NCBI GenBank assembly: GCA_028866715.1
Contig: JAGWHO010000001.1
Location: 1-64,000, forward strand
From: Microcaldota archaeon
Lineage (GTDB): Archaea; Micrarchaeota; Micrarchaeia; Micrarchaeales; Micrarchaeaceae
Reading direction: 5' to 3'
DNA length: 64,000 nt
Shown here: positions 1-64,000 of the stretch, one piece after another
Numbering within the stretch: the first letter of the stretch is position 1
How the letters are laid out: every line of letters starts with the position of its first letter
Program-made: the position numbers and the translations under genes
The notes under the pieces: generated by a model
Seen by the model: only the letters and a program-made list of their open reading frames with translations
Databases searched by the model: none
Told to the model about the DNA's origin: nothing

Positions 1-257
1 CCGAAGAAAATTTAACCTGATTTTGATAGTAATTTTGAGATTAAATTTCTGAATCAAGCTTTTTTATTAGAATTTCTGGTTAGAATTTGTGCATCGAATC
101 CAACAGTATAAATAAAGTGCCACAAGTTCGTCAGTCCTTTAGCAAATATTCATAAGTTTTAGGTAACCCATAACCCTTAAGCTACGCCAGCACGTTCATC
201 CTTCGGATTCACGTGGGCTAACGACCCAACGGTCTGCAAGCTAGCAACCTAGCAAGC
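1..257. other. Non-coding flank of the left integrated element
   Basis: No gene can be supported here. The first 130 bases are AT-rich and contain two near-identical short stretches around a TTAGAATTT core (about 68-91). The rest is more GC-rich. An imperfect copy (11 of 12 bases) of the arm of the inverted repeat at 258-287 occurs at 17-27, in the same orientation as the left arm. The stretch continues to the left of the window, so it is probably the interior of the element that ends at tRNA-Val. Confidence 0.4.
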
Positions 258-287
258 GGCTGATTTTGAGGGGGGTCAAAATCAGCC
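258..287. repeat. Perfect 12-bp inverted repeat around a G6 spacer
   Basis: GGCTGATTTTGA at 258-269 is followed by six G and then its exact reverse complement at 276-287. The right arm with its G-run is also present in the second repeat copy (63350-63361), but there the left arm is missing. It marks the start of the conserved repeat block. It could be a protein-binding site or a hairpin; the sequence does not decide. Confidence 0.7.
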
Positions 288-541
288 TAGGGCGTCCATG
301 TTCTATAAAGTAGCCGCAGCAGCCGTAGCCCGCCGTGCGACACCGAAGGTGTCTTTTGGGCGGGCGTAGGCTGCGAGGCGGGAGTTTCTCTACATGAAAC
401 TCTACATGGACGACTCTAATATTGATGTGCAGTAGTTCCTCGTGAAAAAGTCCTATTTTGACGGCTTACGAGGGAGATTTTCTCTACATGGAATGACTTA
501 GGCATGTAGAGAATCTTAGGCATGTAGAGGAAATGCCAGAT
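270..541. repeat. Structured ~270-bp element repeat, copy 1
   Basis: This block recurs at 63344-63610 with clear but imperfect identity. Shared parts, in order, are a G-run with TCAAAATCAGCC, a long GC-rich hairpin (319-374), a near-identical stretch containing ATTGATGTGCAGTAG (421-435), and short sites related to TCTCTACATG. Plus-orientation sites lie at 387-396, 400-408 and 481-490. Inverted sites lie at 503-512 and 521-530. The block ends one base before the stop codon of the recombinase. Spacing between the last three sites is almost the same in both copies. I infer arm-type recombinase sites, an origin or a non-coding RNA of the element; I cannot choose between them. Confidence 0.8.
319..374 (+). 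ncRNA. Conserved GC-rich hairpin (candidate structured RNA)
   Basis: Three nested helices can be drawn: 319-324 with 369-374, 328-334 with 359-365, and 339-344 with 348-353 closed by a GAA loop. In the second copy (63392-63448) substitutions inside helices keep pairing. An A-U pair becomes G-U in the inner helix and a C-G pair becomes U-G in the outer one. This suggests selection on the fold rather than on the letters. The strand is arbitrary, since either strand can form the fold. A terminator for the adjacent minus-strand gene is an alternative. Confidence 0.5.
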
Positions 542-1402
542 TTATGGCATGGAAAGCCTGGCCTTGAGGCTTTGAGCTTTGGATAGGCCAAAGGTGTTGT
601 CTATCTCCTTGTAAAGCTCCTCTTTCCTAGTGCTTATGTAGGTCATGGTGGTGCTGGGGTCGCTGTGCCTTGCGAAGCGGCTAGCCAGGACCACATTCCC
701 GTTGGTCTGCCTTGAAAAGCTGGTTATGGCATAGTGCCGTAGGCTATGAGTGGTAAGCCTATGGAGCTGCCTTACCCGCCTGCCATCGGGCTCGTCGCTT
801 ATGCCGTAGGACGTGCTGAGTCCAGCTTTTGCTAGGTAGTGCGTAAACCTGTTCCGTACGTAGTTCACCTCAACGTGCTTCAACTTGCCGTGACTTTGCC
901 ACTCTTTGAAGAATACATAGCCTTCCGAATTTTCGATATTTTCGGAATTGCGATTTATGAAAGCCAAAGTCTGCTGAAATAATGGAACGGGTATAAGGCA
1001 GGTATCTATTACCTGAGCCTTCTCTGTCTTAACTGTAAGCTCCCTTGTGTCAAAGTTTATGTCTTTGACGTTTACGCTTACAGCCTCGCCTATTCGAAGG
1101 CCCAGTTGAGCTTGAAATGAGAATAACAACCTGAACTTCTCGCTGTCTATGGCCCTAAAGAATATGTTGAGTTCCTGCTCTGTAAAGCCTTTATTCAGGT
1201 TTCCGTATTTTGGAATACGGCTCCGTTTGAAACGCTTTACATAGTGCTGATGGATTACTGACCTGAGCTCCTCGACCTCATGTTTGGCGAGATTTGGAAG
1301 CAGCAAATCTAACCCATTCTTGTAATCCAAGAAGTCGGATTTGCTCGGGGAATCGAACTTTAAACTTAACACTTTTGCTTGCTTGTCGGTGTGTTCGCAC
1401 AC
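542..1402 (-). CDS. Tyrosine recombinase / integrase
   Basis: This is a site-specific recombinase of the phage integrase/XerC-D superfamily that cuts and rejoins DNA through a tyrosine. The catalytic set is visible: Arg in GLRIGEA, HxLR in THSLRHYA, the second His in RFARHSD, and the Tyr in MTYIS near the C terminus. The frame stays open upstream through the tRNA-Val gene, but the only start there is a TTG inside the tRNA. I therefore place the start at GTG 1402 (about 286 aa), with GTG 1372 as the alternative. The gene begins just past the tRNA 3' end and stops at the structured repeat. This is the classic layout of an element integrated at a tRNA gene. A chromosomal XerA role is possible but less likely given the context. 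Confidence 0.9.
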   Translation of the reverse strand: MCEHTDKQAKVLSLKFDSPSKSDFLDYKNGLDLLLPNLAKHEVEELRSVIHQHYVKRFKRSRIPKYGNLNKGFTEQELNIFFRAIDSEKFRLLFSFQAQLGLRIGEAVSVNVKDINFDTRELTVKTEKAQVIDTCLIPVPLFQQTLAFINRNSENIENSEGYVFFKEWQSHGKLKHVEVNYVRNRFTHYLAKAGLSTSYGISDEPDGRRVRQLHRLTTHSLRHYAITSFSRQTNGNVVLASRFARHSDPSTTMTYISTRKEELYKEIDNTFGLSKAQSLKARLSMP

Positions 1403-1429
1403 CGCTTTTGTCCTCGTATTTCCAGAAAT

Positions 1430-1500
1430 GGGCCCGCGGAGAATCGAACTCCGTGTCTTCACGTTGTCAACGTGACGTCTTACCAATCGACTACGAGCCC
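1430..1500 (-). tRNA. tRNA-Val (GAC)
   Basis: A complete 71-nt cloverleaf reads on the minus strand. The 7-bp acceptor GGGCTCG pairs with CGGGCCC (one U-G pair), the anticodon stem TCACG/CGTGA is perfect, the loop TTGACAA has anticodon GAC, and the T arm is CGGAG-TTCGATT-CTCCG. No intron and no encoded CCA are present. Its first base follows the stop codon of RNase Z with no gap, so it is probably co-transcribed with that mRNA. A recombinase lies immediately beyond the 3' end, so the gene is the likely attachment site of the element to the left. Confidence 0.95.
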
Positions 1501-2391
1501 TTAAACGTTAACCTGCATCCCGTCTTTCGCCGCTTCCGTGTTCTTGAATGTCTTTCGCGCTTCATTGACTATTATGCTGCCGTCCCTGTATCTTGTGCTT
1601 ATGTGAAGGAGCAAAAGCCTCTTGGGCTTCGCGCTCTTTGCAATTTGTGCTGCCTCTGTCGCTGTTGAATGAGAACGCTCCTTCGCGAGCTTCTGTTCGG
1701 TTGTGGCGTATGTTGCCTCATGTATCAGCAGATCCGCATCCTTTGCTGCGTTGATGGTATTCTTTGACGGCCTTGTGTCAGTTGCGTATACTACCTTCTT
1801 GCCCCTCTCTAATGTTGTTATCTCTTTAAGGTTTATAACCCTATTTTTTACCTTCAGCTTGCCCTTTTTGAGCATTTCCGAGAACATCGTGCCTTTGAGG
1901 CCTGCCGCCCTGGCCTTTTCCTTCATGAAGTGCACCTTGTCTTGTTCCTTGAACGCAAAGCCGAATGTCGAGACAGGGTGTATGAGCCTGAATGCCTCTA
2001 TGCTGAAGCCCTTGCCCTTGTATACTGTGCCTGCCTGCACCGGCTTTATCTCTATATCATAATTGAGCGTTGCCCTGTCGAAATTCATAAGAGGCGCAAT
2101 CTGCTTCTCGTCGCCCTTCGGCACAAATATCTGCAAAGGCGTGGTCCTCTTCATCAAAGACATAGTCCTTACCAGGCCTGCAACGCCTATCGAATGGTCG
2201 CCGTGTATGTGCGTGAGGAATATCGCCTTTATCTTGGACATGTTTAACTTGTATTTCATCATCTGCCTCTGCGTCCCCTCGCCGCAGTCGAAGATGAATG
2301 TCTCGCCGTTGTATTCGAGGGCAAGCCCAGGCAGGCTCTTGTCCTTTGTGGGGACGGAACCGGATGTGCCCAAGAACGTTATCCTTATCAT
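1501..2391 (-). CDS. rnz: Ribonuclease Z (tRNA 3' processing endonuclease)
   Basis: This is a metallo-beta-lactamase-fold nuclease that removes the 3' trailer of tRNA precursors. The N-terminal FLGTSGSVPT motif and the zinc motif THIHGDH (about residues 61-67) are clear. Further ligand positions are His in RLIHPVSTFGF, Asp in YATDTRPS and a C-terminal LLLHIS. The 296-aa length fits the short form. The start codon overlaps the upstream NFACT stop as ATGA, so the two are translationally coupled. Directly after its stop comes tRNA-Val, a substrate of this enzyme, which suggests the mRNA must itself be cut to release the tRNA. Confidence 0.95.
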   Translation of the reverse strand: MIRITFLGTSGSVPTKDKSLPGLALEYNGETFIFDCGEGTQRQMMKYKLNMSKIKAIFLTHIHGDHSIGVAGLVRTMSLMKRTTPLQIFVPKGDEKQIAPLMNFDRATLNYDIEIKPVQAGTVYKGKGFSIEAFRLIHPVSTFGFAFKEQDKVHFMKEKARAAGLKGTMFSEMLKKGKLKVKNRVINLKEITTLERGKKVVYATDTRPSKNTINAAKDADLLIHEATYATTEQKLAKERSHSTATEAAQIAKSAKPKRLLLLHISTRYRDGSIIVNEARKTFKNTEAAKDGMQVNV

Positions 2392-3521
2392 TGATTTTCA
2401 CTAGTCTCTATAGTTAATGTCTTGTCTTTTAGATTGACATCCAATATCTTTATAGATTGCGAAAGCTCCTGCAGCTCCTCCTTTGTCGCGCGCTTTCTTT
2501 CCTTCGCGTGCGCGATTATCTTGTTGATCTCGCTTATCTTGCTGAATATCTCATCGCCGATCGCCTTGTTTGAGGATATATCGTCATCGATCTCTTTCAG
2601 CAGGTCCCTTTGCTTCTCTATGCTCTTCCTGAGCTCTATTGCTTCCGGTGATTCTTGCTCTTCCTTCTTAGAAGCGTTGCGGTAAAATTCATCGAGCATC
2701 TTCTGGAATGTTTCAAACGTCTGCGATTCCTTCTTCTCGTATTTGGATATTTTCGTGAGCGCAAAGTCAATCGGCATCTCATTATCCTTGTAAATCGTGA
2801 ATTCAGGCTTGTCGAGGCATGAGATTACCTCCTCTATTATTGAGTCGGCTATCGGCTTTATCTGCACGTCCTTCATCTCCGATAGCTTTTCCTTCGGGTT
2901 TATGCCAAGCCTCGAGAGCGCATTCTCGAGATACATGGTCCCGATGCCAAGACCTTTTGCCAGTGTCTTGCCTATCTGAGCGTTCTTGTCTTCTGATGTT
3001 CTTGCTATCGAGTCTACTATGCCGTCAAGGATTGCTGATGCCTGAGATATGTCTATGGCGCTGCTCTGCGGCGGGGTGTAGACCGCCTTAGGCCTTATCT
3101 CCCTGTCCTTGAACGAGTGCACGTTGTATGCCAAGGTTATGCCCATATTCTCGTCAGTGAGCACCATGTTGCCGTGGCCGAACATCTCAAGGATGAGATT
3201 TGCCCTGTCGTCGCCCTTCTTTAATTTGATTATTATTATGCGGTCGTGGCCCAGCTGCCCTATGGACTCGATCATGAAGCCGGTTATCCTCTTTCGCACC
3301 GCTATGGCAAAATTGGACGCCTGTTCCGCCTCTTCTATGTACTCGGTGGCGTTTATAGTGTACGGCAATATGCAAAGGATATTGGCCTTCTCTCCCTTCC
3401 TGCTGACCTTTATCCTGAATTTGTCTTTCTCTGACTCGTAGAACTTGTCTATGAAAAAATTCTCGAATGCCTTGAGCTCCTTCACCAGAACCATGAGCTC
3501 GGGCGTGTAAAGCTCGCGCAT
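2388..3521 (-). CDS. NFACT-N protein, RqcH/FbpA-like, C-terminally short
   Basis: The 377 residues match the N-terminal NFACT domain, linker and long coiled coil (about 275-350) of RqcH/Rqc2/NEMF. These proteins bind stalled large ribosomal subunits and recruit tRNA to tail nascent chains. The Asp-Arg pair needed by RqcH is present in GHDRIIII. The protein ends at a short beta segment (ILDVNLKDKTLTIET), about where the NFACT-R domain normally begins. The usual family length is about 550-690 aa. The stop overlaps the RNase Z start, so the missing domain is not encoded downstream. It could be a natural short form or a gene that lost its 3' half. Confidence 0.8.
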   Translation of the reverse strand: MRELYTPELMVLVKELKAFENFFIDKFYESEKDKFRIKVSRKGEKANILCILPYTINATEYIEEAEQASNFAIAVRKRITGFMIESIGQLGHDRIIIIKLKKGDDRANLILEMFGHGNMVLTDENMGITLAYNVHSFKDREIRPKAVYTPPQSSAIDISQASAILDGIVDSIARTSEDKNAQIGKTLAKGLGIGTMYLENALSRLGINPKEKLSEMKDVQIKPIADSIIEEVISCLDKPEFTIYKDNEMPIDFALTKISKYEKKESQTFETFQKMLDEFYRNASKKEEQESPEAIELRKSIEKQRDLLKEIDDDISSNKAIGDEIFSKISEINKIIAHAKERKRATKEELQELSQSIKILDVNLKDKTLTIETSENQ

Positions 3522-3523
3522 GG

Positions 3524-4312
3524 CTACATCTTCTTCAGCTTTTTATGGCCCTCTTCCTTCACGACCTTCGCGAACTCGGACATCTTCTTCTGGGTTTTCC
3601 CATCTTCGAATGCAGTGCCTATCTGGACTATGTCCGCTCCGCTTGAGTATGCATCCCTCAATTCCTGCGCCGTTATTATGCCGCCCCCAACTATGTACGG
3701 CACGGATATCGCAGACTTGACCATGCGGATCATCTCCTTTGGTATCGGCCCGGAGTTCTGCAGTCTCGGGTTTGAGCCCGTATCAGTTATTATGAACCTA
3801 TTGCCAAGGTATTCGCCCGCCATGGCAAGAGACGCAGCTATCTTCGGCTTCTCCCTCGGCACTGAATTAGCGTCACCGACCCAGCCGACAGTGCCGCCAG
3901 GGTGCACGACTATATATCCTACAGGCAGCGGCTCTATGTTGAACCTTCGCACTGTCGGAGCAGAGAGCATCTGCGCCTGGATTATCCAGTATGGGTTCCT
4001 TGCGTTGAGCATCGACATGAAGTATATAGCATCGGCATGCTTCGATATGCTTGCGATGTTGCCCGGGAAGAGTATCAGCGGCACGTCTATCTCTTCCTTT
4101 ATGCCTAGGGCAACATTGTCCAGTATCTCGCCCTGGGCCTCCGTGCTGCCTCCGAGGAGCACGACATCTGCGCCGCCATCGGCCGCCAGCTTGGCGGTCT
4201 TGACCGCATCCTCTGGGCTCTTGTAGTCGACAGGGTCTATAAGGCTGAAGAGCATCGCGCCCTTCGATTCAAGAATCTCGTGTATATACAGTTCAACTTT
4301 TCCCTTCTTCAT
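3524..4312 (-). CDS. Geranylgeranylglyceryl phosphate synthase
   Basis: This enzyme joins geranylgeranyl diphosphate to sn-glycerol-1-phosphate, the first committed step of archaeal ether-lipid synthesis. It is a TIM-barrel protein of the PcrB/GGGPS family. Visible family features are SLIDPVDY near the N terminus, ADVVLLGGST, the GYIVVHPGGTVGWVGDA segment, ITDTGSNPRL and the phosphate-binding YIVGGGI followed by GADIVQIGT. The length of 262 aa is normal. It stops two bases before the NFACT gene and lies in an operon with an SDR enzyme. Confidence 0.93.
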   Translation of the reverse strand: MKKGKVELYIHEILESKGAMLFSLIDPVDYKSPEDAVKTAKLAADGGADVVLLGGSTEAQGEILDNVALGIKEEIDVPLILFPGNIASISKHADAIYFMSMLNARNPYWIIQAQMLSAPTVRRFNIEPLPVGYIVVHPGGTVGWVGDANSVPREKPKIAASLAMAGEYLGNRFIITDTGSNPRLQNSGPIPKEMIRMVKSAISVPYIVGGGIITAQELRDAYSSGADIVQIGTAFEDGKTQKKMSEFAKVVKEEGHKKLKKM

Positions 4313-4323
4313 ATGATCAATCC

Positions 4324-5352
4324 TTAAGCGCCAGGGCCCTCCGTCAGCTTCTTGGTTATCCTCTTCGCCTCGTCTTCCACGGTCTTCGCAGGCTTGTAGC
4401 CGAGCTCCTTCTTCGCCTTGTCTATGCTTATGGACCTGTCGCTGATAAGGAACTCGAACTCGTCATAATTTATGCTCTTGGTCGCTGCCCCTATTCTTGC
4501 GACCAACGGGTTTATGCCCCTGCTCGGCATCTTCACCTTGAGCGACGCTGCCGCCATCTCAAACAGCGACTTCTGCGTGTAGGGCCTGCCGTCGGTTATG
4601 TTGTATACGTTGTTGACGCTGCGCACGTTATCGAGAGAGAGCAGTATGGCCTGGACTGCGTCGTCGACGTCCACGAACGTCAGATGGTTGCTGCCGCTGC
4701 CTATGTAGGTGATCTTGCCCTCTTTTATCAGCCTGAACACCTTCACCACCTCACGCTCGTAGCCCTCGCCGTAGAACACGCCTAATCTTATTATCGTGTA
4801 GAATATCTTCTTGCTTGACGCGCTGAACGCCTGTATCACCTTCTCTGCCATCACCTTCGTCTCCGAATATGGGCTCGCGGGCTTTATCTCGCTCTCCTCT
4901 GTGAGCAGCTCGCCCGGCCTCTTATAGCCGTATACTGTGCAGCTGCTCGAGTATATGAAATGGACGCGCGCATCTGGTTCCGGGTTTGCGTCCAGATATG
5001 CCTTGAGCATGTTCTCGGTGCCTATGACGTTTATGTTGATCATCTCGTCGTACTTGAACTTGTAGTTGAACGACGCTGCCGCGAGATGGAATATGCGGTC
5101 GACGCCCTTGCATGCCTCTCGCAGGCTCTTCCTGTCCCTGTCTGTCGGGAACGTGAGATCTGCGACATACATTGCCACGCCTGCAGGAAGCGTGTGCCAT
5201 TCATCGTTCTTGGACGGATGCTGCTGGACTATGACCCTTACAACCTCGCCGCGCTTCAGCAGCTCCTTCACGAGATGCACGCCCAGGCTGCTCGTGCTGC
5301 CCGTGACCAGGTTGACGGTCTTTGGCCCGTTTTTCTTGTTGTTATTTGGCAT
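4324..5352 (-). CDS. NAD-dependent epimerase/dehydratase (extended SDR)
   Basis: This is a Rossmann-fold oxidoreductase or epimerase of the extended short-chain dehydrogenase family. The nucleotide-binding motif is VTGSTSSLGVHLV, and the catalytic pair is in YSETK with an upstream SSSCTVYG serine strand. Its 342 residues fit nucleotide-sugar epimerases and 3-beta-hydroxysteroid dehydrogenase relatives; the substrate cannot be read from the sequence. I use ATG 5352, because the longer frame would need TTG 5361. The start overlaps the end of the PRODH-like gene. Position before GGGPS hints at an envelope or isoprenoid role, but this is only context. Confidence 0.82.
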   Translation of the reverse strand: MPNNNKKNGPKTVNLVTGSTSSLGVHLVKELLKRGEVVRVIVQQHPSKNDEWHTLPAGVAMYVADLTFPTDRDRKSLREACKGVDRIFHLAAASFNYKFKYDEMININVIGTENMLKAYLDANPEPDARVHFIYSSSCTVYGYKRPGELLTEESEIKPASPYSETKVMAEKVIQAFSASSKKIFYTIIRLGVFYGEGYEREVVKVFRLIKEGKITYIGSGSNHLTFVDVDDAVQAILLSLDNVRSVNNVYNITDGRPYTQKSLFEMAAASLKVKMPSRGINPLVARIGAATKSINYDEFEFLISDRSISIDKAKKELGYKPAKTVEDEAKRITKKLTEGPGA

Positions 5353-6277
5353 CCTCTTCAACTCCAGCCTTCTCTCCGTTAAGCAATGTTATGGCAATGT
5401 TTCTAATCCTTCCTTCGGCGAGCCTGTTTATGAAATAGGGCACCCAGTCCTTGCCATACGGGACATAGACGCCCACGCTCATCTTCTGCCTGCTAAGCTT
5501 CCCGAGCTTCTTGCCGCTGTATCCCAACGGCATCTCAAGGCTGAGCTTCTTCCTGTACTCCTTGTTCATCTTCAATACGCGCTTTACTATATGGTAATCG
5601 TTGTCAAGCATAGTGACCTGCGCCTTTGCCTTGATGAGCCTGTCTATCGCGCTCTTGTACTGATTGGCCACGAGCTTCTCGTCGTTCTTCCTCTCCTTCT
5701 CCTGCTTCTTCTCCGATGGCTCGGCGCTGTGCCTCCTGCCTATCTTTATCTGGGATTTGGGGCCCATGTTAGGCACGATCATCTTGCCTATGTCGTATTC
5801 ATCATACGTAGGCGGTATCTCAATGCCGACAGTGCCTCCCTTGGACGCCTCCCTTGCGGTTGAGTATAACGAGAGCATCTGGTGCAGGCTGATGCTCTCC
5901 TCGCTCTCTATCCATAACTTCAGCTGGTTCTGCGATGCAGCTTCAGCTACGCTCTCGAGATTCTTTCTCGCGGTGTCGCCGCCCAGGCTGTAGCCTATCT
6001 GCGTGGGCCTGAGCGAGACATCCGAATTGAGCCTGAGCCTGGAAATCTGCTTCATCAGCTGTATGTAGGCGTTGGTGTTGTAACGCGCCTTCATCTGGTC
6101 GTCAACGTGGTCGTTGAGCAGCGTGACTGTAGCGTGCAGGCCCTGGTCGTTGAGCTCCCTGACCGCAGCGAGAACCGAGCTGCTCGTAGGACCCGCTATA
6201 TGGCGCCTGACCAGCCTAAACACCAGCCTTCGTATAAGGTTCGATTGTTCGGGCAAATATATCACATGGAAGTGCAA
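5342..6277 (-). CDS. Proline dehydrogenase-like TIM-barrel protein
   Basis: The order of motifs follows the PRODH family of flavin-dependent TIM barrels. These are an N-terminal RLVRRHIAG with VRELNDQGLHATVTLL, then VSLRPTQIGYSLGGD, KLWIESEES, and the C-terminal VGVYVPYGKDWVPYFINRLAE. The family oxidises proline to pyrroline-5-carboxylate. No P5C dehydrogenase is nearby, so the physiological substrate is uncertain. A charged insertion rich in Lys and Glu (about residues 184-202) is unusual. The extreme start is uncertain: the first codon is TTG, and a GTG 12 bases downstream (6265) is an alternative. It is the first gene of the operon leading to rnz. Confidence 0.72.
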   Translation of the reverse strand: MHFHVIYLPEQSNLIRRLVFRLVRRHIAGPTSSSVLAAVRELNDQGLHATVTLLNDHVDDQMKARYNTNAYIQLMKQISRLRLNSDVSLRPTQIGYSLGGDTARKNLESVAEAASQNQLKLWIESEESISLHQMLSLYSTAREASKGGTVGIEIPPTYDEYDIGKMIVPNMGPKSQIKIGRRHSAEPSEKKQEKERKNDEKLVANQYKSAIDRLIKAKAQVTMLDNDYHIVKRVLKMNKEYRKKLSLEMPLGYSGKKLGKLSRQKMSVGVYVPYGKDWVPYFINRLAEGRIRNIAITLLNGEKAGVEEDAK

Positions 6278-6383
6278 ACCTGTTTTGCATGCTTCACACT
6301 GTATCCTAAGATTAATAACGATAAATTATCTTATTATGCCTTTAATAAGGTTTGTATGTCTCAATGTAATGCAGTGAAACCAG

Positions 6384-6788
6384 ATGCTTGACGGGATAAA
6401 AAACAAGGGCCTGAACGACCTTATAATGAGGCTCCACAGCGCCATACGCACCTTCGTGAAGGACATAGACGAGGTAGTCGCGCACAACCAGAACGCCAAG
6501 CTAGACGAGATAAACGAGCTCAGGGACCACATAAACGAGAGGCTCAAGGCCCAGGAAGACATACCCGACAGGGACAAGATCCTTGAGCTGCTTGACCTGC
6601 TTGTAGAGGACAAGGCGGTGCTCGAGCTCGTGAGAGAGGACGCAGAGGAGTGGGTGAGGCTGCTAGACGCCATAGAGATAAGCGTTGCAGATGAGGAGCT
6701 GGAGCTCACGGCGGAGCAGCAGGAGCAGGTCAAGAAAATAGGAGAGCTTTCAGCAAAGATAAAGGAATTGGTCAGGAAGGCAGAATAG
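6384..6788 (+). CDS. Acidic helical protein of unknown function
   Basis: These 134 residues, almost wholly charged and predicted helical, carry heptad-like runs (LDEINELRDHINERL; EQQEQVKKIGELSAKIKEL). They have no signal peptide, membrane segment or catalytic motif. I do not recognise a family. Coding is supported by an ATG start, sustained acidic composition and the lack of a competing frame with known protein. It is divergent from the PRODH-like operon across a 106-bp AT-rich gap with TATA-like stretches in both directions. Confidence 0.7.
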   Translation: MLDGIKNKGLNDLIMRLHSAIRTFVKDIDEVVAHNQNAKLDEINELRDHINERLKAQEDIPDRDKILELLDLLVEDKAVLELVREDAEEWVRLLDAIEISVADEELELTAEQQEQVKKIGELSAKIKELVRKAE

Positions 6789-6813
6789 CGCAGCTCCCTG
6801 ACACAAAGCCGGC

Positions 6814-7194
6814 TTAAGAGAATAGATTGAGCCCTAGGTCTTCGAAGCCTTTGAAATGGGACTTGTTAAATGTGTAGAGCTTTGCGCCATTGTTGATCGC
6901 TATTGCAGCGATCATGGCATCAGGCTTAGTTACCCTTCTGCCCTTCGCCTCTGCCCTGTACTCTAGTTCTGAGGAGAGCACCGCGTCCGCTTTTGTATAG
7001 CTTAATACCGGCAGTACCGCTATGTATTCACTTGGCTTCCCATACTTTATTGTCCCGTGAAGCACCTCGTGCAGGTTTATCGCGGTTGTGGCAAATTCCT
7101 CCATGCTCTTCTCGATCTTTGAGAACGCGGTCTCGCCGAGGTTCGAGGCCTTCTCAAATATCTCTATCAGGACATCGGTGTCTATGACAATCAT
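6814..7194 (-). CDS. vapC: PIN-domain toxin, VapC type
   Basis: PIN-fold ribonuclease, the toxin of a VapBC pair; VapC enzymes cut tRNA or rRNA. Acidic metal-binding residues are visible in VIDTDVLIE (N terminus), in INLHEVLHG (Glu) and in VTKPDAMIAA, with the usual C-terminal ANxNxxHF-like strand as TFNKSHFKGF. The start is ATG 7194, whose first base is shared with the antitoxin stop (TAATG); a GTG at 7203 is less likely. Length 126 aa is typical. Confidence 0.9.
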   Translation of the reverse strand: MIVIDTDVLIEIFEKASNLGETAFSKIEKSMEEFATTAINLHEVLHGTIKYGKPSEYIAVLPVLSYTKADAVLSSELEYRAEAKGRRVTKPDAMIAAIAINNGAKLYTFNKSHFKGFEDLGLNLFS

Positions 7195-7403
7195 TACCTC
7201 CACCCCGACCTCTTCTCGTATATCTCGGAGAGCATCTTCTTCTTATTCTTAAACTCCATGCTCCCTTTGAGCCTTGCGAGTGCCTCGATGGGCCTTACCT
7301 CAACAAGCAGGCGCTCGAACAGTTCGCTGAAGCTCTCGCCCTTTTTCTTGACCTTGATAAGGTCCTCGTATACGCTTGTCCGTATCGTAATGGTCTTCAC
7401 CAT
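7194..7403 (-). CDS. vapB: VapB-type antitoxin, UPF0330/DUF217-like
   Basis: This 69-residue protein begins KTITIRTSVYEDLIKVKKKGESFSE, the pattern of the archaeal VapB family that pairs with PIN toxins. The N-terminal part should bind DNA and the C-terminal part should cover the toxin. It starts at ATG 7403 (the upstream GTG at 7412 is less likely) and overlaps the vapC start by one base, so the two are co-translated. An autoregulated promoter is expected in the short gap before the glycosylase gene. Confidence 0.85.
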   Translation of the reverse strand: MVKTITIRTSVYEDLIKVKKKGESFSELFERLLVEVRPIEALARLKGSMEFKNKKKMLSEIYEKRSGWR

Positions 7404-7438
7404 CCAGCTCACTGATAAGTTTATGTTTAAACATATAC

Positions 7439-8116
7439 TTAATGCTTTCGCCTGATGGATGCAGAACCGTACTGGCAGATTTTATTCAAGGGGCAGCCCA
7501 CGCACAGCGGCCTAGTTCTGCAGTAATTTTTCCCTAGCTCCACGAACTGCGCGTGCATGTCCTGGTAAAGGACAAGATCGCGCTTTACCCTCTTTTCGAA
7601 ATAATCCTGCAGCTCGCCGTAAGAGATGTCTTCGCCTATCTTCGGGTTTATCCTGTGCATCGCCCTTTTCGTGTATGCGTCTATAACGAAAATCGGTTTC
7701 TCTGCGGCGTAAAGGATTATGGAATCAGCCGTCTCTTTGCCGATGCCTTTGTAAGAGAGAAGCGCGTCTCTGAGTTCCGTCTTGTCCAATGAGAAGAGCC
7801 TGTCGAGCGTGCCGTACTCTCTCTTTATGGATTTGCATATGCTGAGAAGCCTTTGCGCCTTCTGCCTGTAATATCCGCTGGGCCTTATTATCTTCTCCAG
7901 CGAGCGCCGTTCCGTCTTTGTTATCTTGTCGAGAGATAGGAGCTTTGCTGCCTTGAGCCCGGATATCGCCTTCTCTACATTGGTCCATGTAGTTTGCTGT
8001 GTGAGGATGGCGCCGACCATGATCTCGAATTTCGTCTCTCCCGGCCACCAGTCCAGGAAGCCGAATCTCTTCCTGAGATGCGAGTATATGGCATTAGGAT
8101 CCGACTTGTACACCAT
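7439..8116 (-). CDS. HhH-GPD DNA glycosylase, MagIII/EndoIII-like
   Basis: This base-excision repair glycosylase has 225 aa. Visible parts are LTQQTTWTNVEKA, a helix-hairpin-helix LLSYKGIGKETADSIIL, the catalytic Asp in FVIDAYTKR and a C-terminal iron-sulfur cluster motif C-x5-C-x2-C-x5-C. The residue that is the catalytic Lys in endonuclease III is Glu here (GKETA). That, with the N-terminal WWPGETKFE, points to the monofunctional 3-methyladenine glycosylase MagIII subgroup rather than to a lyase. The start is ATG 8116, preceded by a GTG in frame. It is divergent from the next gene with only a 34-bp shared promoter region. Confidence 0.83.
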   Translation of the reverse strand: MVYKSDPNAIYSHLRKRFGFLDWWPGETKFEIMVGAILTQQTTWTNVEKAISGLKAAKLLSLDKITKTERRSLEKIIRPSGYYRQKAQRLLSICKSIKREYGTLDRLFSLDKTELRDALLSYKGIGKETADSIILYAAEKPIFVIDAYTKRAMHRINPKIGEDISYGELQDYFEKRVKRDLVLYQDMHAQFVELGKNYCRTRPLCVGCPLNKICQYGSASIRRKH

Positions 8117-8150
8117 CACTATAAATGCTCTGGTAAGGATATAATACTTG

Positions 8151-8459
8151 ATGAGACTTAGCAGGGATTACGAAGAGATAGCAAGAATAATAATGAGGAT
8201 AGGAGAGGCGAATGCCTGGAGCGCGGAAGAGTACGTGAGGGATAAAGTTACGATTAAGTCTGTTCTCCTGAAGCTGTATACCGATAATTTACTGGGCAGC
8301 CAGAGCTACCACATAAGATGCGGTGTTGTAGGAAACAAGAATACGCCGCTGAGCCTTATAGAGATTGCTGCGGTAAGAGACGAGAGCCCGATAGTAAAAG
8401 AAGCTGCAAGGAAGGCCCTGATCCAGAGGTTCAGGGTCGATATGAACATCAAGAATTAG
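8151..8459 (+). CDS. Small helical protein of unknown function
   Basis: These 102 residues form an alpha-helical protein ending in VRDESPIVKEAARKALIQRF, which resembles a single HEAT-like helical pair. No catalytic motif, signal peptide or membrane segment is present. I start at ATG 8151 rather than the preceding TTG. The 3' end overlaps the rpl11 stop by four bases on the opposite strand. I do not assign a function. Confidence 0.65.
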   Translation: MRLSRDYEEIARIIMRIGEANAWSAEEYVRDKVTIKSVLLKLYTDNLLGSQSYHIRCGVVGNKNTPLSLIEIAAVRDESPIVKEAARKALIQRFRVDMNIKN

Positions 8460-8923
8460 AGCTTGAGCTCTCCCTTGTTTATCTTGGCGATTACTTCTCT
8501 TGGCTTCTGCCCGTCTATGGTCACTCCCATGCTGTTGCACGTGCCTATGACCTGCTTGACCTTGTCAGCGAGATCCTTTCCGTAGAGAGAGGTCTCCTTC
8601 GCCTTTACCACGTTCTTTATCTGGTCTATCGTTATGTTGCCGACCGTTTCTTCTTTCGTCTTTGCGCCGCTCTGTATGCCCAACTCCTTGAGTATGAGAG
8701 CGCTGGTCGGAGGCGCGCCTATCTCTATCCTGAAGGCCTTAGTCCCAGTGTCAACGAATACGTTTACAGGGATCTTTATTCCTGCGTACTGGCCCGTCTT
8801 CGAGTTTATCTCTGCGATTATGCCGTTGATGTTCACGCCGAGAGGGCCCAGCGCTGGCCCGAACGGCGGACCTCCTGTTGCCTTTCCTCCTTCTACTAAG
8901 CCTGATATCTTTACCTCGCTCAT
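8456..8923 (-). CDS. rpl11: 50S ribosomal protein uL11
   Basis: L11 binds the GTPase-centre region of 23S rRNA. The hallmark N-terminal run VEGGKATGGPPFGPALGPLGVN is clear, followed by the C-terminal rRNA-binding domain ending in GQKPREVIAKINKGEL. Length 155 aa is typical of archaea. It follows spt5 on the same strand with a 14-base gap, a common archaeal pairing, and is probably co-transcribed with it. Confidence 0.97.
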   Translation of the reverse strand: MSEVKISGLVEGGKATGGPPFGPALGPLGVNINGIIAEINSKTGQYAGIKIPVNVFVDTGTKAFRIEIGAPPTSALILKELGIQSGAKTKEETVGNITIDQIKNVVKAKETSLYGKDLADKVKQVIGTCNSMGVTIDGQKPREVIAKINKGELKL

Positions 8924-8937
8924 TCAATCACTTATCG

Positions 8938-9414
8938 TCATTCAGCCTTCTCGGCCTTCTGTATTATCTTTGCAGTGCTCATCTTAGTAGTTATCGGTAT
9001 AGGCACTACCACGTCCTGGAGCTCGACAGTGATGTCGCTCTTGAGGTCGTCTACCTTTAGCACCTTTGCCTTGTAGCCCTTGAACGGTCCGCTCGTGAAT
9101 TCCACGGTATCGCCCTTCTCTATTCCGGCGATCTTGCTCCTTACCTCTATGAGCTTGTTTATCTCTTCCTCGCTCAACGGCTTTGGAAGTATGCCTCGTA
9201 TGTTGTGGCCCTTCGTTATGAACTGCCTGCATGAGACCTCATCTTCCGCCTCGACTATTATGTAGCCGCGGACGCCCTCCACAACAAGTATGGAGTATAT
9301 CGGGAGATTCGCGCTCTGCATCTTGTTCTGCAGCATGTTGGCTGCTATCCTTTCCTGCCCCGAGGTTACCTTCACTACGAAATACAAGGTTATCACATTT
9401 AGAAAGAGACGCAT
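8938..9414 (-). CDS. spt5: Transcription elongation factor Spt5 (NusG homologue)
   Basis: Spt5 clamps RNA polymerase and promotes processivity. The protein has an NGN domain (about 8-95) and a KOW motif around GDTVEFTSGPFKGYKAKV (about 105-125). The C-terminal tail after the KOW domain is charged and slightly longer than usual. ATG 9414 lies about 30 bases downstream of a TATA-like ACTTAATACTTA on this strand, suggesting a leaderless message. A GTG at 9396 is the alternative start. Confidence 0.93.
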   Translation of the reverse strand: MRLFLNVITLYFVVKVTSGQERIAANMLQNKMQSANLPIYSILVVEGVRGYIIVEAEDEVSCRQFITKGHNIRGILPKPLSEEEINKLIEVRSKIAGIEKGDTVEFTSGPFKGYKAKVLKVDDLKSDITVELQDVVVPIPITTKMSTAKIIQKAEKAE

Positions 9415-9477
9415 AGCCCGAGCTATGTCCTATTTCCACTAAGTATTAAGTAGGGAAAGGCTAAAAAGCCTATCTGT

Positions 9478-10245
9478 ATGGCGCGCGGATACGACCTGCT
9501 GGGCAACATAGCGGTTATAGAGCCAATGGGCAGGATTGAAGAGAGGAAAAAGGCCCAGGAGCTAATGAAGACTCATGAGCACATAACCACGGTGCTGGCA
9601 AAGGCTGGCGCAGTATCTGGAAGGTACAGGACGCGCAAGCACAGATATGTGGCAGGCAAGAGGACCAAGATAGCAATCTACAAGGAAAACGGCTGCACAT
9701 TCAAGTTCAACGTAGATACGTCTTTCTTCTCCAACAGGTTGTCGTACGAGCGCTCGAGGATAATGGCTCTTGTGAGGAAGAAAGAAAATGTCATGGTGAT
9801 GTTCGCGGGAGTAGGGCCGTTCGCGATAGAGATAGCAAAGACCCGCAAAGACGCTAATGTTGCCGCTGTGGAGCTGAACAAGAACGCTTACAAGTACATG
9901 CTGGAGAACATAAAGCTGAACAAGGCGCAGAACGTAGTCGCGATAAACTCCGATGTGAAGAAGATACCGCAAAAATACAAGGGCTTCGCTGACAGGGTAG
10001 TAATGCCGATGCCGAAATCGAGCCTGCTGTTCCTAGACCAGGCGTTCATGGTGGCGAAGAAGAGATGCGTGGTGCACATCTATTCCTTTGGCAATTCTGA
10101 AACGGCATCAGATGACGTTTATGGCGCGATAAAGGAGCACGCAAAGAAGAACGGATACAAGGTTAAGCGTCTTCTTGAAAGGACTGTGAGGCCTTACTCC
10201 GCGAAAGAGATAGAGATAGTGATAGACTTCCAGATTTCAAGATGA
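9478..10245 (+). CDS. trm5: Trm5-family tRNA G37 N1-methyltransferase, D1-less
   Basis: This SAM-dependent class I methyltransferase acts at tRNA position 37. The D2 domain begins almost at residue 5 (YDLLGNIAVIEP), followed by a SAM motif MFAGVGPFAIEIAK (about 114), the acidic AAVELN strand and a VVMPMPKS loop where Trm5 usually has MNLPKS. The D1 domain of most archaeal Trm5 enzymes (about 70 residues) is absent. Taw2 enzymes of the wyosine pathway also lack D1, so that role remains possible. I prefer Trm5 because of the PKS loop. Confidence 0.82.
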   Translation: MARGYDLLGNIAVIEPMGRIEERKKAQELMKTHEHITTVLAKAGAVSGRYRTRKHRYVAGKRTKIAIYKENGCTFKFNVDTSFFSNRLSYERSRIMALVRKKENVMVMFAGVGPFAIEIAKTRKDANVAAVELNKNAYKYMLENIKLNKAQNVVAINSDVKKIPQKYKGFADRVVMPMPKSSLLFLDQAFMVAKKRCVVHIYSFGNSETASDDVYGAIKEHAKKNGYKVKRLLERTVRPYSAKEIEIVIDFQISR

Positions 10246-10309
10246 CGACGATGCGATAGGCATAAATACCCGTCTTGACAATCAAAATAGGCGATTAGAA
10301 GGTAGAGAA

Positions 10310-11035
10310 ATGGCGGCCAGCGAGGTAGAGCTTTCTGCCACATACAATGGCGGAGAGCTGAATCTAGAGGAATTTGTCCAGAACGCAACATGGCGAGAGC
10401 TTCTCATGCAGCTCGTTGACACGCATCAGCTTGATCCTTGGAACATAGACCTGTCGAAGATAGTGGACAGCTACATGCACGTCATCAGAAGGATGAAGGT
10501 GCTTGAGCTTCAAGTCCCTGCTAACATAATGCTTGCGGCTTCGATACTTCTCAGGATGAAGAGCGACACGATAAGCGTGTTCGAGCAGCCTCAGGAAGAG
10601 ATTGTTGAGGATGGGATCAGACAGGAACGCGTAATTCCCGAAGTGCCTGCGCTAATGCCGAGGGCGAGGCTCCAGCCGGGAAGAAAGGTCACGCTTGACG
10701 AGCTGATGGAGGCCCTTGGCGACGCGATAAAGATAACCGAGAAGCGCGAGACCATCATAAAGCAGAAGTCCATACCGCTCAACATGATCATAAACAAGGA
10801 CGACATCGACGAGAAGATAGAGAGGGCGTACGGCCTTGTGTCGAAGAACATAGACAAGGAAGGGTATACCACATTCGACAGGGTATCGAGACTCTTCGGG
10901 TCCGAAAGCGCTGTGCTTCTCGACCTTTTCATACCGCTGCTGTTCCTGTCGCATCAGGGCAAGGTGATGCTCATGCAGGAGAATTTCTTCGACGAGATAT
11001 TCATAAAGCTTAACAAGGGTAACGAAAATGCCTGA
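10310..11035 (+). CDS. scpA: Segregation and condensation protein ScpA (kleisin)
   Basis: ScpA is the kleisin that bridges the heads of an SMC dimer in chromosome condensation. The N-terminal ELNLEEFVQNATWRELLMQ and DPWNIDLSKIVDSYM, then ILLRMKSD, and the C-terminal winged helix (SRLFGSESAVLLDLFIPLLFL) match the family. Length 241 aa is normal. Its end overlaps scpB by eight bases, so the two are co-translated. No smc gene is in the window. Confidence 0.92.
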   Translation: MAASEVELSATYNGGELNLEEFVQNATWRELLMQLVDTHQLDPWNIDLSKIVDSYMHVIRRMKVLELQVPANIMLAASILLRMKSDTISVFEQPQEEIVEDGIRQERVIPEVPALMPRARLQPGRKVTLDELMEALGDAIKITEKRETIIKQKSIPLNMIINKDDIDEKIERAYGLVSKNIDKEGYTTFDRVSRLFGSESAVLLDLFIPLLFLSHQGKVMLMQENFFDEIFIKLNKGNENA

Positions 11036-11498
11036 CCAGGAAAAGAACGCGGAATATAAGCTGATTGCCGAGGCGGCGCTGTTCGTGTCTGGAAGAGCCA
11101 TGGGCCCGGACGAGATAGCCGCGGTTCTTGGTGTCGCGTCCGTGGGCTTCGTGAAGAAGATGATGGACGACTTCGTAGAGGAGTACAACGCAAGAAGCAG
11201 CCCTCTCATGATTTCGAAGCTCGGAGACAAGTACACGCTTGGCGTGAAGGAGCAGTATGTGGGAAAGGTCAATCAGCTCGCAGGCACGCCGGACATATCG
11301 AAGAGCTCCCTGCGCATACTCGCATTCATAAGCAAGAACGAGCCAGTGATGCAGAACCAGATAGTCAAGGCCTTCGGCACATCGGCATACGACCACATCC
11401 ACGAACTGCTTGAGAAGGAGTTTATAGCCAGGAAACCTGTCGGGAGAACAAAGAAAGTAGAGACGACCCAGAAGTTCAGGGAGTACTTCAACGTCTAG
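11028..11498 (+). CDS. scpB: Segregation and condensation protein ScpB
   Basis: ScpB dimers bind the ScpA kleisin. Two winged-helix domains are visible: AEAALFVSGRAMGPDEIAAVLGV (about 12-34) and LRILAFISKNEPVMQNQIVKAFG (about 91-113), with the family's closing KPVGRTKKVETTQKFREYF. The 156-aa length is near the archaeal norm. The position immediately after scpA supports the call. Confidence 0.9.
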   Translation: MPDQEKNAEYKLIAEAALFVSGRAMGPDEIAAVLGVASVGFVKKMMDDFVEEYNARSSPLMISKLGDKYTLGVKEQYVGKVNQLAGTPDISKSSLRILAFISKNEPVMQNQIVKAFGTSAYDHIHELLEKEFIARKPVGRTKKVETTQKFREYFNV

Positions 11499-11502
11499 TA
11501 TA

Positions 11503-11868
11503 TCATCCGAGCACGATTACCCTGTTGCTGCCCAGCTCTTCGAATCCCTTGTCCTGCGTCAAGAGGACCTCATCGTGGGCGGTACAGACGCCGTATATCA
11601 TGATGTCGTTATCGCTCAGCATCTTGCCTTTGGCCTTTAGTTGCCTGTAAGAATTTGCTGCAGCCCGGACTGCGGCCTCGTTGGAATGGTGGACTGCGAG
11701 ATTCTGTAGGGCGGGTTCCAGGCGCTCCCTGTTTTTGTATTTCAGTAGTTCATATTCATTTACAAATGTCATCGATAGCTCCGATGGTGGGTACTTGCTT
11801 ACTTCTGCTACGATATTTTCCTTCCCCTCAAGGAAGTCGATTATTACGTTTGTGTCGAGGACTACCAC
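11503..11868 (-). CDS. vapC: PIN-domain toxin, VapC type
   Basis: PIN ribonuclease with VVLDTNVIIDFL at the N terminus, the Glu in FVNEYELLKY, DNDIMIYGVC and TQDKGFEEL as acidic metal-site segments. It starts at GTG 11868, four bases after the antitoxin stop. It is convergent with scpB with a gap of only four bases. The second VapBC pair in this window is not closely similar to the first. Confidence 0.88.
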   Translation of the reverse strand: MVVLDTNVIIDFLEGKENIVAEVSKYPPSELSMTFVNEYELLKYKNRERLEPALQNLAVHHSNEAAVRAAANSYRQLKAKGKMLSDNDIMIYGVCTAHDEVLLTQDKGFEELGSNRVIVLG

Positions 11869-11872
11869 ATTA

Positions 11873-12097
11873 TCACACTGTTTCTGTATTCCTTTCCCTG
11901 TCGCTCTTTATCTGCCTCTTGAAGCGTTCAAGTTCTACAGACTGCGATTGCATGGAGCCTGCGAACTTCAAGAAGTTGCGTTTGGGGCTTGCTGTACTGA
12001 CCAGCTTTAGTATGACATCCGAGAAAGACATGTCCTTGCCCTTCATCCTAGAAAGGGTCTTGTAGGCCACATCAGACAGCGACACAAGTTTGCTCAT
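11873..12097 (-). CDS. vapB: VapB-type antitoxin
   Basis: This 74-aa protein starts MSKLVSLSDVAYKTLSRMKG and continues DMSFSDVILKLV, the DNA-binding pattern of the UPF0330 antitoxins. The basic C-terminal region would wrap the PIN toxin encoded next. I use ATG 12097, since the longer frame has no family similarity. Upstream lies an AT-rich stretch (ATATATGTATAGTATACATAT, about 12107-12127) that contains the palindrome TATGTATAGTATACATA, a plausible operator. Confidence 0.8.
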   Translation of the reverse strand: MSKLVSLSDVAYKTLSRMKGKDMSFSDVILKLVSTASPKRNFLKFAGSMQSQSVELERFKRQIKSDRERNTETV

Positions 12098-12109
12098 TCC
12101 ATCACAGTA

Positions 12110-12126
12110 TATATGTATAGTATACA
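12110..12126. promoter_or_regulatory. Palindrome upstream of the second VapBC pair
   Basis: TATGTATAGTATACATA reads nearly the same on both strands, and it sits about 13-29 bases before the antitoxin ATG. It overlaps the expected TATA/start region, which suits autorepression by the VapBC complex. This role is inferred from position and symmetry only. Confidence 0.5.
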
Positions 12127-12171
12127 TATATTAATCTTTCTACGGCCTACGGCTCTTCAATGACATTTATG

Positions 12172-12705
12172 CTAGTACGAGGGGTTGAACTCTTCTATCC
12201 CTTCCCTCTTGTTGAGATGCAGCGCCGCGACAAAGAGAAGCGACGAGAGCCTGTTAAGATATCTGATTATCTCTGGGTTGATTTTGCTGTCCGAGCTCGC
12301 CGCAACCGCGGAGCGCTCCGCCCTTCTGCATATGGATCTTGCCATATGGAGGCCTGCCGCTCCGGCAGAGCCTCCCGGTAGGACGAACTTCTTGAGTTCT
12401 GGAAGCGTTGCTGATATGGATTCGATCTCTTTCTCCAGATTGGCGACCTTGCTCTTGGCCATCTTGCTCTTTGCCTCATTTCCCGATGCAAGCTCAGCGC
12501 CTATTATGAAGACGTCGTTCTGGACCGATTGGAGCATCTTCGCTATGTGGTCGTCGCTTATTTCAGTCATCGCGAGGCCTATGGCGCTGTTGAGCTCGTC
12601 AGCATCGCCTATCGCAGAGATTATCGCGCTGTCCTTCTTCACCCTACTGCCGCCGAGCAGGCCTGTGGTTCCGCTGTCACCAGTTCCGGTGTAGAATCGA
12701 GGCAT
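12172..12705 (-). CDS. Cob(I)alamin adenosyltransferase, PduO type
   Basis: The enzyme transfers the adenosyl group of ATP to cob(I)alamin, giving coenzyme B12. The ATP-binding N terminus FYTGTGDSGTTGLLGGSRVKKD and DADELNSAIGLA, LPGGSAGAAGLHMARSICRRAER and YLNRLSSLLFVAAL are all family hallmarks. The start is ATG 12705 (177 aa), about 10-15 bases downstream of a TATA-like TTATAAATAGG on this strand. No other cobalamin gene is present, so it probably serves salvage. Confidence 0.92.
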   Translation of the reverse strand: MPRFYTGTGDSGTTGLLGGSRVKKDSAIISAIGDADELNSAIGLAMTEISDDHIAKMLQSVQNDVFIIGAELASGNEAKSKMAKSKVANLEKEIESISATLPELKKFVLPGGSAGAAGLHMARSICRRAERSAVAASSDSKINPEIIRYLNRLSSLLFVAALHLNKREGIEEFNPSY

Positions 12706-12752
12706 GAGAATCCTATTTATAAGTGAATGTGACATTATTTAATCCTATATCA

Positions 12753-12823
12753 GGGCCTGTAGTCGAATGGTAAGACGTCACCTTCACAAGGTAAAGATCC
12801 GGAGTTCGATTCTCCGCAGGCCC
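12753..12823 (+). tRNA. tRNA-Val (CAC)
   Basis: A 71-nt cloverleaf: acceptor GGGCCTG/CAGGCCC is perfect, the anticodon loop TTCACAA gives CAC, and the T arm is CGGAG-TTCGATT-CTCCG. The anticodon stem TCACC/GGTAA has one C-A mismatch. Most of the body is the same as tRNA-Val(GAC) at 1430-1500. No intron is seen. Flanking genes show no sign of an integrated element here. Confidence 0.93.
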
Positions 12824-12837
12824 ATATTAGATTAGAG

Positions 12838-13062
12838 TCAAACCAGCGCTTCCTTCAGAACCTTCATGATATAGTTTTGCCTGTTTCTGCCTTCCTCTTC
12901 CGCTTTCCTGTCTATCTGTTCGACCAGGCTTTTTGGGAGCCGCATGAACACAGGGCGCGTTTGCTCCTTCTGCAGCCTGCGGGCCTCGTCCTCATTCTTA
13001 AGGGCCTCCTCCAAGCTCGCAAATTCCTTGCGCAGCTCTGCCATGTCCTCTTTTATCGTCAT
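12838..13062 (-). CDS. Ribbon-helix-helix antitoxin
   Basis: This 74-aa protein has a charged coiled-coil N-terminal half and a C-terminal ribbon-helix-helix: PVFMRLPKSLVEQIDRKAEE followed by GRNRQNYIMKVL. This inverts the more usual N-terminal RHH arrangement. Its start overlaps the stop of the Doc-like toxin gene upstream (ATGA), so the pair is co-translated with the toxin first. Antitoxin function is inferred from the pairing. Confidence 0.75.
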   Translation of the reverse strand: MTIKEDMAELRKEFASLEEALKNEDEARRLQKEQTRPVFMRLPKSLVEQIDRKAEEEGRNRQNYIMKVLKEALV

Positions 13063-13424
13063 GTTATCGACTCTAATGTTGTTAGCGCTTTTATCAGTTT
13101 TTCTACCTTATTCTTTTGGGCCTTCCCTATTGCTATCTCATTGAGGATTTTCATCATCTTGTTATCGAAATCCGGCTCTTTCTTTAATTCATATCCGTTT
13201 AGTTTCAGAAACTCTACGAAGGCGTAAAACGCGGTTCTTTTGTTTCCGTTGAGAAATGAATGCGCCCTCGGTATCTCGTATAAAAGGGTTGTCGCATAAT
13301 TGAGTTTATCTTCGATATTGCTTGCGGTCTCGATCACGAATTCGAGATTGCTGTTCAGGACAATGCCCCTTTCTCCGAGCTCTTTGTTTATCTCTATTAT
13401 ATCGCCATAGGTCAATCTTTTCAT
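13059..13424 (-). CDS. doc: Fic/Doc family toxin
   Basis: Doc proteins of the Fic fold transfer phosphate (Doc) or nucleotides (Fic) to target proteins. The signature HSFLNGNKRTAFYAF (about residues 54-68) is an intact Fic motif HxFxxGNKRT. Length 121 aa and the N-terminal LTYGDIIEINKEL fit Doc rather than large Fic enzymes. It is encoded before a ribbon-helix-helix partner, the reverse of the Phd-Doc order. The target is not predictable. Confidence 0.87.
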   Translation of the reverse strand: MKRLTYGDIIEINKELGERGIVLNSNLEFVIETASNIEDKLNYATTLLYEIPRAHSFLNGNKRTAFYAFVEFLKLNGYELKKEPDFDNKMMKILNEIAIGKAQKNKVEKLIKALTTLESIT

Positions 13425-13515
13425 ATGTATATCTTATGCTATCAACAGATATATATACCTACCGGGCATAAATAAATAGATTCTCATCGGATAACTCTGT
13501 TATAAAGGAATTCTT

Positions 13516-14277
13516 ATGATAAGCACGTACCTGACAGTGGGGCTCTCGTTCCTGATAGGGCTGTTCATATTCGTCTCGTGGCCAATAGTGCTGCACAGAT
13601 CCACCGGGCCCAGGCGGATGCTCTTCTTCAACTCATTCGCGATAGGCATACTTGTATTCCTGCTCATGGACATATTCGGGGACGTGGCGGGCATCTTCGG
13701 GAGCAGCACGATAACTAACCCGCTCGTGGTGATATTCTTAGCCGGATTTGCGATTGCGTTCCTGTTCTTCGTTATGCCTAAAACGAGCAGAGACCCGGAG
13801 GAGAACCCGAAGAGGACATCCGTGCTAGCTGGCATGGGGATAGGCTTCCAGAACCTCACAGAGGGGCTTGTGTTCGGGTCTGCCGGAGCGGCAGGGCTTC
13901 TCCCGATATACGTGCTTTCGGTGATAGGCTTCGGACTCCAGAATATGACTGAGGGATTCCCGATCGCAGCGCCGCTGGTCGGCCTGAAGCAGAAGCTCGA
14001 CAGGAGGTTCATTGCAGGGGTCTTCGCCCTTGGAGGCGCGCCGACAGTGATAGGGACACTGATAGGCCTTGTATTCTACTCTAACACGTTCATAGTGTTC
14101 TTCGACGCGCTGGCGTGCGCGGCCATACTGTATGTGGTGCTGGTGCTGTTCCACATAAACGTGATAAGGGGCAGCAGGAGCGCTTATGGGATAAAGAGAT
14201 CGATGTGGCTCACCTATATGGGTGTACTGGCAGGGTTCGCTGCCGCGTACGTAGTCAATTATGCGGTAATCGCATGA
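13516..14277 (+). CDS. ZIP-family metal transporter
   Basis: This polytopic membrane protein (about eight helices, 253 aa) of the ZIP family moves divalent metal ions into the cytoplasm. Two signature helices are visible: GIGFQNLTEGLVFGSAG and GFGLQNMTEGFPIAAP. ZIP proteins usually have HNxxEG in the first of these; Gln replaces His in both. This may alter metal preference. The cytoplasmic loop carries RDPEENPKR. The next small gene begins within its stop codon. Confidence 0.85.
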   Translation: MISTYLTVGLSFLIGLFIFVSWPIVLHRSTGPRRMLFFNSFAIGILVFLLMDIFGDVAGIFGSSTITNPLVVIFLAGFAIAFLFFVMPKTSRDPEENPKRTSVLAGMGIGFQNLTEGLVFGSAGAAGLLPIYVLSVIGFGLQNMTEGFPIAAPLVGLKQKLDRRFIAGVFALGGAPTVIGTLIGLVFYSNTFIVFFDALACAAILYVVLVLFHINVIRGSRSAYGIKRSMWLTYMGVLAGFAAAYVVNYAVIA

Positions 14278-14516
14278 TTGAGATGGATGAAACGCGCAGG
14301 CAGAGCATCATTTTCATCGTCGCGCTTCTTGCCATAGGACTTATTATAACGCAGGCTGTCTTCCACGTGACTGTGAACCTGACGTTCGACGATGCGAACT
14401 ACATCTATTACGCGCAGCATATGCCCAACGGCACGCTGTCCCTTCAGGGTTCTCTGCCGCATGCATACAAAACCGGGTTCATAGACGATCCGGCCCAGAG
14501 CGCCTCCGGCGCATAA
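14274..14516 (+). pseudogene. GT-C glycosyltransferase N-terminal remnant (80 aa)
   Basis: The start overlaps the ZIP gene stop as ATGA. The product has one membrane helix (SIIFIVALLAIGLIITQAVF) followed by LTFDDANYIYYAQHMPNG, which resembles LLFFDDAIYQAMGQSLL in the full GT-C enzyme at 59808-61514. After that it ends at a stop without the remaining helices. It is either a decayed glycosyltransferase or a small membrane protein derived from one. The aspartates of the first extracytoplasmic loop are kept. Confidence 0.55.
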
Positions 14517-14563
14517 TGTCTAAAAATATTTGACATTTCAGAGTTTTATCATAAAAAACGATA

Positions 14564-14573
14564 TTTATTTAAA
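14564..14573 (+). promoter_or_regulatory. TATA box of the heat-shock operon
   Basis: TTTATTTAAA lies about 25-30 bases before GTG 14596. The reading frame of the HTH gene stays open through this motif, but translation from the earlier ATG would begin upstream of the promoter. This supports the shorter protein and a leaderless transcript for HTH-grpE-dnaK-dnaJ. Confidence 0.6.
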
Positions 14574-14595
14574 CATATTGCACCATAATAGTAGT

Positions 14596-15012
14596 GTGGA
14601 GCGAATAATCATAAGGTTCGTGGAGCGTCCGGATTCCGATGAACCTGAAGAGATGATAAAGTGGTTCTGCCACGTGTTCGGATTATCTAATGACGATGAC
14701 AACGGCATAGAGGAAGAGATACTCAAGAGCTTCGTCAAGGCAGCGTACCGCGACGAGGGGCTGTCCAGTTCCGAGTTGAAGCTGCACTCAGACATGGCAA
14801 GAAGCACGGTGATATACCACCTGAACAGGTTCATAGATGCAGGGCTTCTGGTCAAGCACGGAAGGAAATACTTCCTAAGAGCGTCGGAGATGTCGAAGGC
14901 CATAGAAGAGATAGAGTATGACATAGAAAGGGAGATGAGGCGCATGCTCGATACTGCGAAGGAATTTGACAGGCTCATGCTGCAAGGATCAAGGAAACAG
15001 AGAAAGAGGTGA
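14596..15012 (+). CDS. Winged-helix regulator heading the grpE-dnaK-dnaJ operon
   Basis: These 138 residues contain a central winged helix, EEILKSFVKAAYRDEGLSSSEL followed by DMARSTVIYHLNRFIDAGLLVKHGRKYFL. That is the ArsR/MarR-like pattern with a clear recognition helix and wing. A long charged C-terminal helix could dimerise. It is the first gene of the chaperone operon, and grpE begins four bases after its stop. I infer that it senses stress and controls its own operon, as HrcA, HspR or Phr do elsewhere, but it belongs to none of these by motif. The start at GTG 14596 is chosen from the TATA position. Confidence 0.75.
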   Translation: MERIIIRFVERPDSDEPEEMIKWFCHVFGLSNDDDNGIEEEILKSFVKAAYRDEGLSSSELKLHSDMARSTVIYHLNRFIDAGLLVKHGRKYFLRASEMSKAIEEIEYDIEREMRRMLDTAKEFDRLMLQGSRKQRKR

Positions 15013-15016
15013 TGCT

Positions 15017-15532
15017 GTGGTCGATGAACAAGAAGATGTGCATAACGAAGATAGCGCCGAAAATCAGGACGATAAATTAAAAGAGATGAGAGAGCAGCTA
15101 CTGAGACTGGCGGCAGAGTTCGACAACTACAAGAAGAGGACAAGATCCGAGGTTGAGAATGCCTCGATGATGGGCAGGGCAGGCATGGCAAAGGAGCTGC
15201 TTCCGATAATCGATGAGTTTGAATTGGCGCTCATCGCTGCTGGCAGGTCTGATGACAAGGTTCTCGCCAAGGGCATTGAGATGCTCTACTCCAATCTAAT
15301 TGACGTGATGAAGAGGAACGGGTTGACCGTTATGCACACTGACGGAAAATTCGATCCGTACAGGCACGAGATTGTGATGGTGAAAGAAGAAGGGGCGAAA
15401 GAGGACGGAACGATACTCGAGGTAATGAAAAAGGGTTACATGTTCAGGGACATGATGCTCAGGCCTGCGTCTGTCGTGATCGCGAAGAGCCTTCCCGTGA
15501 TGAAAGATGATGAAGGTAAAGATGGCAATTAA
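15017..15532 (+). CDS. grpE: GrpE nucleotide-exchange factor
   Basis: GrpE releases ADP from DnaK. The long N-terminal helix leads into LAAEFDNYKKRTRSE, then LPIIDEFELAL and the C-terminal beta domain with DPYRHEIVMVKEE and GYMFRDMMLRPASVVIA, all hallmarks. I start at GTG 15017 (171 aa), which follows an AGAGGTGAT ribosome-binding site formed by the end of the HTH gene. No membrane or signal segment is present. The Hsp70 set in archaea was acquired from bacteria (established). Confidence 0.93.
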   Translation: MVDEQEDVHNEDSAENQDDKLKEMREQLLRLAAEFDNYKKRTRSEVENASMMGRAGMAKELLPIIDEFELALIAAGRSDDKVLAKGIEMLYSNLIDVMKRNGLTVMHTDGKFDPYRHEIVMVKEEGAKEDGTILEVMKKGYMFRDMMLRPASVVIAKSLPVMKDDEGKDGN

Positions 15533-15544
15533 TAGGTGAAACAA

Positions 15545-17392
15545 ATGGCAAAGATAATTGGAATTGATTTAGGGACATCGAATTCAGCTGCCGCAGTATT
15601 GGAAGGCGGCAGGCCTGTTCTGATACCGAGCAGCGAAGGGGCCTCGCTCTACGGCAAGGCCTTCCCGAGCTTCGTTGCATTCACAAAGGACGGACAGAGG
15701 CTGGTAGGGGAGCCAGCAAAGAGGCAGGCGGTCGCAAACCCTGAAGGTACTGTATTCGCATTCAAGCGAAAGATGGGAACGGACTTCAAGTACAAGGTAT
15801 TCGGAAAGGACTACACACCGCAGGAGCTTTCAGCCATTCTCTTGCAGAAGATAAAGCACGATGCAGAGGCGTTCTTGGGCGAGGAGGTGAAGAAGGCCGT
15901 GATAACAGTTCCGGCTTATTTCAACGACAATCAGAGGCAAGCGACGAAAGATGCCGGCCAGATAGCCGGCCTTGAGGTAGTGAGACTTGTCAACGAGCCA
16001 ACTGCCGCAAGCCTTGCCTACGGGCTTGACAAGGCAGGAAAGGAGATGAAGATACTTGTATACGATCTAGGAGGCGGAACCCTTGACGTAACGATCATGG
16101 ACTTCGGCAACGGCGTCTTCGAGGTAAAGTCGACAAGCGGAGACACGCAGCTTGGAGGCACAGACATGGACAATGCGATAGTGGATTTCCTCGCAAGCGA
16201 GGTGAAGAACAGCACTGGCGTAGATGTGTCAAAGAGCCTGCAGGCAATGCAGAGGCTTAGGGAAGCAGGCGAAAAGGCGAAGATAGAGCTTTCGACAGTC
16301 ATTACAACAGAGATAAACCTGCCGTTCCTTGCTCAAGACGCGAAGGGCCAGCCGGTGAACTTCACGTACTCGTTCACAAGGGCTAAGCTCGAAAGCCTGG
16401 TAATAAAGATAATAGAGAGGTCTGCGAAGCCAGTGATGCAGGCGCTGCAGGACGCAAAGATGGAGCCTGCAGGAGTGGACAAGATAATACTGGTTGGAGG
16501 ACCCACGAGAATGCCGATAGTGCAAAGATATGTGGAACAGCTTCTTGGCAAGAAGATAGAAAGAGGGGTAGACCCGATGGAGGCAGTTGCGCTCGGAGCG
16601 GCAATACAGGCAGGCGTGCTTACCGGCGAGGTGAAGGACATAGTCCTTCTTGACGTCACTCCGTTGTCACTGAGCATAGAGACGCTTGGGGGAGTCGCTA
16701 CAAAGCTCATTGACAGGAACACAACAATACCTGTAAAGAAATCACAGGTATTCACAACTGCGGAGAGCAACCAGACAACAGTTGACATACACATAGTGCA
16801 GGGCGAAAGAGCTCTTGCGAAGGACAACGTCGATCTTGGAAGGTTCCAGCTTACAGGCATACCGCCCTCGCCAAGGGGCATGCCGCAGATAGAGGTCACG
16901 TTCGACATAGACTCAAACGGCATATTGCACGTAACGGCGAAGGACAAAGCAACAGGTAAGTCGCAAAGCATGGACATAGTCGCTCCGAACAAGATGAGCA
17001 AAGACGATATAGACAAGAAGGTCCAGGACGCGCAGCAGTATGAAGAGGAGGACAAGAAGATAAGGGAACAGATAGAGACGAAGAACAGCGCAGAGTCGCT
17101 TGTCTATACGGTTGAGAAGACCCTTGATGAGTACAAGGACAAGGTGCCGAAAGAGATACAGGACCAGATAAACTCTGCAAAGGCAGAGCTCCAGGAGGCG
17201 CTGAAGACAGATGATTACGACAAGATAAAGGAAAAGATGGACGCGCTCGCGAAGAAACTGCAGGAGATAGGGACCAGCATGTACAAAGATGCTGGAGCAG
17301 CGGGGCAACCCGGCCAAGAGCAAGGCCCAACAGACCAGCAGCAGGGCCCGTCTGACCCGAATGCTACAGATGCCGACTTCAAGGTGAAGTAG
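15545..17392 (+). CDS. dnaK: DnaK (Hsp70) chaperone
   Basis: This ATP-dependent folding chaperone has 615 aa. The nucleotide-binding domain opens [19 protein letters not shown], with [33 protein letters not shown] and [13 protein letters not shown]. The substrate domain has [13 protein letters not shown] and a helical lid from about 495. The C-terminal tail is Gln/Pro/Gly-rich. An AGGTGA ribosome site precedes ATG 15545. The cluster order grpE-dnaK-dnaJ is intact. Confidence 0.97.
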
Positions 17393-17396
17393 TCAG

Positions 17397-18503
17397 ATGG
17401 GAAAGGATTACTACGAAACATTGGGGGTAGCCAAGACGGCAAGCCAGGACGAGATAAAGAGAGCGTACAGAAAGCTGGCGATGCAGTACCATCCGGACAA
17501 GAACAAGGACAAGTCAGCAGAAGAGAAGTTCAAGGAGATAAACGAGGCGTACGCGGTTCTTGGTGACGAAGACAAGCGCAAGCAGTACGACACATACGGG
17601 CCTGACGCCTTCAGCCAGAGGTTCTCACAAGAGGATATATTCAGGGGAGCGAACTTCGAGGATATATTCAGGAGCATGGGCTTCAACTTCGGCGGCTTCG
17701 GCTCCGACGACATATTCGGCAGCATGTTCGGGTTCAATCAGCAGAGAGGCGACTTCGGAAACGATATACTCGCCAATGTCGGCGTTTCGCTTGCTGACGC
17801 AGCACACGGCTCGACAAAAACGGTATCTGTGAGGCACATAAAGGAGTGCGACAAGTGCAGGGGTTCTGGTGCAGAGCCAGGATCGAGGGTACTGAAATGT
17901 GACACGTGCAAAGGTTCAGGCCAGATGAGGCAGACCGCAAGGACGCCGTTCGGAGTCATACAGACTGTAACAACGTGCAACAGATGCAGAGGCTCGGGTA
18001 AGACGTTTGAGAAGCAGTGTAAAACATGCAACGGCCATGGCGCGATACAGAAAGAGGAGAGGATCGATGTTGATATCCCGAAGGGGGTAAGCACCGGCAT
18101 GAGGCTGAGGCTGAACGGCATGGGCGATTACGGCAAGGACAGGACCGGCGACCTTTACATAGACATAGAGGTCAAAGAGGACAGCAAGTTCGAGAGGCAC
18201 GGCGATGATTTGCATGCGGATCTCCACATACCGCTTCATGTCGCGCTCCTTGGAGGGGACGTCGATGCGCATACGCTTGACGGAAGCAAGAAGGTCCATG
18301 TTGAGGAGGGAGCGCAGAACAACAGCAAGATATACCTTACAGGCTCAGGCATACCGCACTTCAGGAGGAGCGGCACCGGAGATCTTGTCCTTAATGTTAT
18401 AGTTGATATACCAAAGCGCCTGACCCAAGAACAGAAGGAGCTTGTAAGGAAGCTAATTGGCTCCGATTCCGACGCCAAAAAAAGGAAGTTTGGCGTCTTC
18501 TAA
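17397..18503 (+). CDS. dnaJ: DnaJ (Hsp40) co-chaperone, type I
   Basis: DnaJ stimulates DnaK ATPase and delivers substrates. It has a J domain with the catalytic HPD in YHPDKNKD, and a Gly/Phe-rich linker (about 80-115). Four CxxCxGxG-type zinc repeats follow ([32 protein letters not shown]), and then the client-binding C-terminal domains. Length 368 aa is complete. The end, KKRKFGVF, overlaps the stop of a convergent gene by four bases. A decayed copy of the last 15 or so codons lies at about 19030-19078. Confidence 0.96.
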
Positions 18504-18964
18504 TCGTTCTTTCTTTTCGCGCGCATGTCCAGATAGATGCCAAGCAGTGTTGTGCCCACAATCACAACGATACCGATTGCGACACCTTCTGCTGTGCCGA
18601 TGCCAGTGCTGCTTTGCGCATGCTGGCCAGCTGCGCTCAATGTCTGGTTGATTATCGCACGCGTAGCATTTGTTGCTATGTTCTGCGCATGCGCCACATT
18701 GTTTGAAAGTGTCGTTGCTATATATCCTAAAGCGCCGGTCATAGCTGCGCCTGCAGTTGCAGCGGCAGCTGAGAATTTTGTAACCCAGGATGTCGCTTTC
18801 TTTTCTGTTGTGCGGTCTTCGCTCTTCTCTATGCCCTTGGCGGCGTCGTTGGTTGCTTTCCTTAGCGTGATGTCCTTTGGAATGTCGATACGTTTCTCAG
18901 AAGTGCTGTCGCTTGCCTTTGTCTTGTTTATATTCTCGTCATCAAAATTAACAGTAGGCGCCAT
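18500..18964 (-). CDS. Two-helix membrane protein of unknown function
   Basis: The 154-residue product has a soluble charged N-terminal part (about 1-60), a small-residue-rich hydrophobic segment ([21 protein letters not shown], about 69-89) and a second helix ([19 protein letters not shown], about 128-146). A basic KRKND tail follows. I recognise no family. It converges on dnaJ with a four-base overlap of stops. Coding is supported by the clean hydrophobic profile and ATG start. Confidence 0.65.
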
Positions 18965-19252
18965 CTGACCACACCGATTTCTCTAGTTCTCATAATATAT
19001 AAAGGTAGCGAATTGAGGGGTTAGTAAAGGCCTTACCGGAGCCGATTCTGACGATAAGAAAAGAAAGTTTGGGCCTTCCAACCACAATTTCCAAAGACTT
19101 AAATATTACCTTAATAGGATAGACGCCTGATAGGCATGCAAAATGCAGCTATATCCGTGCATTACAACAATCTCAACTTTAATGGCTGTTCGCCTGAGCT
19201 GCAGGCCCTTTAAACGAGGGCACCACGACGTTCGTGGTAAAAGCGGCAACGG
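18965..19252. other. Intergenic region: dnaJ remnant, hairpins, possible micro-ORF
   Basis: About 19034-19075 would translate LTGADSDDKKRKFGPSN, close to the DnaJ C terminus ([16 protein letters not shown]), so it is a broken duplicate. A TATA-like CTTAAATATTA at 19099-19109 precedes ATG 19136, which opens a 25-codon frame ending at 19213. Inverted repeats GCCTGATAGGC, GCCTGAGCTGCAGGC and CCACGA-CGT-TCGTGG follow. The last lies just beyond the aCPSF1 stop and could end that message. A small RNA is as possible as a micro-protein. Confidence 0.45.
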
Positions 19253-21220
19253 TTATTTCAGCCTTATTGAATCTAGGTTCATAGGCGCCCTTGCGTCGCA
19301 GTGAAGGGCTCTTCCCATGGACCTTGCAAGATCCTCGCACTTAGATTCCTCGCCGTGCATCGTGAAGATGCTCTTCGGCCTAGGTCTTAGATTCTCGACG
19401 AAGCTCATGAGCTGCCTGCGGTCGCTGTGGCCTGAGAACCCACCAACGGACTTGACGCCGAGGTTGCACTGTATGGGCACAAGCTTGCCGTTCTCGTCCG
19501 GCAGCGGCACCTCCTTCACTCCGTTCTGTATCTTCCTGCCCAACGAGTTGGCGGAATTGTAACCTACGAATATGATCGTGTTCTTCGGATCGTCTGCGAG
19601 CCTCTTGAAGTACTCGACGCTTGTCCCTCCGTTCATCATTCCTCCGCTTGCGAGGATGATAGATGGACCCTTCTCGAAGACCTCTTCCCTTTCTCCCTTT
19701 ATCACTTCGAATATCTCGCTCTCGAACGGACTCCTGTTGTTGAGTATTCTGTGCCTGAGGCTCTCCTTCAGGTATTCCGGGTATGCTGTGTGGATTGCGC
19801 TTGCTTCCAGAAGCATGCCGTCAAGATATACAGGCACGTCGAGCTTGTACGGGCCTGGCTGCGTCATATAGCTTTCAAGCACGAGCTGCAGTTCCTGGCT
19901 CCTTCCAACTGAGAAGAGAGGCACTATGACCTTCCCTCCGTTTGTTATTGTTCTTCTCACGGTTTCCATGAGCTCCCTCTCAGCTTCCTGCCTGTTCTGG
20001 CTTATGTCGCCAGGCGCGCCGTTGGTGCTCTCTATGAAAAGGGAATCGATTCTAGGGTACTTGGTGTTTGCCGGGTCATACAATCTTGTGAACCCGTATT
20101 TCATGTCACCAGTATGGACGATGTTGTACATGCCCTCCCCCACGTGCAGGTGAACGGTAGCGCTTCCGAGTATGTGGCCGGCGTTGTGGTACGTCAGCTT
20201 CAATTCGTCGGTTATGTTCGTTACCTCATCGTAATTTCTCGGGATCATATGCATGAGCATCTTCTTGACGTCCTTTTCTCCGTATAGGGGGGTGCCTCCG
20301 CTCCTCTGCACCAGTTTCATGTAATCGTTGAGCACCAGGGCTGCAAGATCCCTTGTAGGGGTCGTGCAGTACACAGGCCCGTTGTAACCGAACTTGAACA
20401 GATATGGCACAAAGCCTATGTGGTCCATGTGCGCGTGCGTTATTATCACTGCGTCAAGCTCGTTTATCGAGAGGTTGGCGCTGTCAAGATACGGGAACGC
20501 CTTGTTGGTGTCGGAGCCGTTGTTCGCGTCAAAGCCCTTTATCGAAGGCTCAGGGCTCAGGCCGCAGTCTAGTATTACCTTTGAGTTCGGGGTCTCAAGA
20601 AGAAGGCTGCTTCTTCCTACCTCCTTGAAACCGCCAAGAGCCGTTGCCTTGAGCCACTCGCTCTTGGTTATGACCTTGTTGATGTCCTTGCCCACGCTCG
20701 TCAGGAACTTCTTCCTGAACTCCGACTCGTTGAACATCAGCTGCCTTATTCCTGATATCGTGTTGCTGCTCATCGTAGGGGTACGCAGCACCTTAGGCGT
20801 CCAGCAGGTTTCCATCGCAATGCTCTTAAGCGTGGAGCCGCTCTTGCCTATCACAAGGCCTGGCTTGAGCGCCTCTATGTACACTTCGGAGAATTCAGGG
20901 ACAAATTTTATGTTGCCTACGCCTGCCTCAGGAGGTATTAGCTGCTTTATGGTCTCCAGCGCCTTCTCTGGGGCCATCAGGGAGCCCTGGTCGCTCCTTA
21001 TGATCAGCTTTTTCTTTATTGAAGATGCGATATTCCTTATTACCGAGTCGTCTTTGTAAAGCGCCTTGGCGTTCTTGAGGTATATCACAATGTCCGGGCC
21101 CTCGAACTCCGCCTTTATGAAGTCGGATTCCGGCGGCAGCATAGTCTCTATGCGCCTGAAAAGCTCGTCTGCCTGCTCCTTGCTCTTGTGTTCTCTAGTT
21201 TCTACTGGTCTATCTTCCAA
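19253..21220 (-). CDS. aCPSF1/FttA, KH-domain beta-CASP ribonuclease
   Basis: This archaeal CPSF73 homologue, also called FttA, cuts nascent RNA and terminates transcription. Domains in 655 aa are two N-terminal KH domains (about 15-155, with the KH loop GLVIGKSGSTLKSIA), and a metallo-beta-lactamase core with HAHMDH. The inserted beta-CASP domain includes the IESTNGAPGD segment, VPLFSVGRSQELQ and ILASGGMMNGG. The closing motifs are FSGHSDRRQL and FTMHGE. All catalytic ligands are visible. It is a single gene with its own promoter before 21220. Confidence 0.96.
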   Translation of the reverse strand: MEDRPVETREHKSKEQADELFRRIETMLPPESDFIKAEFEGPDIVIYLKNAKALYKDDSVIRNIASSIKKKLIIRSDQGSLMAPEKALETIKQLIPPEAGVGNIKFVPEFSEVYIEALKPGLVIGKSGSTLKSIAMETCWTPKVLRTPTMSSNTISGIRQLMFNESEFRKKFLTSVGKDINKVITKSEWLKATALGGFKEVGRSSLLLETPNSKVILDCGLSPEPSIKGFDANNGSDTNKAFPYLDSANLSINELDAVIITHAHMDHIGFVPYLFKFGYNGPVYCTTPTRDLAALVLNDYMKLVQRSGGTPLYGEKDVKKMLMHMIPRNYDEVTNITDELKLTYHNAGHILGSATVHLHVGEGMYNIVHTGDMKYGFTRLYDPANTKYPRIDSLFIESTNGAPGDISQNRQEAERELMETVRRTITNGGKVIVPLFSVGRSQELQLVLESYMTQPGPYKLDVPVYLDGMLLEASAIHTAYPEYLKESLRHRILNNRSPFESEIFEVIKGEREEVFEKGPSIILASGGMMNGGTSVEYFKRLADDPKNTIIFVGYNSANSLGRKIQNGVKEVPLPDENGKLVPIQCNLGVKSVGGFSGHSDRRQLMSFVENLRPRPKSIFTMHGEESKCEDLARSMGRALHCDARAPMNLDSIRLK

Positions 21221-21275
21221 AAAATCACTGATTCATCCACTGGTCGTCCAAAAGGATAATAAAAATATTAGGCAA

Positions 21276-21917
21276 TTATTTCGCTGCTAGGATCTTCTCT
21301 AGATCCTTCTCGTTGTATTCGGTATAACCTGCCTTTGTTATGGTTGCGATGGTCATGCCGTTGCCTGTTGCCGAGTCCCTTTTCATAGCGAGCTGCAACG
21401 CCCTTGCCACGCCCCTGACAGCTTCCTTGGTCGTTATGCCCTTCTTGTACATGTCTTCAAGGTAACCCAGTGCCACATACGAGCCGCTGCCGCTTGCCGT
21501 GAACCTTGACTGCTCTGCGGATCCGCCGAACGGGTCCAGATCGAACAGTTGAGGCACATCGCCGTCAAGCCCTGTTACTATAAGCTCCACATAGAACGGG
21601 AATCCCTTGTTCTGCTGGAGTATTATCGCCATGAGCGACGCAGCAGATCTTGGCGAGAGAGGCCTTCCCTCGTTCATCTTGTAAACTTCATTTTGCGCCT
21701 TTATTATCCTGATAAGCTCCTGCGCATCTCCGACGCCTCCTGCTATGGTCATTGCCAGGTTGTTGTCAATCTTGAATACCTTTCTCGCCTCCGTGTGCGC
21801 TATGAACGAGCCTGCTGTTGCCCTCGTATCCGCGCCAACCACGACACCGTCGCTGCATATCAGCGCCATGGTAGTCGTTCCAGTAGCCAACTTCTTAGGT
21901 AACTCTTTTCCGTCCAT
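21276..21917 (-). CDS. psmB: Proteasome beta subunit
   Basis: Catalytic subunit of the archaeal 20S proteasome. A short propeptide (MDGKELPKKLATG) precedes the catalytic Thr of TTTMALICSDGVVVGADTRAT; self-cleavage should occur between Gly13 and Thr14. The Asp of GADTRAT and the Lys in EARKVFKI complete the active site. Length 213 aa is typical. No alpha subunit is in the window. Confidence 0.95.
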   Translation of the reverse strand: MDGKELPKKLATGTTTMALICSDGVVVGADTRATAGSFIAHTEARKVFKIDNNLAMTIAGGVGDAQELIRIIKAQNEVYKMNEGRPLSPRSAASLMAIILQQNKGFPFYVELIVTGLDGDVPQLFDLDPFGGSAEQSRFTASGSGSYVALGYLEDMYKKGITTKEAVRGVARALQLAMKRDSATGNGMTIATITKAGYTEYNEKDLEKILAAK

Positions 21918-22091
21918 TTTATTACACCCAAATTAACGTGATTATTCCTACCTTATGCTTGTCTTGCATAGATAGATACGGCCAAAATGAATTGTGCCGC
22001 CACCAAAGGTCATCTCTTCAAGGCCGCTTTTATGATAAGATGAAAAACAAAAACGCAATAATACCTTTGAACACATATCTATAAAAGGGTT

Positions 22092-22126
22092 GCTTTCGCG
22101 GAAAGCGAGCGCGCGAACGCGCGCTC
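22092..22126 (-). terminator. Double hairpin at the end of the TRAM gene
   Basis: Two adjacent stem-loops lie here: GCTTTC-GCG-GAAAGC at 22092-22106, and a 9-bp GAGCGCGCG/CGCGCGCTC stem at 22107-22126. The second includes part of the TRAM stop codon. On the minus strand the hairpins are followed within ten bases by a short T run (AACCCTTTTAT). They probably protect or define the 3' end of the TRAM message. Confidence 0.6.
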
Positions 22127-22370
22127 AATTGAAGTCAAGCATCGACCCAGAACCGATGAACTGATGCTTCGCCTCTTTCAGCTCCGCGTACGCGAAGGTT
22201 CGGTACACCTTCGTGACCTTGACCCTGTAAACGTTGCCTATTCTCGTCTTTGCGTTTCTCACAAAGACAACGAACCTACCAACGTGGCCAATGCCCTCGC
22301 CGCGCGCGCCCTTCGCGTCTATCTTCATGTCGTACACTGTGCCCTCTTCTACACTTGCTATGTCCACCAT
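22125..22370 (-). CDS. TRAM-domain RNA-binding protein
   Basis: This 81-residue stand-alone TRAM (OB-fold) protein has GTVYDMKIDAKGARGEGIGHVGRFVVFVRNA and VKVTKVYRTFAYAEL, the standard five-strand pattern. Archaeal TRAM proteins act as RNA chaperones, including at low temperature (established for methanogens). The gene stands alone between psmB and tfb on the same strand and carries strong hairpins at its 3' end, which fits a short abundant message. Confidence 0.88.
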   Translation of the reverse strand: MVDIASVEEGTVYDMKIDAKGARGEGIGHVGRFVVFVRNAKTRIGNVYRVKVTKVYRTFAYAELKEAKHQFIGSGSMLDFN

Positions 22371-22633
22371 TTCTCTCGCCCTATTATCGCAATTTTTCTC
22401 TTCCCGAAACGCTTTCGCGTCCCTAATGATGCTGCACTACTGCAACACCATCCACCGTACCCAATAAGTAATGACAATGATACCTTCTTAAAGCTACTCT
22501 ACTAACTTTCGCAAGTTAGACAATTATCAAACATAAAACAAGGTATTTATATAAAAATAAAATTTGACGCCGATTTTTCCTGTAACGGAAAAATGCAAAA
22601 TGTGTGCGGCGAATCAACGCCGCACCAAACCGA
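22371..22633. other. Intergenic region between tfb and TRAM genes
   Basis: I see no gene. A TATA-like TTATATAAAAATAAAA stretch at 22550-22565 and the following T-rich bases could hold the end of the tfb message and the TRAM promoter region. A CGCCG...CGGCG stretch at 22567-22624 (GACGCCGATTTT and GAATCAACGCCGCA) shows no clean hairpin. It includes the short inverted pair TTTTTCCTGT/ACGGAAAAAT at about 22574-22592, a possible terminator for tfb. Confidence 0.4.
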
Positions 22634-23752
22634 TTACAGGTTGACGTCAATGTTGAGCTGTTCTTTCAGCTCCCTGTACCTGTTCCTGATCGTGACCTCT
22701 GTCACGCCTGCGACGTCGGCTACCTCCTTCTGGGTCCTTCTCTCGCCAGCAAGCGCGCCCGCGATGTACACAGCTGCGGCGCTGACTCCTGTCGGGCTCC
22801 TTCCGGATACGAGGCCCTTCTTCATTGCGTCTCTTAGAAGGTCAATTGCCTTCTCCTGCGCCTCGCCCGACAGCTTGAGCGCGTTGACGTATCTCGGGAC
22901 GTAGCTTATCGGGTCCGTGAGAGGGATCTTCAGGTTGAGCGCGTGGGATATTACCCTGTACGCCCTTCCTATCTCCTTCTTCGGCAGTCCTGAAATGCTT
23001 GAGATCTCATCTAGAGTTCTTGGCATTCCTGCCTGTCTGCATGAAGCGTATATTACTGCCTCGACTACAGTCTCGATCGGCCTTCCTCGTATGAGGTTGT
23101 TCTGCACGCACTTCCTGTACAGAAGCGCTGCGCTTTCGCGTATGTTGTCCGGCAGACCAAGGTAGCTCGCTACTCTGTTGAGCTCAGGCAGTGCAATCAG
23201 GTAGTTCCTTTCAGACGAGCTTGCAATGCTGGCCCTCTTGTGCCACTTCCTCATTCTGTAGAGCTGCGCCTGCCTCTTTGACGGTATCCTAACTCCGCGA
23301 ATGTCCTTGTTGTACAGGTCTATCTCTGTGACAAGACCCCTGTTGGGCTTGGTGTACTTTATTGATGCTCCTGTTCTTGCCCTTGCGTTCCTCTGATCGG
23401 CGTCGAATGCCCTCCATTCAGGGCCTGTATCCGTTATGTTCTCCTCTATCACGAGGCCGCAGTTGTTGCATACGAGCTCTCCCCTCTCGTTGTCGAATAT
23501 GAGATCTGTGCTACCGCAGCTCGAGCACTTCTTCACAGGCGCGTCGACCTTGGACGCGTCCACCGGGTGCTGCATGCCCACATGAGGCAGCGTTGGCGCA
23601 AGCTGGTCCTGCACCGAGAATGCGCTCCTTGGCCTGCCTCTCTTCTTTACTGAGACGTCGGCCACATTGAGCCTGTTGTCGCTAACGGTTATCTTCCTCA
23701 CCTTAGTTGCCTGAGGTGCCATCTTTGTCTTCTTAGAATTCTTTGTTGCCAT
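22634..23752 (-). CDS. tfb: Transcription initiation factor TFB
   Basis: TFB bridges TBP-DNA and RNA polymerase. A zinc ribbon with CSSC...CNNC lies at about 74-94, the B-reader/B-linker segment GPEWRAFDADQRNARARTGA comes next, and two cyclin repeats follow, with the closing helix-turn-helix TQKEVADVAGVTEVTIRNRYREL. The 372-aa protein has about 70 extra residues before the zinc ribbon. They are basic and include KKRGRPR, which resembles an AT-hook. The start is ATG 23752. A TATA-like TTTAAAAATA lies at 23803-23812 upstream. Confidence 0.95.
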   Translation of the reverse strand: MATKNSKKTKMAPQATKVRKITVSDNRLNVADVSVKKRGRPRSAFSVQDQLAPTLPHVGMQHPVDASKVDAPVKKCSSCGSTDLIFDNERGELVCNNCGLVIEENITDTGPEWRAFDADQRNARARTGASIKYTKPNRGLVTEIDLYNKDIRGVRIPSKRQAQLYRMRKWHKRASIASSSERNYLIALPELNRVASYLGLPDNIRESAALLYRKCVQNNLIRGRPIETVVEAVIYASCRQAGMPRTLDEISSISGLPKKEIGRAYRVISHALNLKIPLTDPISYVPRYVNALKLSGEAQEKAIDLLRDAMKKGLVSGRSPTGVSAAAVYIAGALAGERRTQKEVADVAGVTEVTIRNRYRELKEQLNIDVNL

Positions 23753-23933
23753 CGAAACCACGTTCTATTTTTGGGACTTTAGCGCAAAACGAATAGGGTT
23801 AATATTTTTAAACCTTGCCAAAATCAGATACTATTATTGTGAAAGATTAAATATATAAACCTTTCGGTGGGGCTATCGACGTAATCTGCGACGTCAAACT
23901 GCCTGAAACCGGCACCAAAGCCCTTTTAATGGT

Positions 23934-23975
23934 AGTGGCAGGCCGTAGCCCTCTTTCTGTTCTAGGCAGCATTCG
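23934..23975 (-). repeat. Displaced 3' end of the RNase P RNA gene (42-bp direct repeat)
   Basis: These 42 bases are identical to 25278-25319, which is the 3' terminus of the RNase P RNA gene including its CR-V segment. The copies flank a 1.3-kb insert carrying one ATPase gene. This is the pattern left when an element integrates at the 3' end of an RNA gene: the gene is rebuilt at one junction and the old 3' end is left at the other. This copy is the orphan end. Confidence 0.85.
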
Positions 23976-23985
23976 CCCGAATGCG

Positions 23986-25215
23986 TCATGGTGAGGCGCC
24001 CAACAGATCGTATGCGTCGATTATCTCTAACTTCCTGGAGGTTAAGCCGGCCTTGTCCTGGACGAACAATACTCTGCGCCCTGCCTCGATTCTGCCAAGC
24101 TTTTCTTCTGCCTCACGCAGCTCGGCAGCAGTCACTTTGCGCTTCCACTTGACCTCTAGAGCCACGCTTGGTTTCTTGAATCTGGTCAGCACCCCATCTA
24201 TTTCATAATCTGCGGAGTGGACCACGTTCTCCTCAAGACCTAGCTTATACGCAAGGTACTCCCGTATATTGTCCTCGAGTATACGGGGGAGCATCTCGTC
24301 TAGTATCCTCTCGGCCTCGGCCCTGCCTATCTGCCTTTGCGAGACCCCGTATTTCTCATCTGCATAGAAGAAGAGCCGCATCAGCGGGGAGACACATTTA
24401 TACACAAACCTGTTCTTGCTGTACACCCTTACTCGTTTCAGTATCCCTATCTGCATCATGATGTTGAGATACGGCTGTACAAATCCCGGATTGTCTTTGC
24501 TTATCAGCCGCTTTGAGAACAGACTGCTCGATATCTCGCCTGATGTAACCTTGCCGTCTGCAACTGCCCTTATCACGCCTTCATAGATAGCGGACGTTCC
24601 GCGATCCTCCTCAATGAGTATCTCGCCGAATAGGGCGGGTATGGAGTTTACGGACCCGAGCAGTATGTCCGCCATCGTCGCCCGTATCCTTCCCTCTCTA
24701 TCGAAATATTCTGCTGCCATCGGCTCTCTAAGCATTATGGCTGCCTCTACAAGCTCCTTTTTGCTTAGACCGAATCCGGCCAGTGCTTGCATGCTATCTT
24801 CCAATGATATTATTGGCACCTGTACCTCATTGAAGAGCCCAAGTATTGGCGATCCCGCTGATATCAGCCGTCTGGCGAGAAAGAGCGTGGAGCTCAGCAG
24901 TATGACTTTTCCGCCGCTTCCTATCGAATGAAGAAGGTCGAGAAAGGGGCCGCCAAGTCTCTGGAACTCGTCCACGGCTACGGTCTTTCCGTCGGCGATT
25001 CCCCTTCTGAGGCGATCGATAAAGACATCGTACCCCACCTGCGTGCCTTCCCTCTTTGATATCACGGTCCGGTCCCTGTTCACGAAGAAGTATTCGTCAT
25101 ACTTGACAAAGTTCTCGACCAGGAATGTCTTGCCCGTCTTCCTTCTGCCGAATACGAGCGTCCACTTCCGGACGTTGTTGATGCGCCCCACTTCTTCTGG
25201 CCTATGTATAATCAT
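23986..25215 (-). CDS. Archaeal AAA ATPase with DUF234 nuclease-like domain
   Basis: The 409-aa protein has a Walker A GRRKTGKTF near residue 22 and a Walker B VAVDEFQRL near residue 83. A winged-helix middle follows (about 230-275, EISSSLFSKRLIS...MMQIGILKRV). The C-terminal DUF234 domain has EIDGVLTRFKKPSVALEVKWKRK, the D...ExK pattern of PD-(D/E)xK nucleases. These archaeal ATPases are multi-copy and mobile in many genomes, and their function is unclear. The gene is bounded by the rnpB-derived direct repeats and has a palindrome over its promoter. Confidence 0.88.
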   Translation of the reverse strand: MIIHRPEEVGRINNVRKWTLVFGRRKTGKTFLVENFVKYDEYFFVNRDRTVISKREGTQVGYDVFIDRLRRGIADGKTVAVDEFQRLGGPFLDLLHSIGSGGKVILLSSTLFLARRLISAGSPILGLFNEVQVPIISLEDSMQALAGFGLSKKELVEAAIMLREPMAAEYFDREGRIRATMADILLGSVNSIPALFGEILIEEDRGTSAIYEGVIRAVADGKVTSGEISSSLFSKRLISKDNPGFVQPYLNIMMQIGILKRVRVYSKNRFVYKCVSPLMRLFFYADEKYGVSQRQIGRAEAERILDEMLPRILEDNIREYLAYKLGLEENVVHSADYEIDGVLTRFKKPSVALEVKWKRKVTAAELREAEEKLGRIEAGRRVLFVQDKAGLTSRKLEIIDAYDLLGASP

Positions 25216-25221
25216 AATTAT

Positions 25222-25237
25222 TATAATTGCAATTATA
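25222..25237. promoter_or_regulatory. Perfect 16-bp palindrome at the ATPase promoter
   Basis: TATAATTGCAATTATA is a perfect palindrome seven bases before the ATPase ATG and next to the TATA-like CTTTTATATATAATT on the minus strand. This placement suits an operator for autoregulation by the winged-helix part of the ATPase. The role is inferred. Confidence 0.55.
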
Positions 25238-25278
25238 TATAAAAGCCTTCCGGTGCGCCATGTTTCTAATATAAGGCA

Positions 25279-25506
25279 GTGGCAGGCCGTAGCCCTCTTT
25301 CTGTTCTAGGCAGCATTCGTCTAAGCGGCGTTTTGCCTTGCATACTCACAGCACACGCATCGGCGCGTTTCATCCCAACCGGCACGCTCGTAGTGTCATC
25401 GCTTATGCGCCGCATGGGTCTCGTTTCTATTCCGAATCAGCCCTTAAGGCACGTGCGCTCTGTATGAGAGGAGCTTCCTCCTTTCGGTAGGCTGCCCGCC
25501 TGCCAC
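25279..25506 (-). ncRNA. rnpB: RNase P RNA, short form (~228 nt)
   Basis: The minus strand begins GTGGCAGGC and ends GCCTGCCAC, a perfect 9-bp P1 helix. Between them are recognisable conserved regions. GAGGAAGCTCCTC corresponds to CR-I (GAGGAAAGTC-type), and TAGAAACGAGACCC lies near CR-II. GGGATGAAACG fits the GGGTGAAA segment. The 3' region has TAGACGAATG...AGAACAGAAAGAGGGCTACGGCC, corresponding to the CR-V end of bacterial and archaeal RNAs. At about 228 nt it is shorter than the usual 280-330. The 3' 42 nt are duplicated at 23934-23975. Confidence 0.9.
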
Positions 25507-25528
25507 CGGTAGGATTGCTCTCGCATGG

Positions 25529-25538
25529 TTTATAATGG
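25529..25538 (+). promoter_or_regulatory. TATA box of the BofA-like gene
   Basis: TTTATAATGG lies 20-29 bases before ATG 25558. The transcript would start at or near the initiation codon, so the message is probably leaderless. The open frame continues upstream through the motif, which is why the shorter start is preferred. Confidence 0.55.
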
Positions 25539-25557
25539 TTGCATACGATATCAGTCC

Positions 25558-25842
25558 ATGGCGTACCCGGACCCGGTATCAGCAACGATAGGAGGAATCC
25601 TTCTGGTCATCCTGATAGTTATAGGGGTCTGGATAGTCCTCAAGATATTCAGGCACGCGCTGAAGATCGTATTCGGTGTGATAATAAACAGCATAGTAGG
25701 GGTGCTTGCCATACTCGGCCTGAACCTCTTCCTTAACATAGGGATACCGCTCAAGGCCTATACGCTCATACCTGTGGCTCTGTTCGGGATTCCGTCTGTT
25801 GCAACGCTCCTCATTCTGAGGCTGTTCGGAGTTGCTCTGTGA
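25558..25842 (+). CDS. BofA-like membrane protein
   Basis: A 94-residue protein with three hydrophobic segments and the C-terminal pattern NSIVGVLAILGLNLFLNIGIPLKAYTLIPVALFGIPSV, as in the SigmaK-processing inhibitor BofA family. Archaea have no sigma-K pathway, so the family name says little about function; a membrane-protease regulator is possible. I use ATG 25558 because the TATA box lies directly upstream. The end overlaps the convergent gene by 32 bases. Confidence 0.75.
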   Translation: MAYPDPVSATIGGILLVILIVIGVWIVLKIFRHALKIVFGVIINSIVGVLAILGLNLFLNIGIPLKAYTLIPVALFGIPSVATLLILRLFGVAL

Positions 25843-26152
25843 TAGACGTTTGCCTGGATACCTCATTTGTAAGGTATACGGCTATCCTGACTGCGTTGCC
25901 AGGGAATTTGTTGGCCACCTTCTCTATGGCCTTCTCCTTCTTGTCGAGCTTTATCACGACGCTGTAGTTCTCAAAGCCCTTGCCGAAGACCTTAGCCAGC
26001 ATGGGCAGATCCTTTACGTCCTGCCTTCCGCAGAGCGGATATGGCGCCAAGTCGTTGAGCCTTAATGTCTTTATTATTGCATAGCCCTTTCCGTTGTTCA
26101 GACCCTCGATCTGCTTGTGCTCATCTTCGAGTATTGTTGTAGTTTTCGACAT
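25811..26152 (-). CDS. Soluble protein of unknown function
   Basis: The 113 residues have mixed alpha/beta composition, with KGYAIIKTLRLNDLAPYPLCG, VFGKGFENYSVVIKLDKK and NAVRIAVYLTNEVS. No signal peptide, membrane helix or catalytic motif is seen. Its 3' end overlaps the BofA-like gene on the other strand. I do not recognise a family. Coding is supported by an ATG start and even residue use. Confidence 0.6.
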   Translation of the reverse strand: MSKTTTILEDEHKQIEGLNNGKGYAIIKTLRLNDLAPYPLCGRQDVKDLPMLAKVFGKGFENYSVVIKLDKKEKAIEKVANKFPGNAVRIAVYLTNEVSRQTSITEQLRTASE

Positions 26153-26252
26153 TCCGGTTCACTGTACGTTGCCGCCTTTTGTTTTAAAATGTAATTTTGT
26201 TATATTGAAACGCTTTTAAGCGTATCTCTTCTCTTCATGAAATGAAATAAAA

Positions 26253-26450
26253 TCAGTGGCAGGCAAGCTTCACGTCAGAGACATCCACAGTCTTCCTCTT
26301 TGCGTGCCTTGAGAGCATCACGGTCTTGTGCGCAGCGTCAAATGCGACCTTGTTGACATATTTCTGGAAGGCCATCTTGCCCTCCTTGCTTACCCTTGAA
26401 GCTCCTGCCTCTTTTAGTATTTTTTTGATTGTTGACTCTGAGATGTACAT
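26253..26450 (-). CDS. Archaeal histone
   Basis: A 65-residue histone fold. Helix 1 is STIKKILKEAG, followed by the loop ASRVSKEGKMAFQ. The long central helix is KYVNKVAFDAAHKTVMLSRHA, and then come RKTVDVSDVKLACH. It matches HMf-type DNA-wrapping histones but lacks a tail. The Arg-Lys-Thr (RKT) DNA-binding loop is intact. The gene stands alone. Confidence 0.95.
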   Translation of the reverse strand: MYISESTIKKILKEAGASRVSKEGKMAFQKYVNKVAFDAAHKTVMLSRHAKRKTVDVSDVKLACH

Positions 26451-26518
26451 GTTCCCACCATGATTCTTTATAATTCCAGCAAAGCTTTAAATTGCTGACA
26501 TTTTAGCGGAACAATCAG

Positions 26519-28645
26519 TCACTCAAGCTGCTTGAATACGCGCTCCGCTATCTCTTTTCCTAGGATCTTTGAAACTTTCTCGCGGTTGTCGCGTATGTCC
26601 TGCACCTTCCTTATGCCATTCATGAAGAGCATGCGCGCCCTGACCCTTCCTATGTACTCCAGGCGCACTAGATCTAGCAATTCCTCCTTTATCCCGTAGC
26701 GCAGCCTGACTCTCGCCTCTATCAGCTTGTGCATCGGCCTCTTCATGAGCTTGGCTATCTCTATCGACGAGTAGATGAGCCAGTCAGCGTTCTGGAGCTT
26801 GACGAACAGGGCCCCGGGCGTTGACGAGTATTTCTTGACTATGTCCTGTTCTCTTGTCTCCTCCATCCAGTCCCTTAACATGAGAGCTGTGCTGAACGCC
26901 CTTGCAGGATCATAATAGCCGTAATCCATTATGAACTCTTTCTTGAGCGTCTTGTTCCTGTTCATGAACATGTATGCCGCGTAAGTTTCCTCTGCCTCGT
27001 TCGTAAGCTTTACATGAGGCCTCATCTCCAATGTATTTGTTATCATGTAAAGTATGCCTATCATGTCGAGGTCGCGCTCCAGCGAGTCTATGATCCATTT
27101 GCCGGATAGTGGGTCTATGTACAGTTCACTTACCCGTTTGCCAAGCTTTGTCGCCCTGAATGCATCGCTGCCCACCTCCGCGATGAAGCCCCATTCCTTA
27201 AGCTCATCAAGTATCTCGTTGACCATGTTGTCTATGTGGCGCTGGTTCCCGTATTGGAAGCCGTAGAAGCTCTTTGAAAGGAATCTCTGCATTGCCTTCC
27301 TGTCATTCAGGAAATCCTGCGCGACAAACGCAAGTATGTGCGTCCTAAGCACAGGAGCTATTCCGAGCGCAGACTCAATTGGCTCAGGCTTTGCGAGGAT
27401 GTAATTCCTGTAAAGGTCCTCTATCCTGTCCTTTGTCGATGCTATCACAAGGGCTCTTCCTTCCTTGTCGTACTTTGGCCTGCCCGCCCTTCCAAACAGC
27501 TGCATAACCTCATTGACGCCTATGCGCTCGCTCACCGAGTTGTCGAACCTTGTTATATCCTTTACGACTACTGTATGCGCAGGCAGGTTGACGCCAAGGC
27601 CGAGCGTCGTGGTCGAGCAGATCGTCTTTATCAGATTGGATTTGAATGCGTCTTCCACATATGCGCGCTGCTGGTTAAGAAGCCCTGAGTGATGGAATGC
27701 CACGCCCTTCTTTATAAGGCCCGATAGTTTTACGCACTGCTCTGTCGGCCTGTCCAGCACGTTGAGCACCTTGTCGCTGAGCTCATTCAAAGCCTTAATC
27801 TCGTCTTTCGTGAGCCTGTCGTTTATGTGCGGCGCCAGTCTGGTTGCCCCCGCCTCTGCGTTTCTCTTCGTTGAATAGAAGAGCAGTATCTGTTTCTTCT
27901 GCTCAAGCGTGTCCTCTACTATCCTCGTTTCGGGTATTGTATTTCTACCCAGAAGCTCAGAGACCTCAGGCTCATCCGAGTCTTCCGTGTTTGAATATAT
28001 CTTACCGTCAAACATTATGCCCTTCGTAAGTTTGACCGGCCTGTATTCGCTTTGCACTATGTCAGCCTCAAGCCACTTCGCAATCTCTTTGGCATTGCCA
28101 ATCGTTGCGCTCAGCGCCACTATCTGGGCATTGCATATGTTTGCGAGCTTCGTTATCAGCAGCTCGAGCGTAGGCCCTCTTGACTGGTCGCCGAGCATGT
28201 GCACCTCGTCAAACACTATGCAGCCGATGTTCGCTATCCAGTTTATTCCATGTCTCATCAGGCTGTCGAACTTTTCAGTAGAGAAGAACAGCATGTCATA
28301 GTTGGCTAGCCACATGTCGTTCGAGTCAAGGTCGCCGATTGACATGGCAGTCTTTATGTATGGATAAGCTGCCTTGAAGTCGTTGAATTTCTCCGATGCA
28401 AGGGCGCGCATCGGCGCTATGTAGACCGCCTTCTTGCCCCTCCCTATTATGGAGTTGACGCATGCTATTTCAGCAATAAGAGTCTTGCCGCTTGCGGTGG
28501 GGCTTGCGACCACCACGTTCTTGAACGACAGAAGGCCTTTGTTTATGGCTTCCTCCTGCGGCGGTGTGAACTTCTTGATGCCTCTCGCTACCATCGATTC
28601 TATTATCTCGTTTGGGAGCTTGCCCTTTATCGAGGATACATCCAT
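26519..28645 (-). CDS. hel308: Hel308/Hjm-type superfamily 2 DNA helicase
   Basis: Hel308 unwinds lagging strands at stalled forks, 3' to 5'. In 708 aa the Q-motif FTPPQEEAI, Walker A ASPTASGKT, the DEAH-type box IVFDEVHMLGD, ALSATIGN, and motifs IV-VI (FHHSGLLNQQRAYVEDAFK, TTLGLGVNLPA, QLFGRAGRPKYD) are all present. The winged-helix, ratchet and C-terminal HhH domains follow, ending NREKVSKILGKEIAERVFKQL. Length is family-typical. Confidence 0.95.
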   Translation of the reverse strand: MDVSSIKGKLPNEIIESMVARGIKKFTPPQEEAINKGLLSFKNVVVASPTASGKTLIAEIACVNSIIGRGKKAVYIAPMRALASEKFNDFKAAYPYIKTAMSIGDLDSNDMWLANYDMLFFSTEKFDSLMRHGINWIANIGCIVFDEVHMLGDQSRGPTLELLITKLANICNAQIVALSATIGNAKEIAKWLEADIVQSEYRPVKLTKGIMFDGKIYSNTEDSDEPEVSELLGRNTIPETRIVEDTLEQKKQILLFYSTKRNAEAGATRLAPHINDRLTKDEIKALNELSDKVLNVLDRPTEQCVKLSGLIKKGVAFHHSGLLNQQRAYVEDAFKSNLIKTICSTTTLGLGVNLPAHTVVVKDITRFDNSVSERIGVNEVMQLFGRAGRPKYDKEGRALVIASTKDRIEDLYRNYILAKPEPIESALGIAPVLRTHILAFVAQDFLNDRKAMQRFLSKSFYGFQYGNQRHIDNMVNEILDELKEWGFIAEVGSDAFRATKLGKRVSELYIDPLSGKWIIDSLERDLDMIGILYMITNTLEMRPHVKLTNEAEETYAAYMFMNRNKTLKKEFIMDYGYYDPARAFSTALMLRDWMEETREQDIVKKYSSTPGALFVKLQNADWLIYSSIEIAKLMKRPMHKLIEARVRLRYGIKEELLDLVRLEYIGRVRARMLFMNGIRKVQDIRDNREKVSKILGKEIAERVFKQLE

Positions 28646-28686
28646 GAGATTATTCTCGTTTTAAGGTATTTAAAACAGAGAGCGTT

Positions 28687-30246
28687 TCATGATGTAGCGA
28701 TGTTTATTAGCTCCTTTGTCTTCGCTACGCCTAGCGATGAAAGGAGCTTGCCTATCTTGGGCCCGCTCTCCTTGCCTATCGTGCCAAGATAGAGCTGCTT
28801 GAAGAGTTCATCGGCGCGTATCTTGTGCTCTGTTGCGACATCGTAGACAAGGTTGTGCACCTCAAGATCGGTCATGTTCTCCTTCAATCTGTTTACGAAG
28901 TCGATTATCGCGTCCTTGTGCTCGGTTATCTTGGCAGGCCTTAGCGAGAACTTGTACTTCTCAGGGGCTAAACCGCGAGCAAGCCAGTTGTCTATGTACG
29001 GCGCGAGGTACTTCACGCCTTCGCGGTCGTCGAGCCTTGCACCAACTTCGCCCCAGTCCTTGTATATCTGGTAGTTTATCAGTATCTCAGTGAACGACGC
29101 CTTCCAGTGCAGCTTCGGCGTTGCGAGCCTGAGGGCCACCATCTTCTTCTCTTCTGCCCTGTTCTGCGGGGCTTTCATTGTGGATATCTTTTCCACCTCA
29201 TTATAGAGCAGGACAAGCTTGTCGCCAGTTGGGTCAATATCCTTGTTGCTCGGCAGATCAGGCTCTATCAGCATATACTTGAGCAGTTCCGGAGGTATGA
29301 ACTCCATTATCTCTCCTGCGCCCATGCCTATTCCCTTTGATTTGGAGTATTTTTTCCCGTGCAGCATGATGAGGCCGTATTTACCCAGGATTGGCGGCTC
29401 CCTCTCGAGTATCTCTTTGTGTATCGCGATTGCGGTGTCGGCGCTGCTTCCGCGCGTCATGTGCTCCACGCCGCTGAACTCTATGCTTGTATTGAAGATC
29501 GCCTGCCAGGACGGCCAGTGCAGCCTCCAGGACAGTTTGTACCTGTGGTCCGAGATCTTGTTCCTGCCTTTATAGCCGCAGCCTTTCGTATACTTGACAT
29601 CGACATCGCAGGAGTATTCATATTCTTTGTCGTCGTGCCATGTGACGCGCGTTGTCGCTATCTTCCCGCACTGCGCGCATATTGGCATGATAGGGCTCCA
29701 ATTCTTCATGTCTTCAATTTTTCTGAAAGAGGTCCTTGCCACTACCTCCTTCACTTTCTCTTCCTGCATGAGGTACAGGCTCGCATACGGGTCGAACATG
29801 CCTTTCTCATAAAGGACATTGACGCGCTCCGCCTTTATCTTGAGCTCCAGCTTCTGCATCAGGCCCTCTGCCGCTGAAAGGAAATGCTCCCCGTATGAGC
29901 TGTGGCACTTGAACGGGTCTATAGTATGGACCAACGGCTTGCCGAGTTCAGGAGTCAGCTCCTTTTCGAATTGAGCAAGGTCTGAAGGAACGCCGTCGAA
30001 GGCGTCAAGTATGTCGCCGATGAATACGAATTCTACGATCTCGCCCTTTTCCCTCAGCGTCTGGCTTATCACGTACGGGTATAGGAACTCGCAGACTGTG
30101 CCGAGATGGGGCGTCCCGCTCGTTGTCATTCCTCCGGTCACGAAATAAGGCCCGCTTTTCTTCGCGACCACATCCTCTGCAAGCCTCTCGGACCAGTGGG
30201 TGAGCCTTCTCTCCTCGTTTTCCTTAGCGTTAGGGGCTTCAACCAT
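28687..30246 (-). CDS. lysS: Lysyl-tRNA synthetase, class I
   Basis: This class I LysRS is found in many archaea in place of the class II enzyme. The HIGH-type motif is TTSGTPHLGTV and the KMSKS-type loop is KKYSKSKG. Zinc cysteines in ICAQCGK and the SWRLHWPSWQAI substrate segment are characteristic. The C-terminal alpha-helix cage follows. I use ATG 30246 (519 aa), eight bases after the proS stop; a longer frame would overlap proS. Confidence 0.95.
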   Translation of the reverse strand: MVEAPNAKENEERRLTHWSERLAEDVVAKKSGPYFVTGGMTTSGTPHLGTVCEFLYPYVISQTLREKGEIVEFVFIGDILDAFDGVPSDLAQFEKELTPELGKPLVHTIDPFKCHSSYGEHFLSAAEGLMQKLELKIKAERVNVLYEKGMFDPYASLYLMQEEKVKEVVARTSFRKIEDMKNWSPIMPICAQCGKIATTRVTWHDDKEYEYSCDVDVKYTKGCGYKGRNKISDHRYKLSWRLHWPSWQAIFNTSIEFSGVEHMTRGSSADTAIAIHKEILEREPPILGKYGLIMLHGKKYSKSKGIGMGAGEIMEFIPPELLKYMLIEPDLPSNKDIDPTGDKLVLLYNEVEKISTMKAPQNRAEEKKMVALRLATPKLHWKASFTEILINYQIYKDWGEVGARLDDREGVKYLAPYIDNWLARGLAPEKYKFSLRPAKITEHKDAIIDFVNRLKENMTDLEVHNLVYDVATEHKIRADELFKQLYLGTIGKESGPKIGKLLSSLGVAKTKELINIATS

Positions 30247-30254
30247 GAACTCGC

Positions 30255-31721
30255 CTAATATGTCCTGCCGAAGAACATCTCCGTCTTGCCAGGGTTGCCG
30301 CACGATGCGCACTTGCCCTTTGCTCCTTTGTGCTCGTCATAGCCTATTGTGGGTATGCCTATCTTCTCTTCGATAGACCTGCCGCATCTCTCTTCTCCGC
30401 ACCACGGCAGACCGACGAGGCCGAGCCTCTCTTTGTATTCCTTCTTCACGTCTTCAACAGTATCGAAGTGCAGTATGCGCTCCTTGAGATACGCGTCTGC
30501 GCGCTTCTTCATGTTTATCGAGATGTCATCAAGCGTCATTCTTATGTGGTTTGAAAGCTCCTCCACCTTTACCGGCTTCTTCTCGCGCGTGTCCCTCCTT
30601 ACCACAACGGCGCTGCCGTTCTCGACATCTTTTGGCCCTACCTCTATCCTTATCGGCACGCCTTTAGCCTCCCACTCGTAGAACTTTTCTCCGGCAGTGT
30701 TCTGCCTGCTGTCGAGGCTAGTGCGTATGTTGCTCTTCTCGAGCGTCTCCCTTATCTCAGCGCATGCCTTGTTGACAGGCTGCTCTTTCCCGGCGTAGTA
30801 TATCGGGACTATTATGGCCTGTGTAGGCGCGATTATGGGCGGAAGCAGCAATCCGTTGTTGTCTCCGTGTATCGCCATTATGGTGCCTAGCGTTCGCTCC
30901 GATATGCCGTAGCATGTCTGGTAAACATAGGAGTAATCGTTCTGGCTGTTCTGGTACTGTATGCCGAAAGCGAGGGAGAACTTCTTGCCAAGATTTATCA
31001 CTGAAGCGAGCTCTATCCCCTTTCCGTCTGGTATGACGCTCATGAAGTCATAGTTGTATTCCGCCCCAGGGAAGGTGTCCCATGACGGCGTCCTGAGCAC
31101 CTTGTAAGGCAGGAGCATCATGTCGAAAAACCTCTTGTAGACGTTTATCGCCTCGTCTACCTGCTGGGCCGCATCTTCGGCATTTGCATGGAACGTGTGC
31201 GCCTCCTTGAACTTGACTATCTCCCTGACTCGCATAAGCGGCCTTGTCTGCTTTGTCTCGTGCCTGAATACATTGACAGTCTGGTACAGCTTGAGCGGCA
31301 GATCCGCCTCAGACTTTATCCATAACTTCACGGTGTCGTACATGCCTGTCTCAGAAGTCGGTCGTATGTACAGGCGTTCTGCAAGTTCGGTCTCGCCAGC
31401 CTGCGTGACTATGAAAGACTCGCCGTTGAACCCTCTCAGGAAGTCTGCTTCCTTCGAGAATACGCTTTCTGGTATCATGAGCGGGAAATACACCTCGTTG
31501 TGCCCCGTATCGTCGAGCAGAAACTCCATCTTGGAAAGCATGAGCTTCAGCGCCTTGAAGCCGTATGGCATCCAGGCGTTCATTCCCTTTATAGGGTATC
31601 TCGCATCGACTATCTTGGCTACCTCTATGGCACGGTCGTACCAGTCAGGGAAGTTCTGCGACTTGTCTATCGAGAAGGTCACCTTCCTGCTTTGCTCTGA
31701 TCTCTTGTCATTCTCTGCCAT
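30255..31721 (-). CDS. proS: Prolyl-tRNA synthetase, archaeal/eukaryal type
   Basis: This class II synthetase (488 aa) has motif 2 around VFRHETKQTRPLMRVREIVKFKEAHTFH and motif 3 near GISERTLGTIMAIHGDNNG. The anticodon-binding domain follows, and then the archaeal zinc-binding C-terminal domain (CGEERCG...CASCGNPGKTEMFFGRTY). The C-terminal Tyr is the family's last residue. It lies upstream of lysS with a short gap, so the two are likely co-transcribed. Confidence 0.96.
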   Translation of the reverse strand: MAENDKRSEQSRKVTFSIDKSQNFPDWYDRAIEVAKIVDARYPIKGMNAWMPYGFKALKLMLSKMEFLLDDTGHNEVYFPLMIPESVFSKEADFLRGFNGESFIVTQAGETELAERLYIRPTSETGMYDTVKLWIKSEADLPLKLYQTVNVFRHETKQTRPLMRVREIVKFKEAHTFHANAEDAAQQVDEAINVYKRFFDMMLLPYKVLRTPSWDTFPGAEYNYDFMSVIPDGKGIELASVINLGKKFSLAFGIQYQNSQNDYSYVYQTCYGISERTLGTIMAIHGDNNGLLLPPIIAPTQAIIVPIYYAGKEQPVNKACAEIRETLEKSNIRTSLDSRQNTAGEKFYEWEAKGVPIRIEVGPKDVENGSAVVVRRDTREKKPVKVEELSNHIRMTLDDISINMKKRADAYLKERILHFDTVEDVKKEYKERLGLVGLPWCGEERCGRSIEEKIGIPTIGYDEHKGAKGKCASCGNPGKTEMFFGRTY

Positions 31722-31810
31722 CGGCTTACCTTAGGGATTACTACGAATATTGAGATGTGATGATTTATAATTATGCCCTGCAGTCGCAGTTGGGCAAGAA
31801 AAATAGGTGT

Positions 31811-31836
31811 GGGCCCGCGCCAGGGGCGCGGGACCC
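31811..31836 (-). terminator. GC-rich hairpin after the winged-helix gene
   Basis: CCCGCGCC at 31814-31821 pairs with GGCGCGGG at 31825-31832 across AGG. The stem extends by GGG/CCC with one bulge. It sits four bases beyond the stop of the gene at 31840-32367 and is followed on that strand by ACACCTATTTTTCTT, which is T-rich. This is an intrinsic-terminator-like structure. Confidence 0.65.
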
Positions 31837-31839
31837 GGT

Positions 31840-32367
31840 TCACTGTGGGGGTGAAACAATTAGTATGTTGGTCGCCTTACCAGCATCGTACTTGTAGTAC
31901 ACCTTGTGGCCCAGTTGGTATCGCTCAAGCACACCTTGCTTGAACAGTCTGTTGAGCCTAGCAGACGCAGCGTTTCTACCTCTGTAACTCATGTGCTGCC
32001 TTATGTCATCAGCGCAAGCCATTCCCTTGATCTGTATGAATTGTATGATCTTCGCGTCTAGGTCCGATACCGGCAGAATCTGGCGCTCCATCTGCGCCTG
32101 CTGTTCCTGCACCTCATCTTGCTGGTAGTTGTAGCCTATGTCCTGCTCGAGCCTCGAGAGCGTGTCGGTTATGCCCTTGAGGATCATTGTAGTCCTTTTA
32201 TTCTCGTCAATCATGTACTTTGCCAGGGCGAAAAGGCCGGAGCTCGTGTCCTCCGCCTTGGCCTTCTCCAGCAATAGTTCTCTCTCTTTCGTCGCCTTGC
32301 CGCTGATTGTGGCTACCTGCGCCTTTAGCTTCTGCAGCTCGGTTTCCAGCTCTTTTTTCGTACGCAT
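31840..32367 (-). CDS. Coiled-coil winged-helix protein
   Basis: These 175 residues have an N-terminal coiled coil (KKELETELQKLKAQVATISGK...) and a middle helical part. A C-terminal winged helix follows (DLDAKIIQFIQIKGMACADDIRQHMSYRGRNAASARLNRLFKQGVLERY), with a wing GHKVYYKY. It is probably a DNA-binding regulator, but no target can be read. I use ATG 32367; the longer frame adds an unrelated segment. A tandem 10-bp repeat lies upstream in the divergent gap. Confidence 0.75.
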   Translation of the reverse strand: MRTKKELETELQKLKAQVATISGKATKERELLLEKAKAEDTSSGLFALAKYMIDENKRTTMILKGITDTLSRLEQDIGYNYQQDEVQEQQAQMERQILPVSDLDAKIIQFIQIKGMACADDIRQHMSYRGRNAASARLNRLFKQGVLERYQLGHKVYYKYDAGKATNILIVSPPQ

Positions 32368-32492
32368 ATACCACACCAACCAAGATTCATGAACATGACA
32401 TGAGCGAACCATGAAGGTGTCGCACAACAATCATGAATGAATCACGATTTTATTGTGAAAGAGTAGATATTTAAAGCTTTCTGGAAAGCAAG

Positions 32493-32512
32493 GATTAGCG
32501 GAGATTAGCGGA
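32493..32512. repeat. Tandem 10-bp repeat in a divergent promoter region
   Basis: GATTAGCGGA occurs twice head-to-tail at 32493-32502 and 32503-32512, between the winged-helix gene and the KH gene. Just downstream TTACCG also occurs twice (32524 and 32532). A paired regulator-binding site is plausible given the divergent promoters. Confidence 0.45.
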
Positions 32513-32600
32513 ACTCCAAGGTTTACCGCTTTTACCGACGATATATGGGAAGGATTTAATAAATACTAGTATGCTAACGTATTGGAAATCCGAAATCAGA

Positions 32601-33134
32601 GTGAATGCTTTGCAACAGGTGTACATACCGAAAGAGAGGGTAAAGAAGCTCAAGGCGGAGAAGGAGCTTGTGGCTACTGTCGAGAAGAGGACTCGCTGCA
32701 AGATCAAGATAGACGATGAAGACATCGTAGAGATCAGTGGCGAGGCTTACGGAGAATTCAACGCCAAAAGTGTGCTGCAGGCCTTCGGCCGAGGGTTTGA
32801 GATGGAGACGGCATTGAAGCTTTGCGACGACAACTACTACTTCAACAGCATAGATCTCGAGCAGATTTTCGGCAGCGAGAAAAGGCTTCAGCAGGTAAAA
32901 GCGCGCATAATAGGGGAATCGGGAAAGACAAAGAGATATATAGAGAGTGTGAGCATGGCTAAGATAAGCGTGTACGGCAACACGGTGAGCCTCATAGGGA
33001 CCATAGAGGAGATCACCGAGGCCAAGGCGGCGATCGACACGCTCATAGAAGGAGGGACCCACAAGCTGGCGTACATACGCATGGAGGCAGCGCACAGGAA
33101 GAACAAGGAGGCGATGCACAAGGCAGGGTTCTGA
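32601..33134 (+). CDS. KH-domain protein, Krr1/Dim2 (Pno1) homologue
   Basis: Two KH domains of the Dim2/Pno1 family, a small-subunit rRNA biogenesis factor conserved in archaea. KH1 is around VYIPKERVKKLKAEKELVA; KH2 contains RIIGESGKTKRYIESVSMAKISVYGN with the GxxG-type GESG loop. The start is uncertain: GTG 32601 is preferred because a TATA-like TTTAATAAATA lies at 32553-32563; ATG 32571 is an alternative. It precedes top6B by ten bases. Confidence 0.85.
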   Translation: MNALQQVYIPKERVKKLKAEKELVATVEKRTRCKIKIDDEDIVEISGEAYGEFNAKSVLQAFGRGFEMETALKLCDDNYYFNSIDLEQIFGSEKRLQQVKARIIGESGKTKRYIESVSMAKISVYGNTVSLIGTIEEITEAKAAIDTLIEGGTHKLAYIRMEAAHRKNKEAMHKAGF

Positions 33135-33144
33135 GGCGACCAAT

Positions 33145-34764
33145 ATGGCAGAGACACGAAAAGCTGAGGAGATATTCAAGGAATTTAAGGAGCATTCCAT
33201 ATCCGAGTTCTTCAAGAAGAACAGGCAGATGCTCGGTTACTCTGGCAAGATAAGATCCCTGGTCACGGTTGTCCACGAGTATGTGACCAACGGCCTTGAC
33301 GCATGCGAAGAGGCTGGCATACTGCCGGACATAGGCGTTGAGGTAAAGGAGGTTGCAGAAGAGAAGTACAAGATAACGATAACAGACAACGGCCCTGGCA
33401 TACCGAGCAAGTTTGTCGGAAAGGCTTTGGCGACGATCCTTGCAGGCACAAAGTTCCACAGGTATGTGCAGCAGAGGGGACAGCAGGGCATAGGCGCGGC
33501 AGGATGCACGCTCTTCTCGCAGATGACGACGGGGCAGCCGATAGCCGTGAGGTCGTGCACAGGCACAGGCAAGGCATTCTCGTGCAAGATCGCGATAGAC
33601 ACGATGAACAACAAGCCAGTCGTCACAGAGATGGAAGACCTGCCGGACAAGTTCAGGGGCTTGTCTGTTGAGGGCATATTCGCAGACGTGAAATACGAGA
33701 ACAGCGATCACGGCGTTTACGAGTATCTGAGAAGGACTGCGCTGTCCAACCCTCACGCGCAGATAAAATTCATAGACCCGGAAGGGAAGGAGAGCCTTTT
33801 CGTGAGAGCGGTGGACAAGGTGCCTGAGAGGCCCAAGCCAACGAAGCCGCACCCCCTGGGCCTTTTCATAAACGATCTTCTTGAATTCGCGCACTCGAGC
33901 GAGAGCAGGAAGATATCTTCTTTCCTGGCCGACACCTTCGCGAGAGTAACACCGAACAAGGTCGATGAGCTGAAGCCGTTTGCAAAAACTGTCGATTTTG
34001 AGAAGAGCCCCAAGCAGCTTACATGGGAGGATGCGGAATCATTGATAAAGGCATTCAAGGAGGTGAAGTGGATAGCGCCTGACGCCACAACAATAACAGC
34101 GATAGGCGAGGAGCAGATAAAGGTCGCGCTCAAGAACATCCTCAACCCCGAATTCATGAACGTCGTGGAAAGGAAGCCAAAGGTCTTCAGAGGGGGCATA
34201 CCGTTCATAGTAGAAGCGGCAGTCGCATTCGGAGGCACATCCGGCAGGGAAACCAGCGAAGGATATGCAGGCAACGTGCTAAGGTTTGCGAACAGGGTGC
34301 CGTTGCTGTTCGACAGCGGCACATGCGCAATAACGATAGCTGCGAAGAACGTCGACTGGAAGAGGTACAGCATAGACATAGACACACAGCCGGTGAGCAT
34401 ATTTGTTAATGTATCTTCAGTGCACATACCGTACTCTGGCGTAGGCAAGGAGGCCATAGCCCAGGAAGACGAGATAATCGAGGAGATAAAGCTTGCGGTC
34501 ATGGAGGCAGCAAGAGGCGTCCAGCACTACATAAGCGGCAAGCACAAGGCAGCCGAGGAGGCGACAAGGTACAAGACCATAATGAGGTACGCGAAGCAGC
34601 TTGCCCAGGACGTCGCGTACATGACCGGAAGCGACCAGAAGAAGATAGAGGATAAGATAGAGAAGCTCGTGCTAAAGCACTACCCGAAGGTAAAGGAGAA
34701 TGAATCCGCAGACGAGGGCGAGAAGGCTGAAGAGGCAATCGCAGAAGAGGCCGAGGAGGAGTAA
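33145..34764 (+). CDS. top6B: DNA topoisomerase VI subunit B
   Basis: ATPase subunit of the type IIB topoisomerase. The GHKL ATP site is complete: HEYVTNGLDAC, ITDNGPGIP, and the GQQGIGAAGCTLFSQMT lid. The transducer domain and the switch Lys (KPHPLG region) follow. The 539-aa protein has an acidic tail (about 520-539) in place of longer C-terminal domains. Its end is overlapped by the next gene in another frame. The top6A gene is not nearby, although the two are often adjacent. Confidence 0.95.
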   Translation: MAETRKAEEIFKEFKEHSISEFFKKNRQMLGYSGKIRSLVTVVHEYVTNGLDACEEAGILPDIGVEVKEVAEEKYKITITDNGPGIPSKFVGKALATILAGTKFHRYVQQRGQQGIGAAGCTLFSQMTTGQPIAVRSCTGTGKAFSCKIAIDTMNNKPVVTEMEDLPDKFRGLSVEGIFADVKYENSDHGVYEYLRRTALSNPHAQIKFIDPEGKESLFVRAVDKVPERPKPTKPHPLGLFINDLLEFAHSSESRKISSFLADTFARVTPNKVDELKPFAKTVDFEKSPKQLTWEDAESLIKAFKEVKWIAPDATTITAIGEEQIKVALKNILNPEFMNVVERKPKVFRGGIPFIVEAAVAFGGTSGRETSEGYAGNVLRFANRVPLLFDSGTCAITIAAKNVDWKRYSIDIDTQPVSIFVNVSSVHIPYSGVGKEAIAQEDEIIEEIKLAVMEAARGVQHYISGKHKAAEEATRYKTIMRYAKQLAQDVAYMTGSDQKKIEDKIEKLVLKHYPKVKENESADEGEKAEEAIAEEAEEE

Positions 34765-36208
34765 CCTCGACATATCGCTGTTCGGCATAGCTTCGCTTCT
34801 CTTCGTAGTTTTTGCGTTCCTGTTCCTGACGTACGGCGCGCTATCATGGCTTTCAGCGCTGCTGAATGCGCTGGTCTCGGCAACGTATCTGCTCTGCGCA
34901 TTCGTTTTTATCCTGAAGTGGCATGGAAAGACCATCGGCAACAGGCTCTTGCCTTGCTCGTTTGCTGCGTTCGTTGCGCTGCTTGCCATATGCATCGCAG
35001 TTTCAGTTGCAGGGTCGGGCATAGGCCCGTCTCTTTATGGGGCGCACCAGCTCTACTCGATAATAGATCTTGTGCCGTTGTTCCTGCCGCTCGTGCTAGT
35101 GGCGTTCCTTGCAAGATCCCTGGAGCGCGACGCGAAGACGTTATCCGTTGTGCTGTACGCACTGGCTGTTGCGTTCTTCATCTTCATTGCCTTTTCAGGC
35201 CTCGTTTACCTGCCGTCAACAATACATCTTGACGATGAGGAGTTCATCACGCTTGCTGCCGCTGCATCGTTTGCAAATGGCCACAACCCTTACACGCAAA
35301 ATTTCTCAGGCGCTCTTGCCAGCAACGTGTCTGTGACAGTCACACAGCCTACCAGGACGCTGCAGGGCCAGATCGTCGGCACGCTGCAGTATCCTGCCCT
35401 GTCGTTCCTTGTATCTGTGCCGTTTGCGCTCTTGAAGAACTACAGCATACTGCACATCCAGTACCAAGGAGTGTACGCCCTGGTCGCGATATTCACGATC
35501 ATGCTCGTCTTGGTGGCATCCCGCCTGATTTCAATAGAGCAGCTCAAGAGGCCGCCGATACTTGCGGCGCTGTTCCTTATCGTATCGCTCGCGATATTCG
35601 CGTCATTTATCGACACGCTCATGCTTGCCGTTTTTCTTCTTGCGCTTTGCGGACCTAGAAGCAGATACCTCTGGATGGCTCTCGGAGTCTTGGCATCGCT
35701 GCAGCAGATGATGTGGGTCGTGGTCGCGATGTTCATCATATACTCGTTCAGGAATTGCGGAGTTAAGGCAGGGCTGAGAAACATTGCCGGCGCTGCTGCC
35801 GTTTTCTTGATCTTTAACGGCCTGTTCATTGCTGCAGGACCATCCTCATTTATAGGAAACATATTGCTGACATCCAACGGTGGGCTTATCCACAACCCGT
35901 ATCCCGCCTTTGGCTACCTTATCGTCAGTTATCCTCCGGCAATGCCGGCCGGGCCGGTTGTATTCTATTTATCGATCATTGCAGTTCTTGTTGCGTCCGC
36001 TTACTTGAACATGCGGAACATGATTCCGCTGCTCGGGCTTGTGCCGCTCATGTTCCTAGGGCATGGAACCCCGACGTACTATGTGTTCTTCATATCCGCG
36101 ATCGTGCTCGCGCTTTACATCCCTGAAAAGGCAGGCGTGCCAATGGCACCTAGGACACGGTTTTCTAATCTATCAGGTCCTTCGGGTCGTCCGCGTCGAC
36201 CAGCCTGA
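34700..36208 (+). CDS. Polytopic membrane protein, GT-C-like
   Basis: A 502-residue protein with a basic N-terminal tail and about twelve hydrophobic helices. The extracytoplasmic loop carries STIHLDDEEFITLAAAASFANGHNPY, the acidic pair typical of GT-C glycosyltransferases after the third or so helix. N-glycosylation-type sequons follow in the loop. The donor and acceptor are unknown. ATG 34700 lies 65 bases inside top6B, so translation may be coupled; no later in-frame start precedes the first helix. Its 3' end overlaps the convergent gene by 44 bases. Confidence 0.7.
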   Translation: MNPQTRARRLKRQSQKRPRRSNLDISLFGIASLLFVVFAFLFLTYGALSWLSALLNALVSATYLLCAFVFILKWHGKTIGNRLLPCSFAAFVALLAICIAVSVAGSGIGPSLYGAHQLYSIIDLVPLFLPLVLVAFLARSLERDAKTLSVVLYALAVAFFIFIAFSGLVYLPSTIHLDDEEFITLAAAASFANGHNPYTQNFSGALASNVSVTVTQPTRTLQGQIVGTLQYPALSFLVSVPFALLKNYSILHIQYQGVYALVAIFTIMLVLVASRLISIEQLKRPPILAALFLIVSLAIFASFIDTLMLAVFLLALCGPRSRYLWMALGVLASLQQMMWVVVAMFIIYSFRNCGVKAGLRNIAGAAAVFLIFNGLFIAAGPSSFIGNILLTSNGGLIHNPYPAFGYLIVSYPPAMPAGPVVFYLSIIAVLVASAYLNMRNMIPLLGLVPLMFLGHGTPTYYVFFISAIVLALYIPEKAGVPMAPRTRFSNLSGPSGRPRRPA

Positions 36209-38546
36209 CAGATCCTACCGATATGTACATCTTGAGCTCCTCCGCTTCCTTTGACATCGAGCCGAACAGGTTCTGTTTGAACTGGTCAAGCTTGTAGGAG
36301 TTGAGGAACACGAGATACGTCTTTGCGTCAGCAAACGTGGGCAGCTTCATGAACTTGCTGGTCTTCGAGTATATCACAACGTACTTGCGTTCTCCATGCA
36401 GGGTCGCGACTATGTCAGATGTGGTGCTCGCGTCTATATCAGTGAAAACATAAGCGTGCGTCACAAGGAATATCCTGAGCTTCTTGAACGTGGCAAGGTA
36501 CTCTATGTCGTGGCCGCTCTGCTGCACCCACTCCTTCGGCGCGTACAGGTCGTCCGCGCTCACGAGCATGCCGTTGAACGCTAGCTCGTTCAGCATGAGC
36601 TCTATGTTGTTGTACGTGAGGCTCACAGGCATGTTGTTGACGCGTATGTTGTTTGCAATTGCGGATTTTATCTCAGCCTTTGACAATGGCATGTACTTCC
36701 AGTGGTAGTACATGTTGAGCTTGTCGAAAACGCCGATGAGCTCATTCGCCTTCATTCGTATCGGAATCTTCTTCTGCTCAGGCAGGCTGGGCACGTCTAT
36801 GTAAAATTCATCTCTGTTCGGCGCCTTGACGAGCAGAACCATCATTATTATTATGGCCGCGACTATCGCCACCTCGATGTACTCGCTGTTTATCTTTATC
36901 ACAGGAGCTGCATTCGAAGCCGGGAAGTAGAAGTTCTGCGAGAGCATTGAGATTGTGAAGGTGATGTTGCCGAATATGGTAGGCGTGCCCTTCGGCAGCG
37001 TATATGAGAGGGTGCCGTTGTATATGGTCCCGAGTGCCTGGTACTGGTTGTTGATGCTTATCTTGTAGCTAATGCCGTTTAGCGGCTGGCGCATGGACGT
37101 GACAAAGAACAGGAACGAGCCTGAGCTATAATTCGCATTCGCCAGCGTGAAGTTTATCGGAGGGACAGTGAAATAAGAGGCGCCATACTCCTGATTGGAA
37201 AAGCCCTTCAAGGAGGCGATGTAAGATCCCGGGCCGACATAGAAATTGAGGTATTTTAGGAACGTGAAGTTCCCTGACGCGGATGTGAACGGCAGAGGTA
37301 TGCTTGTCACCTTTGTCATGTTGATGTTGTAGATGTCAAGGTGCGGTTCAAGGGACACGGGCGCAGCCGACTTTGTCGCTATTGTGAACGTGAGTGGTAT
37401 GCTGCTGTTCGCTATGACGCTGGGCTGCACGGACACGGTGCCATTGAGCCCTGCTGAGGGTTTATAGTAAACGTATTGGAATGCCCCTGCAGGCTGGTTC
37501 AGCGTGTAATTTGCCGTCACGACAATCCTGCCGTAGCCATTGTTTATCTGCGATATGTTCACGTATGAGTATCTCAGCGCTGTCGCCTGCATTAGGATTC
37601 CTGTCTCTCCCGTAGAGTTGAAGAACGGCACGTAGATCGAACCCGAGCCTGTCGAATAGCTTGGGAGCCAGAAGAGCTGCTCGACAGCCTTTGCTATGTC
37701 CCTCCCCGCCTGGCTGGCGGACGCCCATGAATTGGGCGCGTTTGGAAATGCCACGAACGAGCCGTTCAGTGCGTTTATGTAGCTGGTAGGCCCGAACCTG
37801 CTGCCGTTAACGAAGACGAATGTCGGCCTGTTAAAGTAGAAATTGCTGCTTAGTCCTATCGCGTTTGACGGTATGGGGATTGTGCTTAGATATGAAGGAA
37901 GCTGCGTTGCAGTGGGCACCACTATAGATCCTGGCAGAAGCGTGTGCGAAAAGTCCTGGCCCGCGTATATTATGCTTGTGCCCCTGTTGAGGAGGAGCTG
38001 CACCCCTGTCGAGTTGGTGCCGTTGACCCTGTTGAGAAGCCCCTGAGGCAACAGGCCGTTGAGTATTATAAGGATGGAATTATGCGATATGGAACCTATG
38101 TTCGAGACTGATATGAACGAGAGATTGCCCTGGCCGCTGATCAGATTGTATGATATCAGATCCTTAGATATTGCATCTTCTATCGCGGTGGTGTTGCCGC
38201 AGTTGAAGCACTGGTCGCTTATGTTAAGCAAGTATATCTTCGTCGGAGGCTGCGACCTGTATACGGTCGCGTTGAACGTGAGGGCGCTTGCGTTGTTCGA
38301 TGTGTATCCTACCAGCGCGTACGGGACGATGTACTGGCTGTTGTTGAATGAGAGCACGTCCTGCGATGCTAGCGCCGCGGATATGTGCTGCACGTAATGA
38401 GGGGTTGGTACACTTGCAGGAGGCGCATTCGCGCCCGAGAGCGCGGAGTGCAGCACCAGGGCTAGAGCCGCTATCCCTATGACTATTGCGACTGCGGCGA
38501 TTATTATGATGCGGGCCCTTGCGGGGACCTTCAGCTTACTTGGCAT
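36165..38546 (-). CDS. Large two-helix surface protein, last gene of the secretion-like operon
   Basis: The 793-aa product has an N-terminal helix (about 10-30), and an ectodomain of about 510 residues rich in Asn, Ser and Thr with many N-x-S/T sequons. A second helix follows (about 553-575, IEVAIVAAIIIMMVLLV), and then a 220-residue cytoplasmic domain with helical and winged-helix-like parts. I recognise no family. The topology (large outside, structured inside) suits a receptor or docking component. It is the last of the minus-strand genes that include the VirB4-like ATPase, and its start overlaps the 58-aa gene before it. Confidence 0.78.
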   Translation of the reverse strand: MPSKLKVPARARIIIIAAVAIVIGIAALALVLHSALSGANAPPASVPTPHYVQHISAALASQDVLSFNNSQYIVPYALVGYTSNNASALTFNATVYRSQPPTKIYLLNISDQCFNCGNTTAIEDAISKDLISYNLISGQGNLSFISVSNIGSISHNSILIILNGLLPQGLLNRVNGTNSTGVQLLLNRGTSIIYAGQDFSHTLLPGSIVVPTATQLPSYLSTIPIPSNAIGLSSNFYFNRPTFVFVNGSRFGPTSYINALNGSFVAFPNAPNSWASASQAGRDIAKAVEQLFWLPSYSTGSGSIYVPFFNSTGETGILMQATALRYSYVNISQINNGYGRIVVTANYTLNQPAGAFQYVYYKPSAGLNGTVSVQPSVIANSSIPLTFTIATKSAAPVSLEPHLDIYNINMTKVTSIPLPFTSASGNFTFLKYLNFYVGPGSYIASLKGFSNQEYGASYFTVPPINFTLANANYSSGSFLFFVTSMRQPLNGISYKISINNQYQALGTIYNGTLSYTLPKGTPTIFGNITFTISMLSQNFYFPASNAAPVIKINSEYIEVAIVAAIIIMMVLLVKAPNRDEFYIDVPSLPEQKKIPIRMKANELIGVFDKLNMYYHWKYMPLSKAEIKSAIANNIRVNNMPVSLTYNNIELMLNELAFNGMLVSADDLYAPKEWVQQSGHDIEYLATFKKLRIFLVTHAYVFTDIDASTTSDIVATLHGERKYVVIYSKTSKFMKLPTFADAKTYLVFLNSYKLDQFKQNLFGSMSKEAEELKMYISVGSVRLVDADDPKDLID

Positions 38547-38712
38547 TGCCAGCACCTTGGAGCTGCCTGGTTATGTCATCTTCTTTCCTGTTCTTCGAGA
38601 ACGCGCTCGAGAACAGCTTCGTCATAAAGTTCTGGCGCTCGCCTATCTTCTTGGTTATCACGTACACCTGCACGTTGCGTATGCGCTTGTTTATCCTGAC
38701 GGCATATTTCAT
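38536..38712 (-). CDS. Small basic protein (58 aa)
   Basis: This short gene fills the only sizeable gap in the operon, between the coiled-coil gene (stop 38719) and the two-helix surface gene. The product MKYAVRINKRIRNVQVYVIT...NRKEDDITRQLQGAGNAK is Lys/Arg-rich with one amphipathic segment and no membrane helix. It ends 11 bases inside the next gene. Support is positional (coupled start and stop on both sides) rather than by family. Confidence 0.65.
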   Translation of the reverse strand: MKYAVRINKRIRNVQVYVITKKIGERQNFMTKLFSSAFSKNRKEDDITRQLQGAGNAK

Positions 38713-38718
38713 CTGTTC

Positions 38719-39447
38719 TCAACCCTTGAGCTCTATGTAGCCAAGAGACACCATCTTGTTGAGTATCTGCTCGACCCTTGTCGGCACCAGCTTGTGCGTG
38801 TTTGCAAAATCGTTTACGTCTATGGTGCTGTCATGCGACTCTATCCACTCCTGGACCATTACCATGAGCGACTCGTCGGAATACGTCTCGAGCTTCTTGA
38901 GCCTTTCCGACAATTCCTTGTTCTCCTCGCTTATCTGCGATGCCTGCACAGTCAGGTTCTTGTTCGAGGCCGCGAGCTCTATGTTGAGCCTCTTTAACTC
39001 CCTGTACTCGTTGAACAATGAGTCATAATTGTTGAAGAGCGCGCTGTAGCTCTGCGACAGCGAGTTCATCACGTCGTCTATCGATGAATCGGCATTCTGG
39101 AAGAGTTCTACCTCGTCCGCATGGTAGACGCCAGAGATTAGGGAGAGCACGCCGAGCAGCGTCTTGAGCACATACAGCCTTCGCATCTTGGGGCTGGAGT
39201 CAAGCGCTATGGTGTACTCTATGTTTATCGAGTCCTTTCCGAACTTTATTATTATGAACAGGAACGGCCGCTTCTGCATGTCGCGGCTCTCGACCCTGAG
39301 AAGGGTCGCGCTGTCCGCCTCCACCTTTATCGAGAAGAGCTGCAGGGACGCGAGCCTCTGCGCTATATCGTCAAACTTGCCGAGCAGGTTGCCCTTTATC
39401 CTGATCTCGTCCGTTTTCGGCTCTATTATAGCGGTCTCATCTGGCAA
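38719..39447 (-). CDS. Cytoplasmic coiled-coil protein with C-terminal winged helix
   Basis: These 242 residues have an N-terminal alpha/beta domain (about 15-105), a long coiled coil (about 125-195, ELKRLNIELAASNKNLTVQAS...NKELSERLKKLETY) and a closing winged helix (VNDFANTHKLVPTRVEQILNKMVSLGYIELKG). No membrane segment is seen. The start is TTG 39447, as no in-frame ATG fits. Its place in the operon suggests a cytoplasmic adaptor or regulator of the machine. Confidence 0.72.
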   Translation of the reverse strand: MPDETAIIEPKTDEIRIKGNLLGKFDDIAQRLASLQLFSIKVEADSATLLRVESRDMQKRPFLFIIIKFGKDSINIEYTIALDSSPKMRRLYVLKTLLGVLSLISGVYHADEVELFQNADSSIDDVMNSLSQSYSALFNNYDSLFNEYRELKRLNIELAASNKNLTVQASQISEENKELSERLKKLETYSDESLMVMVQEWIESHDSTIDVNDFANTHKLVPTRVEQILNKMVSLGYIELKG

Positions 39448-39527
39448 GCGTCAACACCATGCTCATCGTCGTAAAAATCAGTAACAATACACTCGCACCA
39501 TATAAATAGTTTTGTATGCCGCGAACG

Positions 39528-39893
39528 CTACTTTTTGGGCTTCGCTTCGGGCATGTGCAGCGCCGGCATGTAGCTGAGCTGCGAGAGCAGGTACATGAAT
39601 ACGATTATGCCTATGCCGTATAGCACCGCAAACGCCGCCTTTGGCCCCGCAAGCGCGACCAGCGCTATCGTGAATATCACGCCTATGACAAGATAGGTTA
39701 TGCGCTTCCTGACAAACGAGTCCCTCTTCTTCTTGTACTTCGGGAAACACTCCTTGCAGACGACAAGCCTGTAGCCCTTCTCGTTCTTTGTCACATTTTT
39801 CTTGAACCATCTTATGATCCTGATGGTCTGGTCCTCCTGGACCTCTAGCCCGTTCCTTGCGTTCCCGCAAATTATGCATCTGCTCTCTCTCAT
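39528..39893 (-). CDS. Zinc-ribbon two-helix membrane protein
   Basis: The 121-aa protein has CIIC near the N terminus and CKEC about 35 residues later, a probable zinc ribbon on the cytoplasmic side. Two hydrophobic helices follow (about 66-110) and then a short PKK tail. The ribbon and helices are separated by a strongly basic stretch (KYKKKRDSFVRKR). I do not recognise the family. It follows the 102-aa helical gene by four bases. Confidence 0.72.
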   Translation of the reverse strand: MRESRCIICGNARNGLEVQEDQTIRIIRWFKKNVTKNEKGYRLVVCKECFPKYKKKRDSFVRKRITYLVIGVIFTIALVALAGPKAAFAVLYGIGIIVFMYLLSQLSYMPALHMPEAKPKK

Positions 39894-39897
39894 AGTA

Positions 39898-40206
39898 TCA
39901 GCTGAAATCCAGTGTAGCGCTGTATATCCTGCCGGTTTCCGCGCTTATCTTCTGCTCGTCGACCATGCTGAAGACGTTGCTTATCGTTATGTCGTCCATG
40001 CCCAGCCTTCTGAATACGTTTGCCATCTTGTCCCTGTCGAATCCAGTCTTCTCGAGCAGCGATGCGAAGGCAATGACGTTTATGTGCTTGTGGGCCTTGT
40101 CCATCGTGCTGAATATGTTCGCTATGTTCTTCTCGCTCATGCCGAAAGCTACCAATATCCTTCTGAGCTCAGTCCTGTTTATCGTGAAGGTGCTTGATCT
40201 AGCCAT
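39898..40206 (-). CDS. Helical-repeat protein related to the ATPase C terminus
   Basis: A 102-aa all-helical protein with two similar units (ILVAFGMSEKNIANIFSTMD and VFRRLGMDDITISNVFSMVD). The same helical pattern is present in the last 80 residues of the VirB4-like ATPase encoded just upstream (FIEYNMSSEGIDAMFAEMD; FLKQLKGNGITIANVVGFL). The start overlaps the ATPase end by eight bases. I infer it docks onto the ATPase through like-with-like packing. Confidence 0.7.
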   Translation of the reverse strand: MARSSTFTINRTELRRILVAFGMSEKNIANIFSTMDKAHKHINVIAFASLLEKTGFDRDKMANVFRRLGMDDITISNVFSMVDEQKISAETGRIYSATLDFS

Positions 40207-41716
40207 TTTCTATACCCGAGCTTGATATTATCCTCGTTATGAGCTGGTCCTCTATGCTTAGGCTCTTCAGGAACCCGACCACGTTCGCGATGGTTATGCC
40301 GTTGCCCTTGAGCTGCTTGAGGAACTCCAGCATCTTTATGTTCCTGCCCTGCGCGTCCATCTCCGCGAACATGGCGTCTATGCCCTCGCTGCTCATGTTA
40401 TACTCGATGAACTTGTTCTTCAATTCGTCTTTCTCGAACTGGTAATCGCGCTGTATGAGGTTTGCGGAAAGCTCGCTCTGCGTCAACGAGTCCGACATGT
40501 CGAGCGTGTACACGTACAGCGGCTCTTCGCCGTGTATCTTCTCCAACAGGAACGTATCAGGGAAGCGCAATGCGGTCTGGAATGCCATGCCTACAGCCGC
40601 CTGGCCAACTCCGAACTTGCTTATCTCAGACCTTATGTAATTCGAGAAGTTGAGCGACCCCTGCAGATAGTTCATGAACTTCTCGAACTTTATCCTTAGT
40701 ATGAATGATGTGCCAACGTTCGAGAATATCGCCTCGTTTATGTCGGTAGGGTTCTGCGATGCGACGATCAGGCCGAACTGGTACTTCCTGCCCTCTCGCA
40801 CTATCATGATGGCGTCGCTCTTCTCGTCGCTAGCTACCTTCCAGGCCTCGTCAAGGACCACTATCGCCTTCAGGCCCTTCGTCTCGCTCCAGCCCTCGGA
40901 CCTCATCTTCTCCTTCAACGTCTGGAGTATGAACAGCGCCGCAAGCCCCCTGAACCTCTCGTCAGGCAGCGACGACAGATCTATGTCCACCAGGCCGGAC
41001 TGCGCTATCTTGCCAAGGTCTATCGTGCTCTTCCTTGCGAAGTAATCCTCTCCTTCCCGCGCGAACTGCCTCAATCTGTATATCGCGTTCTCGAGCTCTG
41101 ACGGGTATTCATATGTTCCCTCCTGGAGCTTCTCCTGCAGAAGCGCTATCACGTCCTTCAGCGTAGGCGGCTCCTTGCCTTCAGGAGGCCTCTCCGGGAG
41201 CTCGAAGCCCGAGTTCGTGTATGCCTGCTCTATCGCCTCCTCTGTTATGCGCTTCTGCTCAGGGTACTGCGATATGTCGGTTAGTATGTCAAGGGAATTG
41301 ATTATCTGCTTGGTCCTGTCTATGGGCTTCATGCCGGACAGGTCAAGTATGTTTAGGTAGTCGCCCTTTGCAAGCGATACGACCGTGCCGCCTGTCTGCT
41401 TCACCCACGATTTGTACTCCCCTGCCCAGTCCACTATTATTGCGTTCGTGTTCCAGACGTAGCTCGCCCTTATCAGAAGGGTCTTGACGAAGAACGACTT
41501 TCCCGCGCCGGTTATTCCGACTACGGATATGTGGGGGTTCGTGAGGTTGAGGTAAGACCACGTGAACGGCACCCTGAATATCTTTGTAGTGCCGATGAAT
41601 ATGGACTGGAAGGGATCGCTCAGAAGCACGCCTGCCGGAGGCTCCGGCGGCCTCGAGAAGAACGACCTCTTCGCTATCTCGTTGCTCATTATGTGCTGGA
41701 GCTTAAGCAGCGTCAT
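40199..41716 (-). CDS. VirB4/HerA-type secretion ATPase
   Basis: The 505-aa P-loop ATPase resembles VirB4/TraC and the Ced-system HerA relative CedB. Walker A is VVGITGAGKSFF (about 66-77), followed by AIIVDWAGEYKSW, the all-alpha insertion (about 120-215), Walker B AIVVLDEAWK (about 285) and the sensor IVASQNPTDI. A C-terminal helical domain (about 425-505) is shared in pattern with the next gene. The VirB4 N-terminal domain is missing and seems to be supplied by the two genes upstream. An SD GGTGAT lies close before ATG 41716. No relaxase or coupling protein is nearby. Confidence 0.88.
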   Translation of the reverse strand: MTLLKLQHIMSNEIAKRSFFSRPPEPPAGVLLSDPFQSIFIGTTKIFRVPFTWSYLNLTNPHISVVGITGAGKSFFVKTLLIRASYVWNTNAIIVDWAGEYKSWVKQTGGTVVSLAKGDYLNILDLSGMKPIDRTKQIINSLDILTDISQYPEQKRITEEAIEQAYTNSGFELPERPPEGKEPPTLKDVIALLQEKLQEGTYEYPSELENAIYRLRQFAREGEDYFARKSTIDLGKIAQSGLVDIDLSSLPDERFRGLAALFILQTLKEKMRSEGWSETKGLKAIVVLDEAWKVASDEKSDAIMIVREGRKYQFGLIVASQNPTDINEAIFSNVGTSFILRIKFEKFMNYLQGSLNFSNYIRSEISKFGVGQAAVGMAFQTALRFPDTFLLEKIHGEEPLYVYTLDMSDSLTQSELSANLIQRDYQFEKDELKNKFIEYNMSSEGIDAMFAEMDAQGRNIKMLEFLKQLKGNGITIANVVGFLKSLSIEDQLITRIISSSGIENG

Positions 41717-41769
41717 TCCATATCACCATACTTGACTCATTCCTGGTTATTAATATTTTGTCCGGCATG

Positions 41770-42603
41770 TCATCCCTGCTGGTCGAAGCTGCTGGACAGC
41801 TCTTCAACGCTTGTAGGCAGCGAGAAGTTGAACTTGAAGAGGGTATACAGCTCCCTGCCAACGACCCTTATCAGATCGACGTCGAGCGCGCTGAGCGACA
41901 CTTGGAGCGCCTTTATCTGCGAAGTCAGCGAGTCGAGGGCTGCCTTCTCGCTTATGCCTATTGCGGTCGTCTCGACGTACATCAGCGTCGCTATGGGCTT
42001 CTCGCCCTGTGATATCCTGTCAATCTTTGCCTGTATGACGCTTATCCTTCTCTGCAGGTCCGTGATGGTCACCTCGTTCGCGGCATTTACATACGCCCTT
42101 GAGAGCTGGTACTCCTTGTAGGACCTCTTGCCCTCGAGGTCGTCGCGCACCTTCTGGACATCAAGCCCGGCAGACACTACATGGTACTTGAACGGGAAAC
42201 CGAGGCCTATTATCGCGCGCTCCCACTTCTCTGGCGCGCCCGCAAGCTTCATCGGATCCTCGGTCTCTTCGCCCACCTCTTCCTTAAAAGTGTATGCGAA
42301 AAGATTGCCGGTCACGAAGCCGGTAGCGTAGTACAGTCCGTTGACCTCCTTGAGTATCGCGTCCTGGCCCTTGACCAGCTTGTACCCGGCTGCAGGCTGA
42401 AAGGATATGTTGAGAAGGTTCGAGACCAGCGAGAAGAGCATGAAGTCGACCCAGTTTATCATCAGTATCAGCGCGACGCCGACAAGTATTATGAAAAGCG
42501 CGATGTACGTGAATATCCCGCCCCCGAACGCAGGCAAGACCGATATCGATATTAGAGGCATGAGGAGCGCGAACACCAGGTACATTATTCCCTCTTGGTC
42601 CAT
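41770..42603 (-). CDS. Membrane-anchored VirB3/VirB4-N-like protein, second copy
   Basis: These 277 residues begin with two membrane helices (about 7-55). A cytoplasmic alpha/beta domain follows (KGQDAILKEVNGLYYATGFVTGN...), then a coiled-coil stretch and YVETTAIGISEKAALDSLTSQIKAL. The layout matches VirB3 fused to the N-terminal domain of VirB4/TraC, lacking the ATPase. It is weakly similar to the protein encoded just before it. The start follows GGTGATAT within the end of that gene. I infer it anchors the ATPase to the membrane complex. Confidence 0.7.
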   Translation of the reverse strand: MDQEGIMYLVFALLMPLISISVLPAFGGGIFTYIALFIILVGVALILMINWVDFMLFSLVSNLLNISFQPAAGYKLVKGQDAILKEVNGLYYATGFVTGNLFAYTFKEEVGEETEDPMKLAGAPEKWERAIIGLGFPFKYHVVSAGLDVQKVRDDLEGKRSYKEYQLSRAYVNAANEVTITDLQRRISVIQAKIDRISQGEKPIATLMYVETTAIGISEKAALDSLTSQIKALQVSLSALDVDLIRVVGRELYTLFKFNFSLPTSVEELSSSFDQQG

Positions 42604-42604
42604 C

Positions 42605-43438
42605 TCATATCACCTGCTCCTGAACGTTCTTGCTTATCTGCTCGCTCACTGTCGAGAACGGTATGAGATACTCGGGCTCTATGAACTTGAGTATCTCGTC
42701 GCCCACGACTATGCTCGGCGTCACGCCGAAGGTCGTGCCTATCCCTGACATGAGCTCCCTTGCCTTTTGCTGCGCGAGCGTGACTGCCTCGAACTCCTTG
42801 CTGCCCCTTGCGGACACAGCGGCGAACGACGCGAGCTCAAGAGACGTCGCCTTGCTGACATTGTCGAGCATCTTCCTCCACATCGCGAGCTTGCCCCTCA
42901 CCCTCTCAATCTCGCTCTGCGATGCGCCGCCCTGGGTGGCCTTGGCCTCCTCATTTTCTACCTGGTTGATCGTGTCCCTGAGCTTCTGGATGTATGAGTC
43001 CTTGTTCATGACGTAGAGCTCTGATGTGAATCTTGCCGGATCCCTGCTGAGCCCGACGAGCCTGCTGACCTGCTGCGTGAAGTTGATCTTCTCCTCATCG
43101 GACATCTCGGTGGCAGACCTGTAGAGGGGCACGTTGATGTAGACAGTGGCTATGAAGTCCTCGCCTTCCTTCTGCAGCACGGAATCGGCGGAGCTTGAGA
43201 GCCAGTACGGGGTCTGGTCGTTTAGGATTATGAAGCGTTTCTTCTGCCTGAACATCGGTATCATTAGATAGGCGTAATAGCGCGATGCGAACGCGAGCAC
43301 GTCCGCCAGCACCGCGACAAGCAGGACAAGAAGCTTCAGGGCGTCAAAGCCTGCGCCGCTCGGCAGCGCGACAGTGATTGCGAGGAGTATGAAGGACATC
43401 CCAAGGAGCCCTAAGAATATGAATATCTTCTTCTCCAT
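42605..43438 (-). CDS. Membrane-anchored VirB3/VirB4-N-like protein, first copy
   Basis: The 277-aa protein has two N-terminal helices (about 5-50) and a domain containing DFIATVYINVPLYRSATEMSDEEK. A long helix follows (about 150-195), and then FAAVSARGSKEFEAVTLAQQKARELMSGIG. The same order of parts occurs in the next gene, so the two are divergent paralogues. Comparison with the VirB4 N-terminal domain is based on pattern, not on a search. The start is ATG 43438, since the longer frame begins with TTG. Confidence 0.7.
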   Translation of the reverse strand: MEKKIFIFLGLLGMSFILLAITVALPSGAGFDALKLLVLLVAVLADVLAFASRYYAYLMIPMFRQKKRFIILNDQTPYWLSSSADSVLQKEGEDFIATVYINVPLYRSATEMSDEEKINFTQQVSRLVGLSRDPARFTSELYVMNKDSYIQKLRDTINQVENEEAKATQGGASQSEIERVRGKLAMWRKMLDNVSKATSLELASFAAVSARGSKEFEAVTLAQQKARELMSGIGTTFGVTPSIVVGDEILKFIEPEYLIPFSTVSEQISKNVQEQVI

Positions 43439-43486
43439 CAATTCGCCGAGATATAATCAATCCCAAGCCTTTTATTCATTCTCCCG

Positions 43487-44653
43487 CTAGACGAAGCTCC
43501 TTAACCTGCCTGCCATAGGCTTGACCGCACCTCCGAGGAATTGCGACGCCTGGTTTATGAAAGCGTATGTCATCGCTATTATGAGCGACGGATAGAACAG
43601 TATCTGGAGCCAGAACGAGCTCATGGCCTGCTGCACCTGCGAGAGCCGGAGCACCAGCGGGTTGGTCGGGCCGAGGGAGCCGAGCTGCGCGTTTATCGTC
43701 GATGTGCTGAACTTCCCGGCGTTTGCCGCTGCGAGGTTGAGCTGCTGCTGAAGCGTTGGGCCGGTGAAATAGTAGACTATCGCAAACAGGGACGGGGTCA
43801 CTATGAAGAACGCGAGGCCTATGGAGATCATCATGCCCCCGAGCGCCCTTGTCGGAGCTATGGCCCTGAACACCACGCCGGGTGCGAGGAACGTTGGTAT
43901 CGCTGACGACGCAAGGAACGCCAGTATGTAATACTCTGAATAGAGCAGCGCTATCCCGTCCGCAAGGAACGATCCTATCGCGTTTATCGGGTCTATGAAG
44001 AATATGGTTATAGGGATCTTGCCGAGCTGCGTTATGTAGCCTAGCGCCTGGCTCGCCGTGTTGACCGGAAGCGCATATGACCCGACTATCTCTACAGACT
44101 GCGTTATCGAAGTAAGGAACTGCAACGGCACGTATATGTTGTACAGCGACGTGAACGTGGCCTGGGCGCCCTGTATCGTCTGCTGGATCTGGTAGAATGC
44201 GGTTGCATAAGGGTTTATCGCCCCGACAAGCGATCCTGGAAGTATCCCGAACATGACCGCGGATATGTAAAGGAACGCGCCTACCACTATGCCTGACGCC
44301 ATGGCCTCGTATATCTCGCCTATGCCGAAGTTCCTTATCTTGTCGTTCTTGAAGCCAAGGCCGAACATGAATATGACCGAGCCTATCATGAAGCCGAGCA
44401 TTACCGCTATTGACGCTATGGGTATGTAGCCCTTCCACTCGGTGTATATCTGCTGGTTTATCGGGCAGTACCAGGGCTGCGACGTGCTTATCTCCGCTGC
44501 TATGTCCTGGGGCAGAAGGCCGCATCCGCTGGTCTGGGACTGGATCTGCTGCCCGGCTGCCTGGCCTGTTCCCCCTTGCGCGTGCGCCACGTTGAGCATG
44601 ACCGCTAGCGAAGCGACGACGAGCGCAAACAGCAACATCTTTTTTACCTGCAT
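43487..44653 (-). CDS. Polytopic secretion-channel protein (family member 6)
   Basis: A signal peptide (cleavage near AHA|Q, about 26) is followed by about seven hydrophobic segments in 388 aa. The family signature VVFRAIAPTRALGGMMISIGLAFFIVTP lies in the C-terminal half (about 260-287). An N-terminal cytoplasmic IGEIYEAM segment follows the first helix. Both motifs recur in the five genes upstream. I infer a TrbL/VirB6- or CedA-like channel component. The gene is eight bases after its neighbour. Confidence 0.72.
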   Translation of the reverse strand: MQVKKMLLFALVVASLAVMLNVAHAQGGTGQAAGQQIQSQTSGCGLLPQDIAAEISTSQPWYCPINQQIYTEWKGYIPIASIAVMLGFMIGSVIFMFGLGFKNDKIRNFGIGEIYEAMASGIVVGAFLYISAVMFGILPGSLVGAINPYATAFYQIQQTIQGAQATFTSLYNIYVPLQFLTSITQSVEIVGSYALPVNTASQALGYITQLGKIPITIFFIDPINAIGSFLADGIALLYSEYYILAFLASSAIPTFLAPGVVFRAIAPTRALGGMMISIGLAFFIVTPSLFAIVYYFTGPTLQQQLNLAAANAGKFSTSTINAQLGSLGPTNPLVLRLSQVQQAMSSFWLQILFYPSLIIAMTYAFINQASQFLGGAVKPMAGRLRSFV

Positions 44654-44660
44654 ATGACCA

Positions 44661-45818
44661 TCATATGAACTGGCTGAGCAGCGACATGAAATCCACCTGT
44701 TCCCCTACCGCCCTGGAGAAGTCAACTATGAACGCATTGAGCACAGTGAAGTTTAGGAAGGGAATGAATGTAAAGCCTGCGACTATGTAGCCTATCGTGA
44801 GAATAAATGAACCGGCGCCGCCGGTTATTGCCCCTGCCGCTCCGCTAAAGTTCCCCATGGCGAAGGCCACGATGGACTGAAGTATCGGAGTTGCGGCTGC
44901 CGATGCGCCACCTGCCAGGCAGCCTGCGATTGTCGATGCTACAGAACCTGCGCTTGCCATGCCGACAGTCGGGGCCAGGCATGCCATCCCGGAATTCGTG
45001 ACCACGAAGCCGTAGGTTATGCTCACCAACAGCGGGTACACGAGGCCAAGGCCAAGGCCGAATGCGATCATTGCCCCTCCAAATGATCTGGTCACGCCAA
45101 ATGTCCTTACTATCAGCCCCAATGTTAGGAAGAACGACAGGAAGAGCAGCGATCCGGATATCAGTATAAGCTGTATCTGGTTCAGCACCATCATGAACAG
45201 GAATGCCTCGAACCCTATCTTGTAGAGGTTTTCGACACTGACAGGTATCGGGCTGAGCGGCGCCTTGAATGCTGCGCCTATGTTCGGCTGCGTAGGTATA
45301 GGATTTATCGCAATGTTGAGCTCTGGTATGAGTCCTGCAAGATACGAGGTGTAGAACAGCAGGCCCGCCATGGTGAACGATGCTGCGTTGAAAGTGCTGA
45401 GGTCGCACGTTGCAAGAGCGAATATGTCATTGGCGCCTGTGCACGTCGGCGGGACAAGCCCGACGCTGCCGAACGCCCGCTGCGGGCTGAGGAAGAAGAG
45501 ATATGAAAAGAACCCGAATGCGAATATCAGTATTATTGAGACGAGGGCCTCGTATACCTGCATGCGCGACCATGTCTTGGCGTTGGAGCTGCCGATGAAA
45601 CCTGACAGCATGTACACAACAGCCGCAATCGCGGCGATCAGCAGCACGCCTGTTATAGCTACAGGCAGCCAATTTAGCGGAGTTACTGGAAGCTGCGGCG
45701 CAGACTGCGAGGATTGCGTTGCGGACGAGGGCTGCGCATGAGAGTAAGGAACTGCAAGCGCCACCAAGAGAGCCGCCACCGCAAGCGCGAACATCATCCT
45801 AGTTTTCCTTGCAGCCAT
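44661..45818 (-). CDS. Polytopic secretion-channel protein (family member 5)
   Basis: The 385-aa product has a signal peptide ending near SHA|Q and seven or eight membrane segments. After the first helix comes SRMQVYEALVSIILIF. The family signature is IVRTFGVTRSFGGAMIAFGLGLGLVYP (about 235-262). Pairs of Cys in the exposed loops (CTGANDIFALATC; CLAPTV...GCLAGG) could form disulfides. The start overlaps the preceding stop. Confidence 0.72.
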   Translation of the reverse strand: MAARKTRMMFALAVAALLVALAVPYSHAQPSSATQSSQSAPQLPVTPLNWLPVAITGVLLIAAIAAVVYMLSGFIGSSNAKTWSRMQVYEALVSIILIFAFGFFSYLFFLSPQRAFGSVGLVPPTCTGANDIFALATCDLSTFNAASFTMAGLLFYTSYLAGLIPELNIAINPIPTQPNIGAAFKAPLSPIPVSVENLYKIGFEAFLFMMVLNQIQLILISGSLLFLSFFLTLGLIVRTFGVTRSFGGAMIAFGLGLGLVYPLLVSITYGFVVTNSGMACLAPTVGMASAGSVASTIAGCLAGGASAAATPILQSIVAFAMGNFSGAAGAITGGAGSFILTIGYIVAGFTFIPFLNFTVLNAFIVDFSRAVGEQVDFMSLLSQFI

Positions 45819-47287
45819 CATACCACCTTTCTGAGGACGTTGCCTGCCTCGAGCGCCGGCGCCCCGAGCAGGTCCCCCATGCCCTCCATAAAGTCAAACG
45901 AAACAAACAAAGATATCACTACCGCAAACACCGTGTAGAGCACGGGATCCACAACAGCGGTTATGAATCCGGTTACCATGCCGTATCCGAGGCTGGTGAA
46001 GAACTGCAGTATGCCTGTGAACGAGCCGCTGGTTATGGTGCTCCCTGTGTTTTGCTGTATTGTGCCGAGTATGTTGTTCACATCGTAGTTCTGGTAGAGC
46101 GAGAAGCATTGGCCCTGGCCTGGAAGCGCCAACGGGCACGATACGACCGAGCTGCTGGACGGGTAGACGCTCAACATGCCATATAGCATGAACGGGAAGA
46201 GCAGATAGAGCGCTGCGAACATCCCGAGGAAAGCTCCCCCGGCTGCCCGGGTCCATGGCATGCTCCTAAGAACGATCCCGACGTAAAGGAAGAGCGGCAT
46301 GAGGAAGTACAGCAGTCCGAGAAGCACGGCCACGCCGACCATCATCAGTATGAACGCGGACGTGACGCCCATCAGCGTCGCAAGTATGCTGCCAAGTATG
46401 GCAAGCCCGGAGAATGGCGAGAACGAGAAGCCCCAGTCGTTGACCATGAGCTTTATCGTGAGCGACTGGATTATCGATATTATGTTCTGGTCAAGGTTCA
46501 GCACCTCGTACGGTGCGATTAAGTTGGTTTGAACCGTGTTGAGGAGAGAGGAGCAGTCTGCCACAAAGATATTGTTGTTTGCCCCGCCAGTCGGCGCGGC
46601 GAAGAAGCTGTTTGTTCCTGTAGACGTAGATGCAAGTGAGAACGAGCCCACGAACACCACTACCACTATGACCGTTATGAATATCTCGCCGAGCTCGGCC
46701 CTCGCGGTCTGCACCAACCTGCCAAGGCCGAACGACCTGCCTACCATATACAGTATGCCTGCAATCGCGAACATGACGCCGAGAATCGACGCTGCTATAA
46801 GCAGAAGCTGCTGCTCCGGCCCGATGTTATTGCCGAAGAGGCTGTACTGCGGGATTATCCCTCCTGTGGGACCTGTGCACATGTCCGGCAGGCCTGCCGC
46901 AGTCGACTGGGCCACTACAGTGGCCGTGGCAGAGCCAGAGATGGTTTCCGAGGCAGAGTCCTTCACCTGGAAGCCGAGAGCATGTGAGCCCAACGAATAC
47001 GATCTGAAGTCGTATAAGTAGTACCCGCCTGAAGGAACGGTTATCGGGCTGCCCTGCTGCACATTCTGGTCCAGCACGGTTATCGTGTAAGGAGGCGTGC
47101 CCCCAGATGGCGTGACAGTTATCTGGCTGCTTGAGCCGTACGGCACAGTGACCGTGGGCGGCGAAACGGTAAGGGCAAGCGGCCCGCTGGAATCAGAGTG
47201 CGCATACGGCGCAACCAAAACGATGAGCGCTATTGCAGCAGCTGCAAGGAACGCGAAAGTTTTCAGTTGCAATCTGCTCTGCGCCAT
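45818..47287 (-). CDS. Polytopic secretion-channel protein with Ig-like ectodomain (member 4)
   Basis: A signal peptide (YAHS region, near residue 30) leads to a beta-sandwich of about 90 residues (LTVSPPTVTVPYGSSSQITVTPSGGTPPYTITV). After this come seven or so helices with ARAELGEIFITVIVVVVF and the signature IVLRSMPWTRAAGGAFLGMFAALYLLFP (about 340-367). I prefer ATG 47287, which is preceded by GAGTGATATT; an ATG 12 bases earlier overlaps the upstream stop. An Ig-like head on a channel protein suggests contact outside the cell. Confidence 0.72.
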   Translation of the reverse strand: MAQSRLQLKTFAFLAAAAIALIVLVAPYAHSDSSGPLALTVSPPTVTVPYGSSSQITVTPSGGTPPYTITVLDQNVQQGSPITVPSGGYYLYDFRSYSLGSHALGFQVKDSASETISGSATATVVAQSTAAGLPDMCTGPTGGIIPQYSLFGNNIGPEQQLLLIAASILGVMFAIAGILYMVGRSFGLGRLVQTARAELGEIFITVIVVVVFVGSFSLASTSTGTNSFFAAPTGGANNNIFVADCSSLLNTVQTNLIAPYEVLNLDQNIISIIQSLTIKLMVNDWGFSFSPFSGLAILGSILATLMGVTSAFILMMVGVAVLLGLLYFLMPLFLYVGIVLRSMPWTRAAGGAFLGMFAALYLLFPFMLYGMLSVYPSSSSVVSCPLALPGQGQCFSLYQNYDVNNILGTIQQNTGSTITSGSFTGILQFFTSLGYGMVTGFITAVVDPVLYTVFAVVISLFVSFDFMEGMGDLLGAPALEAGNVLRKVV

Positions 47288-47295
47288 AATATCAC

Positions 47296-48804
47296 TCATA
47301 TAAGTCTCTCTAGGCCGCCCAGAGACGTATCGCCTCCGAGAAGCCCTGACAGGCCCAGTATTGCGGTTATCGTCATGAACAGGTTAAGCACAGGAAGCCA
47401 GAACGCGGTTATGCCGATTATGCCGTACGAGTCCAGTATCGCGTAGAACGTGTGCAGCGCTGATTGGGGCTGGCAGTTTGCTGGCAGGCCGATGTTTGGC
47501 ACCGACGATGGCACGGTGGTGCCAGAGAACGACGTGACGGTGGCGACTATCGAAGAGAAGGGTATGAGCAGATACGCTATGTCGGAGAATTCTGCACTGA
47601 ATACGGATTCGCTGACAGGGACTGGGTTGCCCTTGCTGTCTGTCGACACGGTTTCAGGCCAGCACAGGTTGTGCATGGCTATATTCTTGACGTTGGGCTG
47701 CACGAAGAAGTTCATTGTGTAGTCTACCGTGTTGCTCGGGAGCGCGTTGGACGGCAGGGCTGTTACGGTATTGAACCCGAACGATGTGTTAGGTCCGCTT
47801 GGCAGGCCGTGGCCGAGCGTGAGATACTCAATGGAATAAACTGCAGGGAAGAACATTATCAAGCCTATGGCTATCGCCATCAACAGGCCGCCCAGCTTCC
47901 TTGTCAGGAAGTTGCTCCTGAGCACTATGCCTATGAAGAGTATATACGGCCACATGTACAGGAATATCGATACTGTTACAAGCTGCGCTACAAACGATTC
48001 GAGCTCAGAGGTTATCAGCGCGCTGAAGGAGTTCATGTTGTCGGTAAGCAGCTTGTAGCCTGCGTCTGGCGTGAAGTTCATTATGAGATCGAACTGCCTC
48101 GGAGGTGCAGGGATTGGCGCAAGGCACTGCGGTGAAGGAGGCGGCAGGCCCACACATATCTCGGTATAAGGCCTCAGGTTCTGAAGGAACCCGAGAAAGG
48201 CGTCGACAACAAAAGACTGGTTCAGGTTTGTCGCGGTCTGGTTCGTGAGGTTTGCGATTATGACGCCAGTTGATGCAAGCGGATAGTCGAGCTGCTGGGT
48301 CAGCGTAGGCTTCGTGCACTGAAGGTCTACGAGGCTGCATATGCCCCCGTACTGCCCCTGCGGCAGTGTCGCCTGGGACTGCTGCTCAAACGGATATATA
48401 GCGCTGTTCGAGCACGACTGCTGGCCCGTGCCCTGGGACTGCGACAGGAGCGAGCCCTGCCCGGATGAGAGCAGCTGCAGCTGCGAGTTCTGAGCAAGCT
48501 GGTAGCAGAGGCCGGACACAGAGGCCGAGCTGAGCAGATCCGAGGAGCTTAGGGAGCTGTAGAACGCAGCAGAGAACGATGTCAGCACCCCGACGATGAC
48601 TATAACCATCACCACGGTGCCTATCAGCTGGTAGAACTCCGACCTTGCCGATGCCTTTATGCCGTTGTTCTGCAGCAGCACGCCGACAAAGTACCAGACT
48701 GCTACGATCGCTCCGCTGAGCAGGAGCGCACCGACAGTGAGCTGCGCAAGATTGGCCTGCACCGCAGAAAAGCTTGTTATGTCAAACAGGTTCAATGGTA
48801 TCAA
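47296..48804 (-). CDS. Polytopic secretion-channel protein (family member 3)
   Basis: The 502-aa protein starts with a TTG preceded by AGGTG, and it has no cleavable signal peptide. After the first helix comes ARSEFYQLIGTVVMVIVIVG. A large exposed Ser/Gln-rich loop (about 95-220) separates this from the signature IVLRSNFLTRKLGGLLMAIAIGLIMFFP (about 290-317). A second exposed loop follows, and then two more helices. The architecture is that of its neighbours with a larger ectodomain. Confidence 0.7.
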   Translation of the reverse strand: MIPLNLFDITSFSAVQANLAQLTVGALLLSGAIVAVWYFVGVLLQNNGIKASARSEFYQLIGTVVMVIVIVGVLTSFSAAFYSSLSSSDLLSSASVSGLCYQLAQNSQLQLLSSGQGSLLSQSQGTGQQSCSNSAIYPFEQQSQATLPQGQYGGICSLVDLQCTKPTLTQQLDYPLASTGVIIANLTNQTATNLNQSFVVDAFLGFLQNLRPYTEICVGLPPPSPQCLAPIPAPPRQFDLIMNFTPDAGYKLLTDNMNSFSALITSELESFVAQLVTVSIFLYMWPYILFIGIVLRSNFLTRKLGGLLMAIAIGLIMFFPAVYSIEYLTLGHGLPSGPNTSFGFNTVTALPSNALPSNTVDYTMNFFVQPNVKNIAMHNLCWPETVSTDSKGNPVPVSESVFSAEFSDIAYLLIPFSSIVATVTSFSGTTVPSSVPNIGLPANCQPQSALHTFYAILDSYGIIGITAFWLPVLNLFMTITAILGLSGLLGGDTSLGGLERLI

Positions 48805-48813
48805 GTTTCACAC

Positions 48814-49986
48814 CTACAACGTGCTCCAGAACTGCGTGGCTCCTTCTATTCCTCCGTCGAGGGCCTTAGAGAGGCCGCGCGCGAAACCGACTGTTATCGC
48901 GACGTTGAGCGCAAAGAGCATAATACCCACGAATATGAACTGCGCCATCTGGTTGACGAAAGACTGTGCCTGGTTGAGCACAGATACAGGGTCAGGCAGG
49001 GAGGTGAAGCTGCTCGTGACAAGGCTCGCGAAATTCGATGGCAGCTGCATGCCGCTGAAGAACTGGCTCGGCGTTATTGTGCTGAGCGAGTACGTCCCCT
49101 GAAGATACACGTATGAGGGGTTGCTTGCCGAGAATATCCAGTTTATGATGTAGCTGTCGAAGCCCACAGTGAGAGGGTATACTATGTAACCGGCAATGGC
49201 TATTGCGAGCAGCGCGTTGGAGGCGCTCCTCAGGCCGCCTCCAGCAAACGAGAGAGAGCGCAACGCGAGGGCCACCGGCAGCACGATCGCGAACGCTGAG
49301 TACTGAAGCAACGGCAGCGCAAGGTACTGGACCAGGAGCATGCCCGTAGTGACTATGACTATCGGCTCGAAGACCACTATGTACAGCTCGCTTAGCAGCG
49401 TGTAGGTCGTTCCGAAGTCGAGGGTTGGGCTTAAGGTTACTGAAATGAACGCCTTATACGGTTCGCCGGTATCCGGATTTATCTTCGCGTTGCCGAACGC
49501 GTCCTTGAAGAATGTGTTCTTGCTTGTTGATAGGGCATCGGTTATGCCAAGGTTGTTTGCCAGGCTCGCGCCGGTCGAGGTTATTATCTGCCCGTATATC
49601 GAATACTGGAGCGACACCGAATACAGGTTAGTGAGCAGCGACACGCCGGTATTCGTAGCGAGATTGCCTATGTAGTAATCGGCATACTGGAACGGGCCCT
49701 GAGAGGTGCCTGTTATCTGCTGGCTCATGCTTGCGGAGATGTTGCAGGCGGTCTGCGCCAGTCCCATCATGGCCACGATTATTATTATGCTTATGAACAC
49801 CTGCGAGAACTCAGACTTCGTTATCTCAGTGACTCTTGCCCTTGCGGCCGTAGGGAGCATCCTGCTTACGGTATACGCAAACGCTATCACCATCATGCTC
49901 ACAAGTATCACCATAAGGTTCACGCCTATCCAGTTGTTCGCGTAGTCGGAGGCGCCGTAAAGCACGCATGCGGTTGGTAGCACCAT
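48814..49986 (-). CDS. Polytopic secretion-channel protein (family member 2)
   Basis: In 390 aa the first helix is followed by ITKSEFSQVFISIIIIVAMMG. The signature is more divergent: LALRSLSFAGGGLRSASNALLAIAIAGYIVYP (about 240-270), with a short insertion. A Cys pair near the N terminus and after the second helix is exposed. About seven helices are present. It is separated from the first member by seven bases. Confidence 0.7.
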   Translation of the reverse strand: MVLPTACVLYGASDYANNWIGVNLMVILVSMMVIAFAYTVSRMLPTAARARVTEITKSEFSQVFISIIIIVAMMGLAQTACNISASMSQQITGTSQGPFQYADYYIGNLATNTGVSLLTNLYSVSLQYSIYGQIITSTGASLANNLGITDALSTSKNTFFKDAFGNAKINPDTGEPYKAFISVTLSPTLDFGTTYTLLSELYIVVFEPIVIVTTGMLLVQYLALPLLQYSAFAIVLPVALALRSLSFAGGGLRSASNALLAIAIAGYIVYPLTVGFDSYIINWIFSASNPSYVYLQGTYSLSTITPSQFFSGMQLPSNFASLVTSSFTSLPDPVSVLNQAQSFVNQMAQFIFVGIMLFALNVAITVGFARGLSKALDGGIEGATQFWSTL

Positions 49987-49993
49987 ATAAACA

Positions 49994-51625
49994 CTAAAAC
50001 AGTTTGAATTTTCCTATTCCTCTGCGCTTGCTCAGGTCTATGCCGCCCAGGGCTGTCGATATTGCACCGACAGTCACGAGCCCTATCACAAGATCGAACA
50101 CGAACAGTATGAACTGAAGTATCTCGTTTATCGATGAGGTTATGACAAGGTTCAGATCCGGGAATACGCTGTTTATCGAGTCAGAGAATCCTGTATCGAA
50201 CGCATTGTTGTACAGTATCGGCAGGCTCTGCGAGCTCTTGAAGTTGTACACGTTGCTTGCTCCTAGCGTTGCCGCGAGTATCGGGGCTCCTGGCGACAGG
50301 TCTGCGACGAAGTTCTGCGCGCCAGTTATGAATATGCAAGCGACTCCGGAGATACCGGATTCGTTGCATGTGGTCGGGGCAGGAGCTGCGCCGTAACCAG
50401 TAGCCGCGGTGAAGTAGTTGGATATCGGAAGGTTAAAGCCTACGAGAAGCGCGGGGTAGACAAGCGAGGCGCCTATGGCTATCGCTATCATAGTGCCGCC
50501 AAGCGGCCTCAGGAACGGGAATGCCCTGAGGATTATCCCCAATGGGAGGAATACCGCAAAGCCTATCGTGACAATCAGAGGCAGCAGGTCGTTCTGGAAC
50601 TGGAATATGAGCATGACAGGTATGATTATCAGGCTCATCACGTTCTTAAGAAATGAGCTCGTGGTTGCGGCCGGGTTGAGATAGCCGCTGGTATAGATGT
50701 TTGAGTCAGAGCCAAAGCAGACGCAGCCCACGTATATCGGCACAGGCGCCCAGAGGCTCAGGGTTATGCTGCCCAGCGTTGCCACCCCCATCGATAGGCC
50801 GAGATTTGTGGCAAATGCGCCATAAGACGACAGGAGCTGCGGTTGGATGTATGATGTCGCAGCTGTCGCATACAAACTGTCAAGATTTGAAACTATGCTC
50901 GAACCAGCAGATTGTTGCGAACCGTACTGGAACGCTGCGGCATTGCCCGCCACGGCCGTGGCTACCCCGCTGGCAAGCACCATTGATGAGAATATTATCG
51001 CTATGATCAGAGCGCTCTTTCCTGTCTCCCACAGTTCTTTCTTGTACCAGCCCTTGAGCCCTCCAAGTTCTATTATCTCGCCAGCCATGTACGCGACTGC
51101 GACCAACGCAAGCGATAGCGTCAAACCCAATATCGACAATGGGAACGAGTCTGCAATGCATGGACCTATGGCCGTGACGTCGCCGTTGTTCGTTATGCAA
51201 TGCACACCGGCTGACGCAGCCGGTTGCGCGGCGACCCCGCTAGACTGGGTCTGTACTATGTCTACCAGCGTCTCGGCGCTGCCCGTATAGGTGTTGCCCT
51301 TGCTGTCAGTAGCTATTGCCGTCACGATTATGTAGTAGGGCCCTGGCTGGGAGTATGGATGCGAAACGGATAATGAGGTGCTAGGCGGATTTATCGACTG
51401 TGCGACGCCGTTGTTCGAATTGTCGCCCCAGTCTACGGTGACCTGCGACAGCGTAGTGCCTTGAGAGAGCGTGATCGTGCCTGTGAGGCTCACTGTGCCT
51501 AGATTCGGGTTTGTTGGATTGAGCGATATGGTTGGGGCGGATGGTGCTGATTGTGGAAATACCGATATGGTAAGGGCAGCGAACGCTAAAATAGCTAGAA
51601 GCACAGCCCCCCTTGCCGCACGCAT
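49994..51625 (-). CDS. Polytopic secretion-channel protein with PKD-like ectodomain (member 1)
   Basis: The 543-aa product has a signal peptide (about 1-27) and a PKD-like beta domain (about 30-125) with VTVDWGDNSNN and HPYSQPGPYYIIVTA. About eight helices follow, with KKELWETGKSALIIAIIF after the first. The signature is IILRAFPFLRPLGGTMIAIAIGASLVYP (about 375-402). It is the first of the six tandem paralogues and follows a membrane gene by 58 bases. Confidence 0.72.
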   Translation of the reverse strand: MRAARGAVLLAILAFAALTISVFPQSAPSAPTISLNPTNPNLGTVSLTGTITLSQGTTLSQVTVDWGDNSNNGVAQSINPPSTSLSVSHPYSQPGPYYIIVTAIATDSKGNTYTGSAETLVDIVQTQSSGVAAQPAASAGVHCITNNGDVTAIGPCIADSFPLSILGLTLSLALVAVAYMAGEIIELGGLKGWYKKELWETGKSALIIAIIFSSMVLASGVATAVAGNAAAFQYGSQQSAGSSIVSNLDSLYATAATSYIQPQLLSSYGAFATNLGLSMGVATLGSITLSLWAPVPIYVGCVCFGSDSNIYTSGYLNPAATTSSFLKNVMSLIIIPVMLIFQFQNDLLPLIVTIGFAVFLPLGIILRAFPFLRPLGGTMIAIAIGASLVYPALLVGFNLPISNYFTAATGYGAAPAPTTCNESGISGVACIFITGAQNFVADLSPGAPILAATLGASNVYNFKSSQSLPILYNNAFDTGFSDSINSVFPDLNLVITSSINEILQFILFVFDLVIGLVTVGAISTALGGIDLSKRRGIGKFKLF

Positions 51626-51683
51626 GATTAGCTTCTTCTGATAAGGTATTTATAGGAATAGCAGAGGGAACTGCCGAGGGCGT

Positions 51684-52421
51684 TTACCTCTTGAGAAGCG
51701 AGAACCTGTTCATGTAGAGCTCGCTCTGCAGCACTATCAGGAACGGCATTATGAACAATGAGTTGAACACGAGCATTATGTACCTTGATGCAAGGGTTCC
51801 GGTAGCAATTATGAACACGAAATCGAAAAAGCTTATCAGGGCAATCGACACCGCGAGCCATAGCAGGAAGTAATCAAACCTCTTTATGAAGAACGCGGTG
51901 CTTGCATCGAGCGCTCTTGCCAGCCTGTTGTCATCTATGACTATCGACGTCGGAGCATAGAAGAAGAACGGCGTGACAGCCAGGCCCACTATCGCGGTTA
52001 TTATCCCGGAATAGCCTGTCGGGTAGCTTAAGACGTTCGCGATGATAATTATCACGGCCCATGCCAGCAGGACAGCGAAGACCTTGGCCGTATATTTCTC
52101 AAGCCCTTCGAACACCTCCCGCGTTATCCTTGTTCTGGTCCTGCCGTGCTTGACTATCACGTTTATCGCCACAATAGCAAAGCTGAGGAACAGCAGCGAG
52201 AAGAACAATGCTGCAACGATTATCGCTGTGCTGAATATGTTGAGATTTAGGAATATGCTTGCAGTCCTGAGGAATATCGCGCCTGCGTCATTGTATGTGG
52301 GGAATGACGCGAACACCGGTATGAGGAACGCTATGACGAACGCAAGCGAGAATAGCAGCAGCATCTTTATGTTAGAGAGGTATGTGCCTGCAGCGTATTT
52401 CAGTATGTTTGATCTTGGCAT
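51684..52421 (-). CDS. Polytopic membrane protein of unknown function
   Basis: The 245-aa protein has about six helices and a basic first segment (MPRSNILKYAAGTYLSNIK). It lacks the family signature of the six genes that follow. A cytoplasmic loop KHGRTRTRITREVFEGLEKY is basic. The pattern is like DUF4013-type membrane proteins, but I cannot be sure. It lies between the pilin gene and the channel genes on the same strand, downstream of the pilin terminator, so it may begin the main operon. Confidence 0.7.
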   Translation of the reverse strand: MPRSNILKYAAGTYLSNIKMLLLFSLAFVIAFLIPVFASFPTYNDAGAIFLRTASIFLNLNIFSTAIIVAALFFSLLFLSFAIVAINVIVKHGRTRTRITREVFEGLEKYTAKVFAVLLAWAVIIIIANVLSYPTGYSGIITAIVGLAVTPFFFYAPTSIVIDDNRLARALDASTAFFIKRFDYFLLWLAVSIALISFFDFVFIIATGTLASRYIMLVFNSLFIMPFLIVLQSELYMNRFSLLKR

Positions 52422-52513
52422 CTACTGACCCGTTTCCATAGTTGTTTATAGAGCAATCAATAAATATGTAGCTATTCGCGACGCTAGCCTTTCATTGAAT
52501 AAAATAAAAAGAG

Positions 52514-52533
52514 GTAATGCCGAACGGCATTAC
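52514..52533 (-). terminator. Strong terminator after the candidate pilin gene
   Basis: GTAATGCCG at 52514-52522 pairs perfectly with CGGCATTAC at 52525-52533 across an AA loop (TT on the minus strand). On the minus strand the stem is followed by CTCTTTTTATTTTATT. A 9-bp stem plus a U-rich tract is an intrinsic-type terminator placed 13 bases past the stop codon. Confidence 0.75.
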
Positions 52534-52546
52534 GCTTCAATGCTTA

Positions 52547-53071
52547 TCAGCAGCTTGTCTGCGCGCTTCCTGATCCGCCGCCTGTGCTTATCAGCAGGCC
52601 CAGTATGTACGGAGAGAGCAACGCTATTATTATGCCGATAACGCCTCCCATGAGCATACCCATTCCGTATCCCTGGATCTGACCCTTAGTCGTTCCCGGT
52701 ACAACGTGTCCGCCGGCATAGAGCGCACCGCCGAGAATCATCAGCGCAAGGCCCAGTATGAATATCGCGCTGTGTATGTCGTTGTAAATAGTGCATATTG
52801 ATGAGTTGACCTGCGTCACCCCGCCTGAAGAACTGCTAGAGCTCGTGGAGCCGCACGTCCATGTGCCAGAAGGGCTTGAGCATGGCTGCGGAGTGCATCC
52901 TGCGCCGCAGGCTGTGCTTCCGCACGTGCTTGTAGGCGATGTACACTGTGATGATGCCAACGGGATAAACGACCCCGCGAAACCGAACATGAACAGGATC
53001 GCGAACCCGACCTTCGAATAAGCGAAGATTTTCTGCGAAAGTGTCATTGCGTTCAGAGATTTTATTCCCAT
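52547..53071 (-). CDS. Candidate VirB2/TrbC-like pilin, Cys-rich
   Basis: The 174-aa protein has a basic N terminus, a signal-like helix (about 17-40, ending ASS|Q) and a Cys-rich exposed segment with eight Cys and many Ser. Two hydrophobic helices follow, AIFILGLALMILGGALYAGG and GMGMLMGGVIGIIIALLSPYILGLL, separated by a short polar loop. Two helices with a tight loop after a cleaved leader is the layout of VirB2/TrbC pilins. ATG 53071 follows GTGATAAAG. The gene has its own TATA (53105-53116) and terminator, so it can be expressed in excess of the rest. Identity as a pilin is inferred. Confidence 0.62.
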   Translation of the reverse strand: MGIKSLNAMTLSQKIFAYSKVGFAILFMFGFAGSFIPLASSQCTSPTSTCGSTACGAGCTPQPCSSPSGTWTCGSTSSSSSSGGVTQVNSSICTIYNDIHSAIFILGLALMILGGALYAGGHVVPGTTKGQIQGYGMGMLMGGVIGIIIALLSPYILGLLISTGGGSGSAQTSC

Positions 53072-53104
53072 CTTTATCACTTCACTAGTTGATAATATGC
53101 AGGG

Positions 53105-53116
53105 TTATATTTTAAA
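53105..53116 (-). promoter_or_regulatory. TATA box of the candidate pilin gene
   Basis: The minus strand reads TTTAAAATATAA about 35-45 bases before ATG 53071, leaving a short leader with an AGTGAAGTGAT ribosome-binding site. This separates the gene from the surface protein gene upstream and suggests independent expression. Confidence 0.55.
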
Positions 53117-53142
53117 TAGCTTTGGGTAATTCAAACGCGGTG

Positions 53143-55134
53143 TCAAGAAGCTAGGACAACCTCGTATATGCTCTGCTGCTGGCCGGTTACCCTGTCAGAC
53201 ACCCGAAACTGCAGTGTGTACTGGCCTGGCGCTGATGGCGTGAACGAATATGAGAGGCTGCTGCCAAGACCTGACTGCACGTTTGCGCCGTTCTGGAATA
53301 CGGTTATGGAGTACTGACCTGATCCTCCAGACACTGAAACTGTAGATGAGAATGAATGCCCGACGCTTACTGAAGCTACGCCTGAAGGCGGAGTCAAGCT
53401 GAGGCTGAGCTGACCTCCAGATGCCACTGTGGTCGAAGTCGGAGTAGTGGTTGTCGTGGAGGTGCCGCCTCCTGCAGATACAACCTCGTAGACGCTCTGC
53501 TGCTGGCCAGTTACCCTGTCAACAACCTTGAACTGTATTGTGTAAAGGCCTGGCGAAGACGGAGCGAACGAGTATGTCCAGCTGCTGCCCAATGCCGACT
53601 GCACCTCTGCATTGTTCTGGTATACGTATATGGTGTACTGGCCCGATCCTCCAGACACAGATACTGTTGACGAGAATTGCTGCCCTACGCTGACAGATGT
53701 CACGCCTGATGGCGGGGTAAGCGAAAGCGAGAGTTGCGTGTACGTCTGCGGTATTGTTGTGGTGCTTACCGACACGCTTCCGCCGCTATACGGAGTGGTG
53801 CCGCTGCCTGATGAAGCGGCTCCGCCTGAGCCCTGCGAGTTCACAACCGCATAATACACCACCTTATGCGCACCAGAAGAATCGAGCACGTCGAACTCTG
53901 CCTGGTATGTTGCGGCTATGGCAGGAGTGAACGTGTACAGGTAGCTCTGGCCGCTGTTCGAGTTGGCCGTGGTTTGGTACTGGCCGTTTAGATAAACCGT
54001 GATGTAGCACGGAGTGCACAGGCTGCTCTGCGGGGTTACCGATATCTGCGCCTGGTTGCCGACAGGAACTGACAGGTAGCCCGGTGTCACGGTAGCGGTT
54101 ATGCCGCCGCTTGCCGCCGTGCCTGTGGAGGTTCCTGAAGTGGTTCCTCCTGACGATACGACATCCATGACTACAGTTGCTGTTGCCTGGTTGCCGTTCT
54201 TGTCAGTGACCACGACACCGAGAGGTGTTGTGCCGACTGAGTAGCCCGTGAAATAATATGTCCATGAATATCCGACAAGGCCTGTTACGCTGTACTGCAG
54301 AGACCCTGACGAACCGAGAAGCTGCGAGCCCTGATATATGCTTACGGTGTACGGAGGAACGCCGCCGTTAATATTGGTCGTTATAGCCTGCGTGGATCCT
54401 ACGTTGACTTTCTGATAGCTTGGCGATACAGATATCTGCGGGTTTATCTGGTTCTGGAATGGATTAGGTACAGCGGATACAGAAGCGCTCCCTAGCGCTG
54501 TTTGACCCGAGAGGTCTGTGACCCTGAACTGCATGCTGTAAGGGCCGACAGTGCTAGGCGTAATTGTAAATGTGTACGGAGAGTATGTGCTGTCATAATA
54601 TGACGGGTATGACTGCCCGTTTACTATAGGCGTTATAGTGTATCCCGGGTTGCCGCCATACGGCAGGACCGTCAATGAGACGCTGTCGCCTACCTGCGTG
54701 GATGTCGACTGCGGAGAGACAGACACTGTAAGAGGGTTTGCGCTCACTATTGACGGAGACACCTGTATCTCCTGCGTTGCCGTAGACTCCAATCCGGTTG
54801 CCGGATCGGTTACATAGAACTCTATGACGTAAAATCCTGACTGGCTGGGAGTGTACTGCAGCGAGAACAGTGACTGCGCAGATCCCGATGACAAGACCTG
54901 GGCGCTTGAAGACCCTCCGAGCTTTGCCTGCACCTGGCAGATGCTGCTGCACCCGGATATGTAGACGTTGAGCTGTATCGGCGAGCCCACTGTCGCGGTT
55001 ATGTCAGGGTTGGAAACCTGAGCAGTGAGCTGCGCATACTGCCCGTTACTGTAATAACCGTTGCTCTGCGCGATTGCGAGCCCTGCAAGTACGATAACGA
55101 GGACAGCAGGCAGCAATGAATAGCCAGTTCTCAT
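53143..55134 (-). CDS. Secreted surface protein with Ig-like repeats
   Basis: A signal peptide (about 1-22, LAIAQ) is followed by six or seven beta-sandwich repeats of about 90 residues in 663 aa. The last two repeats are nearly identical (PPSGV-SVSVG...FSSTVSVSGGSGQY...DRVTGQQQS-YEVV). Linkers are Ser/Thr/Gly-rich. There is no C-terminal membrane anchor, so it is released or held by partners. The start is ATG 55134. It could be an adhesin or the outer part of the machine encoded downstream. Similar Ig/PKD heads are on two of the channel proteins. Confidence 0.75.
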   Translation of the reverse strand: MRTGYSLLPAVLVIVLAGLAIAQSNGYYSNGQYAQLTAQVSNPDITATVGSPIQLNVYISGCSSICQVQAKLGGSSSAQVLSSGSAQSLFSLQYTPSQSGFYVIEFYVTDPATGLESTATQEIQVSPSIVSANPLTVSVSPQSTSTQVGDSVSLTVLPYGGNPGYTITPIVNGQSYPSYYDSTYSPYTFTITPSTVGPYSMQFRVTDLSGQTALGSASVSAVPNPFQNQINPQISVSPSYQKVNVGSTQAITTNINGGVPPYTVSIYQGSQLLGSSGSLQYSVTGLVGYSWTYYFTGYSVGTTPLGVVVTDKNGNQATATVVMDVVSSGGTTSGTSTGTAASGGITATVTPGYLSVPVGNQAQISVTPQSSLCTPCYITVYLNGQYQTTANSNSGQSYLYTFTPAIAATYQAEFDVLDSSGAHKVVYYAVVNSQGSGGAASSGSGTTPYSGGSVSVSTTTIPQTYTQLSLSLTPPSGVTSVSVGQQFSSTVSVSGGSGQYTIYVYQNNAEVQSALGSSWTYSFAPSSPGLYTIQFKVVDRVTGQQQSVYEVVSAGGGTSTTTTTPTSTTVASGGQLSLSLTPPSGVASVSVGHSFSSTVSVSGGSGQYSITVFQNGANVQSGLGSSLSYSFTPSAPGQYTLQFRVSDRVTGQQQSIYEVVLAS

Positions 55135-55245
55135 CGACAACAACCTATAATAGTATTTACGGATTACCTTATATTTATACTTATAATCGCCTTGTTACGG
55201 TATGAGACAGAAAAGGCATATTTAAATACCTTGCTGTTGGGTTGC

Positions 55246-56199
55246 TCAATCGTACAGGGTCGCGCCTATGGTCCCGTTGTTCACTGCCTGCGAGCCGGTG
55301 TTGACAAGCGTCACTGTATACGTAGACGCGTTTGTGGGCGTTCCGTATATCGGGATGGTTATGTTGTAGTTCGAGCCTCCTGGGAAGTTGAGGATGTAAT
55401 ACGGGCCGGCCTTGTTGCTTGCCGTCACCCTGAACGGAAACGCGTCGGTCACGTTCAGGACGACCTTTCCGGAGTACCACGTTATGAATCTTATGGCATA
55501 TTCCTGACCCTGCGATATCTGAAGCGCGCTCCTTGGCAGTATGATGTCTTTGTAGCCGAGCTGCACGTGCCTTGTCAGGTTGTGAACCTGCTGCTGAAGG
55601 CCGAATATTGTCGAGTTGAGGCCCTGCGCGTTTGCGCTGCTGTTCGAGAGTTCCGTATTGAGGAACGATATGTCAGAATGCAGATTCTGTATCGTTATGT
55701 TCTTGTTGCTTAGTGCGCTCTGCAGGGTCACAACCTGGTCTCTCAGCCTGCTGAAATTGGTCCTGTAATCAGAGAGATTCGAAAGCTGGGATGAGAGCGC
55801 GGAGTTCTGCGCGGACAGCGAAACGACTGTGCTGTTCGACGTCTGCAGGTTTGCGTTAAGCATAAGAGCTATGACAATTGAGGCGACAAGAGCTGCGGCA
55901 AGGCCTGCCATGATGAGCTTGTGCCTCTGGGCCAGGCCGTAGACCGCCTTTGCCTCTGTGCCTATTCCGGTCTCGGCCTTCTTTGCGAGCTCCTGGACCT
56001 CTGTGCCTGCGCCTTGTGCGTACTTGGGCTGCACAGTGCCTATGAACTCGGCCTCTATCGGCTGTTCCTGCTTCTGCGCCTCCGGCGCTGGCGCCTCAGG
56101 TTTCGGCGCCTCAGGCTGAGGCGTTCCTGCCGGCTGCGCCTCAGGTGCTTGAGGATCAGGCTGAGGGTCTTCCTTTTTGCCCTTGGGATTTCTGGCCAT
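55246..56199 (-). CDS. Bitopic coiled-coil membrane protein, VirB10-like layout
   Basis: The 317-aa product has a Pro/Ala/Glu-rich cytoplasmic N terminus (about 1-50) and one membrane helix (about 93-116). An extracytoplasmic coiled coil follows (about 125-205, SALSSQLSNLSDYRTNFSRLRDQVVTLQSAL), and then a C-terminal beta domain (about 215-317) with N-glycosylation sequons. The topology recalls VirB10 or VirB8 scaffolds, but no sequence motif proves it. It is upstream of the surface protein on the same strand with its own promoter. Confidence 0.65.
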   Translation of the reverse strand: MARNPKGKKEDPQPDPQAPEAQPAGTPQPEAPKPEAPAPEAQKQEQPIEAEFIGTVQPKYAQGAGTEVQELAKKAETGIGTEAKAVYGLAQRHKLIMAGLAAALVASIVIALMLNANLQTSNSTVVSLSAQNSALSSQLSNLSDYRTNFSRLRDQVVTLQSALSNKNITIQNLHSDISFLNTELSNSSANAQGLNSTIFGLQQQVHNLTRHVQLGYKDIILPRSALQISQGQEYAIRFITWYSGKVVLNVTDAFPFRVTASNKAGPYYILNFPGGSNYNITIPIYGTPTNASTYTVTLVNTGSQAVNNGTIGATLYD

Positions 56200-56401
56200 C
56201 TTTACCGCGATTAATTACTGCTACCAATGAGTGCGTCCTTATATTTATACCTTCTTTTCCGAGCAGTTTGACGATAATTCCTTGTTATTTTGAGCAGCTG
56301 CCCAAATAGCAGGTAATGCGGATAAATGCGATATTTTTATATAGTTGCACAGGAAAGATAAATTGCATTTATTCGCTTCTTGTAAGATGCATAGTGGGCA
56401 C

Positions 56402-58093
56402 ATGAAGATACTTGAGCTTGACGTTGACAGGATAGGCTTCGAGCTGATAAAGCCTGAGGCAAAGGCATACGAGGAGAGCAGCGAGAAGAAGTTCTCAATA
56501 GAGGATGCGATGGCGCTCTTCGTGAGCATAGAATCCGGAGACGATGAGGCGGTCGCGGACAAGGCGATTGCGGATCTCAAGAAGCACATGGCGCAGCTCA
56601 AGAGAAGCAAGGTTGTGCTGTACCCGTTCGCGCACCTTAGCGGCAACCTCGAAGAGCCGAAGAGGGCCATGCAGCTTTTCGACTACATGTTCGAAAACGT
56701 TTCGAAGGAATTCGAAACAGTAAAGGCGCCTTTTGGATGGAACAAGAAATTAGAGATATCGGTCAAAGGGCATCCGCTTGCCGAGAGGTCAAGGACTTTC
56801 AGCAGTGCCGCTCAAGCAGAACCAAAATTACAGAAGAAGGCAAAGCCCATAGACACATCGATAGTCAGGAAGAGCGACGTTTCAGGACTGCCTGAAACGG
56901 ACCACAGGACAATAGGCGAAAGACTTGACATCTTCTCGCAGCAGGAGGTCTCACCAGGCATGATATACTGGCACGCCAACGGATATGTGATATACAGGCA
57001 GCTGCTTGTGCTCATTAGGGAGAAGCTTGATGAGTACAACTACGAGGAGCTAAGTCTCCCGGCACTGGCGAACATCGCGCTGTGGAAGGTAAGCGGCCAT
57101 CTCGATCATTACAACAAGAACATGTTCATGCTTGACTCCGATGGAGAGCAGCTGGGCATAAAGCCGATGAACTGCCCTTCTACGATTCTCGTGTACAAGT
57201 CGAGGAAGTGGAGCTATAGAGACCTGCCTTGGAGGACAGCAGTCAACGACAAGCTGTACAGGAACGAGATAAGCGGATCTTTGACAGGCATGTTCAGGGT
57301 AAGGGAATTGACCATGGACGACGGCCATGTCTTCTGCAGGGAAGACCAGGTCGAAAACGAGATAAAGATTGCGCTCAAGATGATACAGGAAGTTCTAGAG
57401 ATAATAGGCATGGACTACATTGTAAGATTGTCTACGATGCCTGAGGACCATTTGGGCGACGAGAAGCTTTGGGAGCAGGCAACCGAGAATCTCAAGGCCG
57501 CACTGAAGTCGAACAAGATAAAGTATGAGATCAAGGAGGGCGAGGGTGCCTTCTATGGCCCGAAGATAGAGTTTGAACTGATAGATGCGATGAAGAGGAG
57601 GTGGCAGGGCGCCACAATACAGCTTGATTACCAATTGCCGCTAAGGTTCGGGATAGAATACACAGGCGAAGACGGAAAGGCGCACACGCCGGTCTTGATA
57701 CACAGGGCAATTCTTGGGACGCTTGAGAGGTTCATTGGGGCGCTCATAGAGCACTACCAGGGCAAGTTCCCGACATGGCTCGCGCCTGTGCAGGTGAAGG
57801 TTGTCTCCATATCGGAGCAGAGCAATGCGTATGCTGCAAACATATTCAACGAATTAAAGAAGGGCAAGATAAGGGCGAAGCTCGACGATTCTGACCGCAC
57901 TCTAGATTACAAGATAAGGGAGGCGCAGATGCAGAAGGTTCCGTATATAGTTATCGTGGGCAAGAAAGAGGAGGATGCAGGCACCATTGCCGTGAGGGCA
58001 AGGAGCGGCGGCCAGAAGTTCGGCGTCAAGATATCTGATTTCGTCGAGAAGATACAGAACGAGACGGCGATGAGGGTGAAGAGCCCCAACTAG
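56402..58093 (+). CDS. thrS: Threonyl-tRNA synthetase with archaeal editing domain
   Basis: A class II synthetase (563 aa). The N-terminal about 135 residues (KILELDVDRIGFELIKPEAK) are the archaeal DTD-like editing domain that removes Ser from tRNA-Thr. The catalytic core has CPST in the zinc-binding segment (MNCPST) and motif 2 (YRNEISGSLTGMFRVRELTMDDGHVFC). Motif 3 is HRAILGTLERFIGALIEHYQGKFP. The anticodon domain is C-terminal. I use ATG 56402, where family similarity begins. Confidence 0.94.
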   Translation: MKILELDVDRIGFELIKPEAKAYEESSEKKFSIEDAMALFVSIESGDDEAVADKAIADLKKHMAQLKRSKVVLYPFAHLSGNLEEPKRAMQLFDYMFENVSKEFETVKAPFGWNKKLEISVKGHPLAERSRTFSSAAQAEPKLQKKAKPIDTSIVRKSDVSGLPETDHRTIGERLDIFSQQEVSPGMIYWHANGYVIYRQLLVLIREKLDEYNYEELSLPALANIALWKVSGHLDHYNKNMFMLDSDGEQLGIKPMNCPSTILVYKSRKWSYRDLPWRTAVNDKLYRNEISGSLTGMFRVRELTMDDGHVFCREDQVENEIKIALKMIQEVLEIIGMDYIVRLSTMPEDHLGDEKLWEQATENLKAALKSNKIKYEIKEGEGAFYGPKIEFELIDAMKRRWQGATIQLDYQLPLRFGIEYTGEDGKAHTPVLIHRAILGTLERFIGALIEHYQGKFPTWLAPVQVKVVSISEQSNAYAANIFNELKKGKIRAKLDDSDRTLDYKIREAQMQKVPYIVIVGKKEEDAGTIAVRARSGGQKFGVKISDFVEKIQNETAMRVKSPN

Positions 58094-58100
58094 TGGTAGT

Positions 58101-59807
58101 TTGTATACGCTTGGCATATGGGACGGACATGACGCAGGCGCAGCCCTTATTAGCGACGACAGGATAATATTCGCGGCGAACGAGGAGCGCTTCACCAAGA
58201 GAAAATTGGAGATAAACTTCCCGTTCAATTCCATTTCTGCTGCCCTGAAATTCGCCGAGATAAAACCCTCGGATGTTCAGCACATAGCGTTCACTACAAC
58301 GGAATTCACTAAGACGCTTGAGAGGGTATTCCCCTACATGAAGGAGTATTATTACAACTTCAGACGAAGGAAGATCCCTAGACCAAGATTCGAGGACATG
58401 AGGCACATACTGAAGTACTCGATGACGACTACAGGGGTGCTGCCGCTGTGCAACCAGCTGAGCAGCTCTGTAGTCAACAAAAATCTTAGTAGCATGGGCT
58501 TCTCAGGGTACAAGCTGCACATAGTCGACCATCACACTGCGCATGCGGCGACAGCAGCTTTCACTGCCCCGTTCAAGAGCTCTTTGGTGATAACGCTTGA
58601 CGGACTCGGGGACGGATTATCAGGCTCTGTGAGCACGCTCCACAACGGAAAGCTAGAGAGGCATCTGGCTATCGGCGCGAAAGATTCCATAGGCATATTC
58701 TTCGAGCAGGCAACGAACATAATAGGCATGCGTGAATTGGAAGATGAGGGCAAGGTCATGGCAATGGCCGATTACTCCTATCCATTCCAATTCGAGGAGA
58801 ATAAGCTGCAGCATTTCTTCTCGGTCACCGGCACGACGATAAAGGCGAAGTACTCGCCGGGAAGGCAGTTCGAGATGCTCCAAAGCATCGCATGGCAGAT
58901 GCCAAGGGAGCAGTTTGCGTACATGGCCCAGCAGCTTCTTGAAAATGTGCTCGTAAAGTTCACCAGCAACGTCATAGACAGGTATCATGTTGGAGATGTT
59001 GCGTTCGCAGGAGGGATCTTCGCGAACGTGAAGGCGAACATGATGGTGCGGTCGCTTTCGACGCTCAAGAGATGGCACGTATTCCCGCACATGGGAGACG
59101 GAGGCCTCGCGATGGGTGCGGCGCTTTATACTAACTACATGCTCAACGGCAGAACCTCATATGAATTCTCGCCGTATCTCGGGCCTTCGTACTCTGAAGA
59201 CGAGACAGAGAGCATGCTTGCCGGCGACAGAAGCCTCAGGATAGAGCACGAGAGCAAGCACGAGCAGGCGGCGCATGCCGCGGAGCTCATTGCTAACGGC
59301 GAATATATCTTCTGGTTCCAGAACAGGATGGAGTTCGGCCCGAGAGCATTGGGCGACAGGAGCATCCTTGCTTCTGCCGGGTCCGACACAGTAAAGGACA
59401 GGCTCAATATGTACGTAAAGAAGAGGGAGTGGTTCCAGCCTTTTGCGCCCTCGATGCTCGAGGAAGAGGCGGAGCACATCCTCGAATACGACGGCAAGGG
59501 TTATGACAAGTTCATGACATCGGCTTACGCGATAAGGAAGGGCATGCACGACAAGGCAAAATCCGTTATGCATGTCGACGGCACCGCAAGGCCGCACATG
59601 GTCGGGAACGAGAACGAGATTTACATGCTGCTATTAAAAGAGGTCAAGAGGCACACTGGTCGCGGCATGGTCCTGAACACAAGCTTCAACATACACGGAA
59701 AGCCGCTTGTGATGGATCCGAAGGACGCGCTTGAGACAATGAAGTCCACAAAGACGAAATACATGTTCATAAACGGCCTCTTTGTCACGAACAGGAATGG
59801 GATGTAG
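58101..59807 (+). CDS. Carbamoyltransferase, NodU/TobZ family
   Basis: These enzymes carbamoylate sugars or small molecules from carbamoyl phosphate and ATP. The N-terminal Kae1-like ASKHA domain opens YTLGIWDGHDAGAALI, with the metal pair HHTAHAATA, LDGLGDGLSGS, and FAGGIFANVKANM. The C-terminal YrdC-like part has FGPRALGDRSILASA and NTSFNIHGKPLV. The 568-aa length is normal. The start is TTG 58101, seven bases after thrS. Next to glycosyltransferases, it probably decorates a glycan. Confidence 0.9.
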   Translation: MYTLGIWDGHDAGAALISDDRIIFAANEERFTKRKLEINFPFNSISAALKFAEIKPSDVQHIAFTTTEFTKTLERVFPYMKEYYYNFRRRKIPRPRFEDMRHILKYSMTTTGVLPLCNQLSSSVVNKNLSSMGFSGYKLHIVDHHTAHAATAAFTAPFKSSLVITLDGLGDGLSGSVSTLHNGKLERHLAIGAKDSIGIFFEQATNIIGMRELEDEGKVMAMADYSYPFQFEENKLQHFFSVTGTTIKAKYSPGRQFEMLQSIAWQMPREQFAYMAQQLLENVLVKFTSNVIDRYHVGDVAFAGGIFANVKANMMVRSLSTLKRWHVFPHMGDGGLAMGAALYTNYMLNGRTSYEFSPYLGPSYSEDETESMLAGDRSLRIEHESKHEQAAHAAELIANGEYIFWFQNRMEFGPRALGDRSILASAGSDTVKDRLNMYVKKREWFQPFAPSMLEEEAEHILEYDGKGYDKFMTSAYAIRKGMHDKAKSVMHVDGTARPHMVGNENEIYMLLLKEVKRHTGRGMVLNTSFNIHGKPLVMDPKDALETMKSTKTKYMFINGLFVTNRNGM

Positions 59808-61514
59808 ATGGTGTCTGCCGGCTTGCTCGAGTATGCGATGACTGCCGGCATAGTTATTGCGTTTGCAGGCCTGATCATGGGCGCGATCCTTGACAGAAGA
59901 GGGATAAGGCATTCTGTATCAGGCCTTGGCTTCAGGAAAAAGCATTTCCTGATGATAATAGCGATAATCGCGCTGTTCGTGGTGATGGAGCTTGTGGTAA
60001 TAAAGCCGACGCAGCTCCTCTTCTTTGACGATGCTATATACCAAGCGATGGGGCAGAGCCTGCTGCATTCAGGCCAGGCATGGATGTGCGATTACGGCAC
60101 ACCGCTAACGTGCTTCTCAGGCGAGATATTCCATGAGCCCATAGGATTGTCGTTCAACTTCGCGATGGCGTTCCTTCTCTTTGGGATAAAGCTGCCTGTC
60201 GCCTTCGGGACAGGGCTTGTCCTGGGTGCGGTCTCCGTGTTCATGACGTTCTTCGTAGCGCTGATGCTGTTGAAGAGGATCGGCGCTGCGTCGTTTGCCA
60301 TGCTGCTTATGGCGCTGACGCCTGTGCTGCTCGTCTGGGCGCAGCCTACGAATTCCGATGTCGCTACCCTCGCATATTCGCTCATCGCGATATTCTTCAT
60401 GCTCATGTTCTCGCTGAGGAAGACTAAGCTGACGCTCATCAACATGCTGCTGTCCATGTCGCTTCTCATGTACATGAAGGTGTTTGCGCTGCTGTACATC
60501 CCTGTGCTCCTGCTCATGTACCTGTTTGTCGATGACAAGAACATAATATCTGCGATAAGGAAAAACCTCTCATTGATAAAGAGGCATGCGCTAGACACGT
60601 GGCCGCTTGTCGCGCTGCTTATATTCGTCGTTTCGTTGGCACCGCAGGTAATCTACGCGCAGATGCAGCTGACATCAGGCAACTACGGCTACCAGGGCAC
60701 GTCAATGCAAAATACCTGCACTAACGACTTCGCCCAAGCTACAGGATCAATCAACATAATGAACGCGCAGTTCAACATATGCTCAAACATACTGTTCTGG
60801 TTCAACAGCTACAAGAACGTGTACGTGATGCAGCCGTTCATATACACGGTTCTTGCAATAATAGGCGCGGCGCTGTTGCTCATATTCAACAGGAAGGGCT
60901 TTGCGGCTCTTGCAATATGGTTCGTGCTCCTGTTTGCCCTTTATGACGCATTCTACGCAGGCTCTGTGCTCTATGGCGTTGACTGGCGCTTCATGCTAGG
61001 CCTTGTCGCGCAGACGTGCATACTCGGAGGATTTGCTGCTTATGCGCTCATCGATTACGTGAACAAGAAGACCAAGAACAGGGCGGCACATCTGCTCTCC
61101 ATAGCCGCGGTTGTTGTGCTTATTGCATATCCTGCGGTCGCCATGTACCAACAGCTTTCCATCAGCCCCAGCAACGTGCCCCAGGCAGGCGACGCAAGGT
61201 TCTACGAGGGCTTTGTCTACAACCAGTCGCAGCAGATACCAGCGTCTTGCCTAGTCTACACGTATGACCCTACGCTGTTCAACATAAACAACAGGACCGC
61301 GACGCAGATCGGGGATCTTTACAACCAGGCACTGTACGCGAATTACAGCGCGCAGTACAGCTGCATGGTATTGGATTACGGCTACTGGTGCCACACGCCG
61401 AACAACGAGTGCACCTATGCGAACCAGAGCTTCACGCTTGCCCCGATTGCAACGGCTACGTACAGCAACTTCAACTACAGGTACGGCTTCTACTACCTTA
61501 CGAAAAAGAGCTAG
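59808..61514 (+). CDS. GT-C glycosyltransferase (PMT/ArnT-like)
   Basis: An integral membrane glycosyltransferase (568 aa, about 12 helices) of the type that uses a lipid-linked sugar. The hallmark acidic pair is in LLFFDDAIYQAMGQSLL in the first outer loop, and a C-terminal soluble extracytoplasmic domain has two Cys pairs (about 480-560). It begins at the base after the carbamoyltransferase stop, so the genes are coupled. The N-terminal remnant at 14274-14516 resembles its first segment. Confidence 0.85.
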   Translation: MVSAGLLEYAMTAGIVIAFAGLIMGAILDRRGIRHSVSGLGFRKKHFLMIIAIIALFVVMELVVIKPTQLLFFDDAIYQAMGQSLLHSGQAWMCDYGTPLTCFSGEIFHEPIGLSFNFAMAFLLFGIKLPVAFGTGLVLGAVSVFMTFFVALMLLKRIGAASFAMLLMALTPVLLVWAQPTNSDVATLAYSLIAIFFMLMFSLRKTKLTLINMLLSMSLLMYMKVFALLYIPVLLLMYLFVDDKNIISAIRKNLSLIKRHALDTWPLVALLIFVVSLAPQVIYAQMQLTSGNYGYQGTSMQNTCTNDFAQATGSINIMNAQFNICSNILFWFNSYKNVYVMQPFIYTVLAIIGAALLLIFNRKGFAALAIWFVLLFALYDAFYAGSVLYGVDWRFMLGLVAQTCILGGFAAYALIDYVNKKTKNRAAHLLSIAAVVVLIAYPAVAMYQQLSISPSNVPQAGDARFYEGFVYNQSQQIPASCLVYTYDPTLFNINNRTATQIGDLYNQALYANYSAQYSCMVLDYGYWCHTPNNECTYANQSFTLAPIATATYSNFNYRYGFYYLTKKS

Positions 61515-62188
61515 CCATGCATGTTGTGCATGATTGTCTTCAGTATTATGGCTCCGTCCTTGAAGCTTCTGAGTTTTCCCTGCCCGGCTGCCCTCAGCTT
61601 CTCGTAGCTTGGGACTTCCAGCACCTTCATGCGATTCTTCTGGGCCTGTATGTTTATCTCGGTCTCTATGCCGAAGCCCATCTCCTTCAGGCCAAGCCTG
61701 TTTGCGACCCCTTTCGCGAAGCTCCTGTAGCCATAGCACATGTCAGTGTACTTCGAGCCGTAGATCAGATTGACCAGAGATACGAATACCTTGTTGCCGA
61801 ACCTTCTGAACGCAGGCATGTCGTCCGAACCTCCGCCGGTAAGGAACCTCGATCCTACGCAGATGTCGTATCCTGCCTCTATGCCTGCGATGAGTATCTT
61901 CATCTCGTTGGGCCTGTGCGACAGATCCGCATCCATCGATATTATTATGTCGCCCTTCGCAGCCTTGAAGCCGTTTATCAGCGCTGAGCCCTTCCCGACG
62001 CTGTCGTAAATCACTTTGGCGCCCATCGACCTGGCAATTTGCGCGGTCCTGTCCTTCGAGTGGCCATCTATGATTATTATCTCGTGGGGATAGCCGCTTA
62101 TTATCGGCTTTATGCCGTTGATGAGCGCGCGGATGTTCTTCTCCTCGTTGAGCGTCGGGATCACTATGCTCAGGTATGGCATTTTCAT
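61511..62188 (-). CDS. Family 2 glycosyltransferase, Dpm1-like
   Basis: This soluble GT2 enzyme (225 aa) makes polyprenyl-phosphate sugars. The nucleotide-sugar site is SIVIPTLNEEKNI and the metal motif is SMDADLSH (DxD). Other features are VGSRFLTGGGSDDMP and the acceptor-loop GFGIETEI. Such a product is the usual donor for GT-C enzymes like the convergent neighbour. Lacking membrane helices, it resembles the short Dpm1 class. Its stop overlaps the GT-C stop by four bases. Confidence 0.92.
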   Translation of the reverse strand: MKMPYLSIVIPTLNEEKNIRALINGIKPIISGYPHEIIIIDGHSKDRTAQIARSMGAKVIYDSVGKGSALINGFKAAKGDIIISMDADLSHRPNEMKILIAGIEAGYDICVGSRFLTGGGSDDMPAFRRFGNKVFVSLVNLIYGSKYTDMCYGYRSFAKGVANRLGLKEMGFGIETEINIQAQKNRMKVLEVPSYEKLRAAGQGKLRSFKDGAIILKTIMHNMHG

Positions 62189-62193
62189 CTAAT

Positions 62194-63042
62194 CTACTGC
62201 TTGTGTTCCTCATGATGGTGCTCGTGATGATGCGCGTGCCTGCGCTTCCTGAGAACCGAGAGCGCGATGAGGATTATGAGCGCGATTATTACCGCTATGA
62301 TTAGGATCCCGAACCAGTTGACCGAAGAGCCTGGCTGGGCCCCTCCGCTTGCAGCGCCGAACCTTATGGTCGTTATCCCTAGAGTCGCGTAATGTATGCC
62401 GTTTTGCACATATGAAGCTGACACTGCCACAGGGAACGATGAGCTCGTGTACTTGGGGCTTGTTACGTTGAACGAGATATACGTGTGCGTGTAAGGCCCT
62501 ATCGTTATGTTTCTTACTGGAGACGATATGGTGAAGGTTGGCGGGCTCTCTGCTGCTACTGTCATGCTTATGCTGTTCGTTGCGATGTTTGCTATGCTCA
62601 CGTTAAGAAGCGTGCTTGTAGCGTTGATGTTCAGTATGTTTAGAAGGCTCTGGGCCCTCTGGCCTATGTTGATAAGGCACGGATATATCGTAACGAATGT
62701 ATCGGTTCCCTGCGAGTATCTGGTTACGAAGTATTCCGCGTATGATCCCGGAACCGTGTAATTCGATGTGAATATCTTCTCGGCATAGGAGCTGCCTGGC
62801 CCTGCTATCGGTATGGATATTGTGGCGTTTGGCGTGCTTGCGCCCTGCAGCACTGGAACTATGAGCAGATTGGTCGCCGTGCCGTTGCCGAGGTTGGTTA
62901 TGTTGAATGGTATGTAGTTGTTTGTCTGGTTGACCAGGTAATTGGGCGCGCACGAGCCCCTAAGCGTGACTGTAGACGCCATGGCTGTTGACGAGGCAAG
63001 AACCGCCAGAACCGCGGTTAGCGCCAATATCTTGTAAAGCAT
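62194..63042 (-). CDS. Surface protein with membrane anchor and His-rich tail
   Basis: The 282-aa product has a signal peptide (about 1-22, ending TAMA), and two beta-sandwich domains with N-x-S/T sequons. One C-terminal helix follows (about 244-263) and a cytoplasmic tail RKRRHAHHHEHHHEEHKQ. The His-rich tail could bind metal. I recognise no family. The stop lies five bases before the Dpm1-like gene start, so they are co-transcribed. Confidence 0.75.
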   Translation of the reverse strand: MLYKILALTAVLAVLASSTAMASTVTLRGSCAPNYLVNQTNNYIPFNITNLGNGTATNLLIVPVLQGASTPNATISIPIAGPGSSYAEKIFTSNYTVPGSYAEYFVTRYSQGTDTFVTIYPCLINIGQRAQSLLNILNINATSTLLNVSIANIATNSISMTVAAESPPTFTISSPVRNITIGPYTHTYISFNVTSPKYTSSSFPVAVSASYVQNGIHYATLGITTIRFGAASGGAQPGSSVNWFGILIIAVIIALIILIALSVLRKRRHAHHHEHHHEEHKQ

Positions 63043-63343
63043 CAAACCCCCTGTCTATACTCTCATCGGCAAGCTTAATAAGTTGCCTTTTATGCAGGGG
63101 AAGGGATTCGAACTCTCGAACCCCTAAGGGTTTGGGGGTCTAGCCCAGCAGTTTTCACGCCTATATTCCTAGCCATGTTTCACACCAAAAACAACATAAA
63201 ATCCTAAGCCCAAGCAGGTTCATCTGAACCATGAATAATAGCCAAGCAGGGCATATAAGCAGCTAGCGTTCAGATTTCCAGCAAATTCGAACCCACTATT
63301 TGCCTAGCTTTTGACTCAGCCATTTATACAATTTATTTTTGCG
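63043..63343. other. Intergenic junction with tRNA-Leu fragment
   Basis: Apart from the tRNA fragment I see no gene. An AT-rich stretch at 63320-63340 precedes the G-run of the second repeat copy. A TTCGAACCC at 63287-63295 resembles a T-loop, but it has no stem partner. The junction of an integrated element probably lies near 63150. Confidence 0.45.
63093..63150 (-). pseudogene. tRNA-Leu 3' fragment (probable attachment-site remnant)
   Basis: On the minus strand this reads as the 3' part of a class II tRNA: an extra arm AACCCTTAGGGGTT, a T loop TTCGAAT with a stem carrying one A-C mismatch, and the acceptor strand CCCCTGC followed by A. The extra arm and T arm match archaeal tRNA-Leu. No complementary 5' acceptor (GCAGGGG) is present upstream on this strand, so the gene is incomplete here. 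The intact copy would lie beyond 64000 if this is the displaced end of an integrated element. Confidence 0.6.
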
Positions 63344-63610
63344 GGGGGGTCAAAATCAGCCTTAACGCCGCCCATGTCCTACAAAGTAGCAGCAGCTGTA
63401 GCCCGCCGTGCGACGCCCGAAGGTGTCTTAAAGGCGGGCGGAGGCTGCGAGGCGTGAGAGTCTCTACACGTCTCTCTACATGGACGGCTCTTATATTGAT
63501 GTGCAGTAGTGTAGAGAGAAAAAGGTCTTTTACAAGGGTTTCCCTCGAAACATTTCTCTACATGGATCTGACTAGGTGCGTAGAGAAAGATGAACCGTGT
63601 AGAGAAGTAG
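63344..63610. repeat. Structured element repeat, copy 2
   Basis: The second copy of the block at 270-541 keeps the G-run with TCAAAATCAGCC (63350-63361), the hairpin (63392-63448) and the stretch with ATTGATGTGCAGTAG. It also keeps the TCTCTACATG-like sites: plus orientation at 63461-63470, 63473-63482 and 63555-63564; inverted at 63508-63517, 63577-63586 and 63596-63605. It again lies directly downstream of a minus-strand gene, here a RelE-type toxin. Divergence is spread through the block, so the copies are not recent. Confidence 0.8.
63392..63448 (+). ncRNA. Conserved hairpin, second copy
   Basis: GCAGCT/GGCTGC, GCCCGCC/GGCGGGC and GACGCC/GGTGTC form the same three nested helices as at 319-374. 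Differences from copy 1 keep pairing by G-U wobble, and the loop lengths change by only one base. As with copy 1, transcription and strand are unknown. Confidence 0.5.
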
Positions 63611-63618
63611 ATAGTTGC

Positions 63619-63870
63619 TTACTCGTGATGCTCAAATGAGGTGAAGACTACCTCGTGCCCCTCCTCGTTTACCCTATATGTAACGACCAGATGGCCAACG
63701 TGGAACCTGCGTATGCCATGAAGCGGGGCGCGCATCGGCTTGCCTATGTTCGGGGTTTCAAGAACCAGTGCTATCTTCTTCATGACCTGCTCGTAAGTTG
63801 CCCTGTCGCGCTTCTTCCTGTACACGAGTTCCTCCTGCATCTTGTCGCTGAATGCAGGTTTGTAGGCCAT
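63619..63870 (-). CDS. RelE/ParE-type toxin
   Basis: The 83-aa protein has the RelE fold pattern: a basic N-terminal helix pair (EELVYRKKRDRATYEQVMKKIALVLE), then IGKPMRAPLHGIRRFHVGHLVVTYRVNEE and a closing strand VVFTSFEHHE. RelE toxins cleave mRNA in the ribosome; Arg and His residues typical of the active region are present. It starts four bases after the antitoxin stop and ends at the second repeat copy. Confidence 0.82.
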   Translation of the reverse strand: MAYKPAFSDKMQEELVYRKKRDRATYEQVMKKIALVLETPNIGKPMRAPLHGIRRFHVGHLVVTYRVNEEGHEVVFTSFEHHE

Positions 63871-63874
63871 GGCA

Positions 63875-64000
63875 TCAGCCTATCGCTCTATCAAAATCAG
63901 CCAAGCTCTTATAGTGGTGAACCTTCATCCTGCCGGAATCTATTGCCTTCCACTCCTTCGCTATCCTGCTTATCATCTTTCGGTCAGGCTCGGCCTCGTC
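63875..64000 (-). CDS. Antitoxin of the RelE-type pair (C-terminal part)
   Basis: The frame is cut by the window edge. The visible 41 residues end MKVHHYKSLADFDRAIG, a basic then acidic tail common in RelB-like antitoxins that wrap the toxin. The gene precedes the toxin on the same strand with a four-base gap. The N-terminal DNA-binding part lies beyond 64000. Confidence 0.7.
   Translation of the reverse strand, partial: DEAEPDRKMISRIAKEWKAIDSGRMKVHHYKSLADFDRAIG

Follow-up and report, generated by a model that had tools for sequence, protein, structure and literature searches.

A hairpin and word-array block shared by tRNA-targeting islands of Micrarchaeota, possibly a trans-activated rolling-circle-like replication origin

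What is the role of a structured repeat of about 270 bp that two integrated elements share within a single stretch of archaeal DNA? The window analysed here is the whole of that stretch, 64,000 nucleotides at the start of a Micrarchaeota contig (JAGWHO010000001.1). A sequence-only reading had placed the copies at 270-541 and 63344-63610 and offered three guesses: an origin, a recombinase regulatory region or a new RNA family of the element. Both copies are present at these places, since blastn of positions 260-545 matches 63344-63587 with 78% identity over 244 bp (E 3e-49), and no further significant match to copy 1 occurs elsewhere in the 878-kb genome. Copy 1 is thus real, but its first limits are too short: homology across genomes begins near position 161, where a conserved start (AGGTAACCC...) is seen in many loci of other genomes, and the block, which is non-coding and some 400 bases long, extends over approximately 160-541.

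The left part of the block (M) is a run of hairpins encoded in copy 1 on the plus strand. The conserved left edge and hairpin M1 (CTACGCCAGCACGTTC-hairpin-TCACGTGGGCTAACG) occupy 161-222, and the M profile covers 177-286. The next two hairpins, M2 (GACC-CAAC-GGTC, 223-234) and M3 (GCTAG-CAAC-CTAGC, 240-253), have stems of 4-5 bp with a conserved CAAC-like loop; the 4-bp stem of M2 covaries and takes 19 distinct forms, and that of M3 takes 18 in the set. These are followed by M4 (GGCTGATTTTG - G-rich loop - CAAAATCAGCC, 258-287), whose loop is G-rich or C-rich elsewhere, and by a small hairpin (CTATAAAGTAG) together with the three-helix GC-rich hairpin M7 (303-380). Folding of the three-helix hairpin, which had been predicted at the outset, beats 200 shuffles in both copies (z -3.9 in copy 1, -3.0 in copy 2). 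The M part of copy 2 (63344-63460, plus strand) is truncated: it lacks M1-M3 and half of M4, keeps the other half of M4, the small hairpin and M7, and yields no full M with R1, a covariance model of hairpins M2-M4.

The right part (S) is composed of five copies of one 10-letter word in a fixed geometry. S1 and S2 are direct and 12-13 apart, S3 is direct and about 95 after S1, and an inverted pair follows with S4 about +23 from S3 and S5 +18/19 from S4. In copy 1, S1 (387-396) and S2 (399-408) are direct copies of TCTCTACATG on the plus strand, S3 lies at 481-490 on the same strand, and S4 (503-512) and S5 (521-530) are inverted on the minus strand, with last spacings of 22 and 18. The S part of copy 2 (63461-63605, plus strand) has direct sites at 63461, 63473 and 63555 and inverted sites at 63577 and 63596, the last spacings being 22 and 19, in agreement with the nearly fixed spacing first reported. 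A sixth, partial inverted site comes after the core of copy 2, at about 63512. The interval from S2 to S3 contains an AT-rich core, usually an inverse half-word, and a central hairpin. The conserved core of copy 1 (GACGACTCTAATATTGATGTGCAGTAGT) spans 409-437 and its central hairpin (CCTCGT...ACGAGG), which is kept in other word types, spans 438-473, both on the plus strand; the core of copy 2 lies at 63483-63511. A near-invariant central stretch had been noticed between the copies, and in the alignment TATTGATGTGCAGTAGT plus its flanks is identical in both. Core variants elsewhere include TAATATTGATG, an exact TAATATTAC in locus L062 and TATATTACC in word type D.

Each copy lies downstream of a minus-strand gene of an element, as the sequence-only reading had stated. 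For copy 1 this gene encodes a tyrosine integrase (Phage_integrase, 542-1486), and its 5' end overlaps the 3' half of the tRNA-Val(GAC) gene (1429-1500, minus strand) that is the integration target of element 1; the element runs past the contig start, and its left end is off the contig. Element 2 is about 2 kb long and begins with a left attachment repeat (63105-63130, minus strand) of 26 bp that matches the 3' half of tRNA-Leu(TAG) without a difference. The block follows, and then come a toxin of the YafQ/ParE type (RelE superfamily, 63619-63870, minus strand) that directly adjoins copy 2, a putative antitoxin (63875-64000 and on to contig position 64108, minus strand), the integrase (contig 64159-64926, minus strand) and, adjoining it, the tRNA-Leu(TAG) gene (contig 65019-65105, beyond the window).

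Within the family, 22 of the 85 genomes and 11 of the 27 genera contain the block, and R1 matched the M hairpins in 61 of 301 phylum genomes sampled, all in two families of one order. The loci with related integrases are labelled as Micrarchaeota MAGs (phylum Microcaldota in NCBI). Block-bearing islands have a tyrosine integrase of about 256-316 aa, the gene for which overlaps a tRNA gene at its 5' end (Leu, Glu or Val in most loci). In roughly a dozen loci the far end of the island is marked by a second, directly repeated copy of the tRNA 3' half, which gives sizes of 1.4-7.4 kb; these are tRNA-targeting islands, with an integrase and tRNA 3'-end repeats at both ends. The usual order is cargo, block, toxin-antitoxin genes, integrase and tRNA, with the exception of genome G209, in which the block is inverted and at the island end opposite the integrase. 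The toxin-antitoxin genes are of the DUF4258+DUF2283, HicBA and YafQ/ParE types, and the cargo includes a BsuBI/PstI restriction enzyme, HNH, ParA, thioredoxin-like and hydrolase proteins and a copper P-type ATPase. The cargo at L040:5222-7740 places the BsuBI/PstI-type enzyme beside a probable methyltransferase, and an IS110-like transposase gene lies within the integrase region of that island; a ParA-type partition ATPase is encoded at L047:9418-10398 in an island of 4.4 kb. The island integrase had no match in PLSDB plasmids or INPHARED phages.

One block-bearing island has moved recently. Genomes G078 (family f1) and G209 (family f2, on a 587-kb contig) have 3,874 bp in common at 99.95% identity, block included (L194:15361-19234 and L193:9957-13830). 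The common stretch begins within the 3' end of a tRNA and outside it the flanking DNA is unrelated, and identity of this degree over 3.9 kb in two families points to recent between-family transfer, unless one contig is misbinned. Deeper inside the complete G209 island (9961-17364) are genes for a copper P-type ATPase, a PadR regulator and thioredoxin-like proteins.

The word of S is common within one island and different between islands, with about eight or more discrete types. These include TCTCTACATG, ACTAAAGACC, ACTAAAGACG, ACTTGGAACG and ACTTTATCTG, as well as ACTTTAACCG, ACTTCATCTG, ACTACACATG, ACTCCACATG and others, and some types retain only part of the five sites. A scan for the geometry gave 20 matches, spread over 14 loci, and an equal amount of shuffled sequence gave 0, so the five-site layout is not due to chance. 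Across the 85 genomes, the inverted S3-S4 word pair of type B occurs nowhere but inside blocks. The words have a common frame near ACTnnAnnYG, which we read as though the proteins that recognise them were related. Among words of one type, a deviation at one site is mostly uncorrelated with deviations at the others, with weak signals for S4-S5 and S3-S5 only (11 and 16 of 500 permutations), a pattern that would be expected for protein-binding sites. The word sites were also considered as intramolecular pairing partners and rejected as such, as co-deviation is mostly at expectation and the two weak signals perhaps reflect shared ancestry.

Every S module, 50 of 50, has M on its upstream side and pointing the same way, mostly 72-250 bp away. 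In eleven loci (L053, L055, L056, L057, L058, L101, L102, L104, L105, L118 and L123) a single M is followed by a tandem of two S modules that differ in type, and two orders recur, ACTAAAGACC then TCTCTACATG and ACTTGGAACG then ACTTTATCTG. The layout of S, in which S1, S2, the core and the half-site mirror S3, S4 and S5 around the central hairpin, has the fold-back symmetry of a structure-specific recombination site such as the integron attC, and the variable cargo would suit a site that collects cassettes. Archaeal integrons likewise combine a tyrosine recombinase, folded single-strand sites and cargo (PMC9668308), but the islands differ from them in having no cassette array, conserved block words and an integrase that is not IntI by model score. 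The integron-integrase model TIGR02249 touches the integrase weakly, at 25.4 and 28.9 bits, far under its cut-off of 265 bits. There is one block per island, sometimes with two adjacent S modules, rather than an array of sites between genes, and each word type is conserved in its sequence, which makes an attC-like role highly improbable, and we count it among the disfavoured readings.

The words are independent of the integrase type, as a tree built from 36 integrases shows. The closely paired L048 (type B) and L103 (type A) differ in word, as do the close pairs L099/L036 and L114/L117, and L099, L036 and L101 are, like L048 and L103, almost identical integrases next to different words. The guess of a recombinase regulatory region, in which the words would be arm-type or excision-control sites of the integrase, draws on the block usually adjoining the integrase gene and on sites that are both direct and inverted. 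It is contradicted by the tree and by G209, where the block is far from the integrase; the distance from block to att also varies, and the short integrases overlap the tRNA with their N-terminus. Arm-type sites are therefore disfavoured and very unlikely to explain the block. One genome, G051, harbours islands of several word types. The readers of the words are accordingly predicted to be several trans-acting proteins, encoded outside the islands as far as these have been surveyed. In each of G051, G050 and G053, some 9-12 integrase matches occur together with several word types, which marks lineages rich in islands.

The M hairpins covary strongly. In an alignment of 20 sequences, 13 of the 19 pairs have changes on both sides, and double-change cells number 52 where shuffles give 11 (0/500), and a shift of the partner by a single column abolishes the signal. 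Covariation, conserved sites and linkage to recombinase genes, which the sequence-only reading had predicted for further copies, are all seen in them. The pairs of M2 and M3 comprise 275 Watson-Crick, 1 G.T and 4 A.C. The tRNAs of the same loci hold 96 G.U in 1446 pairs (6.6%), a control that is fair for G.U and unfair for A.C because the tRNA finder demands pairing. Against these tRNAs, G.T is rare both in M2/M3 (1/276, Fisher p 1e-6) and over all pairs of alignment A3 (7/355, p 3e-4), and a census of mismatches in the stems gave 10 G.T versus 19 A.C. Strong covariation almost without G.T suggests that selection on the hairpins acts at the level of DNA, on single-stranded or extruded forms, and not on RNA; selection of this kind looks to be the case here, judging from how seldom G.T occurs. 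A structured non-coding RNA of the element, the guess of a new RNA family, would account for the covariation and for the slight plus-strand advantage in fold energy (24/33, with a small strand difference), but it sits poorly with the scarcity of G.U and with an M4 loop that occurs in either orientation, and a search of Rfam gave no family match. An RNA is consequently disfavoured and decidedly unlikely.

Of the three original guesses, an origin fits best. In rolling-circle plasmids the sso lies 100-200 bp upstream of the dso (PMC9569500), the sso functions in a single orientation and restricts the host range, and six residues can determine the specificity of the initiator for the dso (PMC5703833). 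A common M with an exchangeable S matches this division of labour, with the structured module upstream in fixed orientation in all 50 S modules and with hairpin selection that appears, from G.T rarity, to be at the DNA level. By analogy, the block may be a Rep-less rolling-circle-like replication (or transfer) origin in which S is the dso and M the sso, activated in trans, a tentative reading to which we give a little less than an even chance. The integrase would excise the island as a circle, and an initiator supplied in trans by a helper plasmid or virus resident in the same cell would bind the five iteron-like words of S. It would then act at the AT-rich core, where a TAATATTGATG-like sequence is the candidate nick site, and start rolling-circle-type replication or, less likely, transfer. 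M would fold in the displaced single strand and serve as the single-strand origin for second-strand synthesis. The word types would correspond to different initiators, and an island with tandem S modules could draw on two helpers. Nicking, the helper protein and ssDNA replication are thus what we infer, and the absence of most of M from copy 2 counts against the model.

The nearest rival to a dso/sso origin is an oriT-like transfer origin, at which the relaxase-like protein of a helper would nick the block and the island would move from cell to cell as ssDNA, as an 'iOriT' element. The anatomy would be the same, with hairpins, word arrays and no enzyme of its own, and the recent cross-family transfer also speaks for it. 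Integrative elements that carry only an oriT are found in bacteria, and no archaeal relaxases are known (PMC11389934). An orientation-locked structured module upstream of a word array is, however, more typical of sso and dso. We also know of no conjugation machinery in Micrarchaeota, and a transfer origin is on balance unlikely.

The helper predicted by the origin reading was searched for in several ways. No replication initiator, and no cognate HUH Rep in cis, was recognised among the scanned cargo proteins, which are part of all cargo. Rep_1 (PF01446) and Rep_trans (PF02486) had no match over the cut-off in the 85 family genomes, although MAGs could have missed a free helper, and Y1 transposases are common with no clear link to block presence as judged by eye. 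In IMG/VR, four exact block or core patterns gave no match, and four word patterns gave nothing, or six type-D and one type-C lone palindromes in unrelated contigs that were judged to be chance. This bears on another reading, in which the block is a cos/pac-like site for packaging of a virus satellite or for recognition by a helper virus. The islands resemble minimal satellites, with an integrase and cargo, and discrete word types would fit helper types, but the exact patterns revealed no block-bearing virus contig and the scanned islands contain no terminase or capsid gene; such a site is rather improbable.

Rolling-circle plasmid origins of the pT181 and pMV158 families and of the archaeal pGT5 and Methanosarcina pC2A are like the block in having a structured single-strand module that lies 100-200 bp upstream of one specific to the initiator, with a fixed orientation between the two and with specificity classes. 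The block differs in its lack of a Rep gene in cis and in a nick site that is only a candidate, and to our knowledge five words in a direct and inverted layout have not been described for such origins. Geminivirus iterons and their stem-loop (TAATATTAC) also resemble the block through short type-specific words and an AT-rich core, and geminivirus satellites lack Rep, as do the Micrarchaeota islands as far as scanned. This is a resemblance only, as the islands are archaeal and integrated, their words are longer and the geometry is different. As elements, the islands are similar to tycheposons, PICMI-type minimal islands and IMEs or 'hitcher' elements (PMC11389934), which have a tRNA target, a tyrosine recombinase, few genes, cargo and helper dependence; they differ in being found in DPANN archaea and in their cis-acting block.

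Both the kind of element, a tRNA-targeting hitcher, and the kind of site, an origin, are already known, and the block, its word types and the host group appear to be new; the open-access papers searched contain no description of integrative elements in Micrarchaeota. The block could further represent a new class of trans-activated DNA origin, in which one hairpin module with interchangeable word modules (at least eight specificities) moves Rep-less Micrarchaeota islands, tandem modules serve two helpers and the initiator family is yet to be discovered; this is possible, though we hold it with considerable doubt. Little is known of how the tiny-genome DPANN archaea acquire genes, and the block provides a sequence handle for finding Micrarchaeota islands, while the word types point to a predicted set of DNA-binding initiators or helper replicons for which searches can be made. 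The 99.95% identical cross-family copy indicates that island traffic is recent, and the findings together suggest a largely unseen traffic of hitch-hiking DNA among Micrarchaeota.

Integrases of this family (about 50-56% identity) are also encoded at seven further loci (L110, L112, L113, L115, L116, L120 and L127), where the downstream DNA is AT-rich and no block is recognisable; these are a related element type that is differently built. Within the window, TCAAAATCAGCC occurs both at 276-287, in hairpin M4, and at 63890-63901, in the terminal part of the antitoxin gene of element 2, which may be a coincidence.

Follow-up and report, generated by a model that had tools for sequence, protein, structure and literature searches.

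How a single protein-coding gene came to lie between two identical copies of the 3' end of an RNase P RNA gene is the question raised by this locus, which is part of a 64,000 nt window (the whole stretch of DNA analyzed) from a micrarchaeal draft genome of 878 kb in 25 contigs (G000). A complete archaeal RNase P RNA gene (rnpB) is present at 25507–25278 of the minus strand (Infernal, RF00373, 86.2 bits, model positions 1–288 of 288). Its last 42 nt (CGAATGCTGCCTAGAACAGAAAGAGGGCTACGGCCTGCCACT) form the proximal, attL-like tail copy at 25278–25319 (minus), which is the end of the working gene, and they recur without mismatch and in the same orientation at 23934–23975 (minus) as a distal, attR-like copy left over from the former end of the gene. 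The copies are 1344 bp apart, start to start, and the repeat stretches to 45 nt at 98% identity; about 1e-18 pairs of 42-mers would be expected by chance in 7 kb. The initial annotation had described this perfect duplication around one gene, and had argued that the duplicated end keeps CR-V and leaves rnpB functional. The exact coordinates were reproduced, CR-V (ACAGAAAGAGGGCTAC) lies within both tail copies, and the rnpB target is intact over the whole of the covariance model.

The 1302 bp body between the repeats (23976–25277, minus) has a single ORF, coding for an ATPase of 409 aa (25215–23986, minus), with its start codon 62 nt past the rnpB 3' end and its stop codon 10 nt ahead of the distal tail. 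Counting one tail copy, the mobile unit is 1344 bp long, and its GC content (0.51) does not differ from that of the window (0.52). The insert lies between direct repeats of the 3' terminus of a structural RNA gene, which itself remains intact, as is typical of elements integrated at such genes. Because the ATPase gene is the only ORF between the repeats, the unit does not carry the integrase of its own that island surveys use to define such elements. There is likewise no gene for a transposase between the repeats, such as an insertion sequence or transposon would carry, and the 42 nt repeat is the end of the target gene.

Empty sites were found in four genomes of the same family (G007, G010, G012 and G035), where rnpB is followed directly by the genes for TFB, a TRAM-domain protein, psmB and a CPSF-like protein, and the TFB start lies 202–316 nt after the rnpB 3' end. 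The insert body is missing from all four. In G000, the gene for TFB (22634–23761, minus), the native downstream neighbor of rnpB in these relatives, begins at +1517 nt from the rnpB 3' end, equivalent to +173 nt after the distal copy. The DNA past the distal copy aligns to the empty sites (local scores 35–51, shuffled maxima 14–18) while the DNA past the proximal copy does not (scores 13–18), which places the insertion at the 3' terminus of rnpB. Each empty site has a single copy of the tail, and none lacking the 42 bp was seen; nor was the same arrangement found with diverged repeats in distant relatives, slight divergence being confined to an inherited insertion with other cargo (see below). 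It is close to certain that the 1344 bp insert is a unit integrated precisely at the 3' terminus of rnpB, so the insertion proposed from inspection of the window is backed by both the empty sites and the flank alignments. The perfect 42-mer and the empty sites together rule out chance or simple tandem duplication. A gene between rnpB and TFB is not in itself the sign of a cassette, as G021 has genes for thymidylate synthase, DHFR and GlyA at this position with no repeat. All genomes compared are draft assemblies.

Among 164 genomes of the order searched with a pattern for the rnpB tail, 133 gave a match, and four of these (G000, G061, G163 and G087) have two tail copies on one contig. Use of the site is recurrent, with two further independent insertions besides that of G000. 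One is shared by G061 and G163, which belong to the same genus and carry a single inherited insertion (95.8% identity where the two align); the proximal tail is the same in both and the distal copy has diverged, which is what selection on the proximal copy alone would be expected to produce. The other is in G087, for which G066 and G096 provide empty sites. The repeats measure 42 nt in G000, 65 nt in G061/G163 and 60 nt in G087, a span of 42–65 nt that falls within the 29–69 bp range of crenarchaeal att sites (PMC6563490), and all end in the identical mature 3' nucleotides of the RNA (CCACT). The cargo of G061/G163 is an AbiEi-like gene and AbiEii, with the cassette border of G061 only 1 nt after AbiEii, and that of G087 is AbiEii and AbiEi on the opposite strand. 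Both relatives' cassettes thus have an AbiEi-like gene beside an AbiEii nucleotidyltransferase gene (PF08843, 3e-14 and 1.5e-25; PADLOC AbiEi, 1.3e-25 and 6.9e-29), the arrangement of the AbiE type IV toxin-antitoxin systems of abortive infection, whereas the G000 cassette has the ATPase instead. Searches with the tyrosine recombinases of these genomes detected no such enzyme in the rnpB loci examined, and the genomes searched contained neither an rnpB element bearing a recombinase nor a recombinase known to act on rnpB. The earlier view that rnpB would be a rare site is refined by these data, as it has been used repeatedly within the order, with AbiE cargo elsewhere and by a unit without an integrase. 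G039 and G127 were not counted, as each has two full rnpB genes and is probably a mixed bin. Separately, two contigs of G144 (C13 and C18; loci L096 and L097) both end precisely at the rnpB tail and share an identical overlap of 87 nt, possibly reflecting a further insertion or a mixed population; in its sister genome, G145, the rnpB site is empty and uninterrupted.

The ATPase contains an AAA_14 domain (Pfam PF13173, 2.2e-6), followed by a winged-helix-like middle region and a C-terminal, nuclease-like E...D...ExK pattern. In an alignment of 15 homologues the Walker A, Walker B and C-terminal motifs are all retained, with GRRKTGK, DEF, D340 and K356 invariant and E354 nearly so. The protein had been called an ATPase-nuclease. 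The nuclease half of that name corresponds to the conserved E...D...ExK pattern, with no Pfam match at the curated cut-off. A sequence search retrieved no PDB relative. The AlphaFold model (mean pLDDT 86.6) resembles Orc1/Cdc6 and STAND proteins, including Avs4 and plant NLRs, at low TM-scores (0.22–0.47). With archaeal ATPases of the AAA_14/STAND type, structurally close to Orc1/Cdc6 and Avs4/NLR, it has in common the Walker A and B motifs, the winged-helix-like region and the overall fold; unlike a large Avs sensor, the G000 protein is short, is encoded by one gene and ends in a nuclease-like tail. PADLOC gave a weak match to the candidate defence system PDC-S01 (1.5e-8). The cargo is probably a defence module, which here is this STAND-like ATPase with its nuclease-like C terminus and in the relatives is AbiE. 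Few genomes of the phylum have the ATPase gene (15/296), the named records among its close homologues are mostly Micrarchaeota, and searches did not find it in PHROGs or among PLSDB plasmids. Neither the ATPase nor the rnpB-tail pattern was found in IMG/VR.

Just before the start codon of the ATPase gene is a palindrome, TATAATTGCAATTATA (25222–25237), a putative operator. Palindromes related to AAGTATAA-N6-TTATACTT are found just 5' of the start codon in many homologues from several archaeal phyla, among them those at loci L130, L131, L132, L136 and L137. Its retention before homologues across phyla suggests that the motif is operator-like, that the gene may be autoregulated, and that the leader may travel with the gene.

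Direct repeats also flank homologues of the ATPase at other sites, and do so more frequently than they flank other ORFs of the same loci (5/27 versus 0/83; Fisher p = 7e-4), a count that leaves out paralogue arrays by exclusions chosen after the data had been seen. The repeats excluded are those around the homologues at L130 and L156, which are likely fragments of paralogous ATPase genes. In G288 the bracketing repeat consists of the last codons of a gene, in G023 it is the 3' end of an acetyltransferase-like ORF, and at L151 it is the 3' part of an activase gene. At L142 the homologue lies between the copies of a 402 bp direct repeat (93%) of a YdeI-like gene (7506–7907 and 9254–9655), with a broken copy on the left and an open one on the right. 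At L137, in Thermoplasmata, the ATPase gene is located between a short and a 55 nt copy of a tRNA-Val tail, within an element that begins with tRNA-Val and an integrase gene. The closest homologue (64% identical; G020, L092, C2:236001-256000) is about 3.5 kb from a tyrosine integrase gene, with no tRNA gene within the 20 kb read. Most homologues have no flanking repeat, so old or non-cassette copies are common.

Tail-bounded elements at tRNA genes occur in the same family, both with and without an integrase. In G000, 37 tRNA genes were found, and when the downstream DNA was checked for 34 of these, convincing tail copies turned up at two, tRNA-Val and tRNA-Leu. The tRNA-Val gene (C22:48241-48312; L201) has a perfect 37 nt tail copy 1.7 kb downstream, and the unit so delimited carries a 384 aa ORF for a predicted surface protein without a Pfam match, and no integrase. 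The tRNA-Leu gene (C11:65020-65104) has a 26 nt tail copy 1.9 kb on, and the cargo here is a tyrosine integrase together with a ParE-type toxin gene and its small upstream partner. Within the window, another tyrosine integrase ORF (545–1507, minus) begins inside a tRNA-Val gene (1429–1500, minus) and reaches nearly to the contig end; it is homologous to the integrase similarly placed after the tRNA-Leu gene, just outside the window. All integrases seen in G000 adjoin tRNA genes. In G010 (L184, C5:46000-65000), an integrase-less unit of 854 bp lies between tRNA-Asp and a 60 nt tail copy, directly after which comes an integrase gene, and a third tail copy is situated 16 kb from the tRNA gene. 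Of all the observations, this tandem speaks most strongly for sharing of an integrase in trans by units that have none of their own.

The explanation that we favor, with somewhat better than even confidence, is that the G000 unit is a minimal, single-cargo cassette that uses the tail of an RNA gene as its attachment site and was integrated in trans by the tyrosine recombinase of another element. Such a cassette would consist of the ATPase gene, its own leader and the 42 bp copy of the rnpB tail as attachment site, and would be carried by a circular intermediate. Recombination between the cassette tail and the chromosomal rnpB tail would give rnpB back an identical 3' end and leave the old tail downstream of the cassette. 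Since the cassette has no recombinase, a tyrosine recombinase encoded by another element would have to act in trans, as the tRNA-Asp tandem suggests. The empty sites with their conserved synteny, the two other rnpB insertions, the units at tRNA-Val, tRNA-Leu and tRNA-Asp, the L137 element and the lengths of the repeats all argue for this explanation. Against it are the failure to find a recombinase acting on rnpB, the location of the G000 integrases at tRNA genes, the negative IMG/VR search, and the rnpB tail itself, which has no exact local inverted repeat of at least 5 nt, unlike tRNA tails with their T-arm.

The main rival is homologous recombination through the tail. A circle bearing the gene together with part of a donor rnpB could have been inserted by Campbell-type homologous or short-repeat recombination, with no site-specific recombinase involved, and the right border would then coincide with the gene 3' end because homology between species ends there. 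This would suit the lack of a recombinase in or near the units, the variation in repeat length (42, 60 and 65 nt, and up to 402 nt at L142) and the varied targets of the ATPase units, and in E. coli a small island that has no recombinase is reported to undergo RecA-independent recombination at short repeats (PMC5426353). However, 42 bp is short for homologous recombination, the 3' border is identical in independent insertions, and in the same family integrases accompany tail-bounded units at tRNA genes, in one case in tandem. We regard this route as unlikely, although it deserves serious consideration.

Decay of a larger element, in which the integrase and other genes were deleted to leave both att sites and one gene, has a lower probability in view of how compact the units are. 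The homologue of G020 (64%), about 3.5 kb from a tyrosine integrase, and the L137 ATPase, inside an integrase-bearing element, speak for it, but the G000 unit has just 62 nt before the start codon and 10 nt after the stop codon, that of G061 ends 1 nt after AbiEii, and deletion would have had to produce equal compactness in three independent rnpB insertions with different cargo and no debris. We consider it improbable. It is also conceivable that the ATPase is itself a mobility enzyme that places its own gene beside the ends of other genes, which would agree with its sparse distribution (15/296 genomes) and with the excess of repeat-bracketed homologues (5/27 versus 0/83, p = 7e-4). The AbiE cassettes, however, share the identical rnpB border without having the ATPase, most ATPase genes have no flanking repeat, and the predicted fold is similar to ORC/STAND ATPases and not to a known recombinase, making this very improbable.

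The G000 unit is similar to the genomic islands of tRNA and tmRNA genes (Islander, TIGER, and archaeal elements with tyrosine recombinases) in its insertion at the 3' end of an RNA gene, the restored gene end and the displaced tail left behind. It differs in having rnpB as the site, a length of only 1.3 kb, one cargo gene and no integrase. A likeness to integron gene cassettes, which have been reported in nine archaeal phyla (PMC9668308), can be seen in the single-cargo unit, the recombination site next to the gene and a recombinase that, for the G000 unit, would be encoded elsewhere. A difference lies in the layout: the borders of the G000 unit are rnpB tails, and units of this type use the tail of an RNA gene as the site and occur singly, without an array led by attI. 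A review of archaeal tyrosine recombinases makes no mention of rnpB or RNase P (PMC8371274). In the literature we searched, with incomplete coverage, rnpB is nowhere described as an attachment site and is mentioned only in unrelated uses, which is not proof that no such description exists.

With these findings, rnpB joins the conserved RNA genes that serve as landing sites for mobile DNA, and the site has been used repeatedly with different defence-type cargo. The TIGER/Islander resource accepts only islands that have an integrase and are not shorter than 2 kb (PMC12424338), so that units below this size and without an integrase are excluded by survey design; the present examples suggest a class of integrase-less mobile gene cassettes at the ends of RNA genes. 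More tentatively, and with slightly less than even confidence, archaea of this phylum, and perhaps others beyond it, may exchange recombinase-less cassettes of one or two cargo genes, each with its own leader and an RNA-gene tail as att site, that are moved in trans by the recombinases of neighboring elements and have rnpB as one standard dock, an integron-like exchange without integrons. If cassettes do move in trans, small archaeal genomes could swap defence genes singly.
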